Source: Phycisphaerae bacterium (GTDB lineage: Bacteria > Planctomycetota > Phycisphaerae > Sedimentisphaerales > Anaerobacaceae). From it: a stretch of 64,000 bases of DNA. Made by a program: the position numbers and the translations under genes. Below are positions 1 through 64,000 of this stretch, piece after piece (within the stretch, counting starts at the first letter, position 1; each line of letters starts with the position of its first letter). The notes under the pieces were generated by a model. The model saw only the letters and a list, made by a program, of their open reading frames with translations, searched no databases and was not told the DNA's origin. Location of the stretch: assembly GCA_017993835.1 (NCBI GenBank), contig JAGOLX010000028.1, positions 1-64,000 on the forward strand. The letters run 5' to 3'.

Positions 1-317
1 CCATGCCGAGCCTCCCGAAACCGTGACAAGATCGATTCCGAAAAGTCTCTACAGCAAACCGTCTGCTCCTCAAAGTGGCTGGTTTTGAACCCGATCTGAC
101 TGGCCGGTTTTACCCGATCCTTGACACGTAAGGTGCAAAAACTCAGCGGCGCTCAACGTGACAGATTTCATGGGGTCAGCTTCACAAGTGGAGCTATAGA
201 TGAAGGGGAGAGCAGGGGGGATGTAGCCCCTGGAACCGCGGAATTGGGCCTCTGTGGCGCGGAGTATTGTTGTCGGCGCATATTGCTGCCGTCAGGACTG
301 GGGTCATCATGGTGGTC
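1..317. other. Left-edge stretch without a gene
   Basis: I see no supportable gene here. The only open frame is short and resembles nothing I know. It lies downstream of the minus-strand integrase remnant that ends at 318. Confidence 0.4.
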
Positions 318-608
318 TCACGCCGCCTTGCGATGGTAGGATTTCAGCAGTTCGACTGAGAAGAAATCACACGCCGCCAGAGCCTCCCAGTGGCTTTTGA
401 TGCATTCTCTCCAGGTGGTCTTGCGGGTCAGGCTTGGCTCGGGATCAAGGCCGTTCTCCATGAGGATGTTCTTCGCGGTCAACCTGATCCTCTGCGGGTC
501 GCTCAGCAGGATGCATTTGTCCTTCTCTTGCTGTTCCTTCAGGACTCGGACCCGCTCTTTGAGGTACTCGAGTGCCTTCCAGAGTTCTCTCTCAACGCAG
601 TGATCCAT
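318..608 (-). pseudogene. Internally deleted integrase/transposase remnant (IS3-like, rve type)
   Basis: The 96-residue frame joins two separate parts of the planctomycete integrase-core transposase family. Residues about 10-45 match the N-terminal region (EYLKERVRVLKEQ, then DPQRIRLTAK). The next residues (ILMENGLDPEP, then HWEALAACDFFSVE) match the segment that starts the DDE catalytic core. The roughly 80 residues normally between them are missing, and the frame stops just after the first catalytic-core strand. It is therefore a dead fragment. It starts 5 bp after the stop of the large phosphoesterase gene. Family assignment rests on remembered motif similarity; the deletion is inferred from that alignment. 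Confidence 0.6.
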
Positions 609-612
609 GTCT

Positions 613-3474
613 TCATGTTTTTACTCTTCTTTCCACATCAAGCGTGTTACTGTGTGGCGTTGCGAATCCTGTTCTGCTTCTGCCTGAAACCATCCCCATG
701 GGCTGGCCCAAGAAATTGATCGCGCTGTGGAGTATCCAGAGGACTGGTAATCCTAAGAAACCACTAATGCTCCGTGGCAGAAAATGAAGCATCAGCACAA
801 AGATTACATTCAAGGACACACGCACGCCCATCAGCCACGCATAATCGCGGAGTTTTTCCCACTTGGCATCATCCGGAGGAACGCGCCAGATATGACCTCC
901 TCTGTAGATCAATCGCTGGTGGTGCAACAGCAGAAATGGAATCACGTTCCCCAGCAGGTCCAGAATCATTCCAGCCCATGAATTCAAGCGCAGTATGGAT
1001 TTAAAGCCAGGGTTGATAAGGTATGTCCAGATGCCGCTGAAGATCCCTTCCTCCATGCCGGTCAGACAGACAATCATACGGTCGGACAAGCCCCATCTGC
1101 GGTATTGGTCATACATGGAAGTGAAGATACGGCCCATGCCCTTTGTAACGTTTCCGAGAAGCCGGATCACAGAACGTGCCACCCCAATGAAAGGACGCGC
1201 TATTATCCCCATGAATCTCACGACAGGACTGAGTACTCGTTTCAATACACTCCATAGTCCGATGAGGGGGCTAATCAATCGTCCCAGTAGTCCAGCTATA
1301 CCCCAGAAGGTCTTGCCCAGAGAGCAAATCCCGCTGACAAAGGCAATCACGGCATCATAGCAAACAGCCGAAGCCGTATCCCGCAAGAATCGCATGTTTT
1401 CCTTACGCGTCGCAAGCCAACTCTGACGCGGCAACTCATAGGTCTCATGCATCTCTTCCGCAGGTTCACTTGTCTCCCGCATGGACACCTTAATGAGTTC
1501 CTCCTTCTGGAGCCTCGTCACAACAGGCGTCTCGTCATATAACGTGTAATCTCTGTAATGGCCGAGACGCAAATTACTGACATACACTCTTAACCTATCC
1601 CAACGGCCTTCGATTTCAACTGCAGGGATGGTATACTCCTTGGGAGGTGTAAGCTCCACGCCGTTCGGGTCAGTCACATTTTCAAAGGCAAGACTGCCTC
1701 TATTCTTGAAAATGGCATATCCCGTATAGATCTTAGCGCCGTATATCATGCAGACGGAATTGCCATGCAACCATGCCCAGTATTCATCCTTCTCCAACAA
1801 GCCCGGCATATGACTCAACAGAATCACACTAAAAAAAATCCCCTCTGCCTCCAGAAAGGAAGATAGTTCAGCGCCAAACTGGCGATTGCGAAAACCTCTC
1901 CCAACAAACTCATGGACGACCGGATCGTTTTTCTCGCACTGTGCGTATTCAGCCAAGCGCTCCTTAGGAAATCCACCGTGGAAAGCATACATTCCGTCAC
2001 AAATCAGCCCCAATGGGCAATCATCAACAAAGCGGATATAGTGATGCGCCCAACATGGGCCAAATCGCTCTTTCAATGCAAGCCAATAGAGCGAATGCTG
2101 ATAAATCCTCCATTTGTCCGCACCGCGATAGATGCAGTCATCATGATTGCCTAAGATCCAATACACGTGATCCGGATTCTCTATCTTGAGGTCCATCACC
2201 AGGTCAAGAAGGGTCATGGTTGCTCGCATATCGGCCAGTTTGCGCATGACCTGAGCTTCTTTCTTCCTCAGAAATGCTCTGTTCTGGCCTGCCTTGGTTC
2301 GGATATAGTCTTGCTGTGCGAGTGTATATTCACTGTGAATGTCGTAGTGCACAACATCCCCATTGAAGAGAAGCACGGCTTCACCTCTTTGCACTTTCTC
2401 CAGCACAGACAAGGGAAATCCGCCGATTGCAATGGTTGTACCGGGAATGAATTGGGCCCTGTGCCTAAGGATGAAGTCCACATTATCCCAACAGGCATGG
2501 ACATCGCCAATCACATGAATCTCCACATGGTTGGGCAAGTCGCGCAGATCCACATAATTGCCCTGTTGATATGTAGCGTTGTGGACGGCTTTGTTGAACC
2601 GCTCAAATTTCTTATGGAAGAAGTCCTGTGCCTTATTGCTCTGTTCAGGCAAATCGTAAGCTCTCCCGGTCTGGATATTCTCTTGGGCCGCTTCGATGTC
2701 CGCATATGCAGATTTAATCGCCGCCTCCCTGGGCGTGTAGATCTCATCAATAACAGCATCAGCGTCATCCCACTCGTCGGGAATGCCGTCCGTATTCGTT
2801 GCAACATACTCCTTTTCAGGGAGCAGAGCGTCCCAGAGGTAATCCTGCGTCAGCTTCACAGCCTGATAATGAGATACTCCACAAGCTTCAAGCAGTTCGT
2901 GAAACAAGATCTCCTCCAGCATATGAAGCCCCAGATACGGGCTTTCCACATACAGTGTGCCCTCGACAATATAGGCGCCAAAACTCGTTTTGGGGGCATG
3001 GATGATGCGATATCTCTTGAGGTTCCGCAGGATCATGTGCGTTGGTTCTTCAGAGATATCCTCCAAGTCGCCTTTTTCAACAAGCTTCCGTAAAACTCTC
3101 TTCAGGATCGGCAAGACCCAGCGCAGGGAGTTCTGCATAAGCGATTGCAGATGCTCGTCCATTGGACGAATCCGCAACTCCGCATAAGCATTGTTGACCA
3201 GCTGCCGAATCTGATTGTCACTGTAGATCCCGGTACCCCCTCGCGAGAAGGCCTCAACCGAATCTGTCGCGATTCTCTCGATTCCTTGAGCCCGGAAGCG
3301 TTCTACACCCGTCAGGAAGGCGATCTGACACTGGAAAACTCTCGTGTGTCTGTGTCCCCCGATCCAGACAGGTTTCAGGTCCCCAATCGGGGCGGTGACT
3401 GATACGAAATGTGATTGTACCACCATTAGCCTGCCGCCGACTTCATGTGTCGGCCTCAGAGAGGGGGAGGACAT
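613..3474 (-). CDS. Large membrane-anchored calcineurin-like metallophosphoesterase
   Basis: This 953-residue protein has a calcineurin-like metallophosphoesterase core at about residues 320-560. The metal-binding motifs appear in order: GDVHACWDN (323-331), NGDVV (371-375), GNHDD (442-446), HGG (499-501) and a later SHMPG. The pattern is closest to PPP-type phosphatases. Residues 1-310 are an unrecognised region containing a FHELLEACGVSH segment that recalls but does not complete an HExxH zincin motif. The last 250 residues have several hydrophobic stretches (for example FLLLHHQRLIY and VIFVLMLHFL regions), suggesting membrane anchoring with the catalytic domain in the cytoplasm. The substrate is unknown. 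Start chosen at ATG 3474 behind a GGAAGG-like ribosome site; M17 is an alternative. Transposase remnants lie directly on both sides. Confidence 0.75.
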   Translation of the reverse strand: MSSPSLRPTHEVGGRLMVVQSHFVSVTAPIGDLKPVWIGGHRHTRVFQCQIAFLTGVERFRAQGIERIATDSVEAFSRGGTGIYSDNQIRQLVNNAYAELRIRPMDEHLQSLMQNSLRWVLPILKRVLRKLVEKGDLEDISEEPTHMILRNLKRYRIIHAPKTSFGAYIVEGTLYVESPYLGLHMLEEILFHELLEACGVSHYQAVKLTQDYLWDALLPEKEYVATNTDGIPDEWDDADAVIDEIYTPREAAIKSAYADIEAAQENIQTGRAYDLPEQSNKAQDFFHKKFERFNKAVHNATYQQGNYVDLRDLPNHVEIHVIGDVHACWDNVDFILRHRAQFIPGTTIAIGGFPLSVLEKVQRGEAVLLFNGDVVHYDIHSEYTLAQQDYIRTKAGQNRAFLRKKEAQVMRKLADMRATMTLLDLVMDLKIENPDHVYWILGNHDDCIYRGADKWRIYQHSLYWLALKERFGPCWAHHYIRFVDDCPLGLICDGMYAFHGGFPKERLAEYAQCEKNDPVVHEFVGRGFRNRQFGAELSSFLEAEGIFFSVILLSHMPGLLEKDEYWAWLHGNSVCMIYGAKIYTGYAIFKNRGSLAFENVTDPNGVELTPPKEYTIPAVEIEGRWDRLRVYVSNLRLGHYRDYTLYDETPVVTRLQKEELIKVSMRETSEPAEEMHETYELPRQSWLATRKENMRFLRDTASAVCYDAVIAFVSGICSLGKTFWGIAGLLGRLISPLIGLWSVLKRVLSPVVRFMGIIARPFIGVARSVIRLLGNVTKGMGRIFTSMYDQYRRWGLSDRMIVCLTGMEEGIFSGIWTYLINPGFKSILRLNSWAGMILDLLGNVIPFLLLHHQRLIYRGGHIWRVPPDDAKWEKLRDYAWLMGVRVSLNVIFVLMLHFLPRSISGFLGLPVLWILHSAINFLGQPMGMVSGRSRTGFATPHSNTLDVERRVKT

Positions 3475-3531
3475 CTACTGACCTTCCCACCCGATCCTGG
3501 TCCACTCCTTGTGCGTGTTTTGAGCTGTCGC

Positions 3532-3702
3532 TGTTTGGGGCTGACGAAGCGTAGCGGAGTCAGGCCCAAAACAACCCGTCGCCAATGCCACCGGGCTCAC
3601 GTAGCCTGGCGAATTGTGCGGCCAGCAGTGATTGTAATCCATTCGCCAGTAACCTGCCTCTCGAAAACTGGTCCAGTCTGCAAAGAGAGTGTGATCCAAT
3701 GA
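3532..3702 (-). pseudogene. C-terminal fragment of an IS3-like integrase
   Basis: Within an open frame at 3475-3945, only residues about 82-138 look like a real protein. The segment DWTSFREAGYWRMDYNHC followed by WPHNSPGY is the conserved end of IS3-type OrfB (normally W..DYN..RPHSSLGY..P). The rest of that frame overlaps nothing recognisable. It is a decayed tail, unlinked in order to the N-terminal remnant at 318-608, so the two probably come from separate copies or from a rearrangement. Confidence 0.55.
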
Positions 3703-3945
3703 TGTGGTGTATCTCCACCATAACCTTTTTTCCAGTGCCGGACTCTTGAAATGAGAGGTTTTGCCAAAGCGGCAGATAATGGGCATCGTAGTTGTGGCCG
3801 GGCCGTAAAGACCTGCCGACAAGATCGTCGCAGATTCACGTAGTACAGGATTGCTCAGGCGAGTCTGTCGGGTGAACGCCTGGCCGAATGACGTGACATC
3901 GAAACGATGTCCTTGAATCGTACCGCTGAAGGCGGCAGGTTCCAT

Positions 3946-4740
3946 TCAATAGAAGCTCTGGTTTCCACTGAGGACTCTCGGCTCGGTCCGATTGCTCCAG
4001 TCATTCATGAGATCCACATCATACTCTGAACGACTCTTCCATTCGACGTGCCCGTCTCCGAAGCAGCGGTTGAGCCCGGTGATGGCCGGGGGGCCGACAT
4101 CCATGTGGCCCCAGTTGAAGAGTTCCGGATTCCGGTGCACGGAAGCGCCTCGCTGGCCGTGATTGTAGAGATACCCGTTTGTGCCGCCCAACCGAAAGCA
4201 TGCATCCGCCACGATAATCCGACCACCGGTGAGCTGCTTCTCAGTCAAGTGCTGCGGGTGGGTGACATGGTCAGGGAAGATGTCCATTCGACCCCAGTAG
4301 GCGTACTCCATCACAATGAACTGCGCCGAATCCCAATGCTCGTGGGTCATCCAGGAGTAGTCCATCTTGTTGGCGGGACAGAGCCAGACGTCCCCGAGAT
4401 CACGTTCAGCATACCTGAAGCCGGGCATGTAAGGACCGAACGCGGGCAGGCTGAACTCCCCGGGGTGAGCCTTGGCCTTGGCCTCAGTCGCCCATGCGAT
4501 GATCCCCTCTGGACCGCCTCCCCAGGTGTCGTTCGTCTTCAGAAGGCGTCCGCCATTTTCGCCAACGTAGGTCGCGATGGCGATGCCCCATTGTCTGAGG
4601 TTGGAGCCGCATGCGGCCCGCCTCGCCTGGTTTCTGGCGATCTTCAGGGCGGGCATCAATATGCCCATCAGGACCGCGATGACCGCGATCACGACGAGCA
4701 ACTCAATCAGCGTGAAGGCCCTCTTCAGCTGAAGGTCCAT
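3946..4740 (-). CDS. Type IV pilin-like pseudopilin (prepilin-type N-terminus)
   Basis: This 264-residue protein begins with a short basic leader and a classic prepilin cleavage/methylation site ([20 protein letters not shown]), followed by the hydrophobic helix. It then has a soluble C-terminal domain ending in a region typical of planctomycete DUF1559-like proteins ([10 protein letters not shown] near the end). It is expected to be processed by prepilin peptidase and held in the inner membrane or assembled into a pseudopilus. Planctomycete genomes carry dozens of these and their roles are mostly unknown. A strong ribosome site, GGAGG, lies 8 bases before ATG 4740. No secretion-machine genes lie nearby. 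Confidence 0.85.
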
Positions 4741-5077
4741 GAGATGGTTCCTCCATGCGGAGTTTCCCTTACCTGACGCCGACCCGATTATACCGTGGGA
4801 GGGGGGAGAACTGCAAATGGCTGGGAATCACGGGGGTTTTCTCCAAGCGACCGGTAATGGGCCGTGACCGAGGCGGCGGGTTCCGCTGTTCCTTTGCCCC
4901 CTATTGAGGTAGCAGGTTGGTCCCGCAGGGATGGACGCCCGGGAAAAGGGGCGGAGCGGTGGAAGTTGAGGGCTCACATGACCGACCGTTGTAGCAACCG
5001 CCCTCGCGAAGAGCGAGGGATGTGTGGCCGGCCAGGATGAGCAAGGGGACATGACCGAGGGTGGAAGTATGCAGTTC
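4741..5077. other. Intergenic region between asnA and the pseudopilin
   Basis: No convincing gene. A short hairpin, CCCTCGC-GAAGA-GCGAGGG (5001-5019), lies downstream of asnA. It has no T-run, so I do not call it a terminator. The rest holds the pseudopilin ribosome site and presumably its promoter. Confidence 0.4.
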
Positions 5078-6208
5078 CTATTCGATGACGTGAATGCCTT
5101 TCTTGGTGCACATATCCTTGAGGACTCTCGGCCAAACAGTGGCACTGACTTCGCCGAGGTGGGCTTTCTTGAGGAGCAGCATGAAGGTGCGGGATTGGCC
5201 GATGCCACCGCCGATGCTCAACGGAATCTCGCTGTTCAGGATCGCCTGATGATACGGTAGTTTCAGAAAGTCCAATTGGCCTGAGATGTCAAGTTGTTTC
5301 TTGAGTGACTCGGCGGTGACGCGGATGCCCATGGAGGTCAGTTCGTGCCGGCGCTTTGTCACAGGGTTCCAGACGAGAATGTCGCCATTCAGGCCGTGCA
5401 TCGGCCGGCCATCGTCGGAGGCGGTCTCTGTGGCCCAGTCATCGTAGTCGGCGGCCCTCATTTCGTGGGGATAGCCGTCCTGGAGCACCCAGCCAATGCC
5501 GATGATGAAGACGGCCGGATACTCCTGGACGATCCTCGTCTCTCGCTGCTTGCGAGGCAGGTCGGGATACCGGTCGAGGATTTCCTCCGCGTGGAGGAAG
5601 GTCAGCTCATCCGGCAGGTCGGGGTATTTGTCCGTCTTGAGCTGCGGAAAGAGATGTTGGACGTGCACTTCGGCTCCCTTGAGAACCTTCCAGATTTTCC
5701 GCACAACCTGCTTGAGGAATGTCACGTTTCGCTGGTCTTTCGTGATGGCCAGTTCCCAGTCCCACTGGTCCACATAGGCACTGTGATCGTGGTCGAGGAA
5801 GTAGTCCTTGCGCACCGCCCGCATATCTGTGAGGAGGCCTTCGCCCACCTGCATCCCGAACTGTTTGAGGGCCATCCGTTTCCATTTCGTTGCCGCCTGG
5901 ACGACCTCTGCCTCGACCGGGTTCTTGTTGCGGTCGTTCGAGATGTGGAAGCGGATAGGGGTGCGCGACCCGTCGCGATCAAGGTAGTCGTTGACGCCGC
6001 TGCTGACGTCCACAATTAAAGGGACCGTGACACGAATGAGGTTGAGTTCTTTGCCGAGGTTCTGCTCGATGTAGTCCTTGATGGCATAGGTGGCAATCTG
6101 AGTCTCCTTGGGCGATAGGAGGGAGTGGTAGTCGTTCGGGAGGATGTTCTCGAGTTCCGCATAGTCGCCGATTCCGGGACCGGCCAGGTCAGCCTTCTTG
6201 TCCAGCAT
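5078..6208 (-). CDS. asnA: Aspartate--ammonia ligase (asparagine synthetase A)
   Basis: AsnA makes asparagine from aspartate, ammonia and ATP in the cytoplasm through an aspartyl-AMP intermediate. It has a class II aminoacyl-tRNA-synthetase-like fold. Visible family motifs include VTVPLIVDVSSGVNDYL near the N-terminus, the DQWDWE segment, and the C-terminal active-site block PLSIGGGIGQSRT followed by HLGEVSATVWP. I chose ATG 6208 because AGGAGAAA stands just before it; the frame stays open upstream to 6310 but that extension is not family-like. The resulting 376 residues are slightly longer than the 330-350 usual for AsnA. It is apparently a single-gene unit. Confidence 0.95.
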   Translation of the reverse strand: MLDKKADLAGPGIGDYAELENILPNDYHSLLSPKETQIATYAIKDYIEQNLGKELNLIRVTVPLIVDVSSGVNDYLDRDGSRTPIRFHISNDRNKNPVEAEVVQAATKWKRMALKQFGMQVGEGLLTDMRAVRKDYFLDHDHSAYVDQWDWELAITKDQRNVTFLKQVVRKIWKVLKGAEVHVQHLFPQLKTDKYPDLPDELTFLHAEEILDRYPDLPRKQRETRIVQEYPAVFIIGIGWVLQDGYPHEMRAADYDDWATETASDDGRPMHGLNGDILVWNPVTKRRHELTSMGIRVTAESLKKQLDISGQLDFLKLPYHQAILNSEIPLSIGGGIGQSRTFMLLLKKAHLGEVSATVWPRVLKDMCTKKGIHVIE

Positions 6209-6545
6209 TGGGTTTCTCCTGGGGCCATCAGCACATTTCTGCCTTGTGACACGCTGGCGGGATTCTATCGTGAAAGCGGCCAATGTCAAGAATGGAAACC
6301 GATTCGTCACACAGTACCCAACCGTGGTGGCTGCCCTCTCCGAGCGACAGAGCCGTCGGTGAGGCTCTGGGGTCCGCTATCCCTTCGCTCCGTGCTGACG
6401 CAGCAGGTCGACGACTTCGGTGCGACTGTAACGGACTGAAGGACGCCCATGACGATGGGCGGAGGTGGAGACGAGGGGGCGGATTCAGCCCCTGCAAGGG
6501 GATCTCATCTGCGCTTGACAGGCAAAATCTGCACCCTACGCCAGT
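6209..6545. other. Divergent intergenic region between asnA and the fucosidase
   Basis: No gene seen. It must contain the asnA promoter on the minus strand; I could not pick out a clear one. Confidence 0.4.
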
Positions 6546-6573
6546 TTGCATCCCGGGCCTGGCATGCTATGAT
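6546..6573 (+). promoter_or_regulatory. Candidate sigma-70-type promoter of the fucosidase gene
   Basis: TTGCAT (6546-6551) and TATGAT (6568-6573) are separated by 16 bp, about 70 bp upstream of the fucosidase start. This is consensus matching only. Confidence 0.45.
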
Positions 6574-6646
6574 GTGCCAACGGAATTGCATTGTATATGA
6601 AGAGCCATAATGTGAGCGGATTTGGTTGTTTGGCAGGGGGCCGGTC

Positions 6647-8587
6647 ATGAAAGAAATAGCCAGTATGCTCTCGATTGTTGTGCTGATGACTTTTCTCGGC
6701 AATGTTCCTGTAAACGGGGGAGAAGATGAGAATCCGTTCGCCGGAGAGTCCCTGCCAGATGGATGGGCATGGAAGCGCCCGAATCCGGAGGCATGGCGAC
6801 TGCGAGACGGAGGACTTGAGATTCAGATTGGGCCCGGGAACATGTGGGGCGGAACGAACGATGCCAGGAACGTGCTGTTGATCCCCGTCGCGGGAGATTT
6901 GCTGGAATCAGGAACGGATGTCCAGGTGACGTTGGCGAACTCGCCCACTCGGCGGTGGGAACAGGTTGATCTTGTGTGGTATTACCGAGACAGCCACATG
7001 GTGAAGATCGGATTGGAACTCGAGCACGGAAAGAACTCCGTGGTGATGGGACGCGAGGAGGACGATCGGACTCGCACGATCGGGATCATTCCCATAGAGA
7101 AGGATGAGGTCACGGTTCGCCTCAGGGTTACAGGAGGGCAAGTGCGAGGATACTATCGTCTCGCCCCCGAGGACCCATGGACGGACGTTGGGACCTGCGA
7201 GGCACCCAGGCCGATCGGAGGCAACGACAGAGCCCAGGTGAGCATCCAGTGCTATCAGGGAGATCCACAGAATCCGCACTGGGCACGGATCACGGGGCTT
7301 AGGATTGACTCGGCCAGTGAGGTCAGGGCACAAAGCAATGAACGCATGCAGTGGTGGCGAGAGAGCCGTTTCGGCATGTTCGTCCACTGGGGACCGGTCA
7401 GTCTCAGAGGCACCGAGATTGGATGGTCTCGAGGAAAAGAAGTGGCCATCGAGGAGTACGACCAGCTCTACAAGCAGTTCAATCCGACGAAGTTCGATGC
7501 CGAAGAGTGGGTGAGGGTCGCCAAGGACGCCGGGATGAAGTACCTGGTGATCACCTCCAAACACCATGATGGATTCTGCCTGTGGTCGTCGAAGTACACG
7601 GACTACCATATTGGCAACACGCCTTTCAACCGCGATGTACTGAAGGAGCTATCTGAAGCCTGCAGAGAAAACGGCATTCAATTTTGTACGTACCACTCGA
7701 TTTGTGACTGGCGCCACCCGGACTACCCGCTGGGCAGCCCCGGTGGGAGTACCGCGAAGCCAACTCACGACATGCCTCGCTACTATCAGTACCTGAAAAA
7801 CCAGACAAAGGAGATCATAGACAACTATGGTCCACTGGGAATCATGTGGTTTGACGGCGAGTGGGAGAAGCCGTGGACGCGCGAGCATGGGAACGAATTG
7901 TACGAGTATCTCCTGGAGGTTCAGCCGACTCTGATAATCAACAATCGGGTGAGCAAGGGCCGTCAAGGCATGGCCGGCACTACCGAAGAATCCCACCTCA
8001 ACTCAGGCGACTACGACACGCCGGAGCAGCAGATAGGTGGATTCAACCGCGACAGGCCGTGGGAAACCTGCATGACAATCTGTCAGCAGTGGGCGTGGAA
8101 ACCAGATGATCAGATGAAATCCGCCAAGGAATGCATCCAGACGCTGGTGCGCACGGCAGGCGGGGATGGCAACCTCTTGTTCAATGTCGGCCCGATGCCC
8201 GACGGCCGGATCGAGCCACGCCAGGTAGAGAGGTTGAAGGAGATGGGCTCATGGCTTCAAGAATATGGCGATGGCATCTATGCCACGCGTGGGGGGCCTT
8301 TCAAGCCGGGCAAGTGGGGTGCGTCGACATGTAAGGACGACAAGGTCTACCTTCACGTGATGAACTGGCGTGCCGACGGCAGGTTGATGCTCCCCGGAGT
8401 CGGCCGCAAGATCGTATCCTGCCGTGCTCATGATGGTGGAGAGATGCTGCTGAAACAGAACGAAGATGCCATCGAAATCCATCTTGAGTCATCTGAACGC
8501 AATGAAATCGCCGTTGTTATTGAGCTGACGGTTGACGGCATGGCGTTCACCATCGACCCGGTGGAGGTGGCGGACCCGACGATCTGA
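6647..8587 (+). CDS. Secreted alpha-L-fucosidase (GH29) with N-terminal accessory domain
   Basis: The protein is exported and should release fucose from host or algal glycans. A signal peptide (MKEIASMLSIVVLMTFLG) is followed by about 200 residues of a beta-sandwich accessory domain (LIPVAGDLLE, VDLVWYYRDSHMVKIGLE). The GH29 barrel starts near WWRESRFGMFVHWGP and has the family signatures KHHDGFCLWSS, CTYHS and GIMWFDGEW. The aspartate of that last motif is the expected nucleophile. GGDGNLLFNVGPMPDG marks the end of the barrel, followed by a C-terminal beta domain. I start at ATG 6647, where GGCAGGGGG precedes a proper signal peptide; an upstream ATG at 6626 adds seven residues. Monocistronic by context. 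Confidence 0.93.
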   Translation: MKEIASMLSIVVLMTFLGNVPVNGGEDENPFAGESLPDGWAWKRPNPEAWRLRDGGLEIQIGPGNMWGGTNDARNVLLIPVAGDLLESGTDVQVTLANSPTRRWEQVDLVWYYRDSHMVKIGLELEHGKNSVVMGREEDDRTRTIGIIPIEKDEVTVRLRVTGGQVRGYYRLAPEDPWTDVGTCEAPRPIGGNDRAQVSIQCYQGDPQNPHWARITGLRIDSASEVRAQSNERMQWWRESRFGMFVHWGPVSLRGTEIGWSRGKEVAIEEYDQLYKQFNPTKFDAEEWVRVAKDAGMKYLVITSKHHDGFCLWSSKYTDYHIGNTPFNRDVLKELSEACRENGIQFCTYHSICDWRHPDYPLGSPGGSTAKPTHDMPRYYQYLKNQTKEIIDNYGPLGIMWFDGEWEKPWTREHGNELYEYLLEVQPTLIINNRVSKGRQGMAGTTEESHLNSGDYDTPEQQIGGFNRDRPWETCMTICQQWAWKPDDQMKSAKECIQTLVRTAGGDGNLLFNVGPMPDGRIEPRQVERLKEMGSWLQEYGDGIYATRGGPFKPGKWGASTCKDDKVYLHVMNWRADGRLMLPGVGRKIVSCRAHDGGEMLLKQNEDAIEIHLESSERNEIAVVIELTVDGMAFTIDPVEVADPTI

Positions 8588-8957
8588 TCCCAGGGAACAT
8601 CCTGCGCTTGTTAAGGGCGTAGGGTGCGAAAACTCATCCATGTATAACAGGGGTGATTTCAGCAAGTTGACGTCGAAATCACTGTTGGAAACCATATGGT
8701 AGCGGGAGAGGTATGGCGGGCCATCTATCATTGAACGCTGCTTGGATGAGAGCTGCCTGGCGCCGAGATTGTGTTCAAGCGGGCACTGCCTCCGCGTGGG
8801 TGGTTTTTGGCAGGATGTCACTTGACGTGCAACCAAAAAAGCAACTAAAACCATGCGCATCATATTGATCATGATCAACATGACGATTTGAGATTGTGCC
8901 CCCTAAAGGGTTGCCGCATCCACAAGTTATGGAAGATGCGGGACTTCCGGAAAGGCG

Positions 8958-9012
8958 GCTCCTCTGGCCCATAACCCGGAGGTTGGAGGTCTGAATCGTC
9001 CCCCCGCTATTG
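8958..9012 (+). pseudogene. 3' fragment of a tRNA-Met (CAT) gene, possible old att site
   Basis: The sequence carries an anticodon-arm-like segment (CTGGC-CCATAAC-CCGGA), a short variable region, a decayed T-arm (GGAGG-TCTGAATC) and an acceptor-like CCCCGC. No D-arm or 5' acceptor strand lies upstream. The T-loop lacks the normal TTC. It resembles the partial tRNA left at one end when an element integrates into a tRNA gene, and it lies 190 bp from a truncated integrase. Amino-acid identity is inferred from the CAT loop only. Confidence 0.45.
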
Positions 9013-9020
9013 AGGCAGAG

Positions 9021-9057
9021 AAGGCAGCCGCAACGACTTACGTGCGACTGCCTTTTT
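9021..9057 (+). terminator. Rho-independent terminator
   Basis: AAGGCAGCCGCA pairs with TGCGACTGCCTT (one mismatch) across a 10-nt loop and runs into TTTTT. It sits directly after the tRNA-Met fragment, where a native tRNA terminator would be. Confidence 0.7.
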
Positions 9058-9203
9058 GCGTTTTGGCGCGAGTGTAACTGAAATGTAACTGTCATTTGCA
9101 CTCAGCATCTCATCATTGAGCAGTCAGTCCTGTGTCATTATGCCTGGGGTAGCCTCTGGCAGACTGAACACTGTGAGCCAGAAAGGGGCTCAAGGAGGCT
9201 GCC

Positions 9204-9311
9204 GTGGCTTGTGTGTACAAGCGGGGAAGATGCTACTGGATCGGTTATTACGTGGGTGGAACGCAGGTACAGAAATCTCTTGGGACCACGAGTGAATGCT
9301 CCCTTGCCTGA
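9204..9311 (+). pseudogene. Truncated N-terminus of a tyrosine recombinase
   Basis: A GTG start behind AAGGAGG opens a frame whose first 31 residues (ACVYKRGRCYWIGYYV, then VQKSLGTTSE) match the N-terminal SAM-like start of tyrosine integrases. The match stops at about 9296, where IS200/IS605-like sequence begins, and a stop follows at 9311. No catalytic domain in this frame follows the insertions. Confidence 0.6.
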
Positions 9312-9359
9312 AGGCGAGGGCTTCGTTTTTTCGGCTAAAGCCGAGGGCTCCGCCTAAAG
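9297..9359. mobile_element. IS200/IS605-like terminal hairpin fragment
   Basis: Two adjacent small hairpins are seen: CCCTTGCCT-GA-AGGCGAGGG and TCGGCT-TT-AGCCGA. This GC hairpin style is typical of IS200/IS605 ends, which have no inverted terminal repeats. The fragment separates the broken integrase from the IS21 element. No TnpA or TnpB gene is present. Confidence 0.4.
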
Positions 9360-9392
9360 TGGAAATCGGCATGTAAAAGGGACCCACGTCGG
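9360..9392. repeat. IS21 left terminal inverted repeat
   Basis: This 33-bp end is the perfect reverse complement of 11679-11711. It begins with TG, as IS21-family ends do. Confidence 0.9.
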
Positions 9393-9452
9393 CGCCGAAT
9401 TTGGGCCCACCTAAGGCATACTACACACCCTTACACCACACCGTAAAAGGGA

Positions 9453-10220
9453 TCATTGTTTTCCTGGTTTGCTTTTCTTGACCGACTCGCGGAACCGGTA
9501 GCTCTCGCCGTTCATCTCGAAGATGTGGCAGTGATGGGTCAACCGGTCCAGCAGGGCCGCGGTCATGCGTTCGCCCTGGAAGACCTGGCCCCACTCGCTG
9601 AACGGCAGGTTGCTGGTGAGCAGCAGGCTGGCCCGTTCATACCGATCCGCAAAGACCTGGAACAACAGCTCGGCGCCGGTCCGGCTGAACGAGAGGTAGC
9701 CCAGCTCATCACAGATCAGCAAATCCACCCGATCGAGCTGGCTCAAGAAGCGGTCCAGTTGATACTGCTTCTGGGTCTCCTCCAAGCGGGTGACCAGTGC
9801 AGCCGCCGTGTAGAACTTGACCCGCCGACCGGCCCGACAGGCCGCCAGACCCAAAGCAATTGCCAGATGTGTTTTCCCGACCCCTTGACTCCCTAAAAGA
9901 CAAAGATTCTCATGCTGGTCCAACCACTGGCAGCGCGTCAGTTCCACGATCTTCTGCTTGTTCAGATTCGGCACGAGGCTGAAGTCATAACTGTCCAGGT
10001 CCTTATAGACCGGGAACGCCGCCTGCTTGATCCGTGCCTGGAGCGCATGCGCGCAACGCTGCGCCGACTCCAACTCGACCAGACGCAACAAGTATTGGAG
10101 ATAATGCGCGTTCTCTTGGGCCGCCTCCTGCGCCAATTTCTGGTACTCGGCCAAGATCGTGGGCAACCGTAACCGCTTCAAATGCACCGCTAACAAGCGT
10201 TGTTCGTTTTCCATCGTCAT
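9453..10220 (-). CDS. istB: IS21 helper ATPase IstB
   Basis: IstB is the AAA+ ATPase that selects the target and stimulates the IstA transposase. The 255-residue protein has Walker A GSQGVGKTHLA, Walker B LLICDELGY, and the family ending HHCHIFEMNGESYRFRES. The start is ATG 10220, where AAGGAGCC precedes it; the open frame upstream to 10289 overlaps the end of istA and lacks a ribosome site. It follows istA with an 81-bp gap. It appears full length and intact. Confidence 0.95.
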   Translation of the reverse strand: MTMENEQRLLAVHLKRLRLPTILAEYQKLAQEAAQENAHYLQYLLRLVELESAQRCAHALQARIKQAAFPVYKDLDSYDFSLVPNLNKQKIVELTRCQWLDQHENLCLLGSQGVGKTHLAIALGLAACRAGRRVKFYTAAALVTRLEETQKQYQLDRFLSQLDRVDLLICDELGYLSFSRTGAELLFQVFADRYERASLLLTSNLPFSEWGQVFQGERMTAALLDRLTHHCHIFEMNGESYRFRESVKKSKPGKQ

Positions 10221-10301
10221 CGCAGGCTCCTTGTCTTTGGGGTAATAGCAGATCGAAATGGTCCAGCTGGGGAACCGGGATGTGAACACCGGCAGAGGAT
10301 C

Positions 10302-11585
10302 TCATATCCGGGCGGGACTCGCCCTCCTCGGCGACCGGACGAGCCCTTCCCGCTCTTCGAAGGTGGCCCGCAGCTCCTCGAAGCAGGCCGGCAATTTCCA
10401 TTCGGCGAACACGAAGGAGTGATCCAGGGCCGCCGGCCGGCGCCCAAGAATCGCCAGGTAATGCTGCGGTTGCACGATCCATTCCTCGCGAGCATAACTG
10501 CGTGCGTGGCGCGCAATCACGCTCTCGCCGGACACCACCTCGATCCGATCCACGTACGCCTTGATCGCCACCGTCGCGAAGGCCCAGCGTCGCGGCACAC
10601 TGTAGCGGTTCGTGTCGAACCGCACCGTCTGGTACTTGTCCACCTTGGCCGTCTCGGGCACGAACGGATCGAAGGCCCGCGGTGGCAGGGGCAACGCCGC
10701 TTGCTGGTCCTGCTCGAAGAGTTGCCCGATCGTTTGCGTCCGGCCTGCCATCATGTGGTCCCGCTTGGCCAAAGCGCACGACCGCAGATACACATTCAAC
10801 TCGGCCAGGTCCTCTGCCCGGGGAACCGGAGTCGCCCAGTCCCGCTGCAGGTCATACACACTGTGCTCCACGTAGGGCTTCTCGTTGCCCCGCGCCGGCA
10901 TGCAGAACCGGGGATCGAAACAGTAGTGGCTCGCCAGGGCGGCGTACCGCGGCTGTACCTTGCGCCGGCGACCTTCCAGGACCGCCGTGGCTACCGTCGT
11001 GGGATTATCCCACCAGACCTCCCACGGCACGCAGCCGAAGAACTCGAACCCCTGGACCATTCCCGCCAGAATCGCCTCCGTCTGCTCGCTCGGCAAGGCC
11101 ACGGCGAAGCGATAGCCCGAGTGACTCCACGTCAGCAGCAACACCGAGACCGGCTCCCGTCCCTGCGGGAAGTCCACGTAGATGTGGCCGAAGTCCGCCT
11201 CCAACCGCCGGCCCGGCGGATGCGTCAGCGGGATAAACGTCTCGCGTTGGGCTCGACCGAGCTTACTGACGTAGCGCCGCACCTGGTCATAGCCGCCTGG
11301 GTAGCCGTGCTCCTCCCGCAGGCGGCGATAGAGCTTCGCCGCCGTGTGCTGCTGTTTGCGTGGGGCTTGTCGGTCCTCCGCCAGGATCTGCTCGATCACC
11401 GCTTTGTACGGACCCAACTGGGGAGCCGGCCGCTCCGCCGGCAATGTGTAGGGACGGGGCTCACTCTCCTCCAGAACCTGCCGGACCTTCCGCCGGGAAT
11501 GGTGAAACCGTCGGGCAATCTGCCGAATGCTCATCCCATCCCGATGCGCAATTCGGATCTTGCAGTAGTCTTCCACCGTCAGCAT
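10302..11585 (-). CDS. istA: IS21 transposase IstA, probably C-terminally shortened
   Basis: This is a DDE transposase with an N-terminal helix-turn-helix (SIRQIARRFHHSRRKVRQVL) and an integrase core. The catalytic residues lie in LEADFGHIYVDF, VWWDNPTT and the NEKPYVEHSVYDLQRDW segment. It has 427 residues, while family members are usually near 500. The normal C-terminal helical region is absent after WKLPACFEELRATFEE. A family-like ending (VHIPVPQLDHFDLLL) is found in a different frame just before istB. I infer a deletion with loss of frame near 10300. The element may therefore be unable to transpose by itself. Confidence 0.85.
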   Translation of the reverse strand: MLTVEDYCKIRIAHRDGMSIRQIARRFHHSRRKVRQVLEESEPRPYTLPAERPAPQLGPYKAVIEQILAEDRQAPRKQQHTAAKLYRRLREEHGYPGGYDQVRRYVSKLGRAQRETFIPLTHPPGRRLEADFGHIYVDFPQGREPVSVLLLTWSHSGYRFAVALPSEQTEAILAGMVQGFEFFGCVPWEVWWDNPTTVATAVLEGRRRKVQPRYAALASHYCFDPRFCMPARGNEKPYVEHSVYDLQRDWATPVPRAEDLAELNVYLRSCALAKRDHMMAGRTQTIGQLFEQDQQAALPLPPRAFDPFVPETAKVDKYQTVRFDTNRYSVPRRWAFATVAIKAYVDRIEVVSGESVIARHARSYAREEWIVQPQHYLAILGRRPAALDHSFVFAEWKLPACFEELRATFEEREGLVRSPRRASPARI

Positions 11586-11678
11586 CCTTTCTTCTCCGTC
11601 ATCCGAGGGCCTGATGCAAAAGCCCTCAGCGTACGGAGATCACTGCGGTGGGTCCATTTTCGATGCCGATTCTACTCC

Positions 11679-11711
11679 CCGACGTGGGTCCCTTTTACAT
11701 GCCGATTTCCA
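11679..11711. repeat. IS21 right terminal inverted repeat
   Basis: This is the perfect 33-bp reverse complement of 9360-9392 and ends in CA. Confidence 0.9.
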
Positions 11712-11909
11712 TAATGAGATGGGATACTCAAACGCCGGACGGCTCAGACTTGTGACCAGTATCAGTATTGCGATGCAGGCCATCGACCGCCGCCATAACC
11801 GGAGAGCAGATGGAAGAGCTACGTTCGTACTCTATGATCGCCGGTATCACGAGAGTGATCTCGGTGACCAGTTGTACCTCGATATATGGAGAGACCGGAG
11901 CGACTGACA

Positions 11910-13730
11910 ATGGGATCTCTGCTGCGGACCGACGATTACGTTGCCTACCGCTACTGTCCGCGAAAGGCTTTTCTTCTTCTTTCAGGTCATCCGCCCGGTC
12001 AATTGCATGAATATGTCCAGGTGATCGCCGCTGCGGCCGCGAAGAACGCCGCCAAGTACCTCGCTGAACTGACATCTACCACCAACTTAGCCGGTAGGAC
12101 AATTGCGCAAGACATCCATTCTCGTGCAGAAGTAGTTGTACGGCCAACACTCCGATTTCAGGATCTCGAAGCCTGCCCAGATGCCTTGCTTGCAGCCAAG
12201 CAAACCGCTCGTCGTGAAAACAGCCTGTACTACGAGCCGGTAGTTGTTGCTGGGACGCATCGTATTGACGATGAGCACATGAACACGCTTTACGTCATCG
12301 GTTATGTACTCAAACAGATTCAGCGAACACCGCCCGCACGTGGCCTTATAATAACGGAGGACGGGGTTCGTCATGCGGTAAGGTTGGACGCTCCATACAC
12401 GTCAGTGGAATCAGTTGTGGCCACCCTGCGCGGGTGGACATCGTCCAACTCGCCACCAACCGAGCCAGGAGCGCTTCTCAATGGCCACTGTCCGTATTGC
12501 GTATTCCGTGTCGAGTGTGAGGAATGCGCACGCCAAGCCGATGATCTAACCCTCCTCGACCGAATGACACCTAAGCTGCTTCGACGCTATCACCGAAAGG
12601 GTATCTTCACTATCACGCAATTGTCATATCTCTTTCGTCCCAGGCGATTTCGCAAGCGTCCTCGGGGTACATCAGCACCCTTCAACGTGGAACTCCAGGC
12701 GCTTGCCATCAGAACCGGCAAGATATATCTCCAGCAGGTCCCTGAGATAATCCGATCCAATGTGGAGCTATTCCTCGATATTGAAGGGGTACCTGACCGT
12801 GGGTTCTGCTATCTCTTCGGCGTATTGGTGGGCCACGATCAGACCAGACGGTATCATGCGTTCTGGGCCGACGACCTGAAGCAAAAGCGAACTGCATTCG
12901 AATCGCTCATTAGCAGGCTGAACGAGCATCCCGACGCACCAATCTACCATTACGCGCGCTATGAGAAGCAAGCACTCGCAGTTCTCGAAAGGCGTCATGG
13001 CACCAGCTGTGATTCGATCCGGAGGCGGCGTGTCAACATCAATACATCTATCCACGGCATTGTGTACTTTCCAGTCAACTCCAATGGCTTGAAGGAGATC
13101 GGTAGGTATCTTGGCGCAACCTGGTCTTTGCCCGAGCCGTCTGGGCTACAGAGTCTTGCCTGGCGACATCATTGGGAGGAGTCGGGAGAGAATCGCTACA
13201 AGGACTTGCTCATCGCATACAATGCGGAGGATTGTCGAGCATTGCTTCTGCTGACGGATGAACTCACGAAGATCGCGCAGACCGCGGATTCCAACCTCAA
13301 CAACATCGACTTCGCGGATCGTCCAAAGAGGGAATGTACGGAGGAGGCTGGGGACATCCATAGGCGTCTTGACGCGATATTGAGGTGTGCCCACAGCGAT
13401 TACCCGAAGAAGAGAATCTCGCTTGGGGAAGCGCCGGGTGAAGGGTCTGGTGCGGTCAGAAAGCGAGGTGCTCGTAAAGGCCACCAAGCATATCAACGAA
13501 TCGCTCCAGTGAAGGTGGGACGGACTATTCGCGTTCACCCAAAGCGAGTCTGCCCAAGGCACAAGGGCGAGGTTCTTGCGAAGACTGATCACCAAGCACA
13601 GAAGATACTGATTGATCTGGTATTCAGCAAGACAGGCTGCAAGAAGACCGTGACAAGGTACGTAGGCCAAAAAACGTTCTGTCAACGGTGCAGGTTGTAC
13701 TACAATCCGCCCGCGATCAGTCGAAGTTAG
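11910..13730 (+). CDS. TM0106-type RecB-like/RNase H-like nuclease fused to an IS66-like transposase N-terminus
   Basis: Residues 1-250 form a Cas4/RecB-like region with an early YCPRKAF motif and a later cysteine cluster (CPYCVFRVECEEC) typical of iron-sulfur RecB relatives. The E-x-K catalytic pair expected in YYEPVVVAGTHRI is not present. Residues about 275-475 are a DEDD exonuclease-like RNase_H_2 domain: VELFLDIEGVP, YHYARYEKQAL, FPVNSNGLKEIGRYLG, IAYNAEDC. After about residue 480 comes a transposase N-terminal part (RKRGARKGHQAYQRI, CPRHKGE, then a zinc-ribbon CQRC). The catalytic core of that transposase is missing. ATG 11910 has GGAG nine bases upstream. The gene sits directly beside the IS21 element. 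Confidence 0.7.
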   Translation: MGSLLRTDDYVAYRYCPRKAFLLLSGHPPGQLHEYVQVIAAAAAKNAAKYLAELTSTTNLAGRTIAQDIHSRAEVVVRPTLRFQDLEACPDALLAAKQTARRENSLYYEPVVVAGTHRIDDEHMNTLYVIGYVLKQIQRTPPARGLIITEDGVRHAVRLDAPYTSVESVVATLRGWTSSNSPPTEPGALLNGHCPYCVFRVECEECARQADDLTLLDRMTPKLLRRYHRKGIFTITQLSYLFRPRRFRKRPRGTSAPFNVELQALAIRTGKIYLQQVPEIIRSNVELFLDIEGVPDRGFCYLFGVLVGHDQTRRYHAFWADDLKQKRTAFESLISRLNEHPDAPIYHYARYEKQALAVLERRHGTSCDSIRRRRVNINTSIHGIVYFPVNSNGLKEIGRYLGATWSLPEPSGLQSLAWRHHWEESGENRYKDLLIAYNAEDCRALLLLTDELTKIAQTADSNLNNIDFADRPKRECTEEAGDIHRRLDAILRCAHSDYPKKRISLGEAPGEGSGAVRKRGARKGHQAYQRIAPVKVGRTIRVHPKRVCPRHKGEVLAKTDHQAQKILIDLVFSKTGCKKTVTRYVGQKTFCQRCRLYYNPPAISRS

Positions 13731-14167
13731 ACAAGTTCTACGAGGCCAAGATAATCGGAAGAGCATATGAATCCGAATTCGTTGTCAAGTACCAGAAGCG
13801 ATTCGAGCGATACCGAGATGCCCTGTTCCTCTTTCTCCAAGAGGATGGACTTCCCTGGAACAACAACACAGGGGAGAGAGCCATAAGGCAATTGGCCGTT
13901 CAGCGCAAGATATCTGGATCGTTCTACAGGAAATCGGCCCTACACTACCTGCTTCTGCTGGGCATCGCGCAGACATGCCGATTCCAAGAGAAGTCCTTCT
14001 TGAAGTTCCTCATCTCCGGTGAGAAGGATGTTGATCGGTTCAAAGCAACGAGATGCAAGCGAATCTCAAAACCGGTATTTCCCCACAGAGAGGGGCGCCT
14101 GCAAGCAAAGGAAGGCCCAGACACAGAGGGTTTCGATAATCAGGGAGGCGTTGCAGGCGCAAACTGA
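13727..14167 (+). pseudogene. C-terminal remnant of the IS66-like transposase
   Basis: In another frame from the preceding gene, residues continue the same transposase family at its C-terminal end: FERYRDALFLFL, GLPWNNNTGERAIRQLAVQ, KISGSFY, then LLLLGIAQTCRFQEKSFLKFL. Between the upstream zinc-ribbon and this segment, roughly 300 residues of DDE core are gone and the frame has shifted. The last 40 or so codons before the stop at 14167 are not conserved-looking. The transposase moiety is dead. Confidence 0.65.
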
Positions 14168-14385
14168 GATGAGCGAGTACCAGGGCAGGGCTTCGGGCAA
14201 CAACGCCGGCTCGCGGAGGGCACACCGCACATGCCAAGCCTTGACCAGCGTCACCAGCACCACCGCCAGCGGCACGTGACGGTTCTCCGTCCAGCTGCAC
14301 CAGCCGTGATCACACCGCACGGTCGGGTGTCCTCTCCACGGACTTCTGGCTTCGTCCCGTATTGTCAAGACACTTCTGCGGCTGT

Positions 14386-15258
14386 TCAGCCATTTCGGAG
14401 GATTGCGGCGATCTGGGGACGGAGCTGACCGATCACCTTGTTGAAGGTCGGCAACTCTGGCACCAGATTACCCAGCCATTGACTCCACGTCCTCTCCACG
14501 TAGGCCAGCATTGCATCATCAAAGAAATCGTCTGGCCCCCGGAAATCCACGCGGCGCAGGTCACACTTGGCTCTGACCAGCCCCTCGAAATCCGTCAGGT
14601 CCAGGCGATCTTGATATGCTCCCAGGATACGCCAGATGTCATAGTAATCCCGCGCCCGCGACCGGCTCCAACCCCGCTCTTCGAGCATCCGGCGATGCTG
14701 AAGAATCGCCCGCAGTTTCTCCGCAACAATCTCTTCGAGGCCATAAACCTGCACATCGGCTTCGATGGGCTCTCCGTACTCATGGACCACGCTCCGGAGG
14801 CATGGAGGTTTCAGCACCTTCTCATCCACGGCAATTTCCACCATCACGCGTGTCTGGGCCTGTTTTTGCCAAGGCAATTGCACCCGAACGGTAAACGCCT
14901 CCTGACCGGCAGGGTGAGGTTCCCGCTCCGTATACCGTTCCCATTCAATCCGCACGGGGGCATATTCATCCAGCAACTCAGTTGCCGTCCGGCAGACGCC
15001 TTCGATGGCAGTCTCCATATCCTCGCCCACAGGCACTCCGGTCAGACCTGAGAAATCCAGATCCTCAGAGAATCGGTAATCCCCGAAGTAACATTTCTTC
15101 AGAGCGGTGCCACCTTTGAACACCAGCGTCTCACACAATTGCTCGTGACGACTGATTCCCACCAGAATCCAAGACAGCATATAATCCCGCTCCAGCACCT
15201 CCCAGCCCATGCCTGTGCGTTGTCTCGCCTGCTCCAGCCTTATACGAAGAGGCTTCAT
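14386..15258 (-). CDS. abiEii: AbiEii-type nucleotidyltransferase toxin
   Basis: This is the toxin of a type IV toxin-antitoxin system. The family uses nucleotidyltransfer, shown for relatives to block tRNA, and causes growth arrest or abortive infection. The 290-residue protein has the DUF1814 signatures FKGGTALKKCYFGDYRFSED with the metal-binding DLDF, then VYGLEEIVAEKLRAI, and DYYDIWRIL. Its start overlaps the antitoxin stop by 4 bp (15255-15258), so translation is coupled. All hallmark residues are present, so it is probably active. Confidence 0.9.
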   Translation of the reverse strand: MKPLRIRLEQARQRTGMGWEVLERDYMLSWILVGISRHEQLCETLVFKGGTALKKCYFGDYRFSEDLDFSGLTGVPVGEDMETAIEGVCRTATELLDEYAPVRIEWERYTEREPHPAGQEAFTVRVQLPWQKQAQTRVMVEIAVDEKVLKPPCLRSVVHEYGEPIEADVQVYGLEEIVAEKLRAILQHRRMLEERGWSRSRARDYYDIWRILGAYQDRLDLTDFEGLVRAKCDLRRVDFRGPDDFFDDAMLAYVERTWSQWLGNLVPELPTFNKVIGQLRPQIAAILRNG

Positions 15259-16085
15259 GGTGTCACCTTTCCAGCCAGGTTCTCCTGAACCATCCAGGAA
15301 CGGTTACGCGTGCCTCGACGCGGACCAGTCGGATCGAGCTTGCTATAGCCCGTGACCTCTACCCGCTCAAGAACGCCTAGCCGCGACCGCTCTGTCCCCG
15401 CCTTTTCCAGCACCCAACCCAGGCGCTTAGCCGTAGCGGCATCCAGCTTCAGGGCGTACTCGATAAGTTGGTCCAGGTTTACCCGGTCATGCGCCTCTGC
15501 AAAGGCATGAATCACCTCTGCGAACCCACCGCAGTGCTGAGGCATCAGCAACCCGTCGATCAAGGTCCGTTCCATGTCCGTGACCGTCACCCGCGCTTCA
15601 TCGATCCAGACTTCCTTGGTCCCGAAGAACCGTTCCGGCTTGACCTGAACAAACTGATAGACGGTTTCACCCAGCCGGTATCCGCCCCCATTCCCGCGAT
15701 CCTTGTTCCCGCGCGGCACCCAATGGCCAGTGGTCGTCGTAACAAAGATCCGGTGCGGGATTTGATCGGTCAGTTCGTGGTAGTGCATTGCGGAGAAGTG
15801 GCTGATCGCCGCCGGACGCACCAGGGCCATGGCAACCTCGAATTCATGGACTGGCGAAGCTCCCGGCATGGATGACGAAAGGGCGTACAGCCCCTTGCGT
15901 AACCGGACGAGCCATCCGGCCCGCTCCAGGTGATGCAGGGCTTGGCGCACATAACCCTCTGACAACCCCACTTCAAGGGCAGTCTCGCGGGCCTGCTCCA
16001 TCGAAACGATGCGGCACCCGTCGGCGGCCAGTCGCTGCACCAGCATCAACGCCGGCGTCGACCGAGATGGATGTTCTTGCGTCAT
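15255..16085 (-). CDS. abiEi: AbiEi-type antitoxin/transcriptional regulator
   Basis: This is the cognate antitoxin; AbiEi proteins bind their own promoter as well as neutralising AbiEii. The 276-residue protein has a winged-helix N-terminus (SEGYVRQALHHLERAGWLVRL, RKGLYAL) and the AbiEi_4-like centre (AAISHFSAMHYHELTDQIP) plus VTDMERTLIDGL. It lies first in the operon. The start ATG at 16085 overlaps a palindromic operator and a candidate -10 box, so the mRNA is likely leaderless. No ribosome site is seen. Confidence 0.88.
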   Translation of the reverse strand: MTQEHPSRSTPALMLVQRLAADGCRIVSMEQARETALEVGLSEGYVRQALHHLERAGWLVRLRKGLYALSSSMPGASPVHEFEVAMALVRPAAISHFSAMHYHELTDQIPHRIFVTTTTGHWVPRGNKDRGNGGGYRLGETVYQFVQVKPERFFGTKEVWIDEARVTVTDMERTLIDGLLMPQHCGGFAEVIHAFAEAHDRVNLDQLIEYALKLDAATAKRLGWVLEKAGTERSRLGVLERVEVTGYSKLDPTGPRRGTRNRSWMVQENLAGKVTP

Positions 16086-16105
16086 TGTTCGTCATTATCG
16101 AACAA
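16085..16105 (-). promoter_or_regulatory. Palindromic operator at the abiE promoter
   Basis: A perfect inverted repeat, TTGTTCG-N7-CGAACAA, spans 16085-16105. Read on the minus strand it contains GATAAT, a good -10 box, a few bases before the abiEi start. A second TCGAACAA half-site occurs about 60 bp further upstream (near 16158). This fits autoregulation by AbiEi, which is known for the family. Confidence 0.55.
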
Positions 16106-16541
16106 TCGCGAGATGAAATCCACAACATCTGGCAATACTTGTGCGATCTGTCGATTTCGTCGAACAAATCCTCAATCGAAACCACCTCTGGGTTGACAAC
16201 CATAAGGCTCCGGGCTCTCCAGCAATCTGGGCTCCCTGTCTCACTGCGACTCAGGCTCTGGCAGTCCGAAACAACCTCAAGCCACCGAAGAAGAATAGGC
16301 CGTGCGCGATGGCGAGAACTTCGACAGCGTGGACCTGCCGAAGTCAGAGGATAGCAGACCTGACAAGCTGGTACCTCGCAAAGCCGACGAGACTTGATGG
16401 TTCAGAGGGGAATCCGCGACGGGATTTGGCGACAGAGTCTCCGTAAAATGCCTTGAGCAACGGATTCCTTTTGGCGCGCGCCCTTCCAAATGTCACGAAG
16501 TCAAAAAGTCCGCGTCGTAAGTGCTTTGCAGAAAAAGACTT
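16106..16541. other. Region between abiE and the left att site
   Basis: No intact gene. A plus-strand frame near 16303-16398 encodes DGENFDSVDLPKSEDS and stops, which looks like a serine/aspartate-rich protein tail, perhaps the last codons of an integrase. A GGCGCGCGCC palindrome at about 16474 recurs at about 16718 and near the right att at 46440-46462. Confidence 0.35.
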
Positions 16542-16592
16542 GCAATGGGCAGGGCCGGAGTTGAACCGGCGACACACGGATTTTCAGTCCGT
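16542..16592. repeat. Left att repeat (attL): partial tRNA-Phe copy
   Basis: This 51-bp sequence matches 46527-46577 at 49 of 51 positions in the same orientation. It covers the anticodon arm through the 3' end of tRNA-Phe, minus strand. The two differences, 16556 and 16568, are the two halves of one T-stem base pair (51-63), so pairing is preserved. Confidence 0.9.
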
Positions 16593-17076
16593 CCGGGTGT
16601 TTTGTAAGTCCTTGTGGCAAAACGATTAACGATTGTCAAATAACGACTTATGAGATCAGGCGTAGATCAGCCGAAGGTCAAGCGAAGCCCAGACGTACAT
16701 GTCTGGCGCGCACTTTGGCGCGCGCCTGATACGCCGAAGCTGGTAAGACCGGCCCAATGCTGTTCGCTCCGATTCCCAGAGGGCCAGTGCCCCACCACCT
16801 TCGAGCCTAACGGTTTGCTCTCTTCCAGTTGTGGCGGCCAGCCAACTACCTTTGACGGCTCCCTATACCCCCATGGCGTTGTTCAGAGGCGTAAGCTCTC
16901 TCATCTGATTCATGATGCGGCCCTCCTGTAACAGCACTTCAGGGCTCCGCCAAGGTACTCGCGAAAGATCATCTGGCCATCCTGCCAGCATGACACAGAC
17001 CATTCCCATGGCTGTTGCCTCGATCACCACGCGCGCTCTTTCTTCCCAGACACCGTTTCGGAATAACAACACGCCA
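16593..17076. other. Left end of the mobile element, no gene
   Basis: This is non-coding as far as I can see. It contains ACGATTGTC (about 16632) matching a sequence just inside the right end (46503-46511), which may be integrase arm-binding sequence, and GGCGCGCGCC at about 16718. Confidence 0.4.
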
Positions 17077-18342
17077 CTACGGTGCCAGGATTCCACCAAC
17101 TTCTACATCCGCAAGCACGACCGTGCCCTTGGTCGCGGAGATCTGGCTCACATCTACGTCTTCGCCCCGGATCGATAGCTCCACGCTGATATTCTTGCCG
17201 GGACCGATGATCTCTGGGTTCAAGGTCACCGTCCACGTTCCCCCGGCTGCCGATACGGCCGTCGCCTGGGCAAGGAGTTTCAACTTGAACGACGCATTCA
17301 ATTGGATTGTTGTATGACCTACGTACGTCCGATCAGGGTTGGGAGCATTGGGGTCATTGACCAGTGTAATCGACATCTCCTTGTAGGTCGCGGCGAAAGT
17401 CACGCTCGCAGTAGACCCGTACTCGTAAACTCCCATGTCCACGCGGTCATTGATGATTCGCGGTTGCCCGTCCAGGTCCAGCAAATTGGGATCAGACGGG
17501 TAGTTGGGGTCACCCGCATCGATGCAGGGCGAGCCCATGCAAAGGCGGTAGTTCCCATCCACCCATACTGCATCAGGCTTGGCCGGGTCCCACAGAACAC
17601 TGGCATCGGTCGACTTGCCCCAGTGGCCCGGAGCCACGAAGAGCGGGTCTCTCGCAATGTTCCCAGGTCCGAACGCTTCGATACTGAGATCGCTATAGGA
17701 GAATTCCGGCGGTGTCAACTCGCCGAACATCGGGAATCCGATGTCTGCGGGCGTGTTCCCCCACAGAATCGAGTTCGCAATGAAGTTCTGACTCTCGGAG
17801 CAGTAGAAACCCGCTCCCGCTTGGCCGCCGTAGTTGCCGCTGATCGTGCAATGGTCAAATACCGCATTGCTCTTGCTGCAGTAGATCCCGCCACCTCCAA
17901 ACAGATTCTGCGAGCGGTTGCCTACGATCAGGCAATCGGTAATGGTCGGACTGCTCCCCGAGCAGAAGATGCCGCCAGCTTCTCTTCCCTGCCCTCGTGT
18001 GATGACGAAGCCCGATAGCACGGAGTTGGCGTCTTCACCGCCAACGAACTTGACGACTGTACCCTGATAATTGCCGTCGATGACCGGACATGGCACTCCC
18101 CTTTGGGCGGAGGTGTTGGGGTCAAAGCCAGTGACCGTTATCTTCTTGCCCAGAAAATCGATGCTCTCCCAGTATGTACCACCAAGAACAACGACCTTCT
18201 GCCCGTCTGCTGCCGCTCCGATCGCTTCCTGAATGGAATCAAACGGGTGCTCCCGCGTACCGTCCTCCTCGGGATCGCTCACTGATATGTCCCCCGCCTT
18301 CGGATCGGCGGCAGCGTCATCATCCACATAGAGAACCGTCTC
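17077..18342. repeat. Long direct repeat, copy A (3' module of beta-helix gene)
   Basis: About 1,266 bp repeated at 19215-20480 with an offset of 2,138 bp. Differences are confined to a few bases near the stop codon; the internal translated segments I compared are identical. The identity ends sharply at GAACCGTCTC in both copies. Confidence 0.93.
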
Positions 18343-19113
18343 GTCACCTGTGCCGCTGCCGTCGGGACCCGTCCCGCTCGTTGTCAACTCGAGGTTGTAC
18401 AGGTCCTGGACCTCAGACTCCGAGAGATCGCGATTGTAGATCCTCAGAGTCGAGACCTTGCCTTTCCAGTACCCTCCCCAGCCCATTCTCCCCTGCGGAT
18501 ACTCGCACGTTCCCATGGTGAAGTTGTGATTGCCCCGGTTGCTGCCGCCAGCCGGGATCGTTACTGTCTTCGTCGCATCCGTTATTATCCTCCTCGCATC
18601 CACGTAGATGACCGAAGCACTCTCGGTCATGACCCAGACGATGTGTCTCCACACTCGGTGCAAGGGCATCGTGGAATCGACGGTGACAGCGTAGCGGAAG
18701 CCGAACCCATTCTTGTCGGCTCGAACGAAGATCTGGTTGCTGCTATTGGTCGTGAGGACCACATCCTTCCCGAGGTCCCAATCTCCATCGTTGAAGAGCG
18801 CGCTGTAGCTGCTCGTTGTCTCCTCGTCTGAATAGACCCAGACACTCACCGTCATCCGATCCATGTCCGGCAGGACTTGGCCCCAGTAGATGTAGTCATC
18901 CACGCCGTCAAACTCGTAGGCGCTGTTGTCCACGTTACGGTGGTCGTTGGTCAACGTCGCGCCGTCCACCGTTCCATGAAGGCCGTTCCCGCTGGCGTCC
19001 TTGGCATCGCCATCAAAGGGATAGTGAGCCACGAGGCCGTCGGTCAGACTGGCCGACGCAATCGAGCCACAAACCAGTAACCATCCCGCCAAGATGATAC
19101 TCGCCTCTCTCAT
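17077..19113 (-). CDS. Secreted LamG plus right-handed beta-helix protein, copy A
   Basis: A signal peptide (REASIILAGWLLVCGSIASA) leads into a LamG/concanavalin-like domain of about 230 residues (GLVAHYPFDGDAKDASGNG, YEFDGVDDYI, KVSTLRIYNRDLSESEV). A short linker and a TVLYVDDDAAADP block follow, then a parallel beta-helix of about 200 residues with repeats such as GIFCSGSSPTITDCLI and GIYCSKSNAVFDHCTI. The end of the helix has SPCIDAGDPNYP and LDLDGQPRI, as in planctomycete polymorphic outer-membrane-like repeat proteins. A C-terminal Ig-like domain ends the protein. It is presumably cell-surface or extracellular and may bind or cleave polysaccharide; no catalytic residues are assignable. 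ATG 19113 is chosen because it directly opens the signal peptide (19131 is possible). Confidence 0.8.
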   Translation of the reverse strand: MREASIILAGWLLVCGSIASASLTDGLVAHYPFDGDAKDASGNGLHGTVDGATLTNDHRNVDNSAYEFDGVDDYIYWGQVLPDMDRMTVSVWVYSDEETTSSYSALFNDGDWDLGKDVVLTTNSSNQIFVRADKNGFGFRYAVTVDSTMPLHRVWRHIVWVMTESASVIYVDARRIITDATKTVTIPAGGSNRGNHNFTMGTCEYPQGRMGWGGYWKGKVSTLRIYNRDLSESEVQDLYNLELTTSGTGPDGSGTGDETVLYVDDDAAADPKAGDISVSDPEEDGTREHPFDSIQEAIGAAADGQKVVVLGGTYWESIDFLGKKITVTGFDPNTSAQRGVPCPVIDGNYQGTVVKFVGGEDANSVLSGFVITRGQGREAGGIFCSGSSPTITDCLIVGNRSQNLFGGGGIYCSKSNAVFDHCTISGNYGGQAGAGFYCSESQNFIANSILWGNTPADIGFPMFGELTPPEFSYSDLSIEAFGPGNIARDPLFVAPGHWGKSTDASVLWDPAKPDAVWVDGNYRLCMGSPCIDAGDPNYPSDPNLLDLDGQPRIINDRVDMGVYEYGSTASVTFAATYKEMSITLVNDPNAPNPDRTYVGHTTIQLNASFKLKLLAQATAVSAAGGTWTVTLNPEIIGPGKNISVELSIRGEDVDVSQISATKGTVVLADVEVGGILAP

Positions 19114-19214
19114 ACCATGCCCTTTCCTCAAGCATTGTCAAAGGACTACTCGGCATTTCATTTCTCACCCGACAGCTTGCCGATAATAGGGGCTCTCCCA
19201 GCATCGGGTCAAGG

Positions 19215-20480
19215 CTACGGTGCCAGGATGCCACCGACTTCTACATCCGCAAGCACGACCGTGCCCTTGGTCGCGGAGATCTGGCTCACATCTACGTCTT
19301 CGCCCCGGATCGATAGCTCCACGCTGATATTCTTGCCGGGACCGATGATCTCTGGGTTCAAGGTCACCGTCCACGTTCCCCCGGCTGCCGATACGGCCGT
19401 CGCCTGGGCAAGGAGTTTCAACTTGAACGACGCATTCAATTGGATTGTTGTATGACCTACGTACGTCCGATCAGGGTTGGGAGCATTGGGGTCATTGACC
19501 AGTGTAATCGACATCTCCTTGTAGGTCGCGGCGAAAGTCACGCTCGCAGTAGACCCGTACTCGTAAACTCCCATGTCCACGCGGTCATTGATGATTCGCG
19601 GTTGCCCGTCCAGGTCCAGCAAATTGGGATCAGACGGGTAGTTGGGGTCACCCGCATCGATGCAGGGCGAGCCCATGCAAAGGCGGTAGTTCCCATCCAC
19701 CCATACTGCATCAGGCTTGGCCGGGTCCCACAGAACACTGGCATCGGTCGACTTGCCCCAGTGGCCCGGAGCCACGAAGAGCGGGTCTCTCGCAATGTTC
19801 CCAGGTCCGAACGCTTCGATACTGAGATCGCTATAGGAGAATTCCGGCGGTGTCAACTCGCCGAACATCGGGAATCCGATGTCTGCGGGCGTGTTCCCCC
19901 ACAGAATCGAGTTCGCAATGAAGTTCTGACTCTCGGAGCAGTAGAAACCCGCTCCCGCTTGGCCGCCGTAGTTGCCGCTGATCGTGCAATGGTCAAATAC
20001 CGCATTGCTCTTGCTGCAGTAGATCCCGCCACCTCCAAACAGATTCTGCGAGCGGTTGCCTACGATCAGGCAATCGGTAATGGTCGGACTGCTCCCCGAG
20101 CAGAAGATGCCGCCAGCTTCTCTTCCCTGCCCTCGTGTGATGACGAAGCCCGATAGCACGGAGTTGGCGTCTTCACCGCCAACGAACTTGACGACTGTAC
20201 CCTGATAATTGCCGTCGATGACCGGACATGGCACTCCCCTTTGGGCGGAGGTGTTGGGGTCAAAGCCAGTGACCGTTATCTTCTTGCCCAGAAAATCGAT
20301 GCTCTCCCAGTATGTACCACCAAGAACAACGACCTTCTGCCCGTCTGCTGCCGCTCCGATCGCTTCCTGAATGGAATCAAACGGGTGCTCCCGCGTACCG
20401 TCCTCCTCGGGATCGCTCACTGATATGTCCCCCGCCTTCGGATCGGCGGCAGCGTCATCATCCACATAGAGAACCGTCTC
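19215..20480. repeat. Long direct repeat, copy B (3' module of beta-helix gene)
   Basis: Second copy of the repeat at 17077-18342, same orientation. It covers the beta-helix and C-terminal domain but not the LamG domain. Confidence 0.93.
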
Positions 20481-21230
20481 CCCGCCTGCGCCACCGGCCG
20501 CAGCACCTTCCTTCAAGTTGTGAAGAGCCAGGACTTCTGCACCCGACAAGGCTCTATCATAAATCCGCAGTGAGGATATCTTGCCCTTCCAATAGCTGCC
20601 GAAGGGCTGAGAACCCAACAATTGTACCCCGAGGAAGACGTTGTGCCTACCCACATTGGAGCCGCCGCGAGGCACCCATGCCTGCAGGACCCCGTCCACG
20701 TAAACAGAGGATTCGGTACCTGTGAATGCCCAGGCGATGTTCACCCATCGATCCGCTATCCTGCCGCCCACACCAAGATACAGTTCCTTGAATGGGAAGC
20801 CGTTCTTCCAAGCCTCAAGATACACTCCCGAATCCCCGTTGAGCTGAAACTTCACACCTGCTAGCTCAGGACCGTCAGCATCTACAAAGATGAACCTGAA
20901 CCCCGATTGGCCCGACGGCTCATAGAACCAAATCTCCATCGTCATCTCAGCCATATTGGGAAATGCCGTCCCAAAGCCGATGTAGTCATCTACGCCGTCG
21001 AACTCGTAGGCGCTGTTTGCCGCCCCATCCTGATCGCTGGTCAAGGTCGCCCCATGCACGGTGCCATCGTGACCTTGACCGCTGGCATCCTTGGCATTTC
21101 CCTGAAATGGATAGTATGCCACCAATCCGTCAGTAAGGTCTGCTGACGCTACCGATGTACCGAGTACCAACCACCCTATGCAGGACAGACTGAATGTACC
21201 TACCACTGCCGCCCAACCTTTCATCTTCAT
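19215..21230 (-). CDS. Secreted LamG plus right-handed beta-helix protein, copy B
   Basis: This is a tandem paralogue of the gene at 17077. From TVLYVDDDAAADP to the stop the protein is identical to copy A. The N-terminal LamG domain is clearly different although of the same family (GLVAYYPFQGNAKDASGQG, DDYIGFGTAFPNMAEMTMEIWFYE, KISSLRIYDRALSGAEV). The signal peptide is MKMKGWAAVVGTFSLSCIG followed by a hydrophobic core. The contrast of a variable N-terminal ligand-binding domain with a constant scaffold suggests domain swapping or gene conversion. Transcription is toward copy A with a 100-bp gap. Confidence 0.8.
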   Translation of the reverse strand: MKMKGWAAVVGTFSLSCIGWLVLGTSVASADLTDGLVAYYPFQGNAKDASGQGHDGTVHGATLTSDQDGAANSAYEFDGVDDYIGFGTAFPNMAEMTMEIWFYEPSGQSGFRFIFVDADGPELAGVKFQLNGDSGVYLEAWKNGFPFKELYLGVGGRIADRWVNIAWAFTGTESSVYVDGVLQAWVPRGGSNVGRHNVFLGVQLLGSQPFGSYWKGKISSLRIYDRALSGAEVLALHNLKEGAAAGGAGGETVLYVDDDAAADPKAGDISVSDPEEDGTREHPFDSIQEAIGAAADGQKVVVLGGTYWESIDFLGKKITVTGFDPNTSAQRGVPCPVIDGNYQGTVVKFVGGEDANSVLSGFVITRGQGREAGGIFCSGSSPTITDCLIVGNRSQNLFGGGGIYCSKSNAVFDHCTISGNYGGQAGAGFYCSESQNFIANSILWGNTPADIGFPMFGELTPPEFSYSDLSIEAFGPGNIARDPLFVAPGHWGKSTDASVLWDPAKPDAVWVDGNYRLCMGSPCIDAGDPNYPSDPNLLDLDGQPRIINDRVDMGVYEYGSTASVTFAATYKEMSITLVNDPNAPNPDRTYVGHTTIQLNASFKLKLLAQATAVSAAGGTWTVTLNPEIIGPGKNISVELSIRGEDVDVSQISATKGTVVLADVEVGGILAP

Positions 21231-21231
21231 G

Positions 21232-21534
21232 TTACACCCTTTCCATGCATGCAGAATGCCTCAGAACGTGAAACACCCAACGCCTTGCCGGTAACAAGAG
21301 GTATCGACAATTAGATACCCGTGGAATCTCATGCTTGGTCGGGATGAAGTGCTTATCGTAGCCTCCCGGCGTCTCGCCGAGAGCGATCAAATCGGCGGTC
21401 GTGGCGATCTGGTACGGGTCGTTCGGCTCCCCCGTCCCGCCACTGTATTTGGCGCTCGCAGGGAGCGCGAAAAGGCATGCTGTGATAAGGCAAGGAATTG
21501 TCCGCAGGCTTCGGGGAGATCGGACTAACACCAT
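21232..21534 (-). pseudogene. Truncated GLUG-repeat protein N-terminus
   Basis: The first about 65 residues (LRTIPCLITACLFALPASA signal peptide, then YSGGTGEPNDPYQIATTADL and GGYDKHFI) match the start of the 1,076-residue GLUG protein at 49778. The sequence then diverges and stops. The leader GGGGGGATGGAGGAC is also shared with that gene. Only a 5' stub remains, ending 1 bp before the start of beta-helix gene B. Confidence 0.75.
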
Positions 21535-22009
21535 TTCTGGTCCTCCATCCCCCCAACTCCGAGCAAAGGCAGCGACTTGGCCGCCGGTACATCGCCTACT
21601 GACTCACTGCGGAATCGCTATCCCACCAGTATAACCAATCGACCCTGTTCGAGTCAATTCCTCACACCCGCAGAAAACTATGAAATGCCCGATCTGACCA
21701 CGATTCCCTCGTGAACCGCCTTGTCAACGCTTTAGCTCGCCACGCCCATTCCTCCATTCCACCGCTTCGTGCTACCGTCCCTTTCTTGTCTCGCTCGCCG
21801 GGGTCTTGCGGCTGCAAGGTGCCGTGCCAGTCCGCTGCGCTGGCCTGTCACGTTCCTTGCGGACGCCGCTTCAGCCCCGGCTCGCTCGGCTGAGGAGGGA
21901 CTCCCCTTTTCCGGAAGGGGGGCTGGGCGTTTTGTTCTCCAGCCGGGGGTGAAAGAACAAAACGCCGCCCCCCATTCCGGGGAAAAACGGCTTTTTTGAT
22001 GGAGGGTAT
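21535..22009. other. ardA upstream region
   Basis: No gene seen. GC-rich, with several inverted repeats; the largest is listed separately. It probably holds the ardA promoter and lies divergent from the GLUG stub. Confidence 0.5.
21918..21974 (+). promoter_or_regulatory. Large hairpin in the ardA leader
   Basis: GGGGGG plus GGCGTTTTGTTCT (21927-21939) pairs with AGAACAAAACGCC (21955-21967) plus CCCCCC, giving a stem of about 20 bp. It lies 35 bp before the ardA start. In conjugative plasmids, hairpins of this type upstream of antirestriction genes can act as single-strand promoters on entering DNA; that role here is inference. Confidence 0.55.
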
Positions 22010-22576
22010 ATGGAACAGAGTAGCTTGAATCCCAAACGCATTGCCGACACGCCACGGATCTATGTAGCATCTTTGGCAGACTACAACGCTGGCCGCCTGC
22101 ACGGACGTTGGATTGACGCCGACCAGCCGATTGAGGTCATCCGAGACGAAATCGCCGCCATGCTCGCCGAATCCAAGGAGCCTATCGCAGAAGAGTACGC
22201 AATCCATGATTGCGAGTTCTTCGGCAGCCTGAGCCTTTCGGAGTACGAGGATATCGAGTGCGTCGCACAGGTCGCCTTTGAAATCACGCAGCACGGTCCC
22301 GTGTTCGCTTCGCTGGTGTCCTACTTGGGCGGAGTCTCTGAAGTCGAAGAAGCCCGCCGGTACATGGAGGAAGGCTATCGCGGCGAATGGGATAGCTTGA
22401 CGGACTACGCTCAGGAGCTTACCGAAGACTGCTATGGGCACGTGCTCAAGGACCTGCCCGACTTTATCAAGTACAATATTGACTATGAGAGCATCGCCCA
22501 TGATATGGAGTTGAACGGGGACGTATTCACCTTTGAATGCGAGCGAAAGGTTCACGTCTTTGACGCCCATATCTGA
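22010..22576 (+). CDS. ardA: Antirestriction protein ArdA
   Basis: ArdA is an acidic DNA-mimic dimer that occupies the DNA-binding groove of type I restriction enzymes and protects incoming mobile DNA. The 188-residue protein shows the family pattern: PRIYVASLADYNAGRLHGRW at the start, EEYAIHDCEFFGSLSLSEYE, VSEVEEARRYMEEGYRGEWD and a C-terminal HDMELNGDVFTFE. It is rich in D and E, as expected for mimicry. GGAGGGTAT precedes ATG 22010. It lies in the left part of the mobile element under a strong leader hairpin, fitting early expression on transfer. Confidence 0.92.
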   Translation: MEQSSLNPKRIADTPRIYVASLADYNAGRLHGRWIDADQPIEVIRDEIAAMLAESKEPIAEEYAIHDCEFFGSLSLSEYEDIECVAQVAFEITQHGPVFASLVSYLGGVSEVEEARRYMEEGYRGEWDSLTDYAQELTEDCYGHVLKDLPDFIKYNIDYESIAHDMELNGDVFTFECERKVHVFDAHI

Positions 22577-22654
22577 CCAACCACCCAGCCGAAGCCGCCC
22601 CCACCAGGGGCGGCTCTCTCCGCACGCATCAGCCAACCCGACCAACGCCCCAGC

Positions 22655-23851
22655 CTAAGCCGCAAGCTCCCCCCAGTCGGACAAGCATTCCTGTCCCAGA
22701 CTCGGCAACCGCGAGTCTTCCCCGAAATCCAGTCTCTTGAGCTTGACACGTGCGAGGTCTTCCTGTTCCTGCGTTATGTGATGCCACAGGCCCCGGCGGT
22801 ACATAGCCACGAAGAACCCGCAAGGATTCAGGTTGCCCGCCTGGATTGCTCGTTCGGCGGCCGCGAACCATTTCAGCCGGGCTGAAACGGTTCGCGGCAT
22901 CAGCCCCACCGCCGTGGCTTCATCGTATAGCCGGTCAAGGCGTCCGGCGTCGCGAAGGTCCTCCACCGTGAGATTCGCAAGACATGGTTTGATTCCTTGC
23001 GCCGTTCCCTTTTCAACACCAGAGGCCCTGAGTTTCTGGTTTACTGATTCCGTAAGGAGTTTTCTGTCTATTATAGGGGGTGGTGATTTCTGCTCGGACT
23101 GGACCTTCAGGGGTGGCGTTTCCGCACCGGATTGAACGACCTGCAGGCCCCAGAGGAGGTTGATCTCCATCGGCAGCCCCCAACGGTTCAACGATGTTTG
23201 AGAGGCTTCCCCCGCCACCAGCCAACCGGCACGAACAAGCTGACTCCGTGCCTGTTTGACGTTGCGAAGATCAAGCCCGAAGGTATCGGCAATCCAGGAG
23301 CATTTCACACGCCCACCGCTGCAACACTGCCTGCTCCGGTAATAGAGACACCGCAGCAGCAGGCCCATGGCCGTTCCAATCACCGTCCGGCTTCTCGTTT
23401 GGGCCAACTGCCGGATGATTCGCCGAGGCACAGGGACCTTTCTTCGGTTGTTTCTCACGCACTCCAGCAAATCATGCCACCCAGAGCAGTCTCGGACCGC
23501 CTCCTCGAATCGCCCGGTGCTTACCGAGATACCCTCTGGCGACCACGACAGCAGCCCCAGCTTCATCAGGACTTCTATACCCTTTTTCAACTGGGCCTCA
23601 CGACCGGTCCCAACCAGGGCCAGCACTTCAGCCAAGCAGAAACGGCTGTTCACACCCTTGCCCATCCTGCACCGGCGGGCCACCATTTCATGACAGGCCA
23701 GCCAGATTCTCAGGTCGTAGAGCGAAATCAGACCTTCTGCCAGGGCATGCCACGCCGCCAAAACGCTGCGAACGCGGATGAAGACAAAACCGCCCACCGG
23801 CTTGTTTCGCACGCTCCGAACACTCTTCACACGAGACCGAATTCTGTCCAT
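22655..23851 (-). CDS. Double winged-helix protein, possible replication initiator or regulator
   Basis: I do not recognise a named family with confidence. The 398-residue basic protein has two winged-helix-like segments: ISLYDLRIWLACHEMVARR with LAEVLALVGTGREAQLKKGIEVL, and VKCSWIADTFGLDLRNVKQ with SQLVRAGWLV. A C-terminal helical region is rich in R/K (SARLKWFAAAERAIQAGNLNP). The layout recalls plasmid Rep-type initiators and planctomycete plasmid proteins. It converges on ardA. The start is uncertain: ATG 23851 has no ribosome site, and a TTG at 23902 is also in frame. An inverted repeat upstream (24012-24042) could be its binding site. Confidence 0.5.
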   Translation of the reverse strand: MDRIRSRVKSVRSVRNKPVGGFVFIRVRSVLAAWHALAEGLISLYDLRIWLACHEMVARRCRMGKGVNSRFCLAEVLALVGTGREAQLKKGIEVLMKLGLLSWSPEGISVSTGRFEEAVRDCSGWHDLLECVRNNRRKVPVPRRIIRQLAQTRSRTVIGTAMGLLLRCLYYRSRQCCSGGRVKCSWIADTFGLDLRNVKQARSQLVRAGWLVAGEASQTSLNRWGLPMEINLLWGLQVVQSGAETPPLKVQSEQKSPPPIIDRKLLTESVNQKLRASGVEKGTAQGIKPCLANLTVEDLRDAGRLDRLYDEATAVGLMPRTVSARLKWFAAAERAIQAGNLNPCGFFVAMYRRGLWHHITQEQEDLARVKLKRLDFGEDSRLPSLGQECLSDWGELAA

Positions 23852-24303
23852 TGAATTGCCCAACAAATCCGCGCACTTGCGGAGGCGCGGTCTGCCCGCC
23901 AACGGGACGGCTTACGGCAGGGATGTACGAATTGACAAATGCAGATGAATCAGGTAAACAATGCGTGACACATTTGCAGTTGCTACATACACCAAGCCTG
24001 TCGTCCCTGACTGACAACACCCTCACCCCCGTCGGGTTGTCATACCCAGGAATCGAACAGCCAACCGTCGGTTAATCCATCAGTCTGGTGACGTTCCACG
24101 CGGCCCGTACAACCGTGGGACATCACCACCCTCAGCAACCTACACCATTCTCAGATGCCCTGCCAGACCTCAACTGGCCTCTGATCGATACCGGGCGACC
24201 GACATCCTCTGATAGACATCGCTGCGGCCCACCCTTTTCTTAGAGCACACGAAACCGAATTCGGTTCATAACGATGGTAGAACATTGTTCGGCGGGAGGA
24301 AAC
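23852..24303. other. Regulatory-looking intergenic region
   Basis: No gene is seen. It has an inverted repeat, TGACAAC-N17-GTTGTCA (24012-24042), and a 14-bp perfect palindrome near 24260, between divergent genes. Confidence 0.45.
24253..24266 (+). promoter_or_regulatory. 14-bp palindrome, possible operator
   Basis: AACCGAATTCGGTT is a perfect palindrome 37 bp before the start of the small gene at 24304. A TAGAAC -10-like box follows at about 24276. Confidence 0.35.
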
Positions 24304-24633
24304 ATGAGTGACAACAAGCCCATCCACACGATCAACTATGGTGCAATACGCGTCAGTATCTGGTGCGACCCAGCCCCTTTTGGCGAAGTGTATCACGTTG
24401 CACCCAGTCGCTGCCATAGACATGGGGACAAATGGACCCGGTCCACATCCTTCTCCGAATTCGACCTGCCCATCTTAAGTAAGCTCTTGCTGGATGCTCA
24501 CAGCTACATCTTCACCCGGAAGGTCTCTCAGCATGACGCAATTGCCCTGCCCCCGCCTATTCCACCGGAGCACTCTGACACCCCCGAGAAATCCGGCACC
24601 GAAGCCCAAGAACCCCCGGTCACAGCCAAATAG
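24304..24633 (+). CDS. Small conserved protein, paralogue of the one at 33859
   Basis: This 109-residue protein starts at ATG 24304 behind GGGAGG. The N-terminal 65 residues (KPIHTINYGAIRVSIW, then DKWTRSTSFSEFDLPILSKLL) match the family seen again at 33859-34146 and, from memory, many planctomycete hypothetical proteins. The predicted shape is a small beta-beta-alpha domain, loosely like PC4-type single-strand DNA-binding proteins, but I would not assign that. The C-terminus is proline/glutamate rich. Function unknown. Confidence 0.65.
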   Translation: MSDNKPIHTINYGAIRVSIWCDPAPFGEVYHVAPSRCHRHGDKWTRSTSFSEFDLPILSKLLLDAHSYIFTRKVSQHDAIALPPPIPPEHSDTPEKSGTEAQEPPVTAK

Positions 24634-24864
24634 CCCCCCCGACGTGTCACCGTGACCTCTCCCCAAGGTCCCCCGCTAAAAGACCGTACCCGGCCGCCCC
24701 ACGCCGCCATCCACGAACGTGCCAGCCCGTGATGAACGACCTGTACGCCCTACATAGGCCGCCACATCCCATCCGAGTCAACACGTGGCCACTGCTCCCA
24801 GCGATAGCCAGTAACACGGCCCTTGCACACCGGTCCGCCTCAACCCCGCCAGACTCCCGGACGG

Positions 24865-25242
24865 CTACCCGGCTTTGCTCCCGCCCTTGCCTCGTCGCTT
24901 GAATCCTCTCGGCCATTCACCAAGGCTCACCGGGATAGGCACCTCTTTACGAATCAACGCCCCGGATTCGTACGCATCCAGCAGCAGAACCGTCATATAT
25001 TCCAGAATGCTGAACGCCAATTCCTCACTCGCACGGCCCTGTCGCAGAATTCGCCGCCATGTCGTCAGATGCGGCCCGTTCGTTCCACTCTGCTCTCGGA
25101 ACTTGACCCATGCCTCGAAGAAGCCCCTCTTGCTCTTCTTGAGCCGATGAATATAGTCCACCAGCATCTCCGCAATCACTTTCGTCCCCCTCGTTTTGGA
25201 CCCCGAACCCTTTCGCTCTCTACCCCCATTGCTCTTCGCCAT
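24865..25242 (-). CDS. Small basic hypothetical protein
   Basis: The 125-residue protein is very basic at both ends, with a middle alpha-helical part (EMLVDYIHRLKKSKRGFFEAW, then EELAFSILEYMTVLLLDAYE). AAAGGGG precedes two close ATGs (25248 and 25242); spacing favours 25242. The charge suggests nucleic-acid binding. No homologue recognised. It is divergent from the mobilization genes across the candidate oriT region. Confidence 0.5.
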   Translation of the reverse strand: MAKSNGGRERKGSGSKTRGTKVIAEMLVDYIHRLKKSKRGFFEAWVKFREQSGTNGPHLTTWRRILRQGRASEELAFSILEYMTVLLLDAYESGALIRKEVPIPVSLGEWPRGFKRRGKGGSKAG

Positions 25243-25907
25243 GCTCATACCCCTTTACGCCAATCAGACTGTCTTCTCAGAGCGGTGTAAGGACGACCCT
25301 TGACCGCTCTTGTTGGGATTGGGAATTTCACAGGTATGAACCTGCGCCGGGGCAGTAAGACACTGTAGCACAGTGATGCGCTGCCATGTGACAGTGAAGC
25401 GCTGCCACAATCAGTTGTTTATACGCGTGCATCAAATGCCCGTTCACCGAATTTCCTAATTTTTCCGCGTATCGCTCCTTGCGTAATCCCCCACCCGCGC
25501 TCGAATCACAGACTGCAATCGCCCCTTTCATGCACCCTAACGCTCTCGATACGCCAACGCCCTTTTTCGCAAAATACCCAAAACGACGCTCGGCCTTCTT
25601 CTGGGACGTTCGACGAAAATGACAGCCGACCAATACATGATGTGCCCGGTCACCCGGCGATCTGCCCCCCCCAGCAGCAGTCCCCCACAAGAGATGCACC
25701 CCCGCGGCAAATGGACACCCGCTTCGCCGCCACTCCTCATTACCACGGCATCCCTCCCAGCCAGAACCAAGCGCACACCTGAACGGACCTACGGTCCAAT
25801 ACCCAAGATCACGCCCGACAGACACTTACGGGGTATCCCGTCCGCCCGCATGCGTACGACCAATTCAATGTTACTCCTTTTCTACAAACGACTTAGGAGG
25901 CTTCCCT
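25243..25907. other. Upstream region of the mobilization operon
   Basis: No gene is visible. The 25330-25410 part is rich in repeats, listed as a candidate oriT. The remainder is T/C-rich upstream sequence with GGAGG at 25893-25897 serving the next gene. Confidence 0.45.
25331..25407. other. Candidate oriT or relaxosome-binding repeats
   Basis: Three features sit together: CAGGT-ATGA-ACCTG (25331-25344); CACTGT-AGC-ACAGTG (25361-25375); and a 16-bp direct repeat CAGTGA(T/A)GCGCTGCCA at 25371-25386 and 25392-25407, spaced 21 bp, two helical turns. They lie 500 bp upstream of the accessory and relaxase genes, the usual place for oriT. Confidence 0.45.
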
Positions 25908-26201
25908 ATGCCAACCATTTGTTTCAAGCTCCCTGATGCACAGGCGGCCGCACTATTGGACAAGGCCCAACAATGGGGCTCCAACAGTGAACACCGAGCC
26001 GCTAAACACATCGTCCAGAGTTACCTCAATGACAGCGCCCGGACCAGCATCCGCCAGGACATCGCTGACCTGCGCCGTGAAGTCATCCGTTTGCGTGAAG
26101 ATCTTGCGACGGCGGTGGCGGCATTGCTCGTCAAGGCAGGCAAGATCAACGACGCCCAGGAGGCCAAACAATGGGTCGCAAAGAACCTCCCCTTATCCTG
26201 A
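25908..26201 (+). CDS. Small mobilization accessory protein (MobC/RHH-like)
   Basis: The 97-residue protein begins with a short strand, PTICFKLPDAQAAALLDKAQQ, as in ribbon-helix-helix or MobC-type relaxosome proteins. A long helical coiled-coil follows (RQDIADLRREVIRLREDLATAVAALL). Its 3' end overlaps the relaxase start by 31 bp, indicating translational coupling. GGAGG precedes ATG 25908. The likely job is binding oriT and helping relaxase loading, by context. Confidence 0.6.
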   Translation: MPTICFKLPDAQAAALLDKAQQWGSNSEHRAAKHIVQSYLNDSARTSIRQDIADLRREVIRLREDLATAVAALLVKAGKINDAQEAKQWVAKNLPLS

Positions 26202-28186
26202 TTCTCGTTCTACTGATCCTCTCCATCTGTAAGCTCGGCAAAGGCCAACACAGGTACTACCTCAACCTGGCCGCCGAAGACTACTACATCGGTGGCGGAG
26301 AGCCCAACGGCCTGTGGATTCCCACAGCGGGGGCCAAGTGCCTCCGCCTGAAAGCAACCGTCGCCAGGAAGGACCTTCACAACCTATTCCATGGCCTGGA
26401 CCCCGACGGCAAACAGCTTGTTCAGAACGCCAACAGGGCCAAGAGACGCCCAGGATATGACCTCACTTTCTCTGCCCCTAAGACCTTGTCCGTGCTATGG
26501 GCTATGGCTCCGCCGGACGTTCGGCAAGCCATCCAACAGTGCCAATTCGAAGCGGTCACTGAAGCCATCCGCTACCTGGAACAGGACGCCGCCTTCTGCC
26601 GTCGCGGAAAGGGCGGTTGCGAATTTGTCTCTGCCTACATTGTGGCCGCCGCTTTCGAGCATGGCACATCCCGAACTGGCGACTGCAACCTGCACACCCA
26701 CGCCGTCCTAGTCAACTTGGCGTTCAGGCCCGACGGCTCAACAGGAGCACTCGAAAGCAAACCATTCTACGAGCACAAGATGGTCGCTGGCGCAGTCTAC
26801 CGCGCCCACCTTGCCCACCTCCTCCAAGAGCGGCTTGGCCTCAAGATTGTCCGCAGGGGCGACCTCTTTGAAGCGGCTGGTGTCCCCCAAGAACTCTGTG
26901 ACTACTTCTCCCAGCGCCGCCAGCAAATCCTTAAGAGACTCGCCGACAAGGGCTTGGATACCGCCGCTGCCGCCGCCCTCGCCGCCATCGAAACTCGCCA
27001 GTCCAAGACAGCCGTGCCGCCCCGGTCCGAACTATTTGCCCAGTGGCAGCAAATCGGTCAGGCCTTCGGATTCGCAGCGGAGCAGGTACGCCAGTTGCTC
27101 CATCAAGCCCAATCCATCAGTACACCCCAACAAGCCATGCGGATCGTCAAAGATACGATCAACTCCGTCACCCAAACACTCCCGTCTTTCGATAGAAAGA
27201 CTCTCCAACGTCACGCACTCTCCATGGCCGTCGAGTCTGGCGTACATCCCGCCGCCATCCACCGTGCCATCGACGACCGGCTTGACCACAGCACGGCCAT
27301 CTACAGAGTGGCCGGCCCCGAGAATGCTCCCCGCTACACGACTGCCCACGCGATGTCACTCCGCACGGATATCGCGCAGTCCGTCCACCGAATGATCTCC
27401 ACTCCCCCACGTCCTCTGTCCACCAAGACCGTCGAGGCCGTCATCGCGCACTATTCTAAGCCGCGTGAACCCATCCTGGAGGAATTCAAGCATCACCTAA
27501 ACCAAATCGCCCGCGCTGCCGCCCGAGAGGATACCACGCCGGTCAATAGGCCAAGGCTTACCCGCCATGCCGAACGCACGCTTGCGGACCAAGACAAGAC
27601 GGCGATCCGTAGGCTAACGGCAGGGACCAGCAGAATCAGCACCCTTCAAACCACGTCCGTCACCGACCGGCACCTCACTCTTGCCGCCTGCCGCCAAGCT
27701 TACGAGAAGGCAGGTCTTCACGTCATAGGTACGTCCCTTTCCACCGCCGCCGCCTCACGCCTCCAAGAGGAAACCGGCATCGAGAGCATGTCCCTGCGTC
27801 GTCTTGAACTGAAGCTCCAGCCGACTCTGGCCTTTCGGCTTCGCCACCACACCCGTCAGATGGTCCGCGCCGCCCAGCACAAACCCACCTACGCCTTGGA
27901 ACGGCTCAAGATCACCAAGGACACGGTCCTCGTCGTCGACGGGGCACAACGTCTCACCGCCGAGCAACTCGCCAATCTCACCCGCCTTGTCGCCAAGCAG
28001 GGCGGTCGGCTCATCCTTGTCGAGGACAAGTCCCCAACGGCCGTACGCCACGCTTCCACGCCGTTCCACGAAGTCTGCCAATGTGTCGAACACCGACCGG
28101 AACAGCCACCGTCACCCTCCAAAGCAATCGTCCGGGACAACCATATTGTCCACAATCCAGCTATTTCAGATGAAAGGAGACCGTAA
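26171..28186 (+). CDS. TrwC/TraI-type conjugative relaxase with degenerate helicase part
   Basis: The relaxase nicks oriT and pilots single-stranded DNA to a recipient. After a hydrophobic stretch (LILILVLLILSICKL) comes the TrwC domain: KGQHRYYLNLAAEDYYIGGG with candidate catalytic tyrosines, RPGYDLTFSAPKTLSVLWA, and the HUH metal motif NLHTHAVLVN. The C-terminal 200 residues resemble RecD-like helicase (LTLAACRQAYEKAG, LVVDGAQRL), but no Walker A GxGKT is seen and the Walker B acid is changed to DG. It therefore seems helicase-dead and shorter (671 aa) than TrwC (about 960). AGGAGG stands 8 bases before ATG 26171, so the hydrophobic N-terminus may be real. The coupling protein follows at once. 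Confidence 0.88.
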   Translation: MGRKEPPLILILVLLILSICKLGKGQHRYYLNLAAEDYYIGGGEPNGLWIPTAGAKCLRLKATVARKDLHNLFHGLDPDGKQLVQNANRAKRRPGYDLTFSAPKTLSVLWAMAPPDVRQAIQQCQFEAVTEAIRYLEQDAAFCRRGKGGCEFVSAYIVAAAFEHGTSRTGDCNLHTHAVLVNLAFRPDGSTGALESKPFYEHKMVAGAVYRAHLAHLLQERLGLKIVRRGDLFEAAGVPQELCDYFSQRRQQILKRLADKGLDTAAAAALAAIETRQSKTAVPPRSELFAQWQQIGQAFGFAAEQVRQLLHQAQSISTPQQAMRIVKDTINSVTQTLPSFDRKTLQRHALSMAVESGVHPAAIHRAIDDRLDHSTAIYRVAGPENAPRYTTAHAMSLRTDIAQSVHRMISTPPRPLSTKTVEAVIAHYSKPREPILEEFKHHLNQIARAAAREDTTPVNRPRLTRHAERTLADQDKTAIRRLTAGTSRISTLQTTSVTDRHLTLAACRQAYEKAGLHVIGTSLSTAAASRLQEETGIESMSLRRLELKLQPTLAFRLRHHTRQMVRAAQHKPTYALERLKITKDTVLVVDGAQRLTAEQLANLTRLVAKQGGRLILVEDKSPTAVRHASTPFHEVCQCVEHRPEQPPSPSKAIVRDNHIVHNPAISDERRP

Positions 28187-30073
28187 ATGGAAACGCACAA
28201 CAACACCTCCGCTGACTCCATGGAGAGATTCCTCCAGCCCCTTTTCGCTCTCCTGGCCCTGGCCGCGTCGATCACTCTCCTGGCCCTGTCCGTCAGGACC
28301 ATGTTCGCCACGGCCCAGGACTCTCTCCACACCCTCGATGCGCTGGCCATGCTCTTTGCGGCAGCCATCCCCTTCTGGGCCAGTCTCATCCACTTCCTCG
28401 GCCTCTTGAACGACCCGGATGTGTCGGAAGACCCGCCGCTCCAGGTCGCTGGTCGTCTCATGCGACGGTCTCTGTGCTTCGTCCATTTCCCAATCGCCAT
28501 CGCCCTGGGCGGCCGCCTCACCGCCAACAAGCCCGCTCTCGGCTGGATCGTTGGAGCCACCATTGCTCTGCTGGCCACCATCGTCTTGCGGAAGCGTCCC
28601 GAGCTTGGACCCGATGTCCTGCGCGGCACCGTCGTGATCTCGATGAAGCAAGCCAAGCGCATTGCCGCCGAGATAACGCTGCCTTCCGAACTCGTCCTCA
28701 ACTGGGCAGGTATCTACATCCCGGAACGGTACTCGGAACATCACTTCTGCGTGGTCGGCTCAACAGGCGGTGCGAAGACTCTTATCCTGCGTTTGCTCCT
28801 GGGCACCATTGTCAGCCACATCAAACCCGGCTCGGATTGGCGCTGTATCATCAACGACCCCAAACGCCAAGCCATGGAAGTGCTCGCCGGAATGCCCGTC
28901 GAATGCGATATCCTCTTGGTTAACCCCTTTGACGCTCGCTGTGTCGCGTGGGATCCTGCGAAGGACATCACCACCCGCGCGATGGCCGAACAACTCGCCG
29001 CGATCTTCATCCCCGATCACTCAACGCAAAACCCCTTCTGGCCAGCCGCTGCCCGAGACCTCTTGTCCATCGCCGTCGAGGCACTCATCTTCCTGCGACC
29101 CGGCGAATGGACCCTGGCTGATGTCCTTCATATCCTTTCCAAGCCCTCACGCACCCAGTCCTTTGTCGAACAGGTCCCCCATCTGCGTGACCGCATCCAA
29201 GAACACTTCGCACGACGCCCTGACACCGTGCTCGACGTATTCTACACACTCCTGGCCTATCTCTCACCGTTTCGAGCCGTCGCCAATCTCATGGCAACGG
29301 CGTCCCGCCGCATCAGCATAGCCCAATGGGTCACCGAGTCCTCCATCATCGTTCTCGGCGAAATCCCCAGTATGCACGCTCCGATGTCCGCCATTAACCG
29401 CCTCCTCTTTCACTGTCTTTCCGATGCCATTCTCTCTCAACCCGACAGCGATGTGAGGAAGACATACTGTCTACTGGACGAGCTGGTCGATATGGGCCGC
29501 CTCGACGCGCTCCCCCAATTCCTCGATCAGGGACGAAGCAAGGGAGCACGAGCCGTCATTTCCTTTCTCACATACGAAGGGCTCCAAGCTGTATATGGAG
29601 ATCGTCAGGGTGCCCAGATCGCCAACATGCCCGCCAATAAGTGCTTCTTAAGGACCGATTCTGAGGAAACAGCCGCCTGGATGTCCCGCACCATCGGCGA
29701 TATGGAAGTTCGCCAGTGGACCCGCAGCACCCACCCCAACCAGGGCAACTCCCTCTCCGAGCAGATCATCACCAAGCCTGCGGTCCTACCTTCTCAATTC
29801 ATGCGCCTTCCGCTTGCCAACCGCGAGAGGTTCTACTCCTACTGCGTCACACCCTGCATCGGCGTCTACGGTGGTGCCACCCGTTTCGGCAAGATGCTCC
29901 TGCCCAAAGGCAAGGCCGAGAACTTCATCCCCCGCCCCGACAGCGACCAACTCCCCCCAGCCCATCTTGCCGACACCGACGAGACAGATGGCTCTACCCT
30001 GGATGATCTCACTCGAATGTTCGATCAACGCGATTTCCCCGACCTCAACGACGATGTTGACGTTCTCCCATGA
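28187..30073 (+). CDS. Type IV coupling protein (VirD4/TraD-like)
   Basis: This inner-membrane ATPase links the relaxosome to a conjugation channel. The N-terminus has three to four hydrophobic segments (residues about 18-40, 52-75, 98-112, 117-135). Then comes a P-loop domain with GSTGGAKT at 191-198 and Walker B LLDELVDMGRL, followed by the typical DQGRSKGARAVISFLTYEGLQ. The P-loop has alanine where the last glycine of GxxxxGK(S/T) is expected. The end is acidic. The gene starts 1 bp after the relaxase stop behind AAAGGAG. The two are a transfer unit. Confidence 0.88.
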   Translation: METHNNTSADSMERFLQPLFALLALAASITLLALSVRTMFATAQDSLHTLDALAMLFAAAIPFWASLIHFLGLLNDPDVSEDPPLQVAGRLMRRSLCFVHFPIAIALGGRLTANKPALGWIVGATIALLATIVLRKRPELGPDVLRGTVVISMKQAKRIAAEITLPSELVLNWAGIYIPERYSEHHFCVVGSTGGAKTLILRLLLGTIVSHIKPGSDWRCIINDPKRQAMEVLAGMPVECDILLVNPFDARCVAWDPAKDITTRAMAEQLAAIFIPDHSTQNPFWPAAARDLLSIAVEALIFLRPGEWTLADVLHILSKPSRTQSFVEQVPHLRDRIQEHFARRPDTVLDVFYTLLAYLSPFRAVANLMATASRRISIAQWVTESSIIVLGEIPSMHAPMSAINRLLFHCLSDAILSQPDSDVRKTYCLLDELVDMGRLDALPQFLDQGRSKGARAVISFLTYEGLQAVYGDRQGAQIANMPANKCFLRTDSEETAAWMSRTIGDMEVRQWTRSTHPNQGNSLSEQIITKPAVLPSQFMRLPLANRERFYSYCVTPCIGVYGGATRFGKMLLPKGKAENFIPRPDSDQLPPAHLADTDETDGSTLDDLTRMFDQRDFPDLNDDVDVLP

Positions 30074-30116
30074 ACCACTATCATACACCATGTCTCTTGC
30101 AAGGGAGGTTCGCATT

Positions 30117-30935
30117 ATGAGCCCGACAGCATGGAACACCAAGTGCCTGCATCACCGCCCGGCATCCCCGCCGGGCCAAGTCCAACCACGCGTCTCGCAC
30201 CACCATCCCCAGGCTTCGTCCCCGCCGCCTGAACAACAGCCGCAACCCGTCCCCGTTACCCAGCCACAACCCCTCCACCGGACGGCAATACCCATCGCAC
30301 GAATCTCCATCGCCAACGCCCCCGGCAAGGCCTCCTCCAATCTCATCATGGTCATGGTAATAACCTTGGCCATCATCATCTTCCTTCTGGCCGCCCTGAT
30401 CATTCTCAAAGACCCGCTCGACAAACTGGCCGATGTACGACTGGCCAAAGCCAAGGCCGCTCAGGCACAACAAGAGCACGAGGCCCGCAAAGTCCCGCTT
30501 CGCGAGTCCATCGAGACCAAGCTGGCCGAGGCCACCCATGCCCTTGAAGAGCTTCAAAATGCCAACGACCTGCTCGTCGCGAAGGTCGAAGCCAAGCTCG
30601 GCCGAACCTTCGAGTCCGCCATCCCGGACCCACCCGCTGCACTGAGACGCGCCACGATTGACTCACCCGCCGTCTTGCACCCCTGGACCACCCTGATCAA
30701 CACCATCCTCACCCCTGAACAGGTGTCCGTCCACAGGGACGTACTCACCACAGCCGCCACGGCCCTCTACCAGGAAAACCTCAGTCCCGCCCTCAGCTAC
30801 AACCTCCAGGCCACCATACACTGGGCTGTGGCCCGCAAAAAGGCCATCGAGACCATTGACCCTGAATTCCTCAACCCGTACACGCCCGCCGACCCCAAGG
30901 CCGAACCTTCACCCGCACCAACCGAAAGGAGATGA
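30117..30935 (+). CDS. Single-pass membrane protein with coiled coil, transfer-operon member
   Basis: The 272-residue protein has a proline/glutamine-rich N-terminus, one strong transmembrane segment (LIMVMVITLAIIIFLLAALIIL, about residues 80-100), then an alanine-rich coiled coil (RLAKAKAAQAQQEHEARK) and a soluble tail. No family recognised. It lies directly downstream of the coupling protein and 3 bp upstream of a secreted coiled-coil protein, so it may belong to an envelope assembly serving transfer. Start at ATG 30117, with AAGGGAGG 11 bases before; an upstream ATG at 30090 is less well placed. Confidence 0.6.
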   Translation: MSPTAWNTKCLHHRPASPPGQVQPRVSHHHPQASSPPPEQQPQPVPVTQPQPLHRTAIPIARISIANAPGKASSNLIMVMVITLAIIIFLLAALIILKDPLDKLADVRLAKAKAAQAQQEHEARKVPLRESIETKLAEATHALEELQNANDLLVAKVEAKLGRTFESAIPDPPAALRRATIDSPAVLHPWTTLINTILTPEQVSVHRDVLTTAATALYQENLSPALSYNLQATIHWAVARKKAIETIDPEFLNPYTPADPKAEPSPAPTERR

Positions 30936-30938
30936 GCC

Positions 30939-32276
30939 ATGATATACCCATTGTCCCTTCCCCGGTCGCTGAGCTTTGCCGCCATCGTCGCTCTCTGTGG
31001 GTCAGCCTGCCTTGCCGCCTCATCCCAACCCCGTCCCGTGGTCCCCGAGCAGTATCGCAGGCAAATGCAGCAGAAGGAGAACCAGCAAGTCGCCCAAGAT
31101 GATGCGGCCGCCGCCGCCCGCGACAGCGTTCAACAACTGCTGAACCGCGCCAGCGATACCCAGAAACTCTTCGCCAGCCTTTCCGACGCCGCCAAGACCC
31201 TCTTCAGCCACATGCAGACCCTGCTCGACAGCGACGACGGCAAGCGGATCGCACGAGACCCCGTTGCCTTCATGACGTACTACGAACTCGACAAGTACCC
31301 GCCCGTCACCATGTCCCAGATTCAGGCCCACGCGGACGCCATTTCCGCCCACGTCAACCGCCTCAAGCTCATGGCGGACGCCAAGCAGGCTACCGTTGCC
31401 CCTACCCAGGAGACCCGTGACCAGATCAGCGAACTCAACTTCTGGGCCAACGACCGTCTTGTCGCTGTCGAAACCCAGCAAGCCGCGCTCAACGCTATCC
31501 TACGTCGCGCCCCGACGGGATTCGATCCGGCTACCGCGAGCACCCTGCGCCCCGTCCTCGACGATTACAAGGCCCGCTGGTATCAGCTACTGTCCACTTC
31601 GGGCATCCTTGCCCGCGAACGTGCTGCGGACGAGGTCAAGGAACGACTCGTCAACGCCAACTACTTGGCCGAACTGGAGAGGGCCGCCAATGAGGAACGT
31701 CGCATCCGCGAGGAAATGACGGCCACCATCGCCAAGACCAACGCAGAGCACGAAGCTGCCATGCTCAGACAGAAACTCGAAAACGAACGACTCCTTTCTC
31801 AGGAGAGGATCAAGTACGCTGATGATATGGCCGAGCTTGAGCGACTCCGCAAGCAGGCGGACGCCGAACGCACCGCCGATGATATCAGTGCTGGTATTCA
31901 ACGGCAGAAGACCCTCGACGCCGCGAAAAAACAACAGATGATCGCTCTCGCTAAGAGTCCCGGAGTTCAACAAGTACTCGCACCCTTCACCACCCACGGC
32001 TATTGGCAACCGGGAGCGAACAAGCCCGAATACAATAGAGGCCCTGTATCCCTCAGTCGACTCCGAAGCCGCAAGGCTCTCGACCCAACGCCGCAAGGAC
32101 TGTCCGCCCTCCACAAAATCCTCATCGATAAGTCCGATAAGGAAAGACCAAGACGCGCTTATAGCATGTTTTTTGCGAGACTATCCCCCACCGAAATGGA
32201 TGAACTCAAAGAGACCCAGCAGTACCTCATCGAACTCGGCGATGTCATGGTCGAATTGGGGATGCTTGCCCCATAG
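30939..32276 (+). CDS. Secreted coiled-coil protein, transfer-operon member
   Basis: A signal peptide (LSFAAIVALCGSACLAASS) is followed by about 420 residues. The middle (residues about 225-330) is a strong charged coiled coil (AELERAANEERRIREEMTAT, then EHEAAMLRQKLENERLL). The design recalls periplasmic VirB5/TrbJ-like or P-type transfer proteins, but I cannot match it. GGAG precedes ATG 30939 and the gene overlaps the operon rhythm of the transfer genes. A strong inverted repeat follows at 32297. Confidence 0.55.
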   Translation: MIYPLSLPRSLSFAAIVALCGSACLAASSQPRPVVPEQYRRQMQQKENQQVAQDDAAAAARDSVQQLLNRASDTQKLFASLSDAAKTLFSHMQTLLDSDDGKRIARDPVAFMTYYELDKYPPVTMSQIQAHADAISAHVNRLKLMADAKQATVAPTQETRDQISELNFWANDRLVAVETQQAALNAILRRAPTGFDPATASTLRPVLDDYKARWYQLLSTSGILARERAADEVKERLVNANYLAELERAANEERRIREEMTATIAKTNAEHEAAMLRQKLENERLLSQERIKYADDMAELERLRKQADAERTADDISAGIQRQKTLDAAKKQQMIALAKSPGVQQVLAPFTTHGYWQPGANKPEYNRGPVSLSRLRSRKALDPTPQGLSALHKILIDKSDKERPRRAYSMFFARLSPTEMDELKETQQYLIELGDVMVELGMLAP

Positions 32277-32770
32277 ACCCCCATCGTTCATGGATTACCG
32301 GCCGGCTCATCAGTAGAGGCCTGAACACCCGTGATTCAGGACCCCGTGACTACTGGTGAACCGGCCGGTTCCCTTTCTCCTGCTTCTCGCACAGCCGGGA
32401 CATTCACCCTGCGGACGAGCCCCTCTGACTCAGGACCGATCCGGCAGATAGGCAGGCGAAAGGCTCCGTCTCCGGCCGTTCGTGTCGGGGCCACAGGCCT
32501 GACGGCCTTTTCGGGTGAGCCCCGACGACGAAGGCCGAAGACGGCAGAACCCTTCAGCGAAGCAAGAACGCTTCGCTTCCCACCGCCCATGCAACAGATT
32601 TCTCCCGCACCCGCATAACATTCCTGATTCCACAATTCGGCAGGGGTAGAAGCAAAACCGACCAGCCTCTCCCTCTGCCGTGACACGCCGACACGCCAGC
32701 CGGAGAGGTTGGCGGCGCATGAGCAAGGTTCCAATCTCAGGTCACTACACCAAGCAGAAAGGAGTTTTCT
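32277..32770. other. Intergenic region with large inverted repeat
   Basis: No gene supported. It has the inverted repeat at 32297-32369 and further GC-rich pairs up to about 32560, then the ribosome site of the DUF932 gene. Confidence 0.45.
32297..32369. repeat. 20-bp inverted repeat after the transfer genes
   Basis: ACCGGCCGGCTCATCAGTAG (32297-32316) pairs with 32350-32369 at 18 of 20 positions. An inner hairpin, CCTGA/TCAGG, lies between. There is no T-run, so termination is uncertain; it could also be a protein-binding or cruciform site. Confidence 0.5.
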
Positions 32771-33820
32771 ATGCAGAACTTAACCCGTGCACACGATGAA
32801 CTGTTCCGGCGGCATCCCGACGAGCGATTCGCGTCGCTTGCGGACCTGTGGGACCACTGCCAACGCATGAAGCAATGGTCCACAGTCAATTGGGTTCCCC
32901 CGGCGGAATTCTCGGTAGAACCCTCCACGCAGGGCCTGTCCCTGAAGGTCCAGGGTCAGCCTATGAGTCTGACGGACTGGAGCTTCACCCAGTTGTGCTC
33001 GCTGGCCCAGGTCAGCAAGGACACGGTGAACCGGCTCTCCCCGGAGACGGCCACCAGCGTCTTTGTCGAGACGTGGCCACGCGGCTCCAAGCCCTTCCAG
33101 GTCCTCAGCGTCGAGAACATGGTCCAGTCCATTCACCGGGCCAGCTACACGCGCCTGTTCAACGCGGACCTGCTGGCCATGGTGAGGGAATTCGCGGTCG
33201 GCTTTCAGCCCCCCCAGGAGGCCTGTCCCGACATCCTGGAGGACGGCGGAACCAAACCGGCCACGGGCCTGTACTGTGGGGAGCAGGACATGTTCTGCTT
33301 CCTCATCGACCCGACCGGCTGGGTGGAGATCGAAGGCGAGGCCTTCGCTCCCGGCTTCTTCGTCTGGAACTCCGAGGTCGGCCGTCGCACTCTGGGAATC
33401 CAGACGTTTTACTTCCAAGCGATTTGCCGGAACCACATCGTCTGGGATGCAGTTGACGTTTGCGAGTACACCCGCAAACACACCACCAACGTCCACGAGG
33501 CACTGAGCACCATCCGACAGATGCTTGCCCGGCTCGTGGACACGCGGGATCAGCGCCGGGACTCTTTTGCCAAGGTTGTGAAGAAGGCTATGAGCACAAC
33601 CCTTGGCGAAAAGGCCGAGGACATGATTGAGGTGCTTCGCAAACACGGCATCCAGAAAGCCGTTGCGGACCAGGCCCTCAAGATTGCCCGGCAGCAGGGC
33701 AAGTTCACCATCTTCGCGTTCGTGGACGCCCTGACGCGACTGGCCAGCCAGGAAACAAACGCCGGGAACCGCACGGAAGCGGACGCCAGGGGCTCGTCGC
33801 TTCTGGCACTGGCCGCGTAG
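32771..33820 (+). CDS. DUF932 phage/plasmid-type protein
   Basis: DUF932 proteins (TIGR03299 group) are common on phages and plasmids; their biochemical role is not established. The 349-residue protein has the expected features: TDWSFTQLCSLAQVSKDTVNRL near the N-terminus, FQVLSVENMVQSIHRASYTRL, and the central GFFVWNSEVGRRTLGIQTFYF followed by CRNHIVWD. Helical C-terminus. GAAAGGAG precedes ATG 32771. It is followed within 40 bp by a small conserved protein, a pairing that may be functional. Confidence 0.85.
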   Translation: MQNLTRAHDELFRRHPDERFASLADLWDHCQRMKQWSTVNWVPPAEFSVEPSTQGLSLKVQGQPMSLTDWSFTQLCSLAQVSKDTVNRLSPETATSVFVETWPRGSKPFQVLSVENMVQSIHRASYTRLFNADLLAMVREFAVGFQPPQEACPDILEDGGTKPATGLYCGEQDMFCFLIDPTGWVEIEGEAFAPGFFVWNSEVGRRTLGIQTFYFQAICRNHIVWDAVDVCEYTRKHTTNVHEALSTIRQMLARLVDTRDQRRDSFAKVVKKAMSTTLGEKAEDMIEVLRKHGIQKAVADQALKIARQQGKFTIFAFVDALTRLASQETNAGNRTEADARGSSLLALAA

Positions 33821-33858
33821 AACTCACTCACTTCCATGCAGAAAAGGAGGTTTTGACT

Positions 33859-34146
33859 ATGTCAAACCGACCCGTACATGAGATCCGACTCGGACACATC
33901 AAGGCGGTAGTCTGGGCCAATGAGACCGATGCCGGAATTCGACACAACGTTTCACTCGTCAGAATCTACAGAGACGGCGAGAAATGGGCCACCAGCGAGA
34001 CTTTCGGGAGGGATGACCTACCTTTGGTCTCGAAGGTCGCAGATCTCGCCCATACGTGGATTTACGTCGAGACGCAAAACGGCATCAGCCGCTCCGGCTC
34101 CGAAGACCGCGAAGACCGTGCCAAACAAGCCGGTTCTCGCACGTAG
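33859..34146 (+). CDS. Small conserved protein, paralogue of the one at 24304
   Basis: This 95-residue protein is related to the protein at 24304 across its N-terminal part (RPVHEIRLGHIKAVVW, then EKWATSETFGRDDLPLVSKVADLAHTWIY). It begins at ATG 33859 behind AAGGAGG. Two diverged copies in one element suggest a useful small DNA- or RNA-associated role, but nothing in the sequence proves this. Confidence 0.65.
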   Translation: MSNRPVHEIRLGHIKAVVWANETDAGIRHNVSLVRIYRDGEKWATSETFGRDDLPLVSKVADLAHTWIYVETQNGISRSGSEDREDRAKQAGSRT

Positions 34147-34252
34147 TTCGCCATTCATGGTCGAAAGGTTGAAATCCCATGCGCCGCTCAACCTTTCTCC
34201 TTCACCCCACCAGCCTACCCAACTTAACAAGAACACCCAGCCCGAAATGGGG

Positions 34253-34280
34253 TTTACAGCCACGCCATCCCCGGTAGAAT
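34253..34280 (+). promoter_or_regulatory. Candidate promoter of the six-gene module
   Basis: TTTACA (34253-34258) and TAGAAT (34275-34280) are separated by 16 bp. It is the best sigma-70-like match upstream of the module. Confidence 0.45.
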
Positions 34281-34306
34281 TATCCTGAGTGTTGTCAGTA
34301 GGTTAC

Positions 34307-34339
34307 GGAAGCCTGAGCGAGACAGTTGCTCAGGTTTCC
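34307..34339 (+). promoter_or_regulatory. Hairpin in the module leader
   Basis: GGAAGCCTGAGC pairs with GCTCAGGTTTCC (11 of 12 Watson-Crick, one wobble) across a 9-nt loop, about 27 nt after the predicted transcription start. No T-run follows. Attenuation or RNA stability are possible roles. Confidence 0.4.
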
Positions 34340-34602
34340 TTGGAGTCCCTGAAAGAGGTTCTGTGGCGGAATCATGGCAGCTTTCTTACGACCCGGAATT
34401 GTTCCTGCTGGACCGCTTTTCAATGAGCCTATGCCAGTCGAGACAGTGAGATACGACGACCCTGGCATACGGGGGGGCCGCCCTGTGGACGTACACAGCC
34501 AAGGATCTCGTCATACTCCAACATGTATGCTCAACACACGAAGCCATGGCCCGGCACCAGCGCAGGGTGCTGTATGGCCCCCCGTTAGAAAGGACAGCCA
34601 TA

Positions 34603-35625
34603 ATGACGAACCTTGGGGATAGTCGGTTCGAACTCCTGCCCGTGGAGGACCTTCAACTGGACTTCGACAATCCACGAATTGCCCAATGGATAAAGATATA
34701 CGGGGAGCCACCTACCGCAGAACAGATAGCTCTGGCACTCGGTGCCGGAAGCTCCCAAGGCGAGAATGCGGGACCGAGTTTTCTGGCACTCAAACAATCC
34801 ATCCTTACCAACAAGGGAATCATCCACCCAATTCTGGTCAACCGTACCCAGTCCCAGGACCTTGTAGTTATTGAAGGCAACACCCGCACGCAGATCTATC
34901 GGGAGTTTCTCCGGGATGACATACCAGGTGGCTGGAGTAGGATTCCCGCGTTAGTCTATGACCAACTGACCCAGGAAGCGATTGATGCCATACGTTTGCA
35001 GGCCCATTTGGTAGGGGTGAGGCAATGGGACCCGTATTCCAAGGCACGTTATCTGAATCACCTACGCAACCAGCAGCACTTGACGCTGTCACAGATTATT
35101 GACTACTGCGGCGGCGACAAACGAGAAGTCGTCACGTACATCGATGCGTACAACGACATGCAGAAGTACTATGTGCAGGTGCTTGAGAGTGACCAGGATT
35201 TCGATCCAAGTCGATTCAGCGCTTTCGTCGAACTGCAATCACCAAGAGTGCAGACCGCAATAGTCCAGGCTGGCTTTACGAAGGAGGATTTTGCCCGATG
35301 GGTTCATGAGCGTAGACTCTTCCCGCTCAACACGATACGGAAGTTGCCGCGTATACTCCAACACAACACAAGTCGGCAAGCATTCCTGCGAGACGGTGCC
35401 CAAGAGGCGATACGAATCCTGGACGCTGGGCCGCCGGAGGCACAGCTCGCAGACTGTTCTCTGCAAGACATAGCCAGCGAGATTTGCAGACGGATCAGCG
35501 AGTATCCTTATCACAGCCTCCAGCGGTTGAAGGCGTCGCCGGATTGTGACGAAGTGCTCATGTTGCGTGAGGCAAGAGACGCCCTCATCGAGTTCTGCGA
35601 AGACATCGGAGAAGATGCCGAGTGA
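34603..35625 (+). CDS. ParB-like domain protein 1 (module gene 1)
   Basis: The 340-residue protein has a ParB/sulfiredoxin-fold N-terminal domain: FELLPVEDLQLDFDNPRI, then LKQSILTNKGIIHPILVNRT, and VVIEGNTRTQIYREFL, the counterpart of the ParB GERR-type nucleotide-binding motif. A helix-turn-helix-like part follows (LTLSQIIDYCGGDKREVVTYIDAY). ParB-fold proteins include CTP-dependent DNA clamps and nucleases. No ParA gene is nearby, so chromosome partition is unlikely. Start ATG 34603 with AAAGGA ahead; the frame upstream to 34546 is not conserved-looking. Its last codons overlap the next gene by 11 bp. Confidence 0.75.
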   Translation: MTNLGDSRFELLPVEDLQLDFDNPRIAQWIKIYGEPPTAEQIALALGAGSSQGENAGPSFLALKQSILTNKGIIHPILVNRTQSQDLVVIEGNTRTQIYREFLRDDIPGGWSRIPALVYDQLTQEAIDAIRLQAHLVGVRQWDPYSKARYLNHLRNQQHLTLSQIIDYCGGDKREVVTYIDAYNDMQKYYVQVLESDQDFDPSRFSAFVELQSPRVQTAIVQAGFTKEDFARWVHERRLFPLNTIRKLPRILQHNTSRQAFLRDGAQEAIRILDAGPPEAQLADCSLQDIASEICRRISEYPYHSLQRLKASPDCDEVLMLREARDALIEFCEDIGEDAE

Positions 35626-36034
35626 GATCATGGCCGAGTCCGGGTTACACAGACAGCTTGTGAAGACTCTTGCTGATTCCATTGTGCGTATGTACTTGGG
35701 CGGAGACGACGGCCCTGTCTTCGTCGATGACGGATCTCCAAGCAGGCGTCCGCCCCAGATAGGTGGGTACGTTCCTGACGTATACGTACCGCCCATGGGA
35801 ACACGCGGTATCATCATCGGAGAGGCCGAGACATCCAGGAGCCTTGAGCGTCCGGACACGCTGCTGCAAATCCGGGCGTTCATGAGCGCCTGCGGGATAC
35901 TTGACGGCAGCATTCTGGTTCTCGCTGTTCCCTGGGATAGGGCTAGACTTGCGATGTCTATTCTCAGGCAGATCAAAACAGGCGGCTGTGGACAGCATGT
36001 CCAGACCCAGATTGTCGAGAAGATCATCCTTTGA
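35615..36034 (+). CDS. PD-(D/E)xK-like small protein (module gene 2)
   Basis: The 139-residue protein reads like a restriction-endonuclease fold: GGYVPDVYVPP (PD at 54-55), a strand GIIIGEAETS (E70-A-E72 in place of the usual E-x-K), then a helix with a conserved-looking glutamine (DTLLQIRAFM), followed by DGSILVLAVPWDRA. The catalytic lysine is replaced by glutamate or lies elsewhere, so activity is uncertain. GGAG precedes ATG 35615, which overlaps the end of the ParB-like gene. The fold call is from motif pattern only. Confidence 0.55.
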   Translation: MPSEIMAESGLHRQLVKTLADSIVRMYLGGDDGPVFVDDGSPSRRPPQIGGYVPDVYVPPMGTRGIIIGEAETSRSLERPDTLLQIRAFMSACGILDGSILVLAVPWDRARLAMSILRQIKTGGCGQHVQTQIVEKIIL

Positions 36035-36057
36035 GTAACCGCAGGAAGGGGCGGTCA

Positions 36058-37569
36058 ATGCAACGAATTCGACTCAACAAGGAACCGTCGCTTGATGCGA
36101 AATGCGAAGCCTTCTGGTTTCAGAAGGAAGCATTCGAGTCCATCAAGGACAAGGAATATGCGGCCGTGTTCCTGGAGCAGGGTCTGGGCAAGTCGAAGAT
36201 TGCCATTGACTTGATCTTGTACTGGCTTGAGAGAAAGATCGTAGATACAGTGCTCGTTGTGGCAAAGAAGTCCCTTGTATCCAACTGGCAGAGAGAACTG
36301 CGTGCACACAGCCATTTACAGCCAAGCATCCTGTCTCAGGATGGCCGCAAGAACTTCTATGTGCTGAACGGCCCTACCCGTCTCGTTCTCACGCACTATG
36401 AGGTTCTGAAGAGCGAGAATGAGAGACTTCTGCTGTTCTTGCGTGCTCGTGAGGTTGCCGCCATCCTGGATGAATCCACCAAGATAAAGAACCCTGCCAC
36501 GGGTCTGTCAGAAGCGGTCCATCGGCTCGCCCCATTCTTTCGGAAACGGGTCATCCTGACCGGCACTCCTGTTGCCAACCGGCCTTATGACATCTGGTCC
36601 CAGGTCTACTTCCTCGACCAGGGTAGAAGCCTCGGAGATGACTTCTCTGGCTTCAAGAAACAGGTGGATCTTTCGTCCGACCTCCACGAGTCCCCCACGA
36701 GGAGAGACGTTTTCGAGCAGGAGCTTCAAGCCGTATTCAAGAGAATACGTCATTTCACGGTTCGAAAAACGAAAGCACAGGCCCATCTGGACTTGCCGGA
36801 CAAGACAGTCGAGAGGATTCTCACAGACTGGGAGTCGGCTCAATACGATTTCTACAGGCAGATTAGGGACGAGACACGTGCCATCGTGGTTCGCGACGGT
36901 GTCCCAGCGGAGGATGATGCGGAACTCATTCTGAAACGGCTGGTTCGTCTCGTTCAGGTTGCTTCCAACCCACGTCTCATTTCTGAGCACTACGATGCTG
37001 TACCAGGCAAGTTCCCCTATCTCCACGACATCGTGCACCGAGTCGTCACTAGCGGCGAGAAGTGCATTGTCTGGACGGCCTTCACCCACAATGCGGATTG
37101 GCTCGCGAACGAGCTCCGGCACGTTGGCACCCGCAGGGTACACGGGAGATTGCCAATGGATGTCCGCAATAGAGCTCTCCAGGCATTTATGGGCGAAGAC
37201 TCTGTGCGTGTCTTGATTGCAACGCCGGGGGCTGCCAAAGAGGGTCTTACGCTTACCGTCGCGAATCATGTTGTGTTCTACGACCGCACCTTCAGTCTCG
37301 ATGACTACTTGCAGGCCCAAGACCGGATTCACCGCATATCACAAACGAAGCCATGCCGCGTCTATAACCTAATAATGCATGACTCAATAGACGAATGGAT
37401 AGATGTTCTTCTCGATGCCAAGCGTCTCGCTGCCCAACTTGCCCAGGGCGACATATCGTTAGACTATTACCGGAGCCAGATGTCCTACGACTTCGTTTCA
37501 GTAGTCAGGGACATTCTGGGCGTTGACCAAGAACACACGGACCGTGCAGGGAGCGGAGGTATCTCATGA
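36058..37569 (+). CDS. SNF2-family DNA helicase/translocase (module gene 3)
   Basis: This is an ATP-dependent double-strand DNA translocase. The 503 residues carry Walker A EQGLGKSKIA (about 40-49), motif Ia VVAKKSLVSNWQREL, motif II ILDESTKIKNP, motif III LTGTPVANRPYDIWSQ, and the second lobe with IATPGAAKEGLTLTVANHVVF and QAQDRIHRISQTKP. All motifs for activity are present. It is compact, without accessory domains, as in phage and defence-linked SNF2 proteins. ATG 36058 has AGGAAGGGG before it; a TTG at 36031 would overlap the previous stop. Its own stop overlaps the next start by 4 bp. Confidence 0.9.
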   Translation: MQRIRLNKEPSLDAKCEAFWFQKEAFESIKDKEYAAVFLEQGLGKSKIAIDLILYWLERKIVDTVLVVAKKSLVSNWQRELRAHSHLQPSILSQDGRKNFYVLNGPTRLVLTHYEVLKSENERLLLFLRAREVAAILDESTKIKNPATGLSEAVHRLAPFFRKRVILTGTPVANRPYDIWSQVYFLDQGRSLGDDFSGFKKQVDLSSDLHESPTRRDVFEQELQAVFKRIRHFTVRKTKAQAHLDLPDKTVERILTDWESAQYDFYRQIRDETRAIVVRDGVPAEDDAELILKRLVRLVQVASNPRLISEHYDAVPGKFPYLHDIVHRVVTSGEKCIVWTAFTHNADWLANELRHVGTRRVHGRLPMDVRNRALQAFMGEDSVRVLIATPGAAKEGLTLTVANHVVFYDRTFSLDDYLQAQDRIHRISQTKPCRVYNLIMHDSIDEWIDVLLDAKRLAAQLAQGDISLDYYRSQMSYDFVSVVRDILGVDQEHTDRAGSGGIS

Positions 37570-38570
37570 CTTCAGAGTCCTCGGTGGAATATGCCCTTAC
37601 TATCATGGGTCAAGAAATACCCGTACAGACCGCGTTCTTGCGAAACGAAGAGTTGCGCTTCTACCCCTACAATCCCCGGATTTACTCGCTGCTTTCCGCA
37701 GACGATAAGGAACCGTCACAGGACGAGATAGAAAAGTGTCTTGTTCAGATGGACCATGTGAGACAGCTCAAACAGTCAATCATGGCGAATGGCGGTCTCC
37801 TGGATCCGTTGCTCGTACGCAGTGGCGACAATGTCGTTCTAGAGGGCAACAGTCGTCTTGCTGCCTACAGACTTCTCAGTCGTGGAAATGCCGTGAAGTG
37901 GGCCAAGGTCAAGTGCACACTGCTTCCAGCGGACCTGACAGATGACCGCGTCTTTGCGATGCTGGGCGAGTACCACATTATTGGCAGAAAGGACTGGGCA
38001 CCATTTGAGCAAGCGGGTTACCTCTGGCGCCGCAACACAAAACACGGGATTACTGCCGAACAGATGGAGAAGGAAGTGGGGCTATCTGCGAAGGCGATCA
38101 AGCATATGATAACAGTATACTCGTTCATGGTGGACCACAATGAGGTCGATCCTCAACGATGGAGCTACTACGATGAGTATCTCAAGTCGCGTAAGATCGG
38201 AGACGCGAGAAAGTATTTGCCTGAGCTTGACGACGTTGTCGTCACCCAGGTCCGTGAGGGCAGGATCGGCAAAGCTGCCGATGTGCGAGACAGATTGTCT
38301 CGGATATGCGCTTCGGAACGCGGCAAGGCAATCAAGCGATTCATCTCAGGGGAACGATCTTTTGAAGAGTGTTATGAAGACGCCGTCGCCGGTGGTGCTA
38401 ACAACGCCTTCTATCAAAGACTCCAGAGATTTCGGACACTGATAAAAGCCCCCGACGTAAGGAAGGAAATAGCCAAGATGCCAACCGACCTGCGCAAGAA
38501 ATGCAGATACGAATTGGATAAAATCTACAAGCGTGCAAAGGAATTACATGACATGCTGTCGGGCGAATAA
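37566..38570 (+). CDS. ParB-like domain protein 2 (module gene 4)
   Basis: This 334-residue protein is a second, diverged ParB-fold protein. Its N-terminal domain has ELRFYPYNPRIYSLL, HVRQLKQSIMANGGLLDPLLV and VVLEGNSRLAAYRLL. The next part, MLGEYHIIGRKDWAPFEQAGYLW, then ITAEQMEKEVGLSAKAIKHMI, is the KorB/ParB-like helix-turn-helix pattern. The C-terminus is basic and helical. ATGA overlap with the helicase gene shows tight coupling. The two ParB-like proteins differ enough to be partners, not a recent duplication. Confidence 0.78.
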   Translation: MTSESSVEYALTIMGQEIPVQTAFLRNEELRFYPYNPRIYSLLSADDKEPSQDEIEKCLVQMDHVRQLKQSIMANGGLLDPLLVRSGDNVVLEGNSRLAAYRLLSRGNAVKWAKVKCTLLPADLTDDRVFAMLGEYHIIGRKDWAPFEQAGYLWRRNTKHGITAEQMEKEVGLSAKAIKHMITVYSFMVDHNEVDPQRWSYYDEYLKSRKIGDARKYLPELDDVVVTQVREGRIGKAADVRDRLSRICASERGKAIKRFISGERSFEECYEDAVAGGANNAFYQRLQRFRTLIKAPDVRKEIAKMPTDLRKKCRYELDKIYKRAKELHDMLSGE

Positions 38571-38624
38571 CGGTGCAACCCTCGATTCTGGATTTCAGCA
38601 TGGAGGCCCGTCAGGGATTGCTCA

Positions 38625-40004
38625 ATGTCGGAAATACTCTTAGTAGAACCTGACTATCGGTCCAAGTTTCCCCCACTCGGACTGATGAGAATCGCCACAT
38701 ATCACCGCGACATCGGTGACACAGTCGCGTTTGTCAGGGGCCTGCAACCGGACATGAAGGCCAGGTCATGGCATCGCGTGTATGTCTCGTCACTATTCAC
38801 GTGGCAACTACCAAAGACCGTTAGGACGCTGCGATACTACGCATCGTCCGTGAGTTCACCCGACAGCCTATTCGTCGGTGGCGTAGGCGCGACACTCCTG
38901 CCGGACTATATCGCCAGGAGCACGAAATGCCGGATCGTGCCCGGTCTCTTGTCTAGAGCCAATATGTTGGGCCGTGGGTCCCCCACGATAGCAAAGCTAC
39001 CTCCAGACTATGACATTCTTCATGCTGTTGACTACACCTATGTACCTCTCGATGCCTATTTCCTGCGCATAACACAAGGCTGCGTCCGCAAATGCCACTT
39101 CTGTGCCGTTCCCAGGCTCGAACCCGAGTTCCGCTACCTGCAGAACGTACGCACCCAGATCAGCGATGTCGACGCAAGGTATGGTGAGAAACACGATCTG
39201 GTTGTACTGGACAACAACATCCTAGCTCTCGACAATGTCGAGAGCATACTCGCCCACATCGCAGATGTCGGCTTCCAGGCAGGCGCGAAACGCAACAACC
39301 GCAAACGCTCTGTCGACTTCAACCAGGGGATTGATGCACGCATTGTTGCACGCCACCCCTCTCTCGCGCGTGCTCTCAGTTCTATTTGCCTCTCGCCAGT
39401 ACGTTTAGCTTTCGACCAGGTCACAATGGAGCAATCCTACGTCAAGGCGATCAATGCTTTTGCGAACCAGGGTTTCAGCGAGTTCACGAACTATATGCTC
39501 TTCAATTTCAACGATACTCCACGCGACCTGTATCACAGGCTGATGTTCAATGTCTCGCTAAATGAGGAACTTCGAATTCGGATCACCGGTTTTCCCATGC
39601 GGTTCTTGCCCATGGACAGAGTTGACCGTGCATACGTGGCCCCCGGATGGAAGTGGCGATACCTACGCGGTATCCAATGCGTCTTGCTCGCTACGCATGG
39701 TCTCGTAAGTCCGAATCCGCATTTCGTTAGGCGCGCGTTCGGGGACTCATACGAACACTTCATCGAGATCTTGAGCATGCCAGACCGCTATATCGTCCAT
39801 CGAGAGCGGTATGAGAGAGACCAAGCAAAGGACTGGCGGCGTTTGTTTCGGCGACTGTCCCAGTCGCAAAGAGACGAGTTCTTGGACGCTCTTGCCATAA
39901 TCAACAAGAGCAGGGATAAGAAGAACACCATCGGCGAATTCAAGGTGTTTCGAGCCCTGCTTGAACACTACTACCCGCGAGGAAAACCTACCCCTTGCGA
40001 ATAG
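38625..40004 (+). CDS. Radical SAM enzyme (module gene 5)
   Basis: Radical SAM enzymes use a 4Fe-4S cluster and S-adenosylmethionine to start radical chemistry. The cluster ligands are C153, C157 and C160 in QGCVRKCHFCAV. Residues 1-120 form a reduced B12-binding-like region (ILLVEPDYRSKFPPLGLMRIATY, LFVGGVGATLLPDYIA) lacking the DxHxxG cobalamin motif. After the barrel comes a 150-residue basic C-terminal region (HRERYERDQAKDWRRLFRR). The substrate is unknown; a nucleic acid base or nucleotide would suit the neighbours. ATG 38625 follows CAGGGA, 54 bp after the ParB-like gene. Confidence 0.88.
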   Translation: MSEILLVEPDYRSKFPPLGLMRIATYHRDIGDTVAFVRGLQPDMKARSWHRVYVSSLFTWQLPKTVRTLRYYASSVSSPDSLFVGGVGATLLPDYIARSTKCRIVPGLLSRANMLGRGSPTIAKLPPDYDILHAVDYTYVPLDAYFLRITQGCVRKCHFCAVPRLEPEFRYLQNVRTQISDVDARYGEKHDLVVLDNNILALDNVESILAHIADVGFQAGAKRNNRKRSVDFNQGIDARIVARHPSLARALSSICLSPVRLAFDQVTMEQSYVKAINAFANQGFSEFTNYMLFNFNDTPRDLYHRLMFNVSLNEELRIRITGFPMRFLPMDRVDRAYVAPGWKWRYLRGIQCVLLATHGLVSPNPHFVRRAFGDSYEHFIEILSMPDRYIVHRERYERDQAKDWRRLFRRLSQSQRDEFLDALAIINKSRDKKNTIGEFKVFRALLEHYYPRGKPTPCE

Positions 40005-40047
40005 CAGCTACGTGCAATCGGCTTATGTCTGAGGCGGAGATCACACG

Positions 40048-41427
40048 ATGACAACGATAAATGGCGACATGGAAGACGGCCTCAACAACGATGGCGCTCA
40101 GGGCAAACTGCATCCCGCAAAGACTCCTTTCGAGGAGTTTCTGATTACGGAATACAGCAACATCGCCCAGGCCCATTTCAACACCATGAATACCATTTCG
40201 ACCTTCTTCCGTTACTATTTGCTGATTGTGTCCTTGCCCGGCCCTTTGCTGGCAGTGGCGATGAAGGACAAACCGCTTGCTGACGTAGGAGCCGCGCTTC
40301 GCCCCTGCATTCCATTCATCATCGTCGGGTCTTTTCTGGTGGCCATAGTCGGCTTCTTCGTACTCTGGTATGTGTGCAGCTTGCGATTTGACGCGATCCT
40401 CTACGCCAGGACCATTAACGGTGTCCGGAGGTTCTTCTACGACCGTTCGGGGCTATCATACCAGGACGAGGCAAGTATGCGAGTGCTCCCTCGTTCAACG
40501 CACAAGCCACCCTATGTCGAAGGCACCTACTTCCTTCCGGTTGTGCTTGCCCTGGCGATCATCAATGCGGCTTATGTCGCGGCAGGCTTCTGCCTGCTCT
40601 TCTGTCCTCAGACTGGCACCTCCTATTCAGGTGCTGTATTTGCCGCAATATGCTCCGGCGTCGTCTTTCTGGGCGCACACGTCTGTGGTTATCTCTGGCT
40701 CGCCAGACACTGGCAGAACAGTTATCTCAGAAGTCACACGATAGGGGTGGACATTGACGGCGTCTTGAACTGCCACCGTCTGCACTTCTGCCGTCTGATG
40801 AAACAACTGAGGAACAAAGAGATCGATCCCGAGAGAATCACAAAGATTCCCGTCCATGACTGCAAAGAAGTTGATGTCACCAGGGATGATGAAGACGCGG
40901 TTTTCAATCATCCTGCCTATTGGCAAGATATGCCCGTGCGTGAGGGCGCGACGCGACGCCTTAAAGAACTCAAGAACATCTTTGGGTATAAGATACTCAT
41001 CTTCACGTACAGACCGTGGCCAAACTCGGTACGATTCCCAGAGCCAAACAGGGCTGAGTACGAGGCTCTCTGGGACTCTGTCACGCCACGTTGGAGAAAA
41101 GGCAAAGACCATGCGATCCGAATCCTTACTGAACGCTGGCTACAAGAAAAGGGAATACCTTACGACGGTGTCGTGATAGAACTGGGCAACCTCGATACTC
41201 TGGACAGCAAGACGCTTGCAAGGAACCGTTTTAGGGCCTCCAGAGACAAGCGAATCAGGTTGTTTGCAGAAGACGATGTGGACAAGGCCAGAAAGCTCGC
41301 AGATATCTGCGACTTGGTCTTTCTGATCGATCACCCTTACAACCAGACGACCGACCGTCTCCCCAACAACCTGCAAAGAGTGACCTCGTGGGACGATCTC
41401 TATGAGTGTGTGAAGAAAGTCCCTTGA
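40048..41427 (+). CDS. Four-helix membrane protein fused to a HAD 5'-nucleotidase-like domain (module gene 6)
   Basis: The 459-residue protein has four transmembrane segments at about 53-72, 88-109, 162-186 and 196-219. The cytoplasmic C-terminal half has a HAD phosphatase motif, GVDIDGVLN (235-240), a middle motif FTYRPWP, and an ending LFAEDDVDKARKLADICDLVFLIDHPYNQ that resembles NT5C-type 5'(3')-deoxyribonucleotidases, including the DD metal pair. It could dephosphorylate nucleotides at the membrane. GGAG stands before ATG 40048. Last gene of the co-directional run, ending before a gene on the opposite strand. A membrane effector role is inference. Confidence 0.75.
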   Translation: MTTINGDMEDGLNNDGAQGKLHPAKTPFEEFLITEYSNIAQAHFNTMNTISTFFRYYLLIVSLPGPLLAVAMKDKPLADVGAALRPCIPFIIVGSFLVAIVGFFVLWYVCSLRFDAILYARTINGVRRFFYDRSGLSYQDEASMRVLPRSTHKPPYVEGTYFLPVVLALAIINAAYVAAGFCLLFCPQTGTSYSGAVFAAICSGVVFLGAHVCGYLWLARHWQNSYLRSHTIGVDIDGVLNCHRLHFCRLMKQLRNKEIDPERITKIPVHDCKEVDVTRDDEDAVFNHPAYWQDMPVREGATRRLKELKNIFGYKILIFTYRPWPNSVRFPEPNRAEYEALWDSVTPRWRKGKDHAIRILTERWLQEKGIPYDGVVIELGNLDTLDSKTLARNRFRASRDKRIRLFAEDDVDKARKLADICDLVFLIDHPYNQTTDRLPNNLQRVTSWDDLYECVKKVP

Positions 41428-41505
41428 CCACTCAGTGCCACACGCTCGCGGGACCACACGAACAGTGACCGGACAGAAGGCCTCGTTGCCACGACTACAG
41501 CCTTC

Positions 41506-42270
41506 TCAACGCTGAATCCCCCGCTCTATTCGCCGCCCGGTGGCCTCAAGTGCCCGATACTGCTGAAGCTCTTCGGAGAAGCTCCCTTCTTTGAGGTCCA
41601 TGCCGTCTGACTCCATCTCAAGGGTCAGGACGCCGCATTCCTCCTCCAGGAACGGCCTCAGTATCCGCCGCCGCAGCCGCAGGGCCTCAACCGGCACAGG
41701 ACCGAGCCCGGCCGTCCGCCGCGTCCGATTTACGGCCCGGAGGATGTTCAGGAATTGCCGCCGGACCGGAGCATAGGGTTCAAAGGGCAAGTCCCGGAAT
41801 TCCTTCTGGATCTGCTCTATGGACCGATGCGTGCAGATGTCGAGCAGGTAGCTCTTTATCATGCTGTACTGTTCGGGGTGAATCCGCACGGACGCATGCC
41901 ATTTGCCGCGAACGCCGCGACGGTATCCGATGCTGTACCCGGCAAAACGAATCGGCTCCCGTCTTATGTCCCGGATCTCAGGCCCCTCAGCTTCATAGAA
42001 CGGATGCCACCCGGCCGTCGCAATCAGAACGAAGAAGCGCTGGCAGCGCAGATAGTGAACGTTTGCCAACCCTTGCCCCTTTCGCCGTGCACGCCGCCAT
42101 TTGCTGATGCCGATCCCGTATTTCTCCATGAGCTTGCGGTCCACAAGCTCCACGTCCTTGTCCGGCGGGATGACCCCGGCCACATAGTACCAGTACCCGT
42201 GGTTGACGTACGCCACCGCCAACTGTTGAACGAATCCATTCTCCGATGCCGCTTCATATCGATACACCAT
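41506..42270 (-). CDS. Planctomycete mobile-element hypothetical protein
   Basis: The 254-residue basic protein starts at ATG 42270 behind GGAGGGAG. Visible features are FVQQLAVAYVNHGYWYYVAG, then VDRKLMEKYGIGISKWRRARR, LRCQRFFVLIATAGWHPFYE, and FAGYSIGYRRG. I recall similar proteins in planctomycete plasmids and islands, always without function. The pattern suggests a nucleic-acid enzyme or replication protein, but no catalytic motif is clear. It converges on the six-gene module. Confidence 0.6.
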   Translation of the reverse strand: MVYRYEAASENGFVQQLAVAYVNHGYWYYVAGVIPPDKDVELVDRKLMEKYGIGISKWRRARRKGQGLANVHYLRCQRFFVLIATAGWHPFYEAEGPEIRDIRREPIRFAGYSIGYRRGVRGKWHASVRIHPEQYSMIKSYLLDICTHRSIEQIQKEFRDLPFEPYAPVRRQFLNILRAVNRTRRTAGLGPVPVEALRLRRRILRPFLEEECGVLTLEMESDGMDLKEGSFSEELQQYRALEATGRRIERGIQR

Positions 42271-43309
42271 ACTCCCTCCACTGCTTACAGACGGGAATTG
42301 TTCTGGCACAATTCCCAAAGCCCAAAGCTCAAAACCTCCAGCAAAACCTCCTTTCAAGCGAACCTTGTCGCACCGGTGCTTTGAAAAACCCTTGGAGCCT
42401 CTGAATCCAGAGGCTCCAAAACCTCCTGCCCTGCATCACCCAGAAGTGCTAAATTCCTTTAATGGTAGAATCGCAATTCATAGGCGTTGCGGAGCAACAA
42501 CCTTTGTGAACGACTGTTCACTCCTGCTACATCCAAGACGCAGCCAGAGCAGACCCGTCCTTCCGGACCGGTCTGCTCTGACCATGTAGCTCCCTTCACG
42601 GGATGCCGACCTGCTTCCTGTCTCCCAGGAGACCGGCCGACAAGCTTCATCAATGCGGGGAAATGCACGTCACTGCTTTCGTGGTCGATATGTGCCCGGC
42701 ACCACCCGTCAGCACTCGAACGGTTCATGACTGCCAGCCATGGACACGCTCCCCTTGCGGGGACTCCTACTTGCAGCACTCTCCCAGGCTGAGGCATTTC
42801 AAACACCTGTCTGACCCGACAGGCACCGGACATCACTCCGGCCGCCCCAGTCCTTCCCCGGTTAGTGGCACTCTTCGCACAAGCGGTCACGTCGCTTGAC
42901 CAGTTCCCGTATGTCCAGGGCTCCCGCCCCGGCATAGTCTCCGCTCAGGGCTCCTGAGCGATTTCTGGGGGCAGAATCTAGAAGCTCCCCCTTACCCATC
43001 AGGAACGGTCTTTCTAACGCGGTTTGGCACCGTCTCCGCTTCTGCTTACCGCCAAGGGCCTTACGCCCCTTTCATGGTTGAGCTATTCGCCGCTGGCCTT
43101 TTCAGCCGAGCGCCGAGCCTTGTCATCGGCCCGGTTGCACGCCTCACAGCGTGCAGGCTCCCCACGACGGCCAAGGTTGAACGAGCCGAACGAACGTTCG
43201 TCCCGAACCCCCCGGAGGGATTAGCCGACCTTGTCGGCGTCACCCAATTGAGCACCACGGCTGGGCCTGCGGCCCAGTCTGTCCCGGTCGCCCGCCTTCC
43301 ACCCGTCTC
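42271..43309. other. About 1 kb gene-poor region
   Basis: No coding region supported. A hairpin, GAGCAGACC-C-GTCC-TTCC-GGAC-C-GGTCTGCTC, occupies 42547-42578, and a palindrome ACGAACGTTCGT lies at 43190-43201. The part next to 43310 would be the 3' exon flank of the group II intron remnant. Confidence 0.45.
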
Positions 43310-43688
43310 ATGGGATAGAAGCTGTAGATTGACTCTTGGTGAGCTTTACTTACAGCAGCCTCCCTCGAACCGGACGAGCGTGTCTTCACGCATCCGGCTC
43401 TACGTGCCTCCAACGTAGCGGTTGATGAGACCGCCCCCTTAGCCCGGCTGGTGAGGCCGGGTTTACCGGGTGTTGGAGCCCGCATTGATGACGCCAGTCC
43501 ACATGTTCGCGTCCCGACGGCAGTGAAACACCGTTTCACCAGCCCCAGGATAGCGCGAATCCGGACCTTAGTCACTTCACCCGGCCCGGTGACTTCTTCT
43601 GCCCGTAATCGCCCCCAACTTGCTCGTTCTGTGCTCTTACATGCTGTCGAATCGCCGTAAGGGGTCGTGAGAAAATGGGACCGTGCAC
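43310..43688 (-). mobile_element. ORF-less or truncated group II intron
   Basis: On the minus strand, the sequence has a perfect domain V (43367-43400), a following stem compatible with domain VI, and an ending CTATCCCAT (43310-43318) of the type expected for the 3' end. GTGCACGG at 43688-43681 could be the 5' end but is only a weak GUGYG match. At about 380 nt it is too short for a complete ribozyme and encodes no reverse transcriptase. Boundaries are tentative. Confidence 0.5.
43367..43400 (-). ncRNA. Group II intron domain V
   Basis: The 34-nt hairpin on the minus strand has the exact domain V layout. The lower stem is 9 bp, GAGCCGGAT with GTCCGGTTC, including the AGC triad and the G-U wobble. 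The upper stem is GCGTG with CACGC, closed by a 4-nt loop. A 2-nt bulge, TC, sits on the 3' side. Confidence 0.75.
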
Positions 43689-43700
43689 AAGAGAAGACAC

Positions 43701-44300
43701 ATGGCGTTCCGCCCACAACCTGGCACCGAAGCTGGGCGGGCCGAGAATCGCGACCACACGCCGCGTTCACTTGCTGTCTTCTACTCCAGCGCAACACCCG
43801 AATGGAACACACCCCCTCACGTGATTGATCGTGTGCTCAACGTGCTTGGCTCCATAGATCTCGATCCCTGCTCCAATTCCAATGCCGATCCCAACATTCC
43901 GGCTGAGACATACTACACGAAGGAGGACGACGGCCTGAAACAGATCTGGACAGGCCGCGTCTACCTGAATCCCCCGTACGGACGTGAGATCGTTTGCTGG
44001 GTGCGAAAACTCCATGACGCATATCAGGCAGGGTCTGTCTGCGAAGCCGTCGCCCTTCTCCCAGCCCGAACCGATACCCGATGGTTCCGCATATTGCGTC
44101 CCTACCCGAAGTGCTTTGTCACCGGCCGCCTCAAGTTCGGCGACGCCCAGAACTCGGCCCCGTTTCCTTCGGTCATCGTTTACCTTGGCGACAGACTGGA
44201 CCGGTTTGCAGCAGTTTTCTCACCTTTGGGCGACATCTACACGTGTCTGCCAGACGATTGTGACCGAACGGATAAACACAGGAAGGCAACGCTATTTTGA
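43701..44300 (+). CDS. Phage-type DNA N6-adenine methyltransferase (Dam-like)
   Basis: This protein transfers methyl groups to adenine in DNA. Family signature: EWNTPPHVIDRVLNVLGSID with LDPCSNSN, then YYTKEDDGLKQIW, the catalytic NPPYG in VYLNPPYGREIVCW, and LLPARTDTRWF. At 200 residues it matches the DNA_N-6-adenine-Mtase family of phages and plasmids. No cognate nuclease is adjacent, so it probably masks the element's DNA from restriction, complementing ArdA. ATG 43701 has AGAGAAG before it; a GTG at 43683 is an alternative. Its promoter lies in or beside the intron remnant. Confidence 0.88.
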   Translation: MAFRPQPGTEAGRAENRDHTPRSLAVFYSSATPEWNTPPHVIDRVLNVLGSIDLDPCSNSNADPNIPAETYYTKEDDGLKQIWTGRVYLNPPYGREIVCWVRKLHDAYQAGSVCEAVALLPARTDTRWFRILRPYPKCFVTGRLKFGDAQNSAPFPSVIVYLGDRLDRFAAVFSPLGDIYTCLPDDCDRTDKHRKATLF

Positions 44301-44316
44301 TCGAAAGGAACATCCC

Positions 44317-44847
44317 ATGAGCTTGATCGCAACAATTCAGAGACTCTTGGAGCGGAAAGAGATTGAGTATCTCCCACATGGTTCCGACGCGCTGAAGCTC
44401 GTCTCTCTCAACCCTGACGATGTCTATGGGTATGTTCAGGTGCACGAGGAAGACCGAACCATCATCATCAACACTGCCGCGCCGCTCAGAGCACCCCATG
44501 ACAAGAGACTGCAACTCGCCGAATTGCTGGCCCGGGCCAACTGGCACATCCCGTTCGGCAATCTGCAGATCAACTGGAACAGCGGCCTGATCACCTTTGA
44601 AACGAGTGTCATTCTTGGCAACAGCGATTGCCACCCGGACCTGTTCTATGCCCTGCTTATTCAGAACTGGTGGGAGATGGACCGGTGGTTCCCCGCGATA
44701 GAGGCAGTCATTTTCGACAACGTCTTTCCGGAAGACGCAACCAACATGATCCTCCGCCAGCGCAAACCCGCCGCCGAACACGGCCGGAATAGTGACGGTA
44801 CTTTCGGCCGCCGAATATATGACGTTCAGCACGGTTCGATGAACTGA
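44317..44847 (+). CDS. YbjN-like domain protein
   Basis: The 176-residue protein has the YbjN/TY3-chaperone-like pattern: a first half IQRLLERKEIEYLPHGSDALKL, a middle IPFGNLQINWNSGLITFETS, and helices near FYALLIQNWWEMDRWFPAIEAVIF. Such proteins are small cytoplasmic helpers of unclear function. GAAAGGAA precedes ATG 44317, 16 bp after the methylase stop, so they are co-transcribed. The last 30 residues are disordered and basic. Confidence 0.6.
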   Translation: MSLIATIQRLLERKEIEYLPHGSDALKLVSLNPDDVYGYVQVHEEDRTIIINTAAPLRAPHDKRLQLAELLARANWHIPFGNLQINWNSGLITFETSVILGNSDCHPDLFYALLIQNWWEMDRWFPAIEAVIFDNVFPEDATNMILRQRKPAAEHGRNSDGTFGRRIYDVQHGSMN

Positions 44848-44888
44848 CCGACTGAACCGGCAGCCAGCGAAGCAGTGGAGAACAACAA

Positions 44889-45179
44889 ATGGACACGTCG
44901 GTGGATCATGATCGCCAAGCCAACCGCATTGTGGCCCAGACGGCCAACCTGTCGTCCTACCCCAGCCTGTCCGCTTATCCTCTACTGCTTACCGAAGACG
45001 AGTTGATTGCGCTGCTGCGAATCCCAGAAGTCAGCAAGGCAGGCAACTATCATCACGTCATTCAGAATCTCACGAGGATGCACGGTCTTCCCTGCATCCA
45101 TATCTGCAAGACACCCCTGTACCCGCTTGAGGCGGTCCGGCAGTGGATACTCGACAAGGTCGAGAAGGAGCGACGATGA
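44889..45179 (+). CDS. Excisionase-like DNA-binding protein
   Basis: The 96-residue protein ends in a winged-helix segment: LLLTEDELIALLRIPEVSK, with a central HHVIQNLTRMHGLPCIHI and PLYPLEAVRQWI. That matches the excisionase/AlpA-type MerR-like domain that reads and bends att sites. It lies 90 bp upstream of the integrase in the same direction, where an Xis is expected. Start ATG 44889. Confidence 0.65.
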   Translation: MDTSVDHDRQANRIVAQTANLSSYPSLSAYPLLLTEDELIALLRIPEVSKAGNYHHVIQNLTRMHGLPCIHICKTPLYPLEAVRQWILDKVEKERR

Positions 45180-45268
45180 TTTTTCGATCCACATCGCGGA
45201 GAGTCCGCCGTATCATGGAGGCGGACCGGTCTTGCCAGCTAAGGCCAGACAGAAAGGAGGCATGAGAT

Positions 45269-46525
45269 ATGCCGAAAAAGCTGGTAAGGCTAAGAACACG
45301 GCCGTCACGCGACGGCACTCAGTTCATTTTTATGCTCGACTACGTTGATGAGAATGGTCTCCGGCACCGGATCTCCCTGGGGCACGCGGATAGGCGCAAG
45401 GCTGAACTCGAAAGAGCCCAGAAGGAACGCGAACTGCGCATGGGACTTGTGGAGCCGCAATCCATGAGGCTCCGCGACTTTGCGGCCGACAGCCTCACCC
45501 GAACGGGCGATCAGATCCGTGAGAGCACCCGCCGGGAGTACGACGCTGCGATGAACGATTTCGTCCGCGTAGTGGGCAACAAGGACTTTCAAACGGTCAC
45601 CATTGACGACGCCGAGGTCTATCGGCAGCAGTGCCTCGACAGAGGCAACGCCCCGGCCACGGTCGCCAAGAAGATGCGTGAGATCAAGACCGTCTTCCAG
45701 ACCGCCGTCAAACGCCGCCAGTTGGATGGCAACCCCTTCCAGCACGTGAAGATGCCCAGGTGTCCGAAGAACGAGATTCACATCTACACCGAGGCGGAAT
45801 GTGAACGCATCATCAGAGCCGCCCAGGATTTCGTTCTTACGGCCAAGCCGGAGACTTCCGTCCGATGGGACCTGCTGATTCTGACGGCCCTGTGCACGGC
45901 ACAGAGACGGGCGGAGCTTCTCAACTCGATTTGGAGCGACGTGGACTTCGCCGAGCAGACCATCAAGGTTTCGCCGAAGGAAGACGTTGTCGAGACGTGG
46001 CTGTGGCGGATCAAGGACACCGACCGCCGCACGCTGCCGCTGACGCCGGAACTGACCCAAATGCTGGCCGACCACCAGAGCCGCCAGCCCGACGGTTGCC
46101 CATACGTCTTTGTCCCGCCCGCCCGGTACCGCTTCATCCAGACCGAGCTTCGGGCCAAGGGCAAGTGGACCTATTCGGATTCCCGGCTCAAGGTCATCAA
46201 CAACTTCGGCCGCGACTTCGGCCTGATCCTCACCAGGGCGGCAGTCAACACCGGCGAGTTCCACGACCTGCGAAGGACGGCGATCTGCAATTGGTTTGCC
46301 CAGGGTCTCAGTGAGTATGAGATCATGAAGCTGGCCGGTCACGCGGACTTCAAGACGACCCACAGGTTCTATCTCCGTGTCCGTGACGATTTGATGGACC
46401 GTGCAAGGCAAGCCAGCGGCCGGGCCTTGAGTCGGAATTTGGCGCGCGCTTGGCGCGCGCCCCTATTTTCGCCCACCCAACAAAAAAGCCCGGCAACCGT
46501 AAACGATTGTCGGGCAACAACTTAA
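45269..46525 (+). CDS. Tyrosine recombinase (element integrase)
   Basis: This enzyme should integrate and excise the element at tRNA-Phe. The N-terminal SAM-like domain covers about residues 65-160 (LRDFAADSLTRTG, REYDAAMNDFVRVVG). The catalytic domain has the first arginine in LCTAQRRAELL, a basic KDTDRRTLPL strand, HDLRR in GEFHDLRRTAIC, the second histidine in LAGHADFKTTHRF and the nucleophile tyrosine in HRFYLRV. The first motif lacks the common TG before the arginine. GGAGG lies ahead of ATG 45269. The final 30 codons run over the tRNA-Phe terminator and end 5 bp from the tRNA, typical of tRNA-targeting integrases. Confidence 0.93.
   Translation: MPKKLVRLRTRPSRDGTQFIFMLDYVDENGLRHRISLGHADRRKAELERAQKERELRMGLVEPQSMRLRDFAADSLTRTGDQIRESTRREYDAAMNDFVRVVGNKDFQTVTIDDAEVYRQQCLDRGNAPATVAKKMREIKTVFQTAVKRRQLDGNPFQHVKMPRCPKNEIHIYTEAECERIIRAAQDFVLTAKPETSVRWDLLILTALCTAQRRAELLNSIWSDVDFAEQTIKVSPKEDVVETWLWRIKDTDRRTLPLTPELTQMLADHQSRQPDGCPYVFVPPARYRFIQTELRAKGKWTYSDSRLKVINNFGRDFGLILTRAAVNTGEFHDLRRTAICNWFAQGLSEYEIMKLAGHADFKTTHRFYLRVRDDLMDRARQASGRALSRNLARAWRAPLFSPTQQKSPATVNDCRATT
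46482..46515 (-). terminator. Terminator of tRNA-Phe, inside the integrase 3' end
   Basis: On the minus strand GCCCGACAA pairs with TTGCCGGGC, followed by TTTTTT. It lies 16 bp past the tRNA 3' end and within the last codons of the integrase. Confidence 0.8.
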
Positions 46526-46526
46526 A

Positions 46527-46603
<77 letters not shown>

Positions 46604-46745
46604 GTGTCTATAGTTCAAGTGCCCTCAGTCTACCATGAATTGCGGCGAATGCAAGTACTTTCACGCCGGACTTGGGATTTTTGAGCCGTGCGGAGTCCCT
46701 TGCGTTTTTACAGAGCATTTACAGATCGGAGGCAGGGTTTTAGCC

Positions 46746-46751
46746 TATAAT
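46746..46751 (+). promoter_or_regulatory. -10 box of the two-component operon
   Basis: A consensus TATAAT lies 6 bp before ATG 46758. No good -35 is at the right distance. The short gap suggests a leaderless message if 46758 is the start. Confidence 0.4.
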
Positions 46752-46757
46752 TGAAAT

Positions 46758-47465
46758 ATGGCAGAGGCCCATATGGAACTACAGGCACATATTCTGGTGG
46801 TGGAGGACGAGCCGGCGATCCGCACGGCGATGACGGACTTCCTCGAATTCCACGGCTTCCAGGCGTCGCAGGCCTGCGACGGGCCGCAGGCCGCGGAACT
46901 CGTCGAGCGGACCCGCTTCGACCTGATCCTCCTGGACCTCATGCTGCCCAGCATCAGCGGCGAGCAGTTGTGCTCCCGCTGGCGGCAGGGGGGGCTCCAG
47001 ACCCCGATCATCATGGTCACCGCCAAGGGCCAGGAAAAGGACCGGATTCAGGGCCTCGACCTCGGGGCCGACGACTATGTCACCAAGCCGTTCTCGCTCG
47101 AGGAGATGCTGGCCCGCATTCGGGCGGTGCTGCGCCGGACAGATCCGGCTCGCGGCGTCGGCCAGAGCTTCCCCTTCGGCGACCTGCACGTGGACATGGC
47201 GTCGCTCAAGGCCCGGCGCGGGGATCAGACCATCGACCTGAGCAAACGCGAGGCGGCCATCATTCAGTACCTCGCGGCCAACCCCGGTCGGGTGATCGGC
47301 CGGGAGGAACTCTACCAGCAAATCTGGAACGACACCTTCAGCGAACTCGGCACACGGACGGTGGATATGCACATCGCCAAGCTGCGGGGCAAGATCGAGC
47401 CCGACCCGGCCAATCCGCAAATCGTCCAGACCGTCCGCGGCGCGGGCTACAGGTACGGGTCGTAA
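46758..47465 (+). CDS. OmpR/PhoB-family response regulator
   Basis: The receiver domain (about residues 10-125) has the acid pair VVEDEP, phospho-acceptor aspartate in LILLDLMLP, and the lysine in VTKPFS. A winged-helix DNA-binding domain follows (LSKREAAIIQYLAANPGRVI, DMHIAKLRGKIE, VRGAGYRYG). It should be phosphorylated by the kinase encoded 43 bp downstream. ATG 46773, with AGAGG before it, is an alternative start that removes five residues. It lies just outside the mobile element. Confidence 0.93.
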   Translation: MAEAHMELQAHILVVEDEPAIRTAMTDFLEFHGFQASQACDGPQAAELVERTRFDLILLDLMLPSISGEQLCSRWRQGGLQTPIIMVTAKGQEKDRIQGLDLGADDYVTKPFSLEEMLARIRAVLRRTDPARGVGQSFPFGDLHVDMASLKARRGDQTIDLSKREAAIIQYLAANPGRVIGREELYQQIWNDTFSELGTRTVDMHIAKLRGKIEPDPANPQIVQTVRGAGYRYGS

Positions 47466-47508
47466 GGGTTCCATGTGCTTTGAGGAAGAACGGGACTGAT
47501 CGCGAGCG

Positions 47509-49620
47509 ATGTACAGACGACTCGTCATTCTGTCGGTGATTATCGTGGCGGCCTTGTGTGCGCTCGGGGCGCTGGGCTATCACGCGGTGGAGAAGTGGTC
47601 CCAGGGTCTGGAAGGGGCCCGGCTGGGCGAGTTCGCCGAGGTGGCCGAGCAGATCCGCCAGGACGTCAAACGCAAGCTCGACGAGTTCGTGCGGGTCGAA
47701 CAGCAGCGCAAGTACACCGACTACCTCTACTCCCATGTCCCTGAGAATGTTGTGGTGGCACAGCAGGCGCCGGTGCTGCGGTCGCCCTTGGGCGGCCAGC
47801 TCTCGAATTCCTATGCCTACGGCTACTTCCAGATCGAGCCGGACGGGACGGTCGTCAGCCCGTACTATCCCGGGCGGACGCCTCCCGCGGACGCGAAGGA
47901 CGAGCTGGGCCGAGCGGTGCGGGACCAGTACTCGAACGTCGTCGACAACGTGCTGCCTTCGATCAGCCTGCGATCCGGCGCCCTGGAGGTGTCGGCCCTC
48001 GAGTCGAACGTCGCCAGAAGGAACGAAGCTGCGGCGCCGGTTGCCCTGACGAAAGACGAGGCCATCGCCCAGGTCCCAACGGCAAGGAAGGGCGTTCCCG
48101 ACGCGCGCAGCGCCCGCGGCCAGGCGTATCCCATCGAGAGTCTCAAGCAGAAGGCCCAGGACACCCAGGTCTATCAGCAGCAGCGGTCTATCATGGCCTC
48201 GAACTTCCAGGCGACCAATTCTGATTCCCAGCAGCTTGGCCAAATGGCGCAGGTGCCGGTCCCCCAGGCACAGACCGTGCCGGTGGACGAAATCAGACGT
48301 TCGCTCGCCGGCAGCCAAGTGCTTGCCGCGCAACAGGCTGAACAGACGGTCCAACCGGTTCCCACGGAGATCCCAGGATACGGTCAACTCACGACGACAT
48401 CAGGCGACCGACAAGGGCCGGATTCTCTCGCCTCCGACACGGTGCAGATCCGCATCGAACCATTCGTGCCCCTGGTGGTCCCCGATCCGAATCGCGTCCA
48501 GTCGATCTTCGGCGGCCAGGTCTTTCTGCTGCGACACGTCCAGATCGAGAACCGGCACTTGCTCCAGGGCTTCCAGCTCGACGAGCGGAAACTGGTCACG
48601 GAAGTGGAGGAATCGGCGCGATCTTTCATCCGCGAGGGGATGGGCTTCGAGCTGCCGCAAGTCCGGAAGGCGAACGGGCAGTCGGCCGGCGACGAGCCGG
48701 AGCCTGCGTACGCCGCGGTTCTGGATTTCGGCTTCGGCGATCTCGTCGTGAACCTCATGGAGATCGACCCCGCCTGGATCACCCGGCGAATTGGCGACCT
48801 GCGACACCTGTATTTCGCGATCCTGGCGACCGTGCTCGCGGCGGTGGGCCTGGCGCTCGTGAGCCTCTGGCACAACGTGCGGGCCCAGGTGGCGCTGGCT
48901 CGCAAGAAGGACGACTTCATTTCCGCGGTCTCGCACGAGCTGCGGACGCCGCTGACGTCGATCCGAATGTACACCGAGATGCTCGAAAAGAACTGGGTCA
49001 AGTCGCAGGACAAGGTCGCGGAGTACTACCGCACGATGCGCCAGGAGAGCGAGCGGCTCAGCCGGCTGGTGGAGAACGTGCTGGACTTCGCCCGGTTGCA
49101 GAAGGGCCGGAAGAAATACGCCTTCCGCCTCGGGGACGTCGATGACTGCGTCGCCAGCGTGGTCGAAATGATGCGCCCCTACGCCCAGCAGTATGGCTTC
49201 ACGATCCGCGCGGACCTGGCGGCGGGGCAGACGCCCTTCGACAAGGACGCGGTCACGCAGATCGTCGTCAACCTCGTGGACAACGCGGTGAAGTACGCCC
49301 GCGGCGCCGCGGACAAGACCATCGCCGTGCGGACGCGAAGCGAGCCCGGCGTCACGATCATCGAGGTCGAAGATCGCGGCCCAGGGATCCCTTCCCACCT
49401 CCGCAGGAAGGTCTTCGAGCAGTTCTACCGCTGCGAGGAAGATGTCCCGCGCGCGGATCCACAACCCAATCAGGCACAAGGCACAGGCATGGGTCTGGGT
49501 CTGACGCTGGTGAAGCGCTTCGCGGAGGCCCACGGCGGCTACGTCGAGATCGACCCCGCTCAGCCGACGGGCGCGATCCTCCGCGTCGCGCTGGCCCTGG
49601 AGGGCCGGCCCGTTTCATAG
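47509..49620 (+). CDS. Membrane sensor histidine kinase
   Basis: The 703-residue kinase has a transmembrane segment at about residues 5-25 (ILSVIIVAALCALGALGYH), a very long extracytoplasmic part of about 410 residues rich in Q and P, and a second transmembrane segment (FAILATVLAAVGLALVSL). It then has the HisKA phosphorylation site ISAVSHELRTPLTSIRMY and a HATPase domain (VDNAVKYA, EDRGPGIP, GLGLTLVKRF). The sensor domain matches nothing I know. It forms an operon with the response regulator upstream. Possible link to the surface proteins downstream is only positional. Confidence 0.92.
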   Translation: MYRRLVILSVIIVAALCALGALGYHAVEKWSQGLEGARLGEFAEVAEQIRQDVKRKLDEFVRVEQQRKYTDYLYSHVPENVVVAQQAPVLRSPLGGQLSNSYAYGYFQIEPDGTVVSPYYPGRTPPADAKDELGRAVRDQYSNVVDNVLPSISLRSGALEVSALESNVARRNEAAAPVALTKDEAIAQVPTARKGVPDARSARGQAYPIESLKQKAQDTQVYQQQRSIMASNFQATNSDSQQLGQMAQVPVPQAQTVPVDEIRRSLAGSQVLAAQQAEQTVQPVPTEIPGYGQLTTTSGDRQGPDSLASDTVQIRIEPFVPLVVPDPNRVQSIFGGQVFLLRHVQIENRHLLQGFQLDERKLVTEVEESARSFIREGMGFELPQVRKANGQSAGDEPEPAYAAVLDFGFGDLVVNLMEIDPAWITRRIGDLRHLYFAILATVLAAVGLALVSLWHNVRAQVALARKKDDFISAVSHELRTPLTSIRMYTEMLEKNWVKSQDKVAEYYRTMRQESERLSRLVENVLDFARLQKGRKKYAFRLGDVDDCVASVVEMMRPYAQQYGFTIRADLAAGQTPFDKDAVTQIVVNLVDNAVKYARGAADKTIAVRTRSEPGVTIIEVEDRGPGIPSHLRRKVFEQFYRCEEDVPRADPQPNQAQGTGMGLGLTLVKRFAEAHGGYVEIDPAQPTGAILRVALALEGRPVS

Positions 49621-49777
49621 CAGCCCGCGGGACGCAAGATCGCCGAAAGGGATTTGACGCAGACGGTCCCGGTCGGGTACAATCTCTCTTAGCGATTCAA
49701 GAACGGAGCAGCATCGCACAGGCCGTCAGGCAAACGGCCGTTCTTGTGCCCGAACCTGGGGGGATGGAGGACTGACG

Positions 49778-52700
49778 ATGGTCGAGGTCCGAAACGCTCC
49801 AATCCTGCGGACAATCCCTTTGCTCGTCGCTATCTGGCTGGTGGTCTTGCCTGCCCATGCCCAATACAGTGGAGGCAGCGGCACGGCGGAAGATCCCTAC
49901 CAGATCGCCACGGCCGCCGATCTGATCGCCCTCGGCGAGACGCCCGACGACTACGACAAGCACTTCATCCTGACCGCCGACATCGACCTGGATCCCAACC
50001 TCCCCGGCCGCAAGGTCTTCGACAAGGCCGTCATTGCGCCGGATACAAATCCCAATGACTTCTTGTATGGGTTCCAGGGGACTCGTTTCACCGGCCTTTT
50101 CAACGGCAATGGCCATACGATCTCTAACTTAACGGTTACGGGTGCCTACTACGTGGGTCTATTTGGGCAGTTGTCGTCAGATGCCAGGGTGAAAGATCTT
50201 GGATTAGTGGGCGTTAGGGTGACCGGCATGGGTTACCGTATCGGCGGGCTCGCAGGGTACAATACGGGTGCTTCCATCATCCGTTGCTACAGTGCCGGTG
50301 TTGTTACTGGCGTTATGTATGTTGGCGGATTAGTGGGCCGACAGGACGGAGGCACAGTGACCAACTGCTATAGCAGTTGTGTGGTTAGCTGTACTGCTTA
50401 CACCGCAGGCGGTCTGGTGGGAAACCTCTACTCGGGTGCTGTGACCCAATGCTATAGCACTGGTAGAGTCACAGGCAGCTCGGTTGGTGGGCTCTTTGGC
50501 AGTGGTGGCGGCTTCAGGGCACCAGTGGACGACTGCTTTTGGGATACCCAGACCTCAGGACAGTCTACAAGTAGTGGAGGGACAGGTAAGACCACGGCCG
50601 AAATGAAGATGGCCTCCACGTTTGCCACATGGGATCTTGATGCCACCTGGATGATTCAAGAGGGTGTTGATTATCCAAGACTGCAGTGGGAAGTCTATGG
50701 TGTCCCGTCTCCAACACCAGCGACCGTCGAAAAAATATCTGGCGATAATCAGTGCGGTCGAGCGGGATACAGGATGCTTCTTCCGCTGAAGGTGCTCGTC
50801 AAGGACCAGGACGGTACACCTGTGCCGGATGTGCAGGTTGAGTTCATCGTCATTGCAGGCGGCGGCACGGTCGAGCCTGTCTCGGCACGGACGGACAACG
50901 GGGGCATCGCCTCTACCGAACTGACGCTGGATTCGACACCAGGCCTGAATCAGGTTGAGGCTGTAGTGGGCAGTCTGTCAGCAGTCTTCAATGTCACCGG
51001 GCTTGCGCCGGAATACGGTGGTGGTGCCGGAGAACCCAACGATCCGTATCAGATATGGACGGCTGAGCAGATGAACATGATTGGGGCTATTCCGAATGAT
51101 TGGGATAAGTCCTTCAGACTGATGGCGGATGTAGATCTGTCGCCATTTGACGGCAAAGAAGGCAGGACTGCTTTCAATATCATTGGGACAAGTTCCGCCT
51201 ACGCTTTCACTGGAGTGTTTGACGGAAACGGTCACATCATTTCACATCTGACGATCGTAGGTAATAACGATCTCGGCCTGTTCGGCTGCCTGGGATCCGG
51301 GTCAGAGGTAAGGGACATCGGAATTGTGGATGTCAACGTTACCGGTTCCGGCTCGCGTATCGGCGGTCTGGCAGGCACCGCGCGTAGCGTGACGCGCTGT
51401 TACAGCACAGGTACGATCAGGGGATACAACTATGTCGGCGGACTGGTGGGATCGAGTGGTACCATCACCCAGTGCTACAGCGCAGGTATCGTCCGCGGAT
51501 CCCAATACGTTGGCGGACTGGCAGGTGAAAACCCGGGGCGCATTTCTACAAGTTACAGCAATGCAACGGTGAGCGGTAACTACGGCGGTGGTCTGGTAGG
51601 ACAGAACAGCGGCAATCTAACCAACTGCTATAGCACTGGTAGCGTCACAGGCAACTCGATTGGCGGCTTGGTTGGCGAAAGTTTTCATACGTTCGGCACT
51701 GTATCGCATTGCGTCTGGGATATGGATACTTCCGGCTTGTCGGCAAGTTTCGGTGGAGTTGGATTGACCACGGGTGAGATGATGGATACCGACATGCTCG
51801 GCCTGAACGGTTTTGCCGACGATCCAAACTGGGTCTTAGATGCCGGCCTCGACTACCCCAGATTGGCTTGGCAAGGGACATCCGGGCAGACACTCCCTGC
51901 ACCCAACATTGAGTGGCTGGCAGGACAAGGAAGCGCTGAAGATCCATACGTAATCGAGACAGCCGATCAATTCGTGTTGTTGAGCAAGGCCAGCGCTCTT
52001 TGGGACAAGCATCTAATTCTTGGCGCGGACATCGACCTGGACCCGAATCTGCCCAATATGCCGGTTTTTGATCAGTCTCCAATACAACTGTTCACGGGGG
52101 CATTTGATGGCAATGACCATACGATCTCACATTTGACGATCAGCGGCGTGAGTTGTGTGGGTCTGTTCGGCCGATTGAAATATAGCGGCGAGGTTAGGAA
52201 CCTGGGACTCGTGGGTGTTGACGTATCCGGATATCGGTACGTGGGAGGAATTGCTGGGATCAGCGATGGTGGCAGGATTACCGATTGTTGCAGCACCGGC
52301 AGGATCATTGCCATCCAGTCAAATACCGGGGGCTTCTACGCCGGAGGATTGGTAGGATACGGTGGTGGTACCATGACGCGTTGCTATACCGCCGGCACAG
52401 TCACTGGAGGTCAATGGTCTATTGGAGGCCTGATCGGGTATACCCACGGCTGTGTAGAGCAGTGCTATAGCACCGCGGAGGTTCATGGTGGATTGGGCGC
52501 CGGCGGGCTCGTGGGGGAATTTGCCGGGCAAATGATACAGTGTTACAGTGCCGGTTTAGTCCATGGCGGTTCGAGAGCTGGTGGATTGGTGGGAGACAAT
52601 CGGTGGGATTCGGTGACCGATTGCTATAGCGCCGGTGTCGTTGAGGGTGGTGGAAACGTCGGGGGCCTGGTGGGTCGTAACCTGGGTGCTCTCACCAACT

Positions 52701-53008
52701 GCTACAGCACCAGTATGGTCAGCGGCAGCAGTTTTGTCGGAGGGTTGGTCGGGAGTGCAGACGCGGGTGGACTAGAGCCCGCTGGTACAGCTACAGTTAC
52801 CCACTCTTTCTGGGACATCCAGACTTCAGGCCAAGCTACAAGTGAGGGCGGGACAGGCAAGACCACCGCCGAGATGCGGACGGCCAGCACGTTCCTCGGA
52901 GGCGGGTGGGACTTCGTGGGCGAGACGGCCAACGGCACGGAGGACATCTGGTGGATTGACGAAGGACTGGACTACCCGAGATTGTGGTGGGAAGCGGCCG
53001 GAGAATGA
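49778..53008 (+). CDS. Secreted GLUG-repeat adhesin-like protein with Ig-like domain
   Basis: A signal peptide (ILRTIPLLVAIWLVVLPAHAQ) leads to three blocks of GLUG-type repeats (glycine-rich strands such as VGGLVGRQDGGTVTNCYS, HISHLTIVGNNDLGLFG, AGGLVGEFAGQMIQCYSAG). These are expected to fold as a right-handed beta-solenoid. Each block opens with a DPYQIATAADL-like repeat and a DYDKHFILTADIDLDPN strand. Between blocks one and two, residues about 320-405 look like a bacterial Ig/Big_1 domain (LKVLVKDQDGTPVPDVQVEF). GGAGG precedes ATG 49778. Probably surface displayed. A truncated relative lies at 21232. Confidence 0.85.
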   Translation: MVEVRNAPILRTIPLLVAIWLVVLPAHAQYSGGSGTAEDPYQIATAADLIALGETPDDYDKHFILTADIDLDPNLPGRKVFDKAVIAPDTNPNDFLYGFQGTRFTGLFNGNGHTISNLTVTGAYYVGLFGQLSSDARVKDLGLVGVRVTGMGYRIGGLAGYNTGASIIRCYSAGVVTGVMYVGGLVGRQDGGTVTNCYSSCVVSCTAYTAGGLVGNLYSGAVTQCYSTGRVTGSSVGGLFGSGGGFRAPVDDCFWDTQTSGQSTSSGGTGKTTAEMKMASTFATWDLDATWMIQEGVDYPRLQWEVYGVPSPTPATVEKISGDNQCGRAGYRMLLPLKVLVKDQDGTPVPDVQVEFIVIAGGGTVEPVSARTDNGGIASTELTLDSTPGLNQVEAVVGSLSAVFNVTGLAPEYGGGAGEPNDPYQIWTAEQMNMIGAIPNDWDKSFRLMADVDLSPFDGKEGRTAFNIIGTSSAYAFTGVFDGNGHIISHLTIVGNNDLGLFGCLGSGSEVRDIGIVDVNVTGSGSRIGGLAGTARSVTRCYSTGTIRGYNYVGGLVGSSGTITQCYSAGIVRGSQYVGGLAGENPGRISTSYSNATVSGNYGGGLVGQNSGNLTNCYSTGSVTGNSIGGLVGESFHTFGTVSHCVWDMDTSGLSASFGGVGLTTGEMMDTDMLGLNGFADDPNWVLDAGLDYPRLAWQGTSGQTLPAPNIEWLAGQGSAEDPYVIETADQFVLLSKASALWDKHLILGADIDLDPNLPNMPVFDQSPIQLFTGAFDGNDHTISHLTISGVSCVGLFGRLKYSGEVRNLGLVGVDVSGYRYVGGIAGISDGGRITDCCSTGRIIAIQSNTGGFYAGGLVGYGGGTMTRCYTAGTVTGGQWSIGGLIGYTHGCVEQCYSTAEVHGGLGAGGLVGEFAGQMIQCYSAGLVHGGSRAGGLVGDNRWDSVTDCYSAGVVEGGGNVGGLVGRNLGALTNCYSTSMVSGSSFVGGLVGSADAGGLEPAGTATVTHSFWDIQTSGQATSEGGTGKTTAEMRTASTFLGGGWDFVGETANGTEDIWWIDEGLDYPRLWWEAAGE

Positions 53009-53384
53009 TCTGAAACCACAGGCCTCTTCGTCGAAATAGGAGCGACATACGACAGTCCATGGTGACACTCTCTGGCGTTGTCTTGGGGGATTGGGATTCC
53101 CGCGCGCGTTCGCGGGAAGGACAAATCGTTTCAAGGGGCTGCCGGGAATGTCATTGCGAGCGAAGCGAAGCAATCTCCCATGCCGGGAATTGAGATTGCT
53201 TCGTCGCGATGCTCCTCGCAATGACATCCGTGAGACTCGTCCGGCAACTTTGCGTTCGCCCTGACCTCGCTGCCCAAAGGCGTTGACTTGAGGGACCGTG
53301 ACGGCTATAATGACAGTATGGGGTGTGTCTGTCCGATGTGCAGCGCCCGAACCGGCCCGAAGGTGGAGGATTCCGCGGGTGATT
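53009..53384. other. Intergenic region with REP-like repeats
   Basis: There is no gene. It holds the hairpin TTCCCGCG/CGCGGGAA (53097-53118) and the longer palindrome at 53148. Confidence 0.6.
53148..53227. repeat. REP-like palindromic repeat
   Basis: ATGTCATTGCGAG with GCGAAGCAATCTC (left) is mirrored by GAGATTGCTTCGTCGC and CTCGCAATGACAT (right), an 80-bp near-palindrome. Sequences of this CATTGCGAG/GAAGCAATCTC type are common dispersed repeats in many bacterial genomes. Confidence 0.75.
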
Positions 53385-56300
53385 ATGAATCGAATCAGCT
53401 CACTGGCATTTGTCGTCTTGTTCGTGGGGCAGCTTGCTGCGCAGGTGGATGTCACCGCGCCGGGGGATCCGGTCCGGGGCGTCCCGAACGACGGCGATTG
53501 GCCCGGCGCAGAGCACCCCGCCCTGGCGATCGATAACAGCGTCGAGACGAAATACCTGCACTTCAAAGGGGAGAATCAGCCCACCGGATTCCAGGTGACT
53601 CCGTCGGCGGGCGCGACCGTGGTCACAGGGCTGACCTTCACAACGGCCAATGATGCGGCGGAACGAGATCCGGTCGCCTTCGAGCTGTACGGGTCGAACA
53701 CGAGCCTCGACGGGCCGTACACGCTGATCGCCTCCGGGACGATCATCGATTTCGCCCAGGCGTCGGCCTGGCCTCGCTTCACGATGAACGCGACCCCGAT
53801 CGCCTTCGCCAACTCGACCGCCTACGCGCACTATCAACTCCTGTTCACCGGGGTTCGCAACGCGGCCGCCGCCAACAGCATGCAGATCGCCGAGGTCGAG
53901 TTCCTGGGCGTTCCCGCAGGGGCATCCGACGACGATGATGACGATGATAATGACGATGATGAAACGGGCACCGCGGTGCTAGGGGGGACCCTCGTCATCA
54001 GCGAGTTCAAGGCGATCAATGAAACCGGGCAAGCGACGACTGTCGAGGGTGAGACCGCGTACCCCGACTGGATCGAGCTTCACAACGAGGGGACGACCGC
54101 GATCAATCTGCTCGGCTGGCACCTGACCGACGATCCATGCGACCTGACGAAGTGGGTGATGCCCGCGGTGACAATCGCCCCCGGCGGCTATCTGCTGGTC
54201 TTCGCCTCCGGGATCGAAGAAACGGATCATCCGGAGAACTGGCCATACAAAGATCAGAGCGGGTACTACCACACGAACTTTACCCTCGACGGCGAGGGGG
54301 AATACCTGGCTTTGGTCTCGGCCGACCTGACGGTGGTGCAGGAGTACGGGTCGCGTCTCGACGGGACAGGTTATCCGCCGCAGCGGAGCGATCTGTCGTA
54401 TGGCCTGTATAGCGGCCGGCCGCAGTATTTCGTCACGGCCACGCCGGGAAAGGCCAACATCGCAGGATACGCCGAGGTCTCCGAGGAACCGGCCTTCTCC
54501 CGCGAGTCGGGCGCCTTCTCCGAGGTGTTTCTCTCTCTGGTGCTCACGTCGTCGAATCCGGACGCCAGGATCTACTACACCCTGAACAGCACGACGCCCA
54601 CGACCGCATCGACCCTGTACGCAGGCCCGATCATGGTGGCCGGCACGAAGGAAGTCACGGCCCGGGTCTACGAACCGGACAAGGCACCCAGCGCCCCGGT
54701 CAGCCGGACGTACGTGGCGCTCGCCAGCGACGTCCTGACCTTCAGCTCGGACCTGCCGATCGTCATCGTCGATACCGCCACCCAGAGCATCGGCTCCTCG
54801 CTGGTGAGAGTCTCGTCCGTCTTCATCGATGTCGGCGAGGACGGACGTGCCAAGATGACGGGTCCGGCGGATTTCTGCGGACGAAGCGGCATCAAGATGC
54901 GTGGTTCCACTTCGGCTGGAACCGCCAAGCCCCCGTATGCTTTCGAGATTTGGGACGAATACAACCGGGATCGGGACGTCTCGCTCCTGGGCCTGCCTGC
55001 GGAGTCCGACTGGGTCCTCTACGGGCCGTACTCCTATGACCGTGTCCTGATCAGCAATGCATTCGCCTACGAGCTGAGCAATCAGGTCGGGCGCTATGCC
55101 GTTCGCACGCGATTCGTCGAGATGTATCTCAACAGGAACAACAGCACTGTGTCGGGCAGCGACTACGTCGGGCTGTACATCCTCATGGAGAAAGTCAAAC
55201 GAGGCGAAGACCGGGTCGATGTCGAAGAGCTCGAACCATGGGACAGCACGGAGCCCAGGATCGCCGGCGGGTACATGCTCAAGATCGACCGCACCGATCC
55301 GTCTGACAGCGGCTTTCGCACGGCTCGCGGTACGAGTCTGTGCTATGTGGACCCGAAGGAAGTCGAGATCACTGCCAAACAGTCCGCGTGGATCAAGGGC
55401 TATCTGAATGATTTCGAGACGGCGCTCTACGGAGCGAATTTCACCGATGCACAGGCCGGGTATGCGAAGTACATCGATGTTGCATCGTGGATCGACCACA
55501 ACCTGGTGAATATGCTGCTGATGAACGTCGATGCGCTCCGCTTGAGCACCCACATACACAAGGGTCGCGAAGGCAAGCTCGAGATGGGCCCGATCTGGGA
55601 TTTCGATCGCGCGATGGAGTCCGCGGATGGTCGCGATGACAACGCCCGGAGCTGGCATGGGACCGGCGACGGGACCGACTACTTCGAGTACGGCTGGTGG
55701 AGGCGGCTCTTCGACGACAGCAACTTCTGGCAAGAGTACATCGACCGCTGGTACGCCCTGCGGACGGGGCCCTTCAGCACAGCGAGTCTGAACGCCACCA
55801 TCGACGCGATGGCCGACGAGATTTGCGAGGCAGCGCCTCGCAACTACGCGAAGTGGACCGGCGCGGGCCCGCGGTACACCAATTTCCAGGGCGAGATCGA
55901 TCACCTCAAGACCTGGCTGGCCACTCGCTGCACGTGGGTTGATAGCCAGTTCGTCAGACCGCCGACGATCGCGCCCGAGGCAGGGCGGGTCGAGTCCGGC
56001 ACGACGGTGACGATCGCCAATCCCCACGCCGGCGGCACGCTCTTCTATACGCTCGACGGCTCGGACCCGCGCCCGACCGATTCCGCGGTGACGGTCGTGA
56101 ACTCGACCACCCTGGTCGCCGAGAGCGCCGCGAAGAAGGTGCTCGTCCCGACCGCCGCGATCAGCGACGCCTGGCGAAGCAGCCTGGCCTTCGACGACTC
56201 CGCCTGGATCAGCGGCACGGGCGGCGTCGGCTACGAACGCAGCAGCGGTTTCCAGGCCTACTTCACCATCGACCTGCAAGCCGCGATGTACAATGTGAAT

Positions 56301-57353
56301 CAGACCTGCTGCATCCGCATCCCGTTCACTTTCTCGGGCGATACCAGCACGTTCGACGCCATGACGCTGAACATGCGGTATGACGATGGCTTCGTCGCCT
56401 GGCTCAACGGCACCGAGATTGCGCGGGCCCAGTTCACCGGCGCGCCCGCGTGGAACTCCGGCGCCAGCGGCACTCACGACGACGGCGCCGCGATCGTCTG
56501 GGAGGAATTCGACGTTTCCGCCTACTTAGGTCTCCTGAAACAGGGCCAGAACCTGCTTGCCATCCAGGGGCTGAATTCCGGAGCCGGCAGCTCGGACCTG
56601 CTGTTCTGTGCCGAGCTGGTCGCGAGCGAGATCGCCACGCCGGATACTGGCGGCTCGGGCGGGACCGTGTATACGTACACCGGCCCGATCGCAATCACTG
56701 AGAGCACCCAGGTCAAGGCCCGCGTCCTGGTCGCCAGCAACACCTACAGCCCATGGAGCGGCCTGGCCCAGGCGATCTTCGACGTCGGCCCGGCGCCCGA
56801 CAGCATTCGGATCAGCGAGATCATGTACCACCCCGACGGGTCGGACGACGCGGAATACGTCGAGCTGGTCAACACCGCCGACGCCGCTGTCACGCTCTAC
56901 GACGCGATCCGCGGCCTGGCCTGGCGATTCACCGACAATCCCGACGATCCGGCCATCGACGTGACGTTCCCCGCCGATCCGCCGGTGACGCTGGCGCCGG
57001 GCGAGTGCCTGCTGCTCGTCAAGGACCTGGCCGTCTGCCGGGCGGCCTACAGCATCCCCGCGAGCACGCAGATCGTGGAGTGGGGCGACGGCAAGCTCGC
57101 CAACAGCGATGAGACGCTGGAGCTGCTCTGCCCGAGCGACGAGAACCTCGACGGCACGCGGAACTGGATCATCGCGGACGTGGTGACGTACAGCGACGGC
57201 TCGCACCCGGAGAACTTCGCGACGGGCGTCGATTCCTGGCCCACCGAGCCGGACGGCTACGGCTTGTCCCTGCGCCGGATCGACCCGGCCTCCGACGGGA
57301 GCGACCCGGCCAACTGGCGGGCGAGCCTCCCGTCCCCCGGCGTCGTCGAGTAG
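53385..57353 (+). CDS. Secreted CotH-kinase-like protein with lamin-tail domains
   Basis: A signal peptide (MNRISSLAFVVLFVGQLAAQ) is followed by a discoidin-like part (GENQPTGFQVTPS), a D-rich linker (DDDDDDDNDDDE), and a lamin-tail domain (LVISEFKAIN, DWIELHNEGTTAINLLGWHL). A chitobiase-like Ig domain follows (NPDARIYYTLNSTTPT). The CotH domain covers about residues 420-770: IKMRGSTS, SDWVLYGPYSYDRVLISNAF, GLYILMEKVKRG and MGPIWDFDRAM. The D of WDFD is characteristic. CotH proteins are protein kinases in spore formers; here it is extracellular. Another Ig-like unit and a second lamin-tail domain end the protein. ATG 53385 is used because the signal peptide begins there. Confidence 0.88.
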   Translation: MNRISSLAFVVLFVGQLAAQVDVTAPGDPVRGVPNDGDWPGAEHPALAIDNSVETKYLHFKGENQPTGFQVTPSAGATVVTGLTFTTANDAAERDPVAFELYGSNTSLDGPYTLIASGTIIDFAQASAWPRFTMNATPIAFANSTAYAHYQLLFTGVRNAAAANSMQIAEVEFLGVPAGASDDDDDDDNDDDETGTAVLGGTLVISEFKAINETGQATTVEGETAYPDWIELHNEGTTAINLLGWHLTDDPCDLTKWVMPAVTIAPGGYLLVFASGIEETDHPENWPYKDQSGYYHTNFTLDGEGEYLALVSADLTVVQEYGSRLDGTGYPPQRSDLSYGLYSGRPQYFVTATPGKANIAGYAEVSEEPAFSRESGAFSEVFLSLVLTSSNPDARIYYTLNSTTPTTASTLYAGPIMVAGTKEVTARVYEPDKAPSAPVSRTYVALASDVLTFSSDLPIVIVDTATQSIGSSLVRVSSVFIDVGEDGRAKMTGPADFCGRSGIKMRGSTSAGTAKPPYAFEIWDEYNRDRDVSLLGLPAESDWVLYGPYSYDRVLISNAFAYELSNQVGRYAVRTRFVEMYLNRNNSTVSGSDYVGLYILMEKVKRGEDRVDVEELEPWDSTEPRIAGGYMLKIDRTDPSDSGFRTARGTSLCYVDPKEVEITAKQSAWIKGYLNDFETALYGANFTDAQAGYAKYIDVASWIDHNLVNMLLMNVDALRLSTHIHKGREGKLEMGPIWDFDRAMESADGRDDNARSWHGTGDGTDYFEYGWWRRLFDDSNFWQEYIDRWYALRTGPFSTASLNATIDAMADEICEAAPRNYAKWTGAGPRYTNFQGEIDHLKTWLATRCTWVDSQFVRPPTIAPEAGRVESGTTVTIANPHAGGTLFYTLDGSDPRPTDSAVTVVNSTTLVAESAAKKVLVPTAAISDAWRSSLAFDDSAWISGTGGVGYERSSGFQAYFTIDLQAAMYNVNQTCCIRIPFTFSGDTSTFDAMTLNMRYDDGFVAWLNGTEIARAQFTGAPAWNSGASGTHDDGAAIVWEEFDVSAYLGLLKQGQNLLAIQGLNSGAGSSDLLFCAELVASEIATPDTGGSGGTVYTYTGPIAITESTQVKARVLVASNTYSPWSGLAQAIFDVGPAPDSIRISEIMYHPDGSDDAEYVELVNTADAAVTLYDAIRGLAWRFTDNPDDPAIDVTFPADPPVTLAPGECLLLVKDLAVCRAAYSIPASTQIVEWGDGKLANSDETLELLCPSDENLDGTRNWIIADVVTYSDGSHPENFATGVDSWPTEPDGYGLSLRRIDPASDGSDPANWRASLPSPGVVE

Positions 57354-57444
57354 TCGTGGTGGCATCGGCAGGCAGCTTTGTCGCAACATTGTAGCCGGCA
57401 GGTCTGGCGGTATCCCCGGCGTATGCCTCCACCACCCGATTGTC

Positions 57445-57464
57445 ATTCCCGCGAAAGCGGGAAT
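57445..57464. repeat. REP-like hairpin between convergent genes
   Basis: ATTCCCGC-GAAA-GCGGGAAT lies between the CotH and rnr stop codons. It resembles the hairpin at 53097 and the common dispersed GTCATTCCCGCGAAAGCGGG repeat. It may act as a bidirectional transcription block. Confidence 0.65.
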
Positions 57465-57468
57465 CCAC

Positions 57469-59847
57469 TCAGGTGGTGCGTTTCTTTCGGCTCCTTCGAC
57501 GCTTGGCGGATGATCCGCGACGCGGCGCCGGCCGTTTGCCGTGCTCGGGCGGTTTCATGACCAGCCCGACGGCCGGCGCCAGATCGAGCTGCCCACCGGC
57601 GGGGCGGACATCGACGATCCGCACCTGCATCGTTTGGCCCAGTCGCACGATGGCGCCGGTGTGCCGGCCCAGGAGACACTGGTTCTGCTCGTCGAACTGC
57701 CAGCGGTCCGGGCCGAGGGCCTCGCGCGGGATCAGGCCCTCCACGCCGTACTCAGGCAGATGCACCGCGGCGCCGTGCCCACTCAAGCTCACGACGACGC
57801 CCTCCAGCTCCTGGCCGACGCGCCGTTGCAGAAGATGCAGGATGAGGGTCGTCTTGAGATCCTGCTCCGCTTCGTCCGCGACCCGCTCGGTCTCGGAGAT
57901 GTGGTCGCCGATCTCCGAGAGGTCGGGGAACGCATAGAGTCGTCGGATGCGGTCCGCGCCGCCGGTGAGATGCCCCTGCAAAGCCCGGTGCACGATGAGG
58001 TCCGCGTAGCGGCGAATCGGGCTGGTGAAGTGACAGTACTTCGAGGCCGCCAGGGCATAGTGGCCAACGCTCGCGGGCGAGTAGGTCGCCCGCTCCAGGG
58101 TTCGCAGGACCAGCAGGTTGACCGGCAGCGCGACTTTCGTGCCGCGGATCTGATTCAGCACCGCCTGGATATCCGCGCGCTGGGGCTTCCGCGAGAGCGT
58201 GACGCCGAGGAGCCGGAGGGTCTGTGAGAGTCGGTACAAGGCTTTGGAGTCGGGCTCGGGGTGAATACGCCGCATGAACGGGATGCAGTAGCGGTCCAGC
58301 AGGGTTGCGACCGCGACGTTGGCCTCGACCATGAACATCTCGATGATGGTGTGCGGGTAGCTGGTGTCCTCGGGCTGGACCCCGATCACCTGCCCGGCCT
58401 CGTCCTTCACGAGCTCGTTGGCGAACGCATCGAGTTGCAGCATGCCCGCCCGCCGGCGTCGGTCCTCGATGCCGCGGGCGAGCGATTCCATGTCGTGCAG
58501 GAGGGCCACGACGTCCTTGGGCAAGCCCGCGGGATCGCCCTGGAGGACCTGATCGGCCTGGAGATAGGTCAGGCGGGCCTTCGACTTGATGATCGTGTTG
58601 GCGAAGCGAACGGATCGGACGTGGGCGTCCTTGCTGCAGGTCAGAAAGACGCTCTTGGCATAGCGACGCTGGCCCGGCTGGAGCGAGCAGAGGTCGTTGC
58701 TGAGCATCTCGGGGAGCATGGGCAGCGTCTTGCCCGGCAAGTAGACGCTGTTGCCGCGTTCGCGGGCGGCCCGGTCGAGGGCGGAGCCCTCCGCAACGAA
58801 GTGGCACACGTCCGCGATGTGGACGCCGAGGACCCATTGTCCCTCGCGGTCGCGGGTGAGACTGACCGCGTCGTCGAAATCCTTCGCGTCGGGCGGGTCG
58901 ATCGTGACGATCAATGTGCCCGCGAGGTCCTCGCGATCCCGCGTGTCATGCGGATTGAAGGCGGACCTGGCGTTGACCGCCTCGACCAGACTGGACGGAT
59001 CGAAGGCGTCGTGCAGCCCATGACGCCGGATGACCGCCGCGATCTCGGTCTCGGACCCGCCCGGCCGACCGAGCACCTGCGTGATCACGCCGCGTGCCGC
59101 CTGCGAACGCGTCGGATACGAGCGGATCTGGACACACACCTTGTCGCCGTGGCGGATTGGAAAAAGGGAGATCGGGCCTGTATTCTTCAACGGAGTTTCC
59201 CGGCTCGATCTCGTTGAAGAATGGACAGGACGAAACACCCGACGCGCGCCGGGAGTCTGAGAGGGAGAAATCGAAGAGGGAGGTTTCTCCCTCTCCGAGC
59301 CGACCCGCTCTCCCTTCTCCCAATCCGCTTGACCGGCCGTCGGATCGATGCCCTCGATCTGGATGGGACGGGAGAAGTCCCCTCCGTCGGGCTGGACCAG
59401 CCAGCCGGTCGGCTCCTGGCGCAGCATGCCGACCACGGTCTTGTGGGCGCGATCCAGGATTCGGACGATCTGCCCGCTGAGTCGGTCCTCGTCCCTGCGG
59501 CGCACGATCTTCGCGACGACACGATCTCCCGTCATGGCATTGCCGGTGGCGTTGGCGGGTATGAACAGCTCGCCCTCCACGTCGGACTGCTCCGGCGTGA
59601 TGAAGCCGTAGCCGCGGGGATTGGCCTTGAAGACGCCGGTGATCTCGTTGGACTCCGCAGGCAGGCGGACCACGTTGCCCGGCCCGACGATGATCCGCCC
59701 CTGGGCGCACAGCGAGTCGATGGCCTGGCGAAAGACCGTTTTGAGGTCTCCCTGGACACCCAGCTCCTGCTCCAGGTGCATGAGCTTCCGCGGCGTGCGG
59801 TCCTTCTGCAGCAGATGGAGGATATGGCTCTTGATGATTTCGGGCAT
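57469..59847 (-). CDS. rnr: Ribonuclease R
   Basis: RNase R is a 3'-5' exoribonuclease that degrades structured RNA. The 792-residue protein has an N-terminal winged helix (IKSHILHLLQKDRTPRKLMH), cold-shock domains (FKANPRGYGFITPEQ), the RNB domain with catalytic aspartates in DPPDAKDFDDAVS, the signature HFTSPIRRYADLIVHRAL, an S1 domain (GVVVSLSGHGAAVHLPEYGVEGLI) and a basic tail. Between the cold-shock domains and GDKV lies a 59-codon insertion of low complexity made by a palindromic DNA element (59152-59328). Start M at 59847; the frame upstream to 60045 is not family-like. No strong ribosome site. Downstream of the STAS gene on the same strand. Confidence 0.93.
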   Translation of the reverse strand: MPEIIKSHILHLLQKDRTPRKLMHLEQELGVQGDLKTVFRQAIDSLCAQGRIIVGPGNVVRLPAESNEITGVFKANPRGYGFITPEQSDVEGELFIPANATGNAMTGDRVVAKIVRRRDEDRLSGQIVRILDRAHKTVVGMLRQEPTGWLVQPDGGDFSRPIQIEGIDPTAGQADWEKGERVGSEREKPPSSISPSQTPGARRVFRPVHSSTRSSRETPLKNTGPISLFPIRHGDKVCVQIRSYPTRSQAARGVITQVLGRPGGSETEIAAVIRRHGLHDAFDPSSLVEAVNARSAFNPHDTRDREDLAGTLIVTIDPPDAKDFDDAVSLTRDREGQWVLGVHIADVCHFVAEGSALDRAARERGNSVYLPGKTLPMLPEMLSNDLCSLQPGQRRYAKSVFLTCSKDAHVRSVRFANTIIKSKARLTYLQADQVLQGDPAGLPKDVVALLHDMESLARGIEDRRRRAGMLQLDAFANELVKDEAGQVIGVQPEDTSYPHTIIEMFMVEANVAVATLLDRYCIPFMRRIHPEPDSKALYRLSQTLRLLGVTLSRKPQRADIQAVLNQIRGTKVALPVNLLVLRTLERATYSPASVGHYALAASKYCHFTSPIRRYADLIVHRALQGHLTGGADRIRRLYAFPDLSEIGDHISETERVADEAEQDLKTTLILHLLQRRVGQELEGVVVSLSGHGAAVHLPEYGVEGLIPREALGPDRWQFDEQNQCLLGRHTGAIVRLGQTMQVRIVDVRPAGGQLDLAPAVGLVMKPPEHGKRPAPRRGSSAKRRRSRKKRTT
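59152..59328. repeat. 177-bp palindromic element inserted in frame in rnr
   Basis: Terminal repeats GCGGATTGGAAAAAGGGAG (59152-59170) and the complement of 59310-59328 agree at 17 of 19 positions. Inner stems are TTCTTCAACG/CGTTGAAGAA (59183-59192 with 59212-59221) and GAGGGAGAAA/TTTCTCCCTC (59260-59269 with 59284-59293). The length is a multiple of three, so the reading frame is kept. Confidence 0.7.
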
Positions 59848-59932
59848 GGGAGCATCATACCATCGCCCGGGTCTGCCGGTAAGGCGCAAGTCCCGTCCCG
59901 CGAGAAGCCGGGCGGGGCCACCGAAGCAGCGG

Positions 59933-60358
59933 TCACACCTTGGGAGTTGCGACGACTCCAGCCTGCGCGGAAAGCCCCCGTTCCAGGAGCAGCTCACGCC
60001 TGGGCGAGAGCGCCGCAATGGCTGCTTCCCGGGTATCGAACGCATCGAACTGGCACGTCGGACCCATGCACTTCAGTTCCCGCTTCAGATGCGATGACAA
60101 GCCGCACAGGACGAAACGATAGTCGTCTTCCTCCGTCCGTTCTCGCAAATCCACAAGAGCCTTGTAGCTCTCGGACCCGATGCTCTTCATCTGGGCGAGG
60201 TCCACGATGACGTGATAGTCAGGGGATTCGTCGCGGAGCCACCGAAGGTCGCCCGTGAGATCGCCTGATTCCTCCGCGCGAAGCCAGATCTTGAAAGGTG
60301 AAGGTCCCTCCGCCGTGGCCACGACGACGATGTCCTCAGAGTACAATTCGACAGCCAT
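59933..60358 (-). CDS. STAS-domain protein
   Basis: The 141-residue protein has the STAS pattern: a strand with YHVIVDLAQMKSIGSESYKALVDL, the motif region where anti-sigma antagonists are phosphorylated on a serine (IGSES is a plausible site), then YRFVLCGLSSHLKRELKCMG and FDTREAAIAAL. STAS proteins relay signals to sigma regulators or transporters. No kinase or phosphatase partner is adjacent. AAGGAAAG precedes ATG 60358. It lies 85 bp upstream of rnr on the same strand and may share its transcript. Confidence 0.75.
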   Translation of the reverse strand: MAVELYSEDIVVVATAEGPSPFKIWLRAEESGDLTGDLRWLRDESPDYHVIVDLAQMKSIGSESYKALVDLRERTEEDDYRFVLCGLSSHLKRELKCMGPTCQFDAFDTREAAIAALSPRRELLLERGLSAQAGVVATPKV

Positions 60359-60582
60359 GATCTTTCCTTATAGGGGTTAGCCCTGGTCCAGGGCAACTCA
60401 AGAACACTATACCACCTCTCGCCGAAAAAAGCAAATTCTTTATCCGCGGTTGCTGTATTTGTGAATATACAATACCCGTATTTCAACCGGTATTCTCCGG
60501 CGGAACTCCTTGCCTCGGGGAACGCACGCAGGTATGATTGTCGCATTGCGATTCCCAATGGCACAATGAAGGGGGTTCAGTT

Positions 60583-62166
60583 ATGAGCAACCAGGCACAG
60601 AAGAGACGACGGCTTCGGATCGTCGTTCCGGCGTTCTCCGCTTTCAATATCTACTCGCGGATCGCGGTGAGGACCACCGCGCTGGGTCCGGTTCGCGTCG
60701 CCACCGCGGTCAACGACATGGCCGGCTGGGACGCGGAGGTCATCGACGAGAACAATCTCGGCCGATGCGGGCCGCGAGCGGATTCAGGCGGCGCCGACCA
60801 CGACCTGATCCAACGGCAGCGTCCCGCCAGCGTCGTCGGCTTCTACGGCGGCTTGACCAGCACGATTCCCCGACTCTACGAGCTGGCGAAGCAGTACAAG
60901 CGAATGGGCGTCATTACGGTCGCGGGCGGGCAACACTTCGCGGGACCGAATATCGCGGAAGCCCTGTCCAGCGGCATCGATTTCGTCGTTCTGGGCGAAG
61001 GGGAGGAGACGATTCGCGAGCTTCTCCAGGCGATCGAACACCGCCGGGATGTGTCCGCCATCCAGGGCATCGCGTACCTGCGAGACGGGCAGGTCGTCTG
61101 CACGACGAGTCGCGAACCACTGACGGATTTCGACCGGTTTCCGTTCCCGGACTTCTCGCTGGTCCGCTATGCCAGAATCCGGGTCTATCCGGTCGAGCGG
61201 ATTCGCGGGTGCCCGATGCACTGCGAGTTTTGCACAGTCAAGAGCAAGCCGCGACCTGCCTCGGCCGACCGATTGCTCGACAACATCCGTTATCTTGTCG
61301 AGACCCGCGACGCCCGGAGGTTCTTCATCGTGGACGACCTTTTCGGCCAGCAGCGCGACGACACCATCCGGTTCTGCCAAAGCCTCCGGGAATACCAGGA
61401 GCAGATCGGCAGACAGCTATCGCTGACCGTGCAGATCCGACTGGACAAGGGCACCGACCCCGAAATGCTGGCGGCGATGCGTTCCGCCGGCATCCGGCAC
61501 GTCGCCATCGGCTTCGAGTCCCCCATCGACGAGGAACTCAAGGCCATGAACAAGCACATCAATGCCGAGAAGATGCTCTCGTTGGTGAAGGTGTTCCGCA
61601 AGACCGGGTTCTGGGTTCACGGCATGTTCATCTTCGGCTACCCGCTTGCCCCGAACAGCGAATTCACAATGCCCGTCGCGGAACGGGTCAGGCAGTTCAG
61701 GCGGTTCATTCGCAAATCGCGAATCGACAGCGTTCAGGTCCTGCTCCCGGTTCCGCTGCCCGGCACAGACCTCCGCAAACGACTCGAAGAGCAGGGCAGG
61801 GTCTATCCGCTCCAGGACGTCGGCTGGGAGTACTATGACGGCAACTTCCCGCTGTTCGAGCCGGATGCGCCCCTGACCGCCGAGGAACTGCAACGCGCGG
61901 GCAAGCGGATCATGAGCCGGGTCTACCAATTCCGGTACGCGCTGCTGGTCGCTGCGAGCATCCTGTCGTTCCCGGCTCTGGTCTTCTCACTCCATCGTCT
62001 CCGGGCAGGGTGGAGCGCCTGGTTTCGCCGGTGGGAAATCCGCCTCGTGCGTTTCGGCGGCTGGATCACCATGCGCAGATGGACATCGGATTTCCGCAAG
62101 GGCGATTTCCTACCCAGGTTGCAGAGAGCCAGGGGACGGCTGAACGCGGTCCGTACTGGCGGGTAG
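60583..62166 (+). CDS. B12-binding-domain radical SAM enzyme
   Basis: The 528-residue protein has an N-terminal cobalamin-type Rossmann part (VVGFYGGLTSTIPRLYELA, VITVAGGQHFAG, DFVVLGEGEETIRELL). The radical SAM cluster motif follows in IRGCPMHCEFCTVKSKPR (CxxxCxxC). The barrel has FFIVDDLFGQQRDD, VQIRLDKGTDPEML and HVAIGFESPIDEELKAMNK. Residues near the C-terminus (YALLVAASILSFPALVFSL) form a hydrophobic helix, so it may touch the membrane, as for enzymes of lipid modification. Substrate unknown. ATG 60583 has GAAGGGGG before it. A second enzyme of the same class follows after 90 bp. Confidence 0.88.
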   Translation: MSNQAQKRRRLRIVVPAFSAFNIYSRIAVRTTALGPVRVATAVNDMAGWDAEVIDENNLGRCGPRADSGGADHDLIQRQRPASVVGFYGGLTSTIPRLYELAKQYKRMGVITVAGGQHFAGPNIAEALSSGIDFVVLGEGEETIRELLQAIEHRRDVSAIQGIAYLRDGQVVCTTSREPLTDFDRFPFPDFSLVRYARIRVYPVERIRGCPMHCEFCTVKSKPRPASADRLLDNIRYLVETRDARRFFIVDDLFGQQRDDTIRFCQSLREYQEQIGRQLSLTVQIRLDKGTDPEMLAAMRSAGIRHVAIGFESPIDEELKAMNKHINAEKMLSLVKVFRKTGFWVHGMFIFGYPLAPNSEFTMPVAERVRQFRRFIRKSRIDSVQVLLPVPLPGTDLRKRLEEQGRVYPLQDVGWEYYDGNFPLFEPDAPLTAEELQRAGKRIMSRVYQFRYALLVAASILSFPALVFSLHRLRAGWSAWFRRWEIRLVRFGGWITMRRWTSDFRKGDFLPRLQRARGRLNAVRTGG

Positions 62167-62256
62167 ATCCATCACGTCATATAGGGTCCCGAGGACGCAC
62201 GAATCCTGTCCTGGTGCGGCAAGGTCCTGCAGCCTCCAGATAGGTGAGGTGCTGTT

Positions 62257-63690
62257 GTGCGAATTCTCCTGGTTCAACCCTATTTGTCGCAGGGCGTCGG
62301 GTTCCCCTTGGCGGCATCACCGGAGCCGCTGCATCTGGAAATGATCGCAGCGACGGTTCCCGAGCACGATGTTCGCATTCTGGACATGCGTCTGGACGAC
62401 GATCTGGATTTCACGCTGCGGCGGTTCCGGCCGGAATTGGTGGCGGTGACCGCCCTGACGCCGGAGGTCTACGCCGCCCAGGACGTGCTGCATCGGGTCA
62501 AGTCCTTCTCCCCGGAGGTCTTCACCGTCGCGGGCGGCCATCACGCCACGCTTCTGCCGGAAGACTTCTCGTTGCCCCAAGTGGACGCCGTCGCCCTGGG
62601 CGAGGCCGAAGCGATGTTCGCTCATTTCGTTCGGGCGGTGGGGGACCGTAGCGGACTCTCTAATGTGCCGAATATCGTCTGGCAGAATCGCGAAGGCGCG
62701 TTCGTCCGCAATGGCCGGTCATCCGGCCGGATCGATCTTGCGAACCTCCCGCTGCCGCGTCGCGATCTGACCGAAGCCTATCGCAGCGAGTACTTCTTTC
62801 TCTTCGACAAGCCGGATACATCCGTCGCAACATCCCGAGGCTGCCCGTTTCGCTGCAACTTCTGCAGCGTCCATGAGTTCTATCATGGCTCCATCAATCA
62901 GATGCCGCCCGAGAGGGTCCTTTCGGAAGTGGCTTCCGTCGCCACCGATCACATCACGTTCGTGGACGACAATTTCCTGATGAACTGCAAGCGGGAAACC
63001 ACGATTGCCGACATGATCCGATCCGAGGGCATTCGCAAGAGATACTCCATGGAATGCCGCACGGATTCCATCGTCCGCCATCCCGATCTCGTGAAGAACT
63101 GGGTGGACATCGGGCTGTATGCGGTCCTGCTGGGCCTGGAGGGCGGATCGGACAAGGTCCTCCAGGGCGTCGGGAAGTCCTGCACGATCGACACGAACAA
63201 CCGGGCCATCCAGATCCTCCAGGACAGCGGCGTCATCATCTGGGGCGCGTTCATCGTCGATCCCGACTGGGCGGAGGACGACTTCAACCGACTCCACGAT
63301 TATGTCCAGGAGCACCGGATCACGCACACTCAGTTCACCATCCTGACGCCGTTGCCCGGGACACAGCTCTACCGGGACCGCTGCCATGAGCTGCTGACCC
63401 ATGACTATTCCTGCTTCGACACCCTGCACGCCGTTCTGCCCACTCGTCTGCCGCGAGAGGAGTTCTACCGGCATTTCGCCGGCCTCTACCGGCAGACCGA
63501 CATCGGGCCGTACTACGACCTGGTGCAGTCAGGCAAGATGACGGTCGAGAACTGCCGACGCGGCAAGGGAATGCTGGACGCCATGGCCGATTGGGAACAC
63601 TACATCGAGAAGGACCCAATCCTTGGCGGGGGCAATGTCTGCAACACGAATGCGCAACTCACACAGGCCGGTCAACCGCGGCGTCTTTGA
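62257..63690 (+). CDS. B12-binding-domain radical SAM enzyme, HpnR-like
   Basis: The 477-residue protein starts at GTG 62257. It has a cobalamin domain (MRILLVQPYLSQGVGFPL, TVAGGHHATLLPEDF, AVALGEAEAMF), the cluster motif SRGCPFRCNFCSVHEFY, then ITFVDDNFL, IRKRYSMECRTDSIVRHPD, VDPDW and the ending DTLHAVLPTRLPREEFYRHF. The combination of PDW and the HAVLPTRLP block recalls HpnR, the hopanoid C-3 methylase, and related lipid methylases. No squalene cyclase is in this window, so I do not assign that function. Probably co-transcribed with the upstream gene. The end overlaps a convergent acetyltransferase by 32 bp. Confidence 0.85.
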   Translation: MRILLVQPYLSQGVGFPLAASPEPLHLEMIAATVPEHDVRILDMRLDDDLDFTLRRFRPELVAVTALTPEVYAAQDVLHRVKSFSPEVFTVAGGHHATLLPEDFSLPQVDAVALGEAEAMFAHFVRAVGDRSGLSNVPNIVWQNREGAFVRNGRSSGRIDLANLPLPRRDLTEAYRSEYFFLFDKPDTSVATSRGCPFRCNFCSVHEFYHGSINQMPPERVLSEVASVATDHITFVDDNFLMNCKRETTIADMIRSEGIRKRYSMECRTDSIVRHPDLVKNWVDIGLYAVLLGLEGGSDKVLQGVGKSCTIDTNNRAIQILQDSGVIIWGAFIVDPDWAEDDFNRLHDYVQEHRITHTQFTILTPLPGTQLYRDRCHELLTHDYSCFDTLHAVLPTRLPREEFYRHFAGLYRQTDIGPYYDLVQSGKMTVENCRRGKGMLDAMADWEHYIEKDPILGGGNVCNTNAQLTQAGQPRRL

Positions 63691-64000
63691 GGAAGATGAC
63701 CCGCGGGTCGCCGGGACCGTAGAAATCCGGGATGCTGGCCGCCAGACGATACCCCAGGGCTTCATAGAATCGGCGTGTCGGGGTGTAGCTTTCCCGGCCC
63801 GAAGTCTCGACGACGAACAGCCGGCCGCCCCGGTCGCGAATCGCCTGCTCCACGAAGTCGGTCAAGGCCCGGCCGATGCCGTGCCCCTGCCAGGCGGAAG
63901 AGACCCCGATCCAGTAGATGTCGAATGTCCCGACCGTGCAGGGCGTCGGGCCGTAGCAGACCCAGCCCACGGTCTGGCCGTCGATCTCAGCGACAAAGGA
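63659..64000 (-). CDS. GNAT-family N-acetyltransferase (partial, runs off the window)
   Basis: The frame is open to the window edge. The visible 114 residues show FVAEIDGQTVGWVCYG, FDIYWIGVSSAWQGHGIGRALTD with the acetyl-CoA loop Q-x-x-G-x-G/A, and FYEALGYRLAASIPDFY. The N-terminus lies beyond 64000. Substrate unknown. Its stop lies inside the end of the radical SAM gene on the other strand. Confidence 0.8.
   Translation of the reverse strand, partial: SFVAEIDGQTVGWVCYGPTPCTVGTFDIYWIGVSSAWQGHGIGRALTDFVEQAIRDRGGRLFVVETSGRESYTPTRRFYEALGYRLAASIPDFYGPGDPRVIFLKDAAVDRPV

Follow-up and report, generated by a model that had tools for sequence, protein, structure and literature searches.

The closest known relatives of the gene considered here come from several families. 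Solo proteins of the TM0106 type (TIGR03491) have the N-terminal Cas4/RecB-like Fe-S domain and the RNase_H_2/DEDD domain that are common to the fusions, but stop after the nuclease, or reach about 1,000 residues, without acquiring a DDE domain, and the PD-(D/E)XK lysine present in 8 of 15 solo rows of the alignment is lost in the fusions. With IS66 transposases (NF033517/PF03050) the fusions have in common a zinc ribbon and a DDE domain with its D-D-E triad; unlike them, they have a nuclease replacing the usual N-terminus and form a separate, well-supported clade. IS66 elements have tnpA and tnpB accessory genes, absent in the ISBst12 subgroup, and a survey of neighbouring gene families at fusion loci brought out no recurrent family of the tnpA/tnpB type. 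A further contrast with IS66 elements is that no convincing terminal inverted repeats or 8-bp target duplication were found at the fusions.

In CRISPR adaptation, Cas4-like and/or DEDD end-processing domains are fused to, or work with, an integrase, as in Cas4-Cas1 and in the Cas1-Cas2/DEDDh trimmer-integrase, a fused exonuclease-integrase that trims before joining (PMC10284694). In the fusions the joining enzyme is a DDE recombinase and not Cas1, no cas1/cas2 or array was noted near them, the exonuclease resembles the proofreading type of B-family polymerases (YxxxD), and the Cas4-like active site is degenerate. Dna2-type nucleases also have a RecB-like domain with a four-cysteine Fe-S cluster, and a Foldseek match connects the two, yet the fusion has no helicase, has lost the nuclease lysine and possesses a DEDD exonuclease. 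Integron gene cassettes offer a different kind of parallel, four fusion copies being situated between or beside attI, attC or IntI features, though most copies, including that of the window, show no such features and a recombinase gene is unusual cargo.

The window, by which is meant the whole 64,000-nucleotide stretch analysed (positions 1 to 64,000 of contig JAGOLX010000028.1 from a Phycisphaerae bacterium), contains a broken member of this family. An ORF of 606 residues on the forward strand (11910..13730, with an alternative ATG possible at 11886) is matched by the TM0106 nuclease profile TIGR03491 over residues 9-449 (E 6.1e-64; 216.7 bits against a curated cut-off of 97.45 bits) and by PF13482, RNase_H_2 (E 1.7e-24). 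Its residues 1-212 (11910..12545), delimited by an AlphaFold2 model match, alignment and residue counts, constitute the Cas4/RecB-like Fe-S domain, in which the four cysteines are kept and the PD-(D/E)XK lysine is absent. The DEDD 3′-5′ exonuclease domain, residues 283-464 (12756..13301), is identified by PF13482, fold match and alignment; it has D290, E292, the glutamate of HYARYE and D441, which closes the YxxxD motif, with D290, E292 and D441 invariant across the aligned family. The last 90 or so residues of the ORF align with intact fusions where the recombinase half of these opens with a zinc ribbon. In the window this zinc-ribbon part is at 13527..13709, and C548, C591 and C594 are invariant in the alignment.

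At 13718..13724, pairwise alignments to four intact fusions place a deletion junction at which about 192 codons and the reading frame were lost; the residues missing number 192-199, depending on the relative, and include the recombinase's first two catalytic aspartates (D1 and D2). The orphan recombinase C-terminus follows in a different frame (13718..14167, forward strand), within a mechanically called ORF at 13688-14167 that matches the C-terminal ends of PF03050 (E 2.1e-7) and NF033517 (E 4.7e-13), and it retains the third catalytic residue, the final glutamate of NNNTGE. Part of what a sequence-only reading of this DNA had proposed is borne out: a TM0106-type nuclease does run in frame into an IS66-type N-terminus, the transposase C-terminus does lie in another frame, the recombinase is inactivated while the nuclease ORF is still open, and the RecB-like part is indeed degenerate, its lysine being missing from essentially all fusions. 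Its estimate of about 300 missing residues was too high.

The window copy cannot recombine, and at most a 606-residue exonuclease could be made from it. Near-invariant family positions are retained at 68 of 72 sites in the nuclease ORF and at 22 of 23 in the orphan recombinase tail. That the non-functional tail is as well preserved as the nuclease points to a recent deletion. A recent deletion would also account for the open nuclease frame, which for this reason is no evidence of selection, and selection on the nuclease after recombinase loss is unproven. Upstream, an IS21-family element (9360-11711; IstB 9453-10289 and IstA 10302-11585, both on the reverse strand) has at its two ends a 33-bp inverted repeat without mismatch (9360-9392 and 11679-11711) and stops about 200 bp before the fusion ORF. 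Genes for an AbiEii toxin (14386-15258) and an AbiEi antitoxin (15255-16085), also on the reverse strand, adjoin the remnant on the other side, and in two genomes of the same genus (G007 and G008) DNA homologous to the AbiE region is present while a fusion homologue was not found. The 6.4-Mb genome to which the window belongs yielded no second copy of the fusion, just fragments of one other IS66 gene, and no full integron integrase, and an attC scan around the window copy found no integron features.

Elsewhere in the window, a 1,278-bp direct repeat of 99.5% identity (17077-18354 and 19215-20492) lies within two tandem paralogous LamG/beta-helix genes and suggests recent duplication or gene conversion. 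A short repeat at 16542-16755 and 46527-46577 is scattered across the genus in several copies per genome.

A scan of 84,980 species genomes, seeded on the nuclease motifs, gave 223 confirmed relatives for the nuclease half. The best 80 of these were read and 79 loci retained, in most of which the nuclease and recombinase are within one ORF. The first intact relative found, L005, has both halves in a single ORF of 971 residues, and a search of the phylum gave more. Far from all homologues being separate genes, the loci taken together gave 67 complete single-ORF fusions of about 880-1,030 residues, a total in which a few genes are represented twice, so that the intact form which the sequence-only reading had envisaged elsewhere does exist. 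The order of domains in intact members is Cas4/RecB-like Fe-S domain, DEDD exonuclease, zinc ribbon and IS66-type DDE recombinase, and all 42 intact fusions that were aligned together match each of TIGR03491, PF13482, NF033517 and PF03050. Hosts include Cyanobacteria, Planctomycetota, Ignavibacteriota, Bacteroidota, Chloroflexota, Acidobacteriota, Nitrospirota and proteobacteria, and among the archaea ANME-1, Methanoperedens and Thermoplasmatota. Two annotated plasmids have a copy each, and the annotations reflect one half or the other: that on Acaryochloris pREC4 is annotated as a TM0106 nuclease, that of Calothrix PCC 7716 as a putative IS66 transposase. Records of intact fusion proteins include BDA76463.1 for Calothrix PCC 7716 and WP_261892461.1 for Acaryochloris.

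Truncated or nuclease-only members also occur outside the window (L048, L071, L074 and L089). That at L071 (4489-6725) stops before the recombinase, and immediately in front of it is the 3′ end of an integron integrase gene. A copy from Phycisphaerales (UBA9295; L002/L030) is interrupted by one in-frame TGA, which falls after the zinc ribbon and before the DDE domain, close to the cut points of the window copy and L048. No relative was detected on viral contigs, phage records gave just partial IS66 matches, a sequence search of the PDB found no relative, and PADLOC returned no model beyond a weak Cas4. No paper was found that treats TM0106 together with a transposase or that names TIGR03491, and broader literature searches, judged on the titles and abstracts listed, turned up no published description. 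The family is apparently undescribed and unnamed; its domains are known, while their combination, its breadth and its link to integrons appear new.

Conservation of the functional residues is close to complete. The DEDD sites D275, E277 and D426 are kept in 76 of 76 sequences, while at the fourth every sequence has either E or D; the Fe-S cysteines C179, C182 and C188 are likewise present in all 76, and C14 in 72 of the 72 where that position is present. The DDE triad is found in 69, 69 and 68 of 69 sequences, the one exception being a gap at the last position. At the PD-(D/E)XK lysine position, by contrast with the K in 8 of 15 solo rows, the fusions mostly have V, I, T or L. With this catalytic lysine replaced and the other catalytic residues kept, the Fe-S domain probably serves as a scaffold that binds DNA but has no catalytic role, and the exonuclease and recombinase have probably been maintained as active enzymes. 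A nuclease tree unites the fusions, broken derivatives included, in a single clade apart from 10 true TM0106 proteins (SH-aLRT 100), and a recombinase tree unites the same set in a single clade apart from ordinary IS66 transposases (support 99, stem 0.82). Values of dN/dS over 17 fusion pairs are mostly 0.05-0.3 for both halves. Both halves have a single shared origin and are under purifying selection. Within the family, L079 and L083 have close nuclease halves (dN 0.11) and distant recombinase halves (dN 0.34, dS saturated), and the halves seem to have been exchanged by recombination; L032 and L034 likewise look mosaic.

When the window protein is modelled with AlphaFold2 (mean pLDDT 82.7), its residues 1-212 match the Cas4 domain of the Cas4/1-Cas2 complex (7mi4; Z 17.4, rmsd 2.8 over 184 residues) and residues 283-464 the 3′-5′ exonuclease domain of B-family DNA polymerases (Z about 14-15). 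Foldseek with the same model gave Dna2 at E 2.0e-5, and it gave a weak match to the DnaQ domain from S. thermophilus DGCC 7710 (E 0.012). A full-length model of the Calothrix protein, for which the relative placement of domains is uncertain (pLDDT 86.9, pTM 0.58), matches the ISCth4 DDE transposase (E 3.9e-8) as well as Cas4.

The fusion gene is transferred between phyla, and between domains of life, as a unit about the length of its ORF. Copies from an Ignavibacteriales genome (L025) and Brocadia (L027) are 87% identical in DNA, those from ANME-1 (L026) and a bacterium (L028) 90%, and the homology between such cross-phylum copies ends at the ORF ends or within about 60 bp of them; cyanobacterial pairs of 87-89% identity have essentially no common DNA beyond the ORF. 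The terminal repeats that the sequence-only reading expected intact members to have were not recovered: nothing convincing by way of inverted repeats plus target duplication was seen within 450 bp on either side of the 67 ORFs or at 21 mapped homology boundaries, the nearest approaches being a 29-bp inverted repeat without target duplication at L057 and a weak inverted repeat with an 8-bp near-match at L029, and the copies are few and divergent, with several in integrons. Most genomes have one copy and a few have up to five, divergent from one another; no near-identical copies within one genome were noted, the best same-genome pair noted being 76% identical, although MAG assemblies can hide near-identical copies. 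By these features of their sequence and surroundings, intact copies do not look like insertion sequences or ordinary transposons.

Integron features are present at four of about 75 loci (L027, L061, L025 and L071). For the Brocadia insertion at L027, the sequences that flank it are directly joined as an empty site in two related genomes. Comparison of the joint (empty CAT-GTT-GAACG; filled CATG/TTATGC...GGCG/TTGAAC) places the insertion at G^TT, at attI; the last part of the left flank is a 5′ remnant of intI, here a divergent integron integrase gene, and elsewhere in the genus the repeats that flank L027 abut IntI genes. The inserted DNA consists of an acetyltransferase gene with an attC-like hairpin (z -6.7) and then the fusion. 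At L061 a complete IntI (470 bits), divergently oriented, is found 359 bp upstream of the fusion, and L071 adjoins the 3′ end of an IntI gene. Downstream of the L025 fusion is an attC with 22 arm pairs (relaxed score p 0.002). Matches to a strict attC pattern were at shuffle level except at L025, and the relaxed score clearly singled out L025 alone, with nothing convincing at the remaining loci. Strand folding of the proposed attC sites after the L027 and L050 fusions is weak (z -1.7 and -1.0), and so these two sites rest on sequence boundaries.

Toxin-antitoxin and restriction genes are frequent cargo of integron cassettes and of islands (PMC9668308), and both are met beside the fusions. Within 600 bp, HigB/Gp49 was found at least five times, AbiEii at least four and DUF5615 at least twice, some of the loci being related, a distribution suggestive of toxin-antitoxin enrichment near the fusion gene. 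Certain units have moved together with toxin-antitoxin genes: DUF433-DUF5615 at L050 and L073, AbiE at L088 and L091, and HigBA at L079, L082 and L083. At L044 a gene for a XamI-family restriction enzyme (7804-8763) begins just where the fusion ORF closes (7811), in an operon-like manner. Two Planctomycetota genomes have, in different surroundings, a 6-kb unit of 93% identity (L080 1723-7725; L099 1753-7756) that comprises a 262-residue ORF, a DNA methylase (PF01555) and the fusion, with the methylase directly upstream of the fusion at L080. Assignment of the 262-residue ORF (L080 1756-2544) as a restriction enzyme was dropped, Pfam giving it no family. Thirteen fusion loci have a tyrosine recombinase nearby; among the matches listed, Phage_integrase is no commoner near (4 of 149 neighbours) than far (4 of 105), and for that reason it is not taken as a partner. 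Three cyanobacterial loci (L039, L060 and L068) represent one island context, with a flank of 89-91% identity, occupied by three different fusion genes and by toxin-antitoxin-like modules that vary in order and orientation.

An even chance is given to the reading that the window copy was inactivated recently and belongs to one ancient family, horizontally mobile, the intact protein of which is a trim-and-join recombinase. The Fe-S domain and exonuclease would grip and trim a DNA end, and the DDE domain would join the resulting 3′-OH to a target; such an enzyme need not act on the ends of its own gene, and in the window it would have been disabled by the internal deletion of about 192 codons that took the first two DDE aspartates. 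Exonuclease trimming coupled to DDE joining is the most likely activity, going by domain logic and by analogy with Cas4-Cas1 and Cas1-Cas2/DEDDh. A more specific version, a CRISPR-independent, DDE-based trimmer-integrase that captures DNA ends and pastes them, once trimmed, into genomes or arrays while its gene travels as integron or plasmid cargo and not by ends of its own, is considered improbable. Intact members could instead be autonomous IS66-like insertion sequences whose built-in exonuclease helps their own transposition (it might, for instance, degrade DNA of the flanks or of the donor) and whose short ends were missed; this is rather doubtful. The invariant DDE triad, the IS66 profile match, the closeness of the DDE fold to the ISCth4 transposase and the movement of the gene between phyla all fit such elements, and the ends may be cryptic or within the ORF. 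Against them stand the lack of convincing ends just described, pairs of 88-90% identity with essentially nothing in common beyond the ORF, the lack of near-identical copies in the same genome, and the position of the Brocadia and L061 copies within integron arrays.

The neighbouring toxin-antitoxin genes, the units that have moved jointly with them, and the restriction enzyme and methylase genes at L044 and L080 would also suit an effector against mobile elements or phage, with a nuclease that destroys invading DNA and a DDE domain that cuts or anchors it, carried as toxin-antitoxin and restriction cassettes often are (PMC9668308). This is unlikely, as PADLOC saw just a weak Cas4, toxin-antitoxin genes are generally common on integrons and plasmids, some of the neighbours counted come from related loci, and there is no constant partner gene. 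For the window itself, the fully open 606-residue frame with catalytic and Fe-S residues retained, together with the other nuclease-only or truncated members, could be read as a nuclease half selectively kept as a stand-alone exonuclease after recombinase loss; the equal preservation of the non-functional tail, which is what a recent deletion predicts, makes this quite unlikely, and the window branch has no close relative for dN/dS. Hardly any credence attaches to chance read-through of a nuclease gene into an unrelated IS66 fragment: the window copy is broken and an IS21 element adjoins it, but it was rejected on the strength of the many complete single-ORF fusions, each half of which forms one clade.

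The window itself adds just a broken copy to the fusion family. If the trim-and-join reading of the intact members is true, the family would represent a second natural way to couple DNA trimming with joining, besides CRISPR adaptation.
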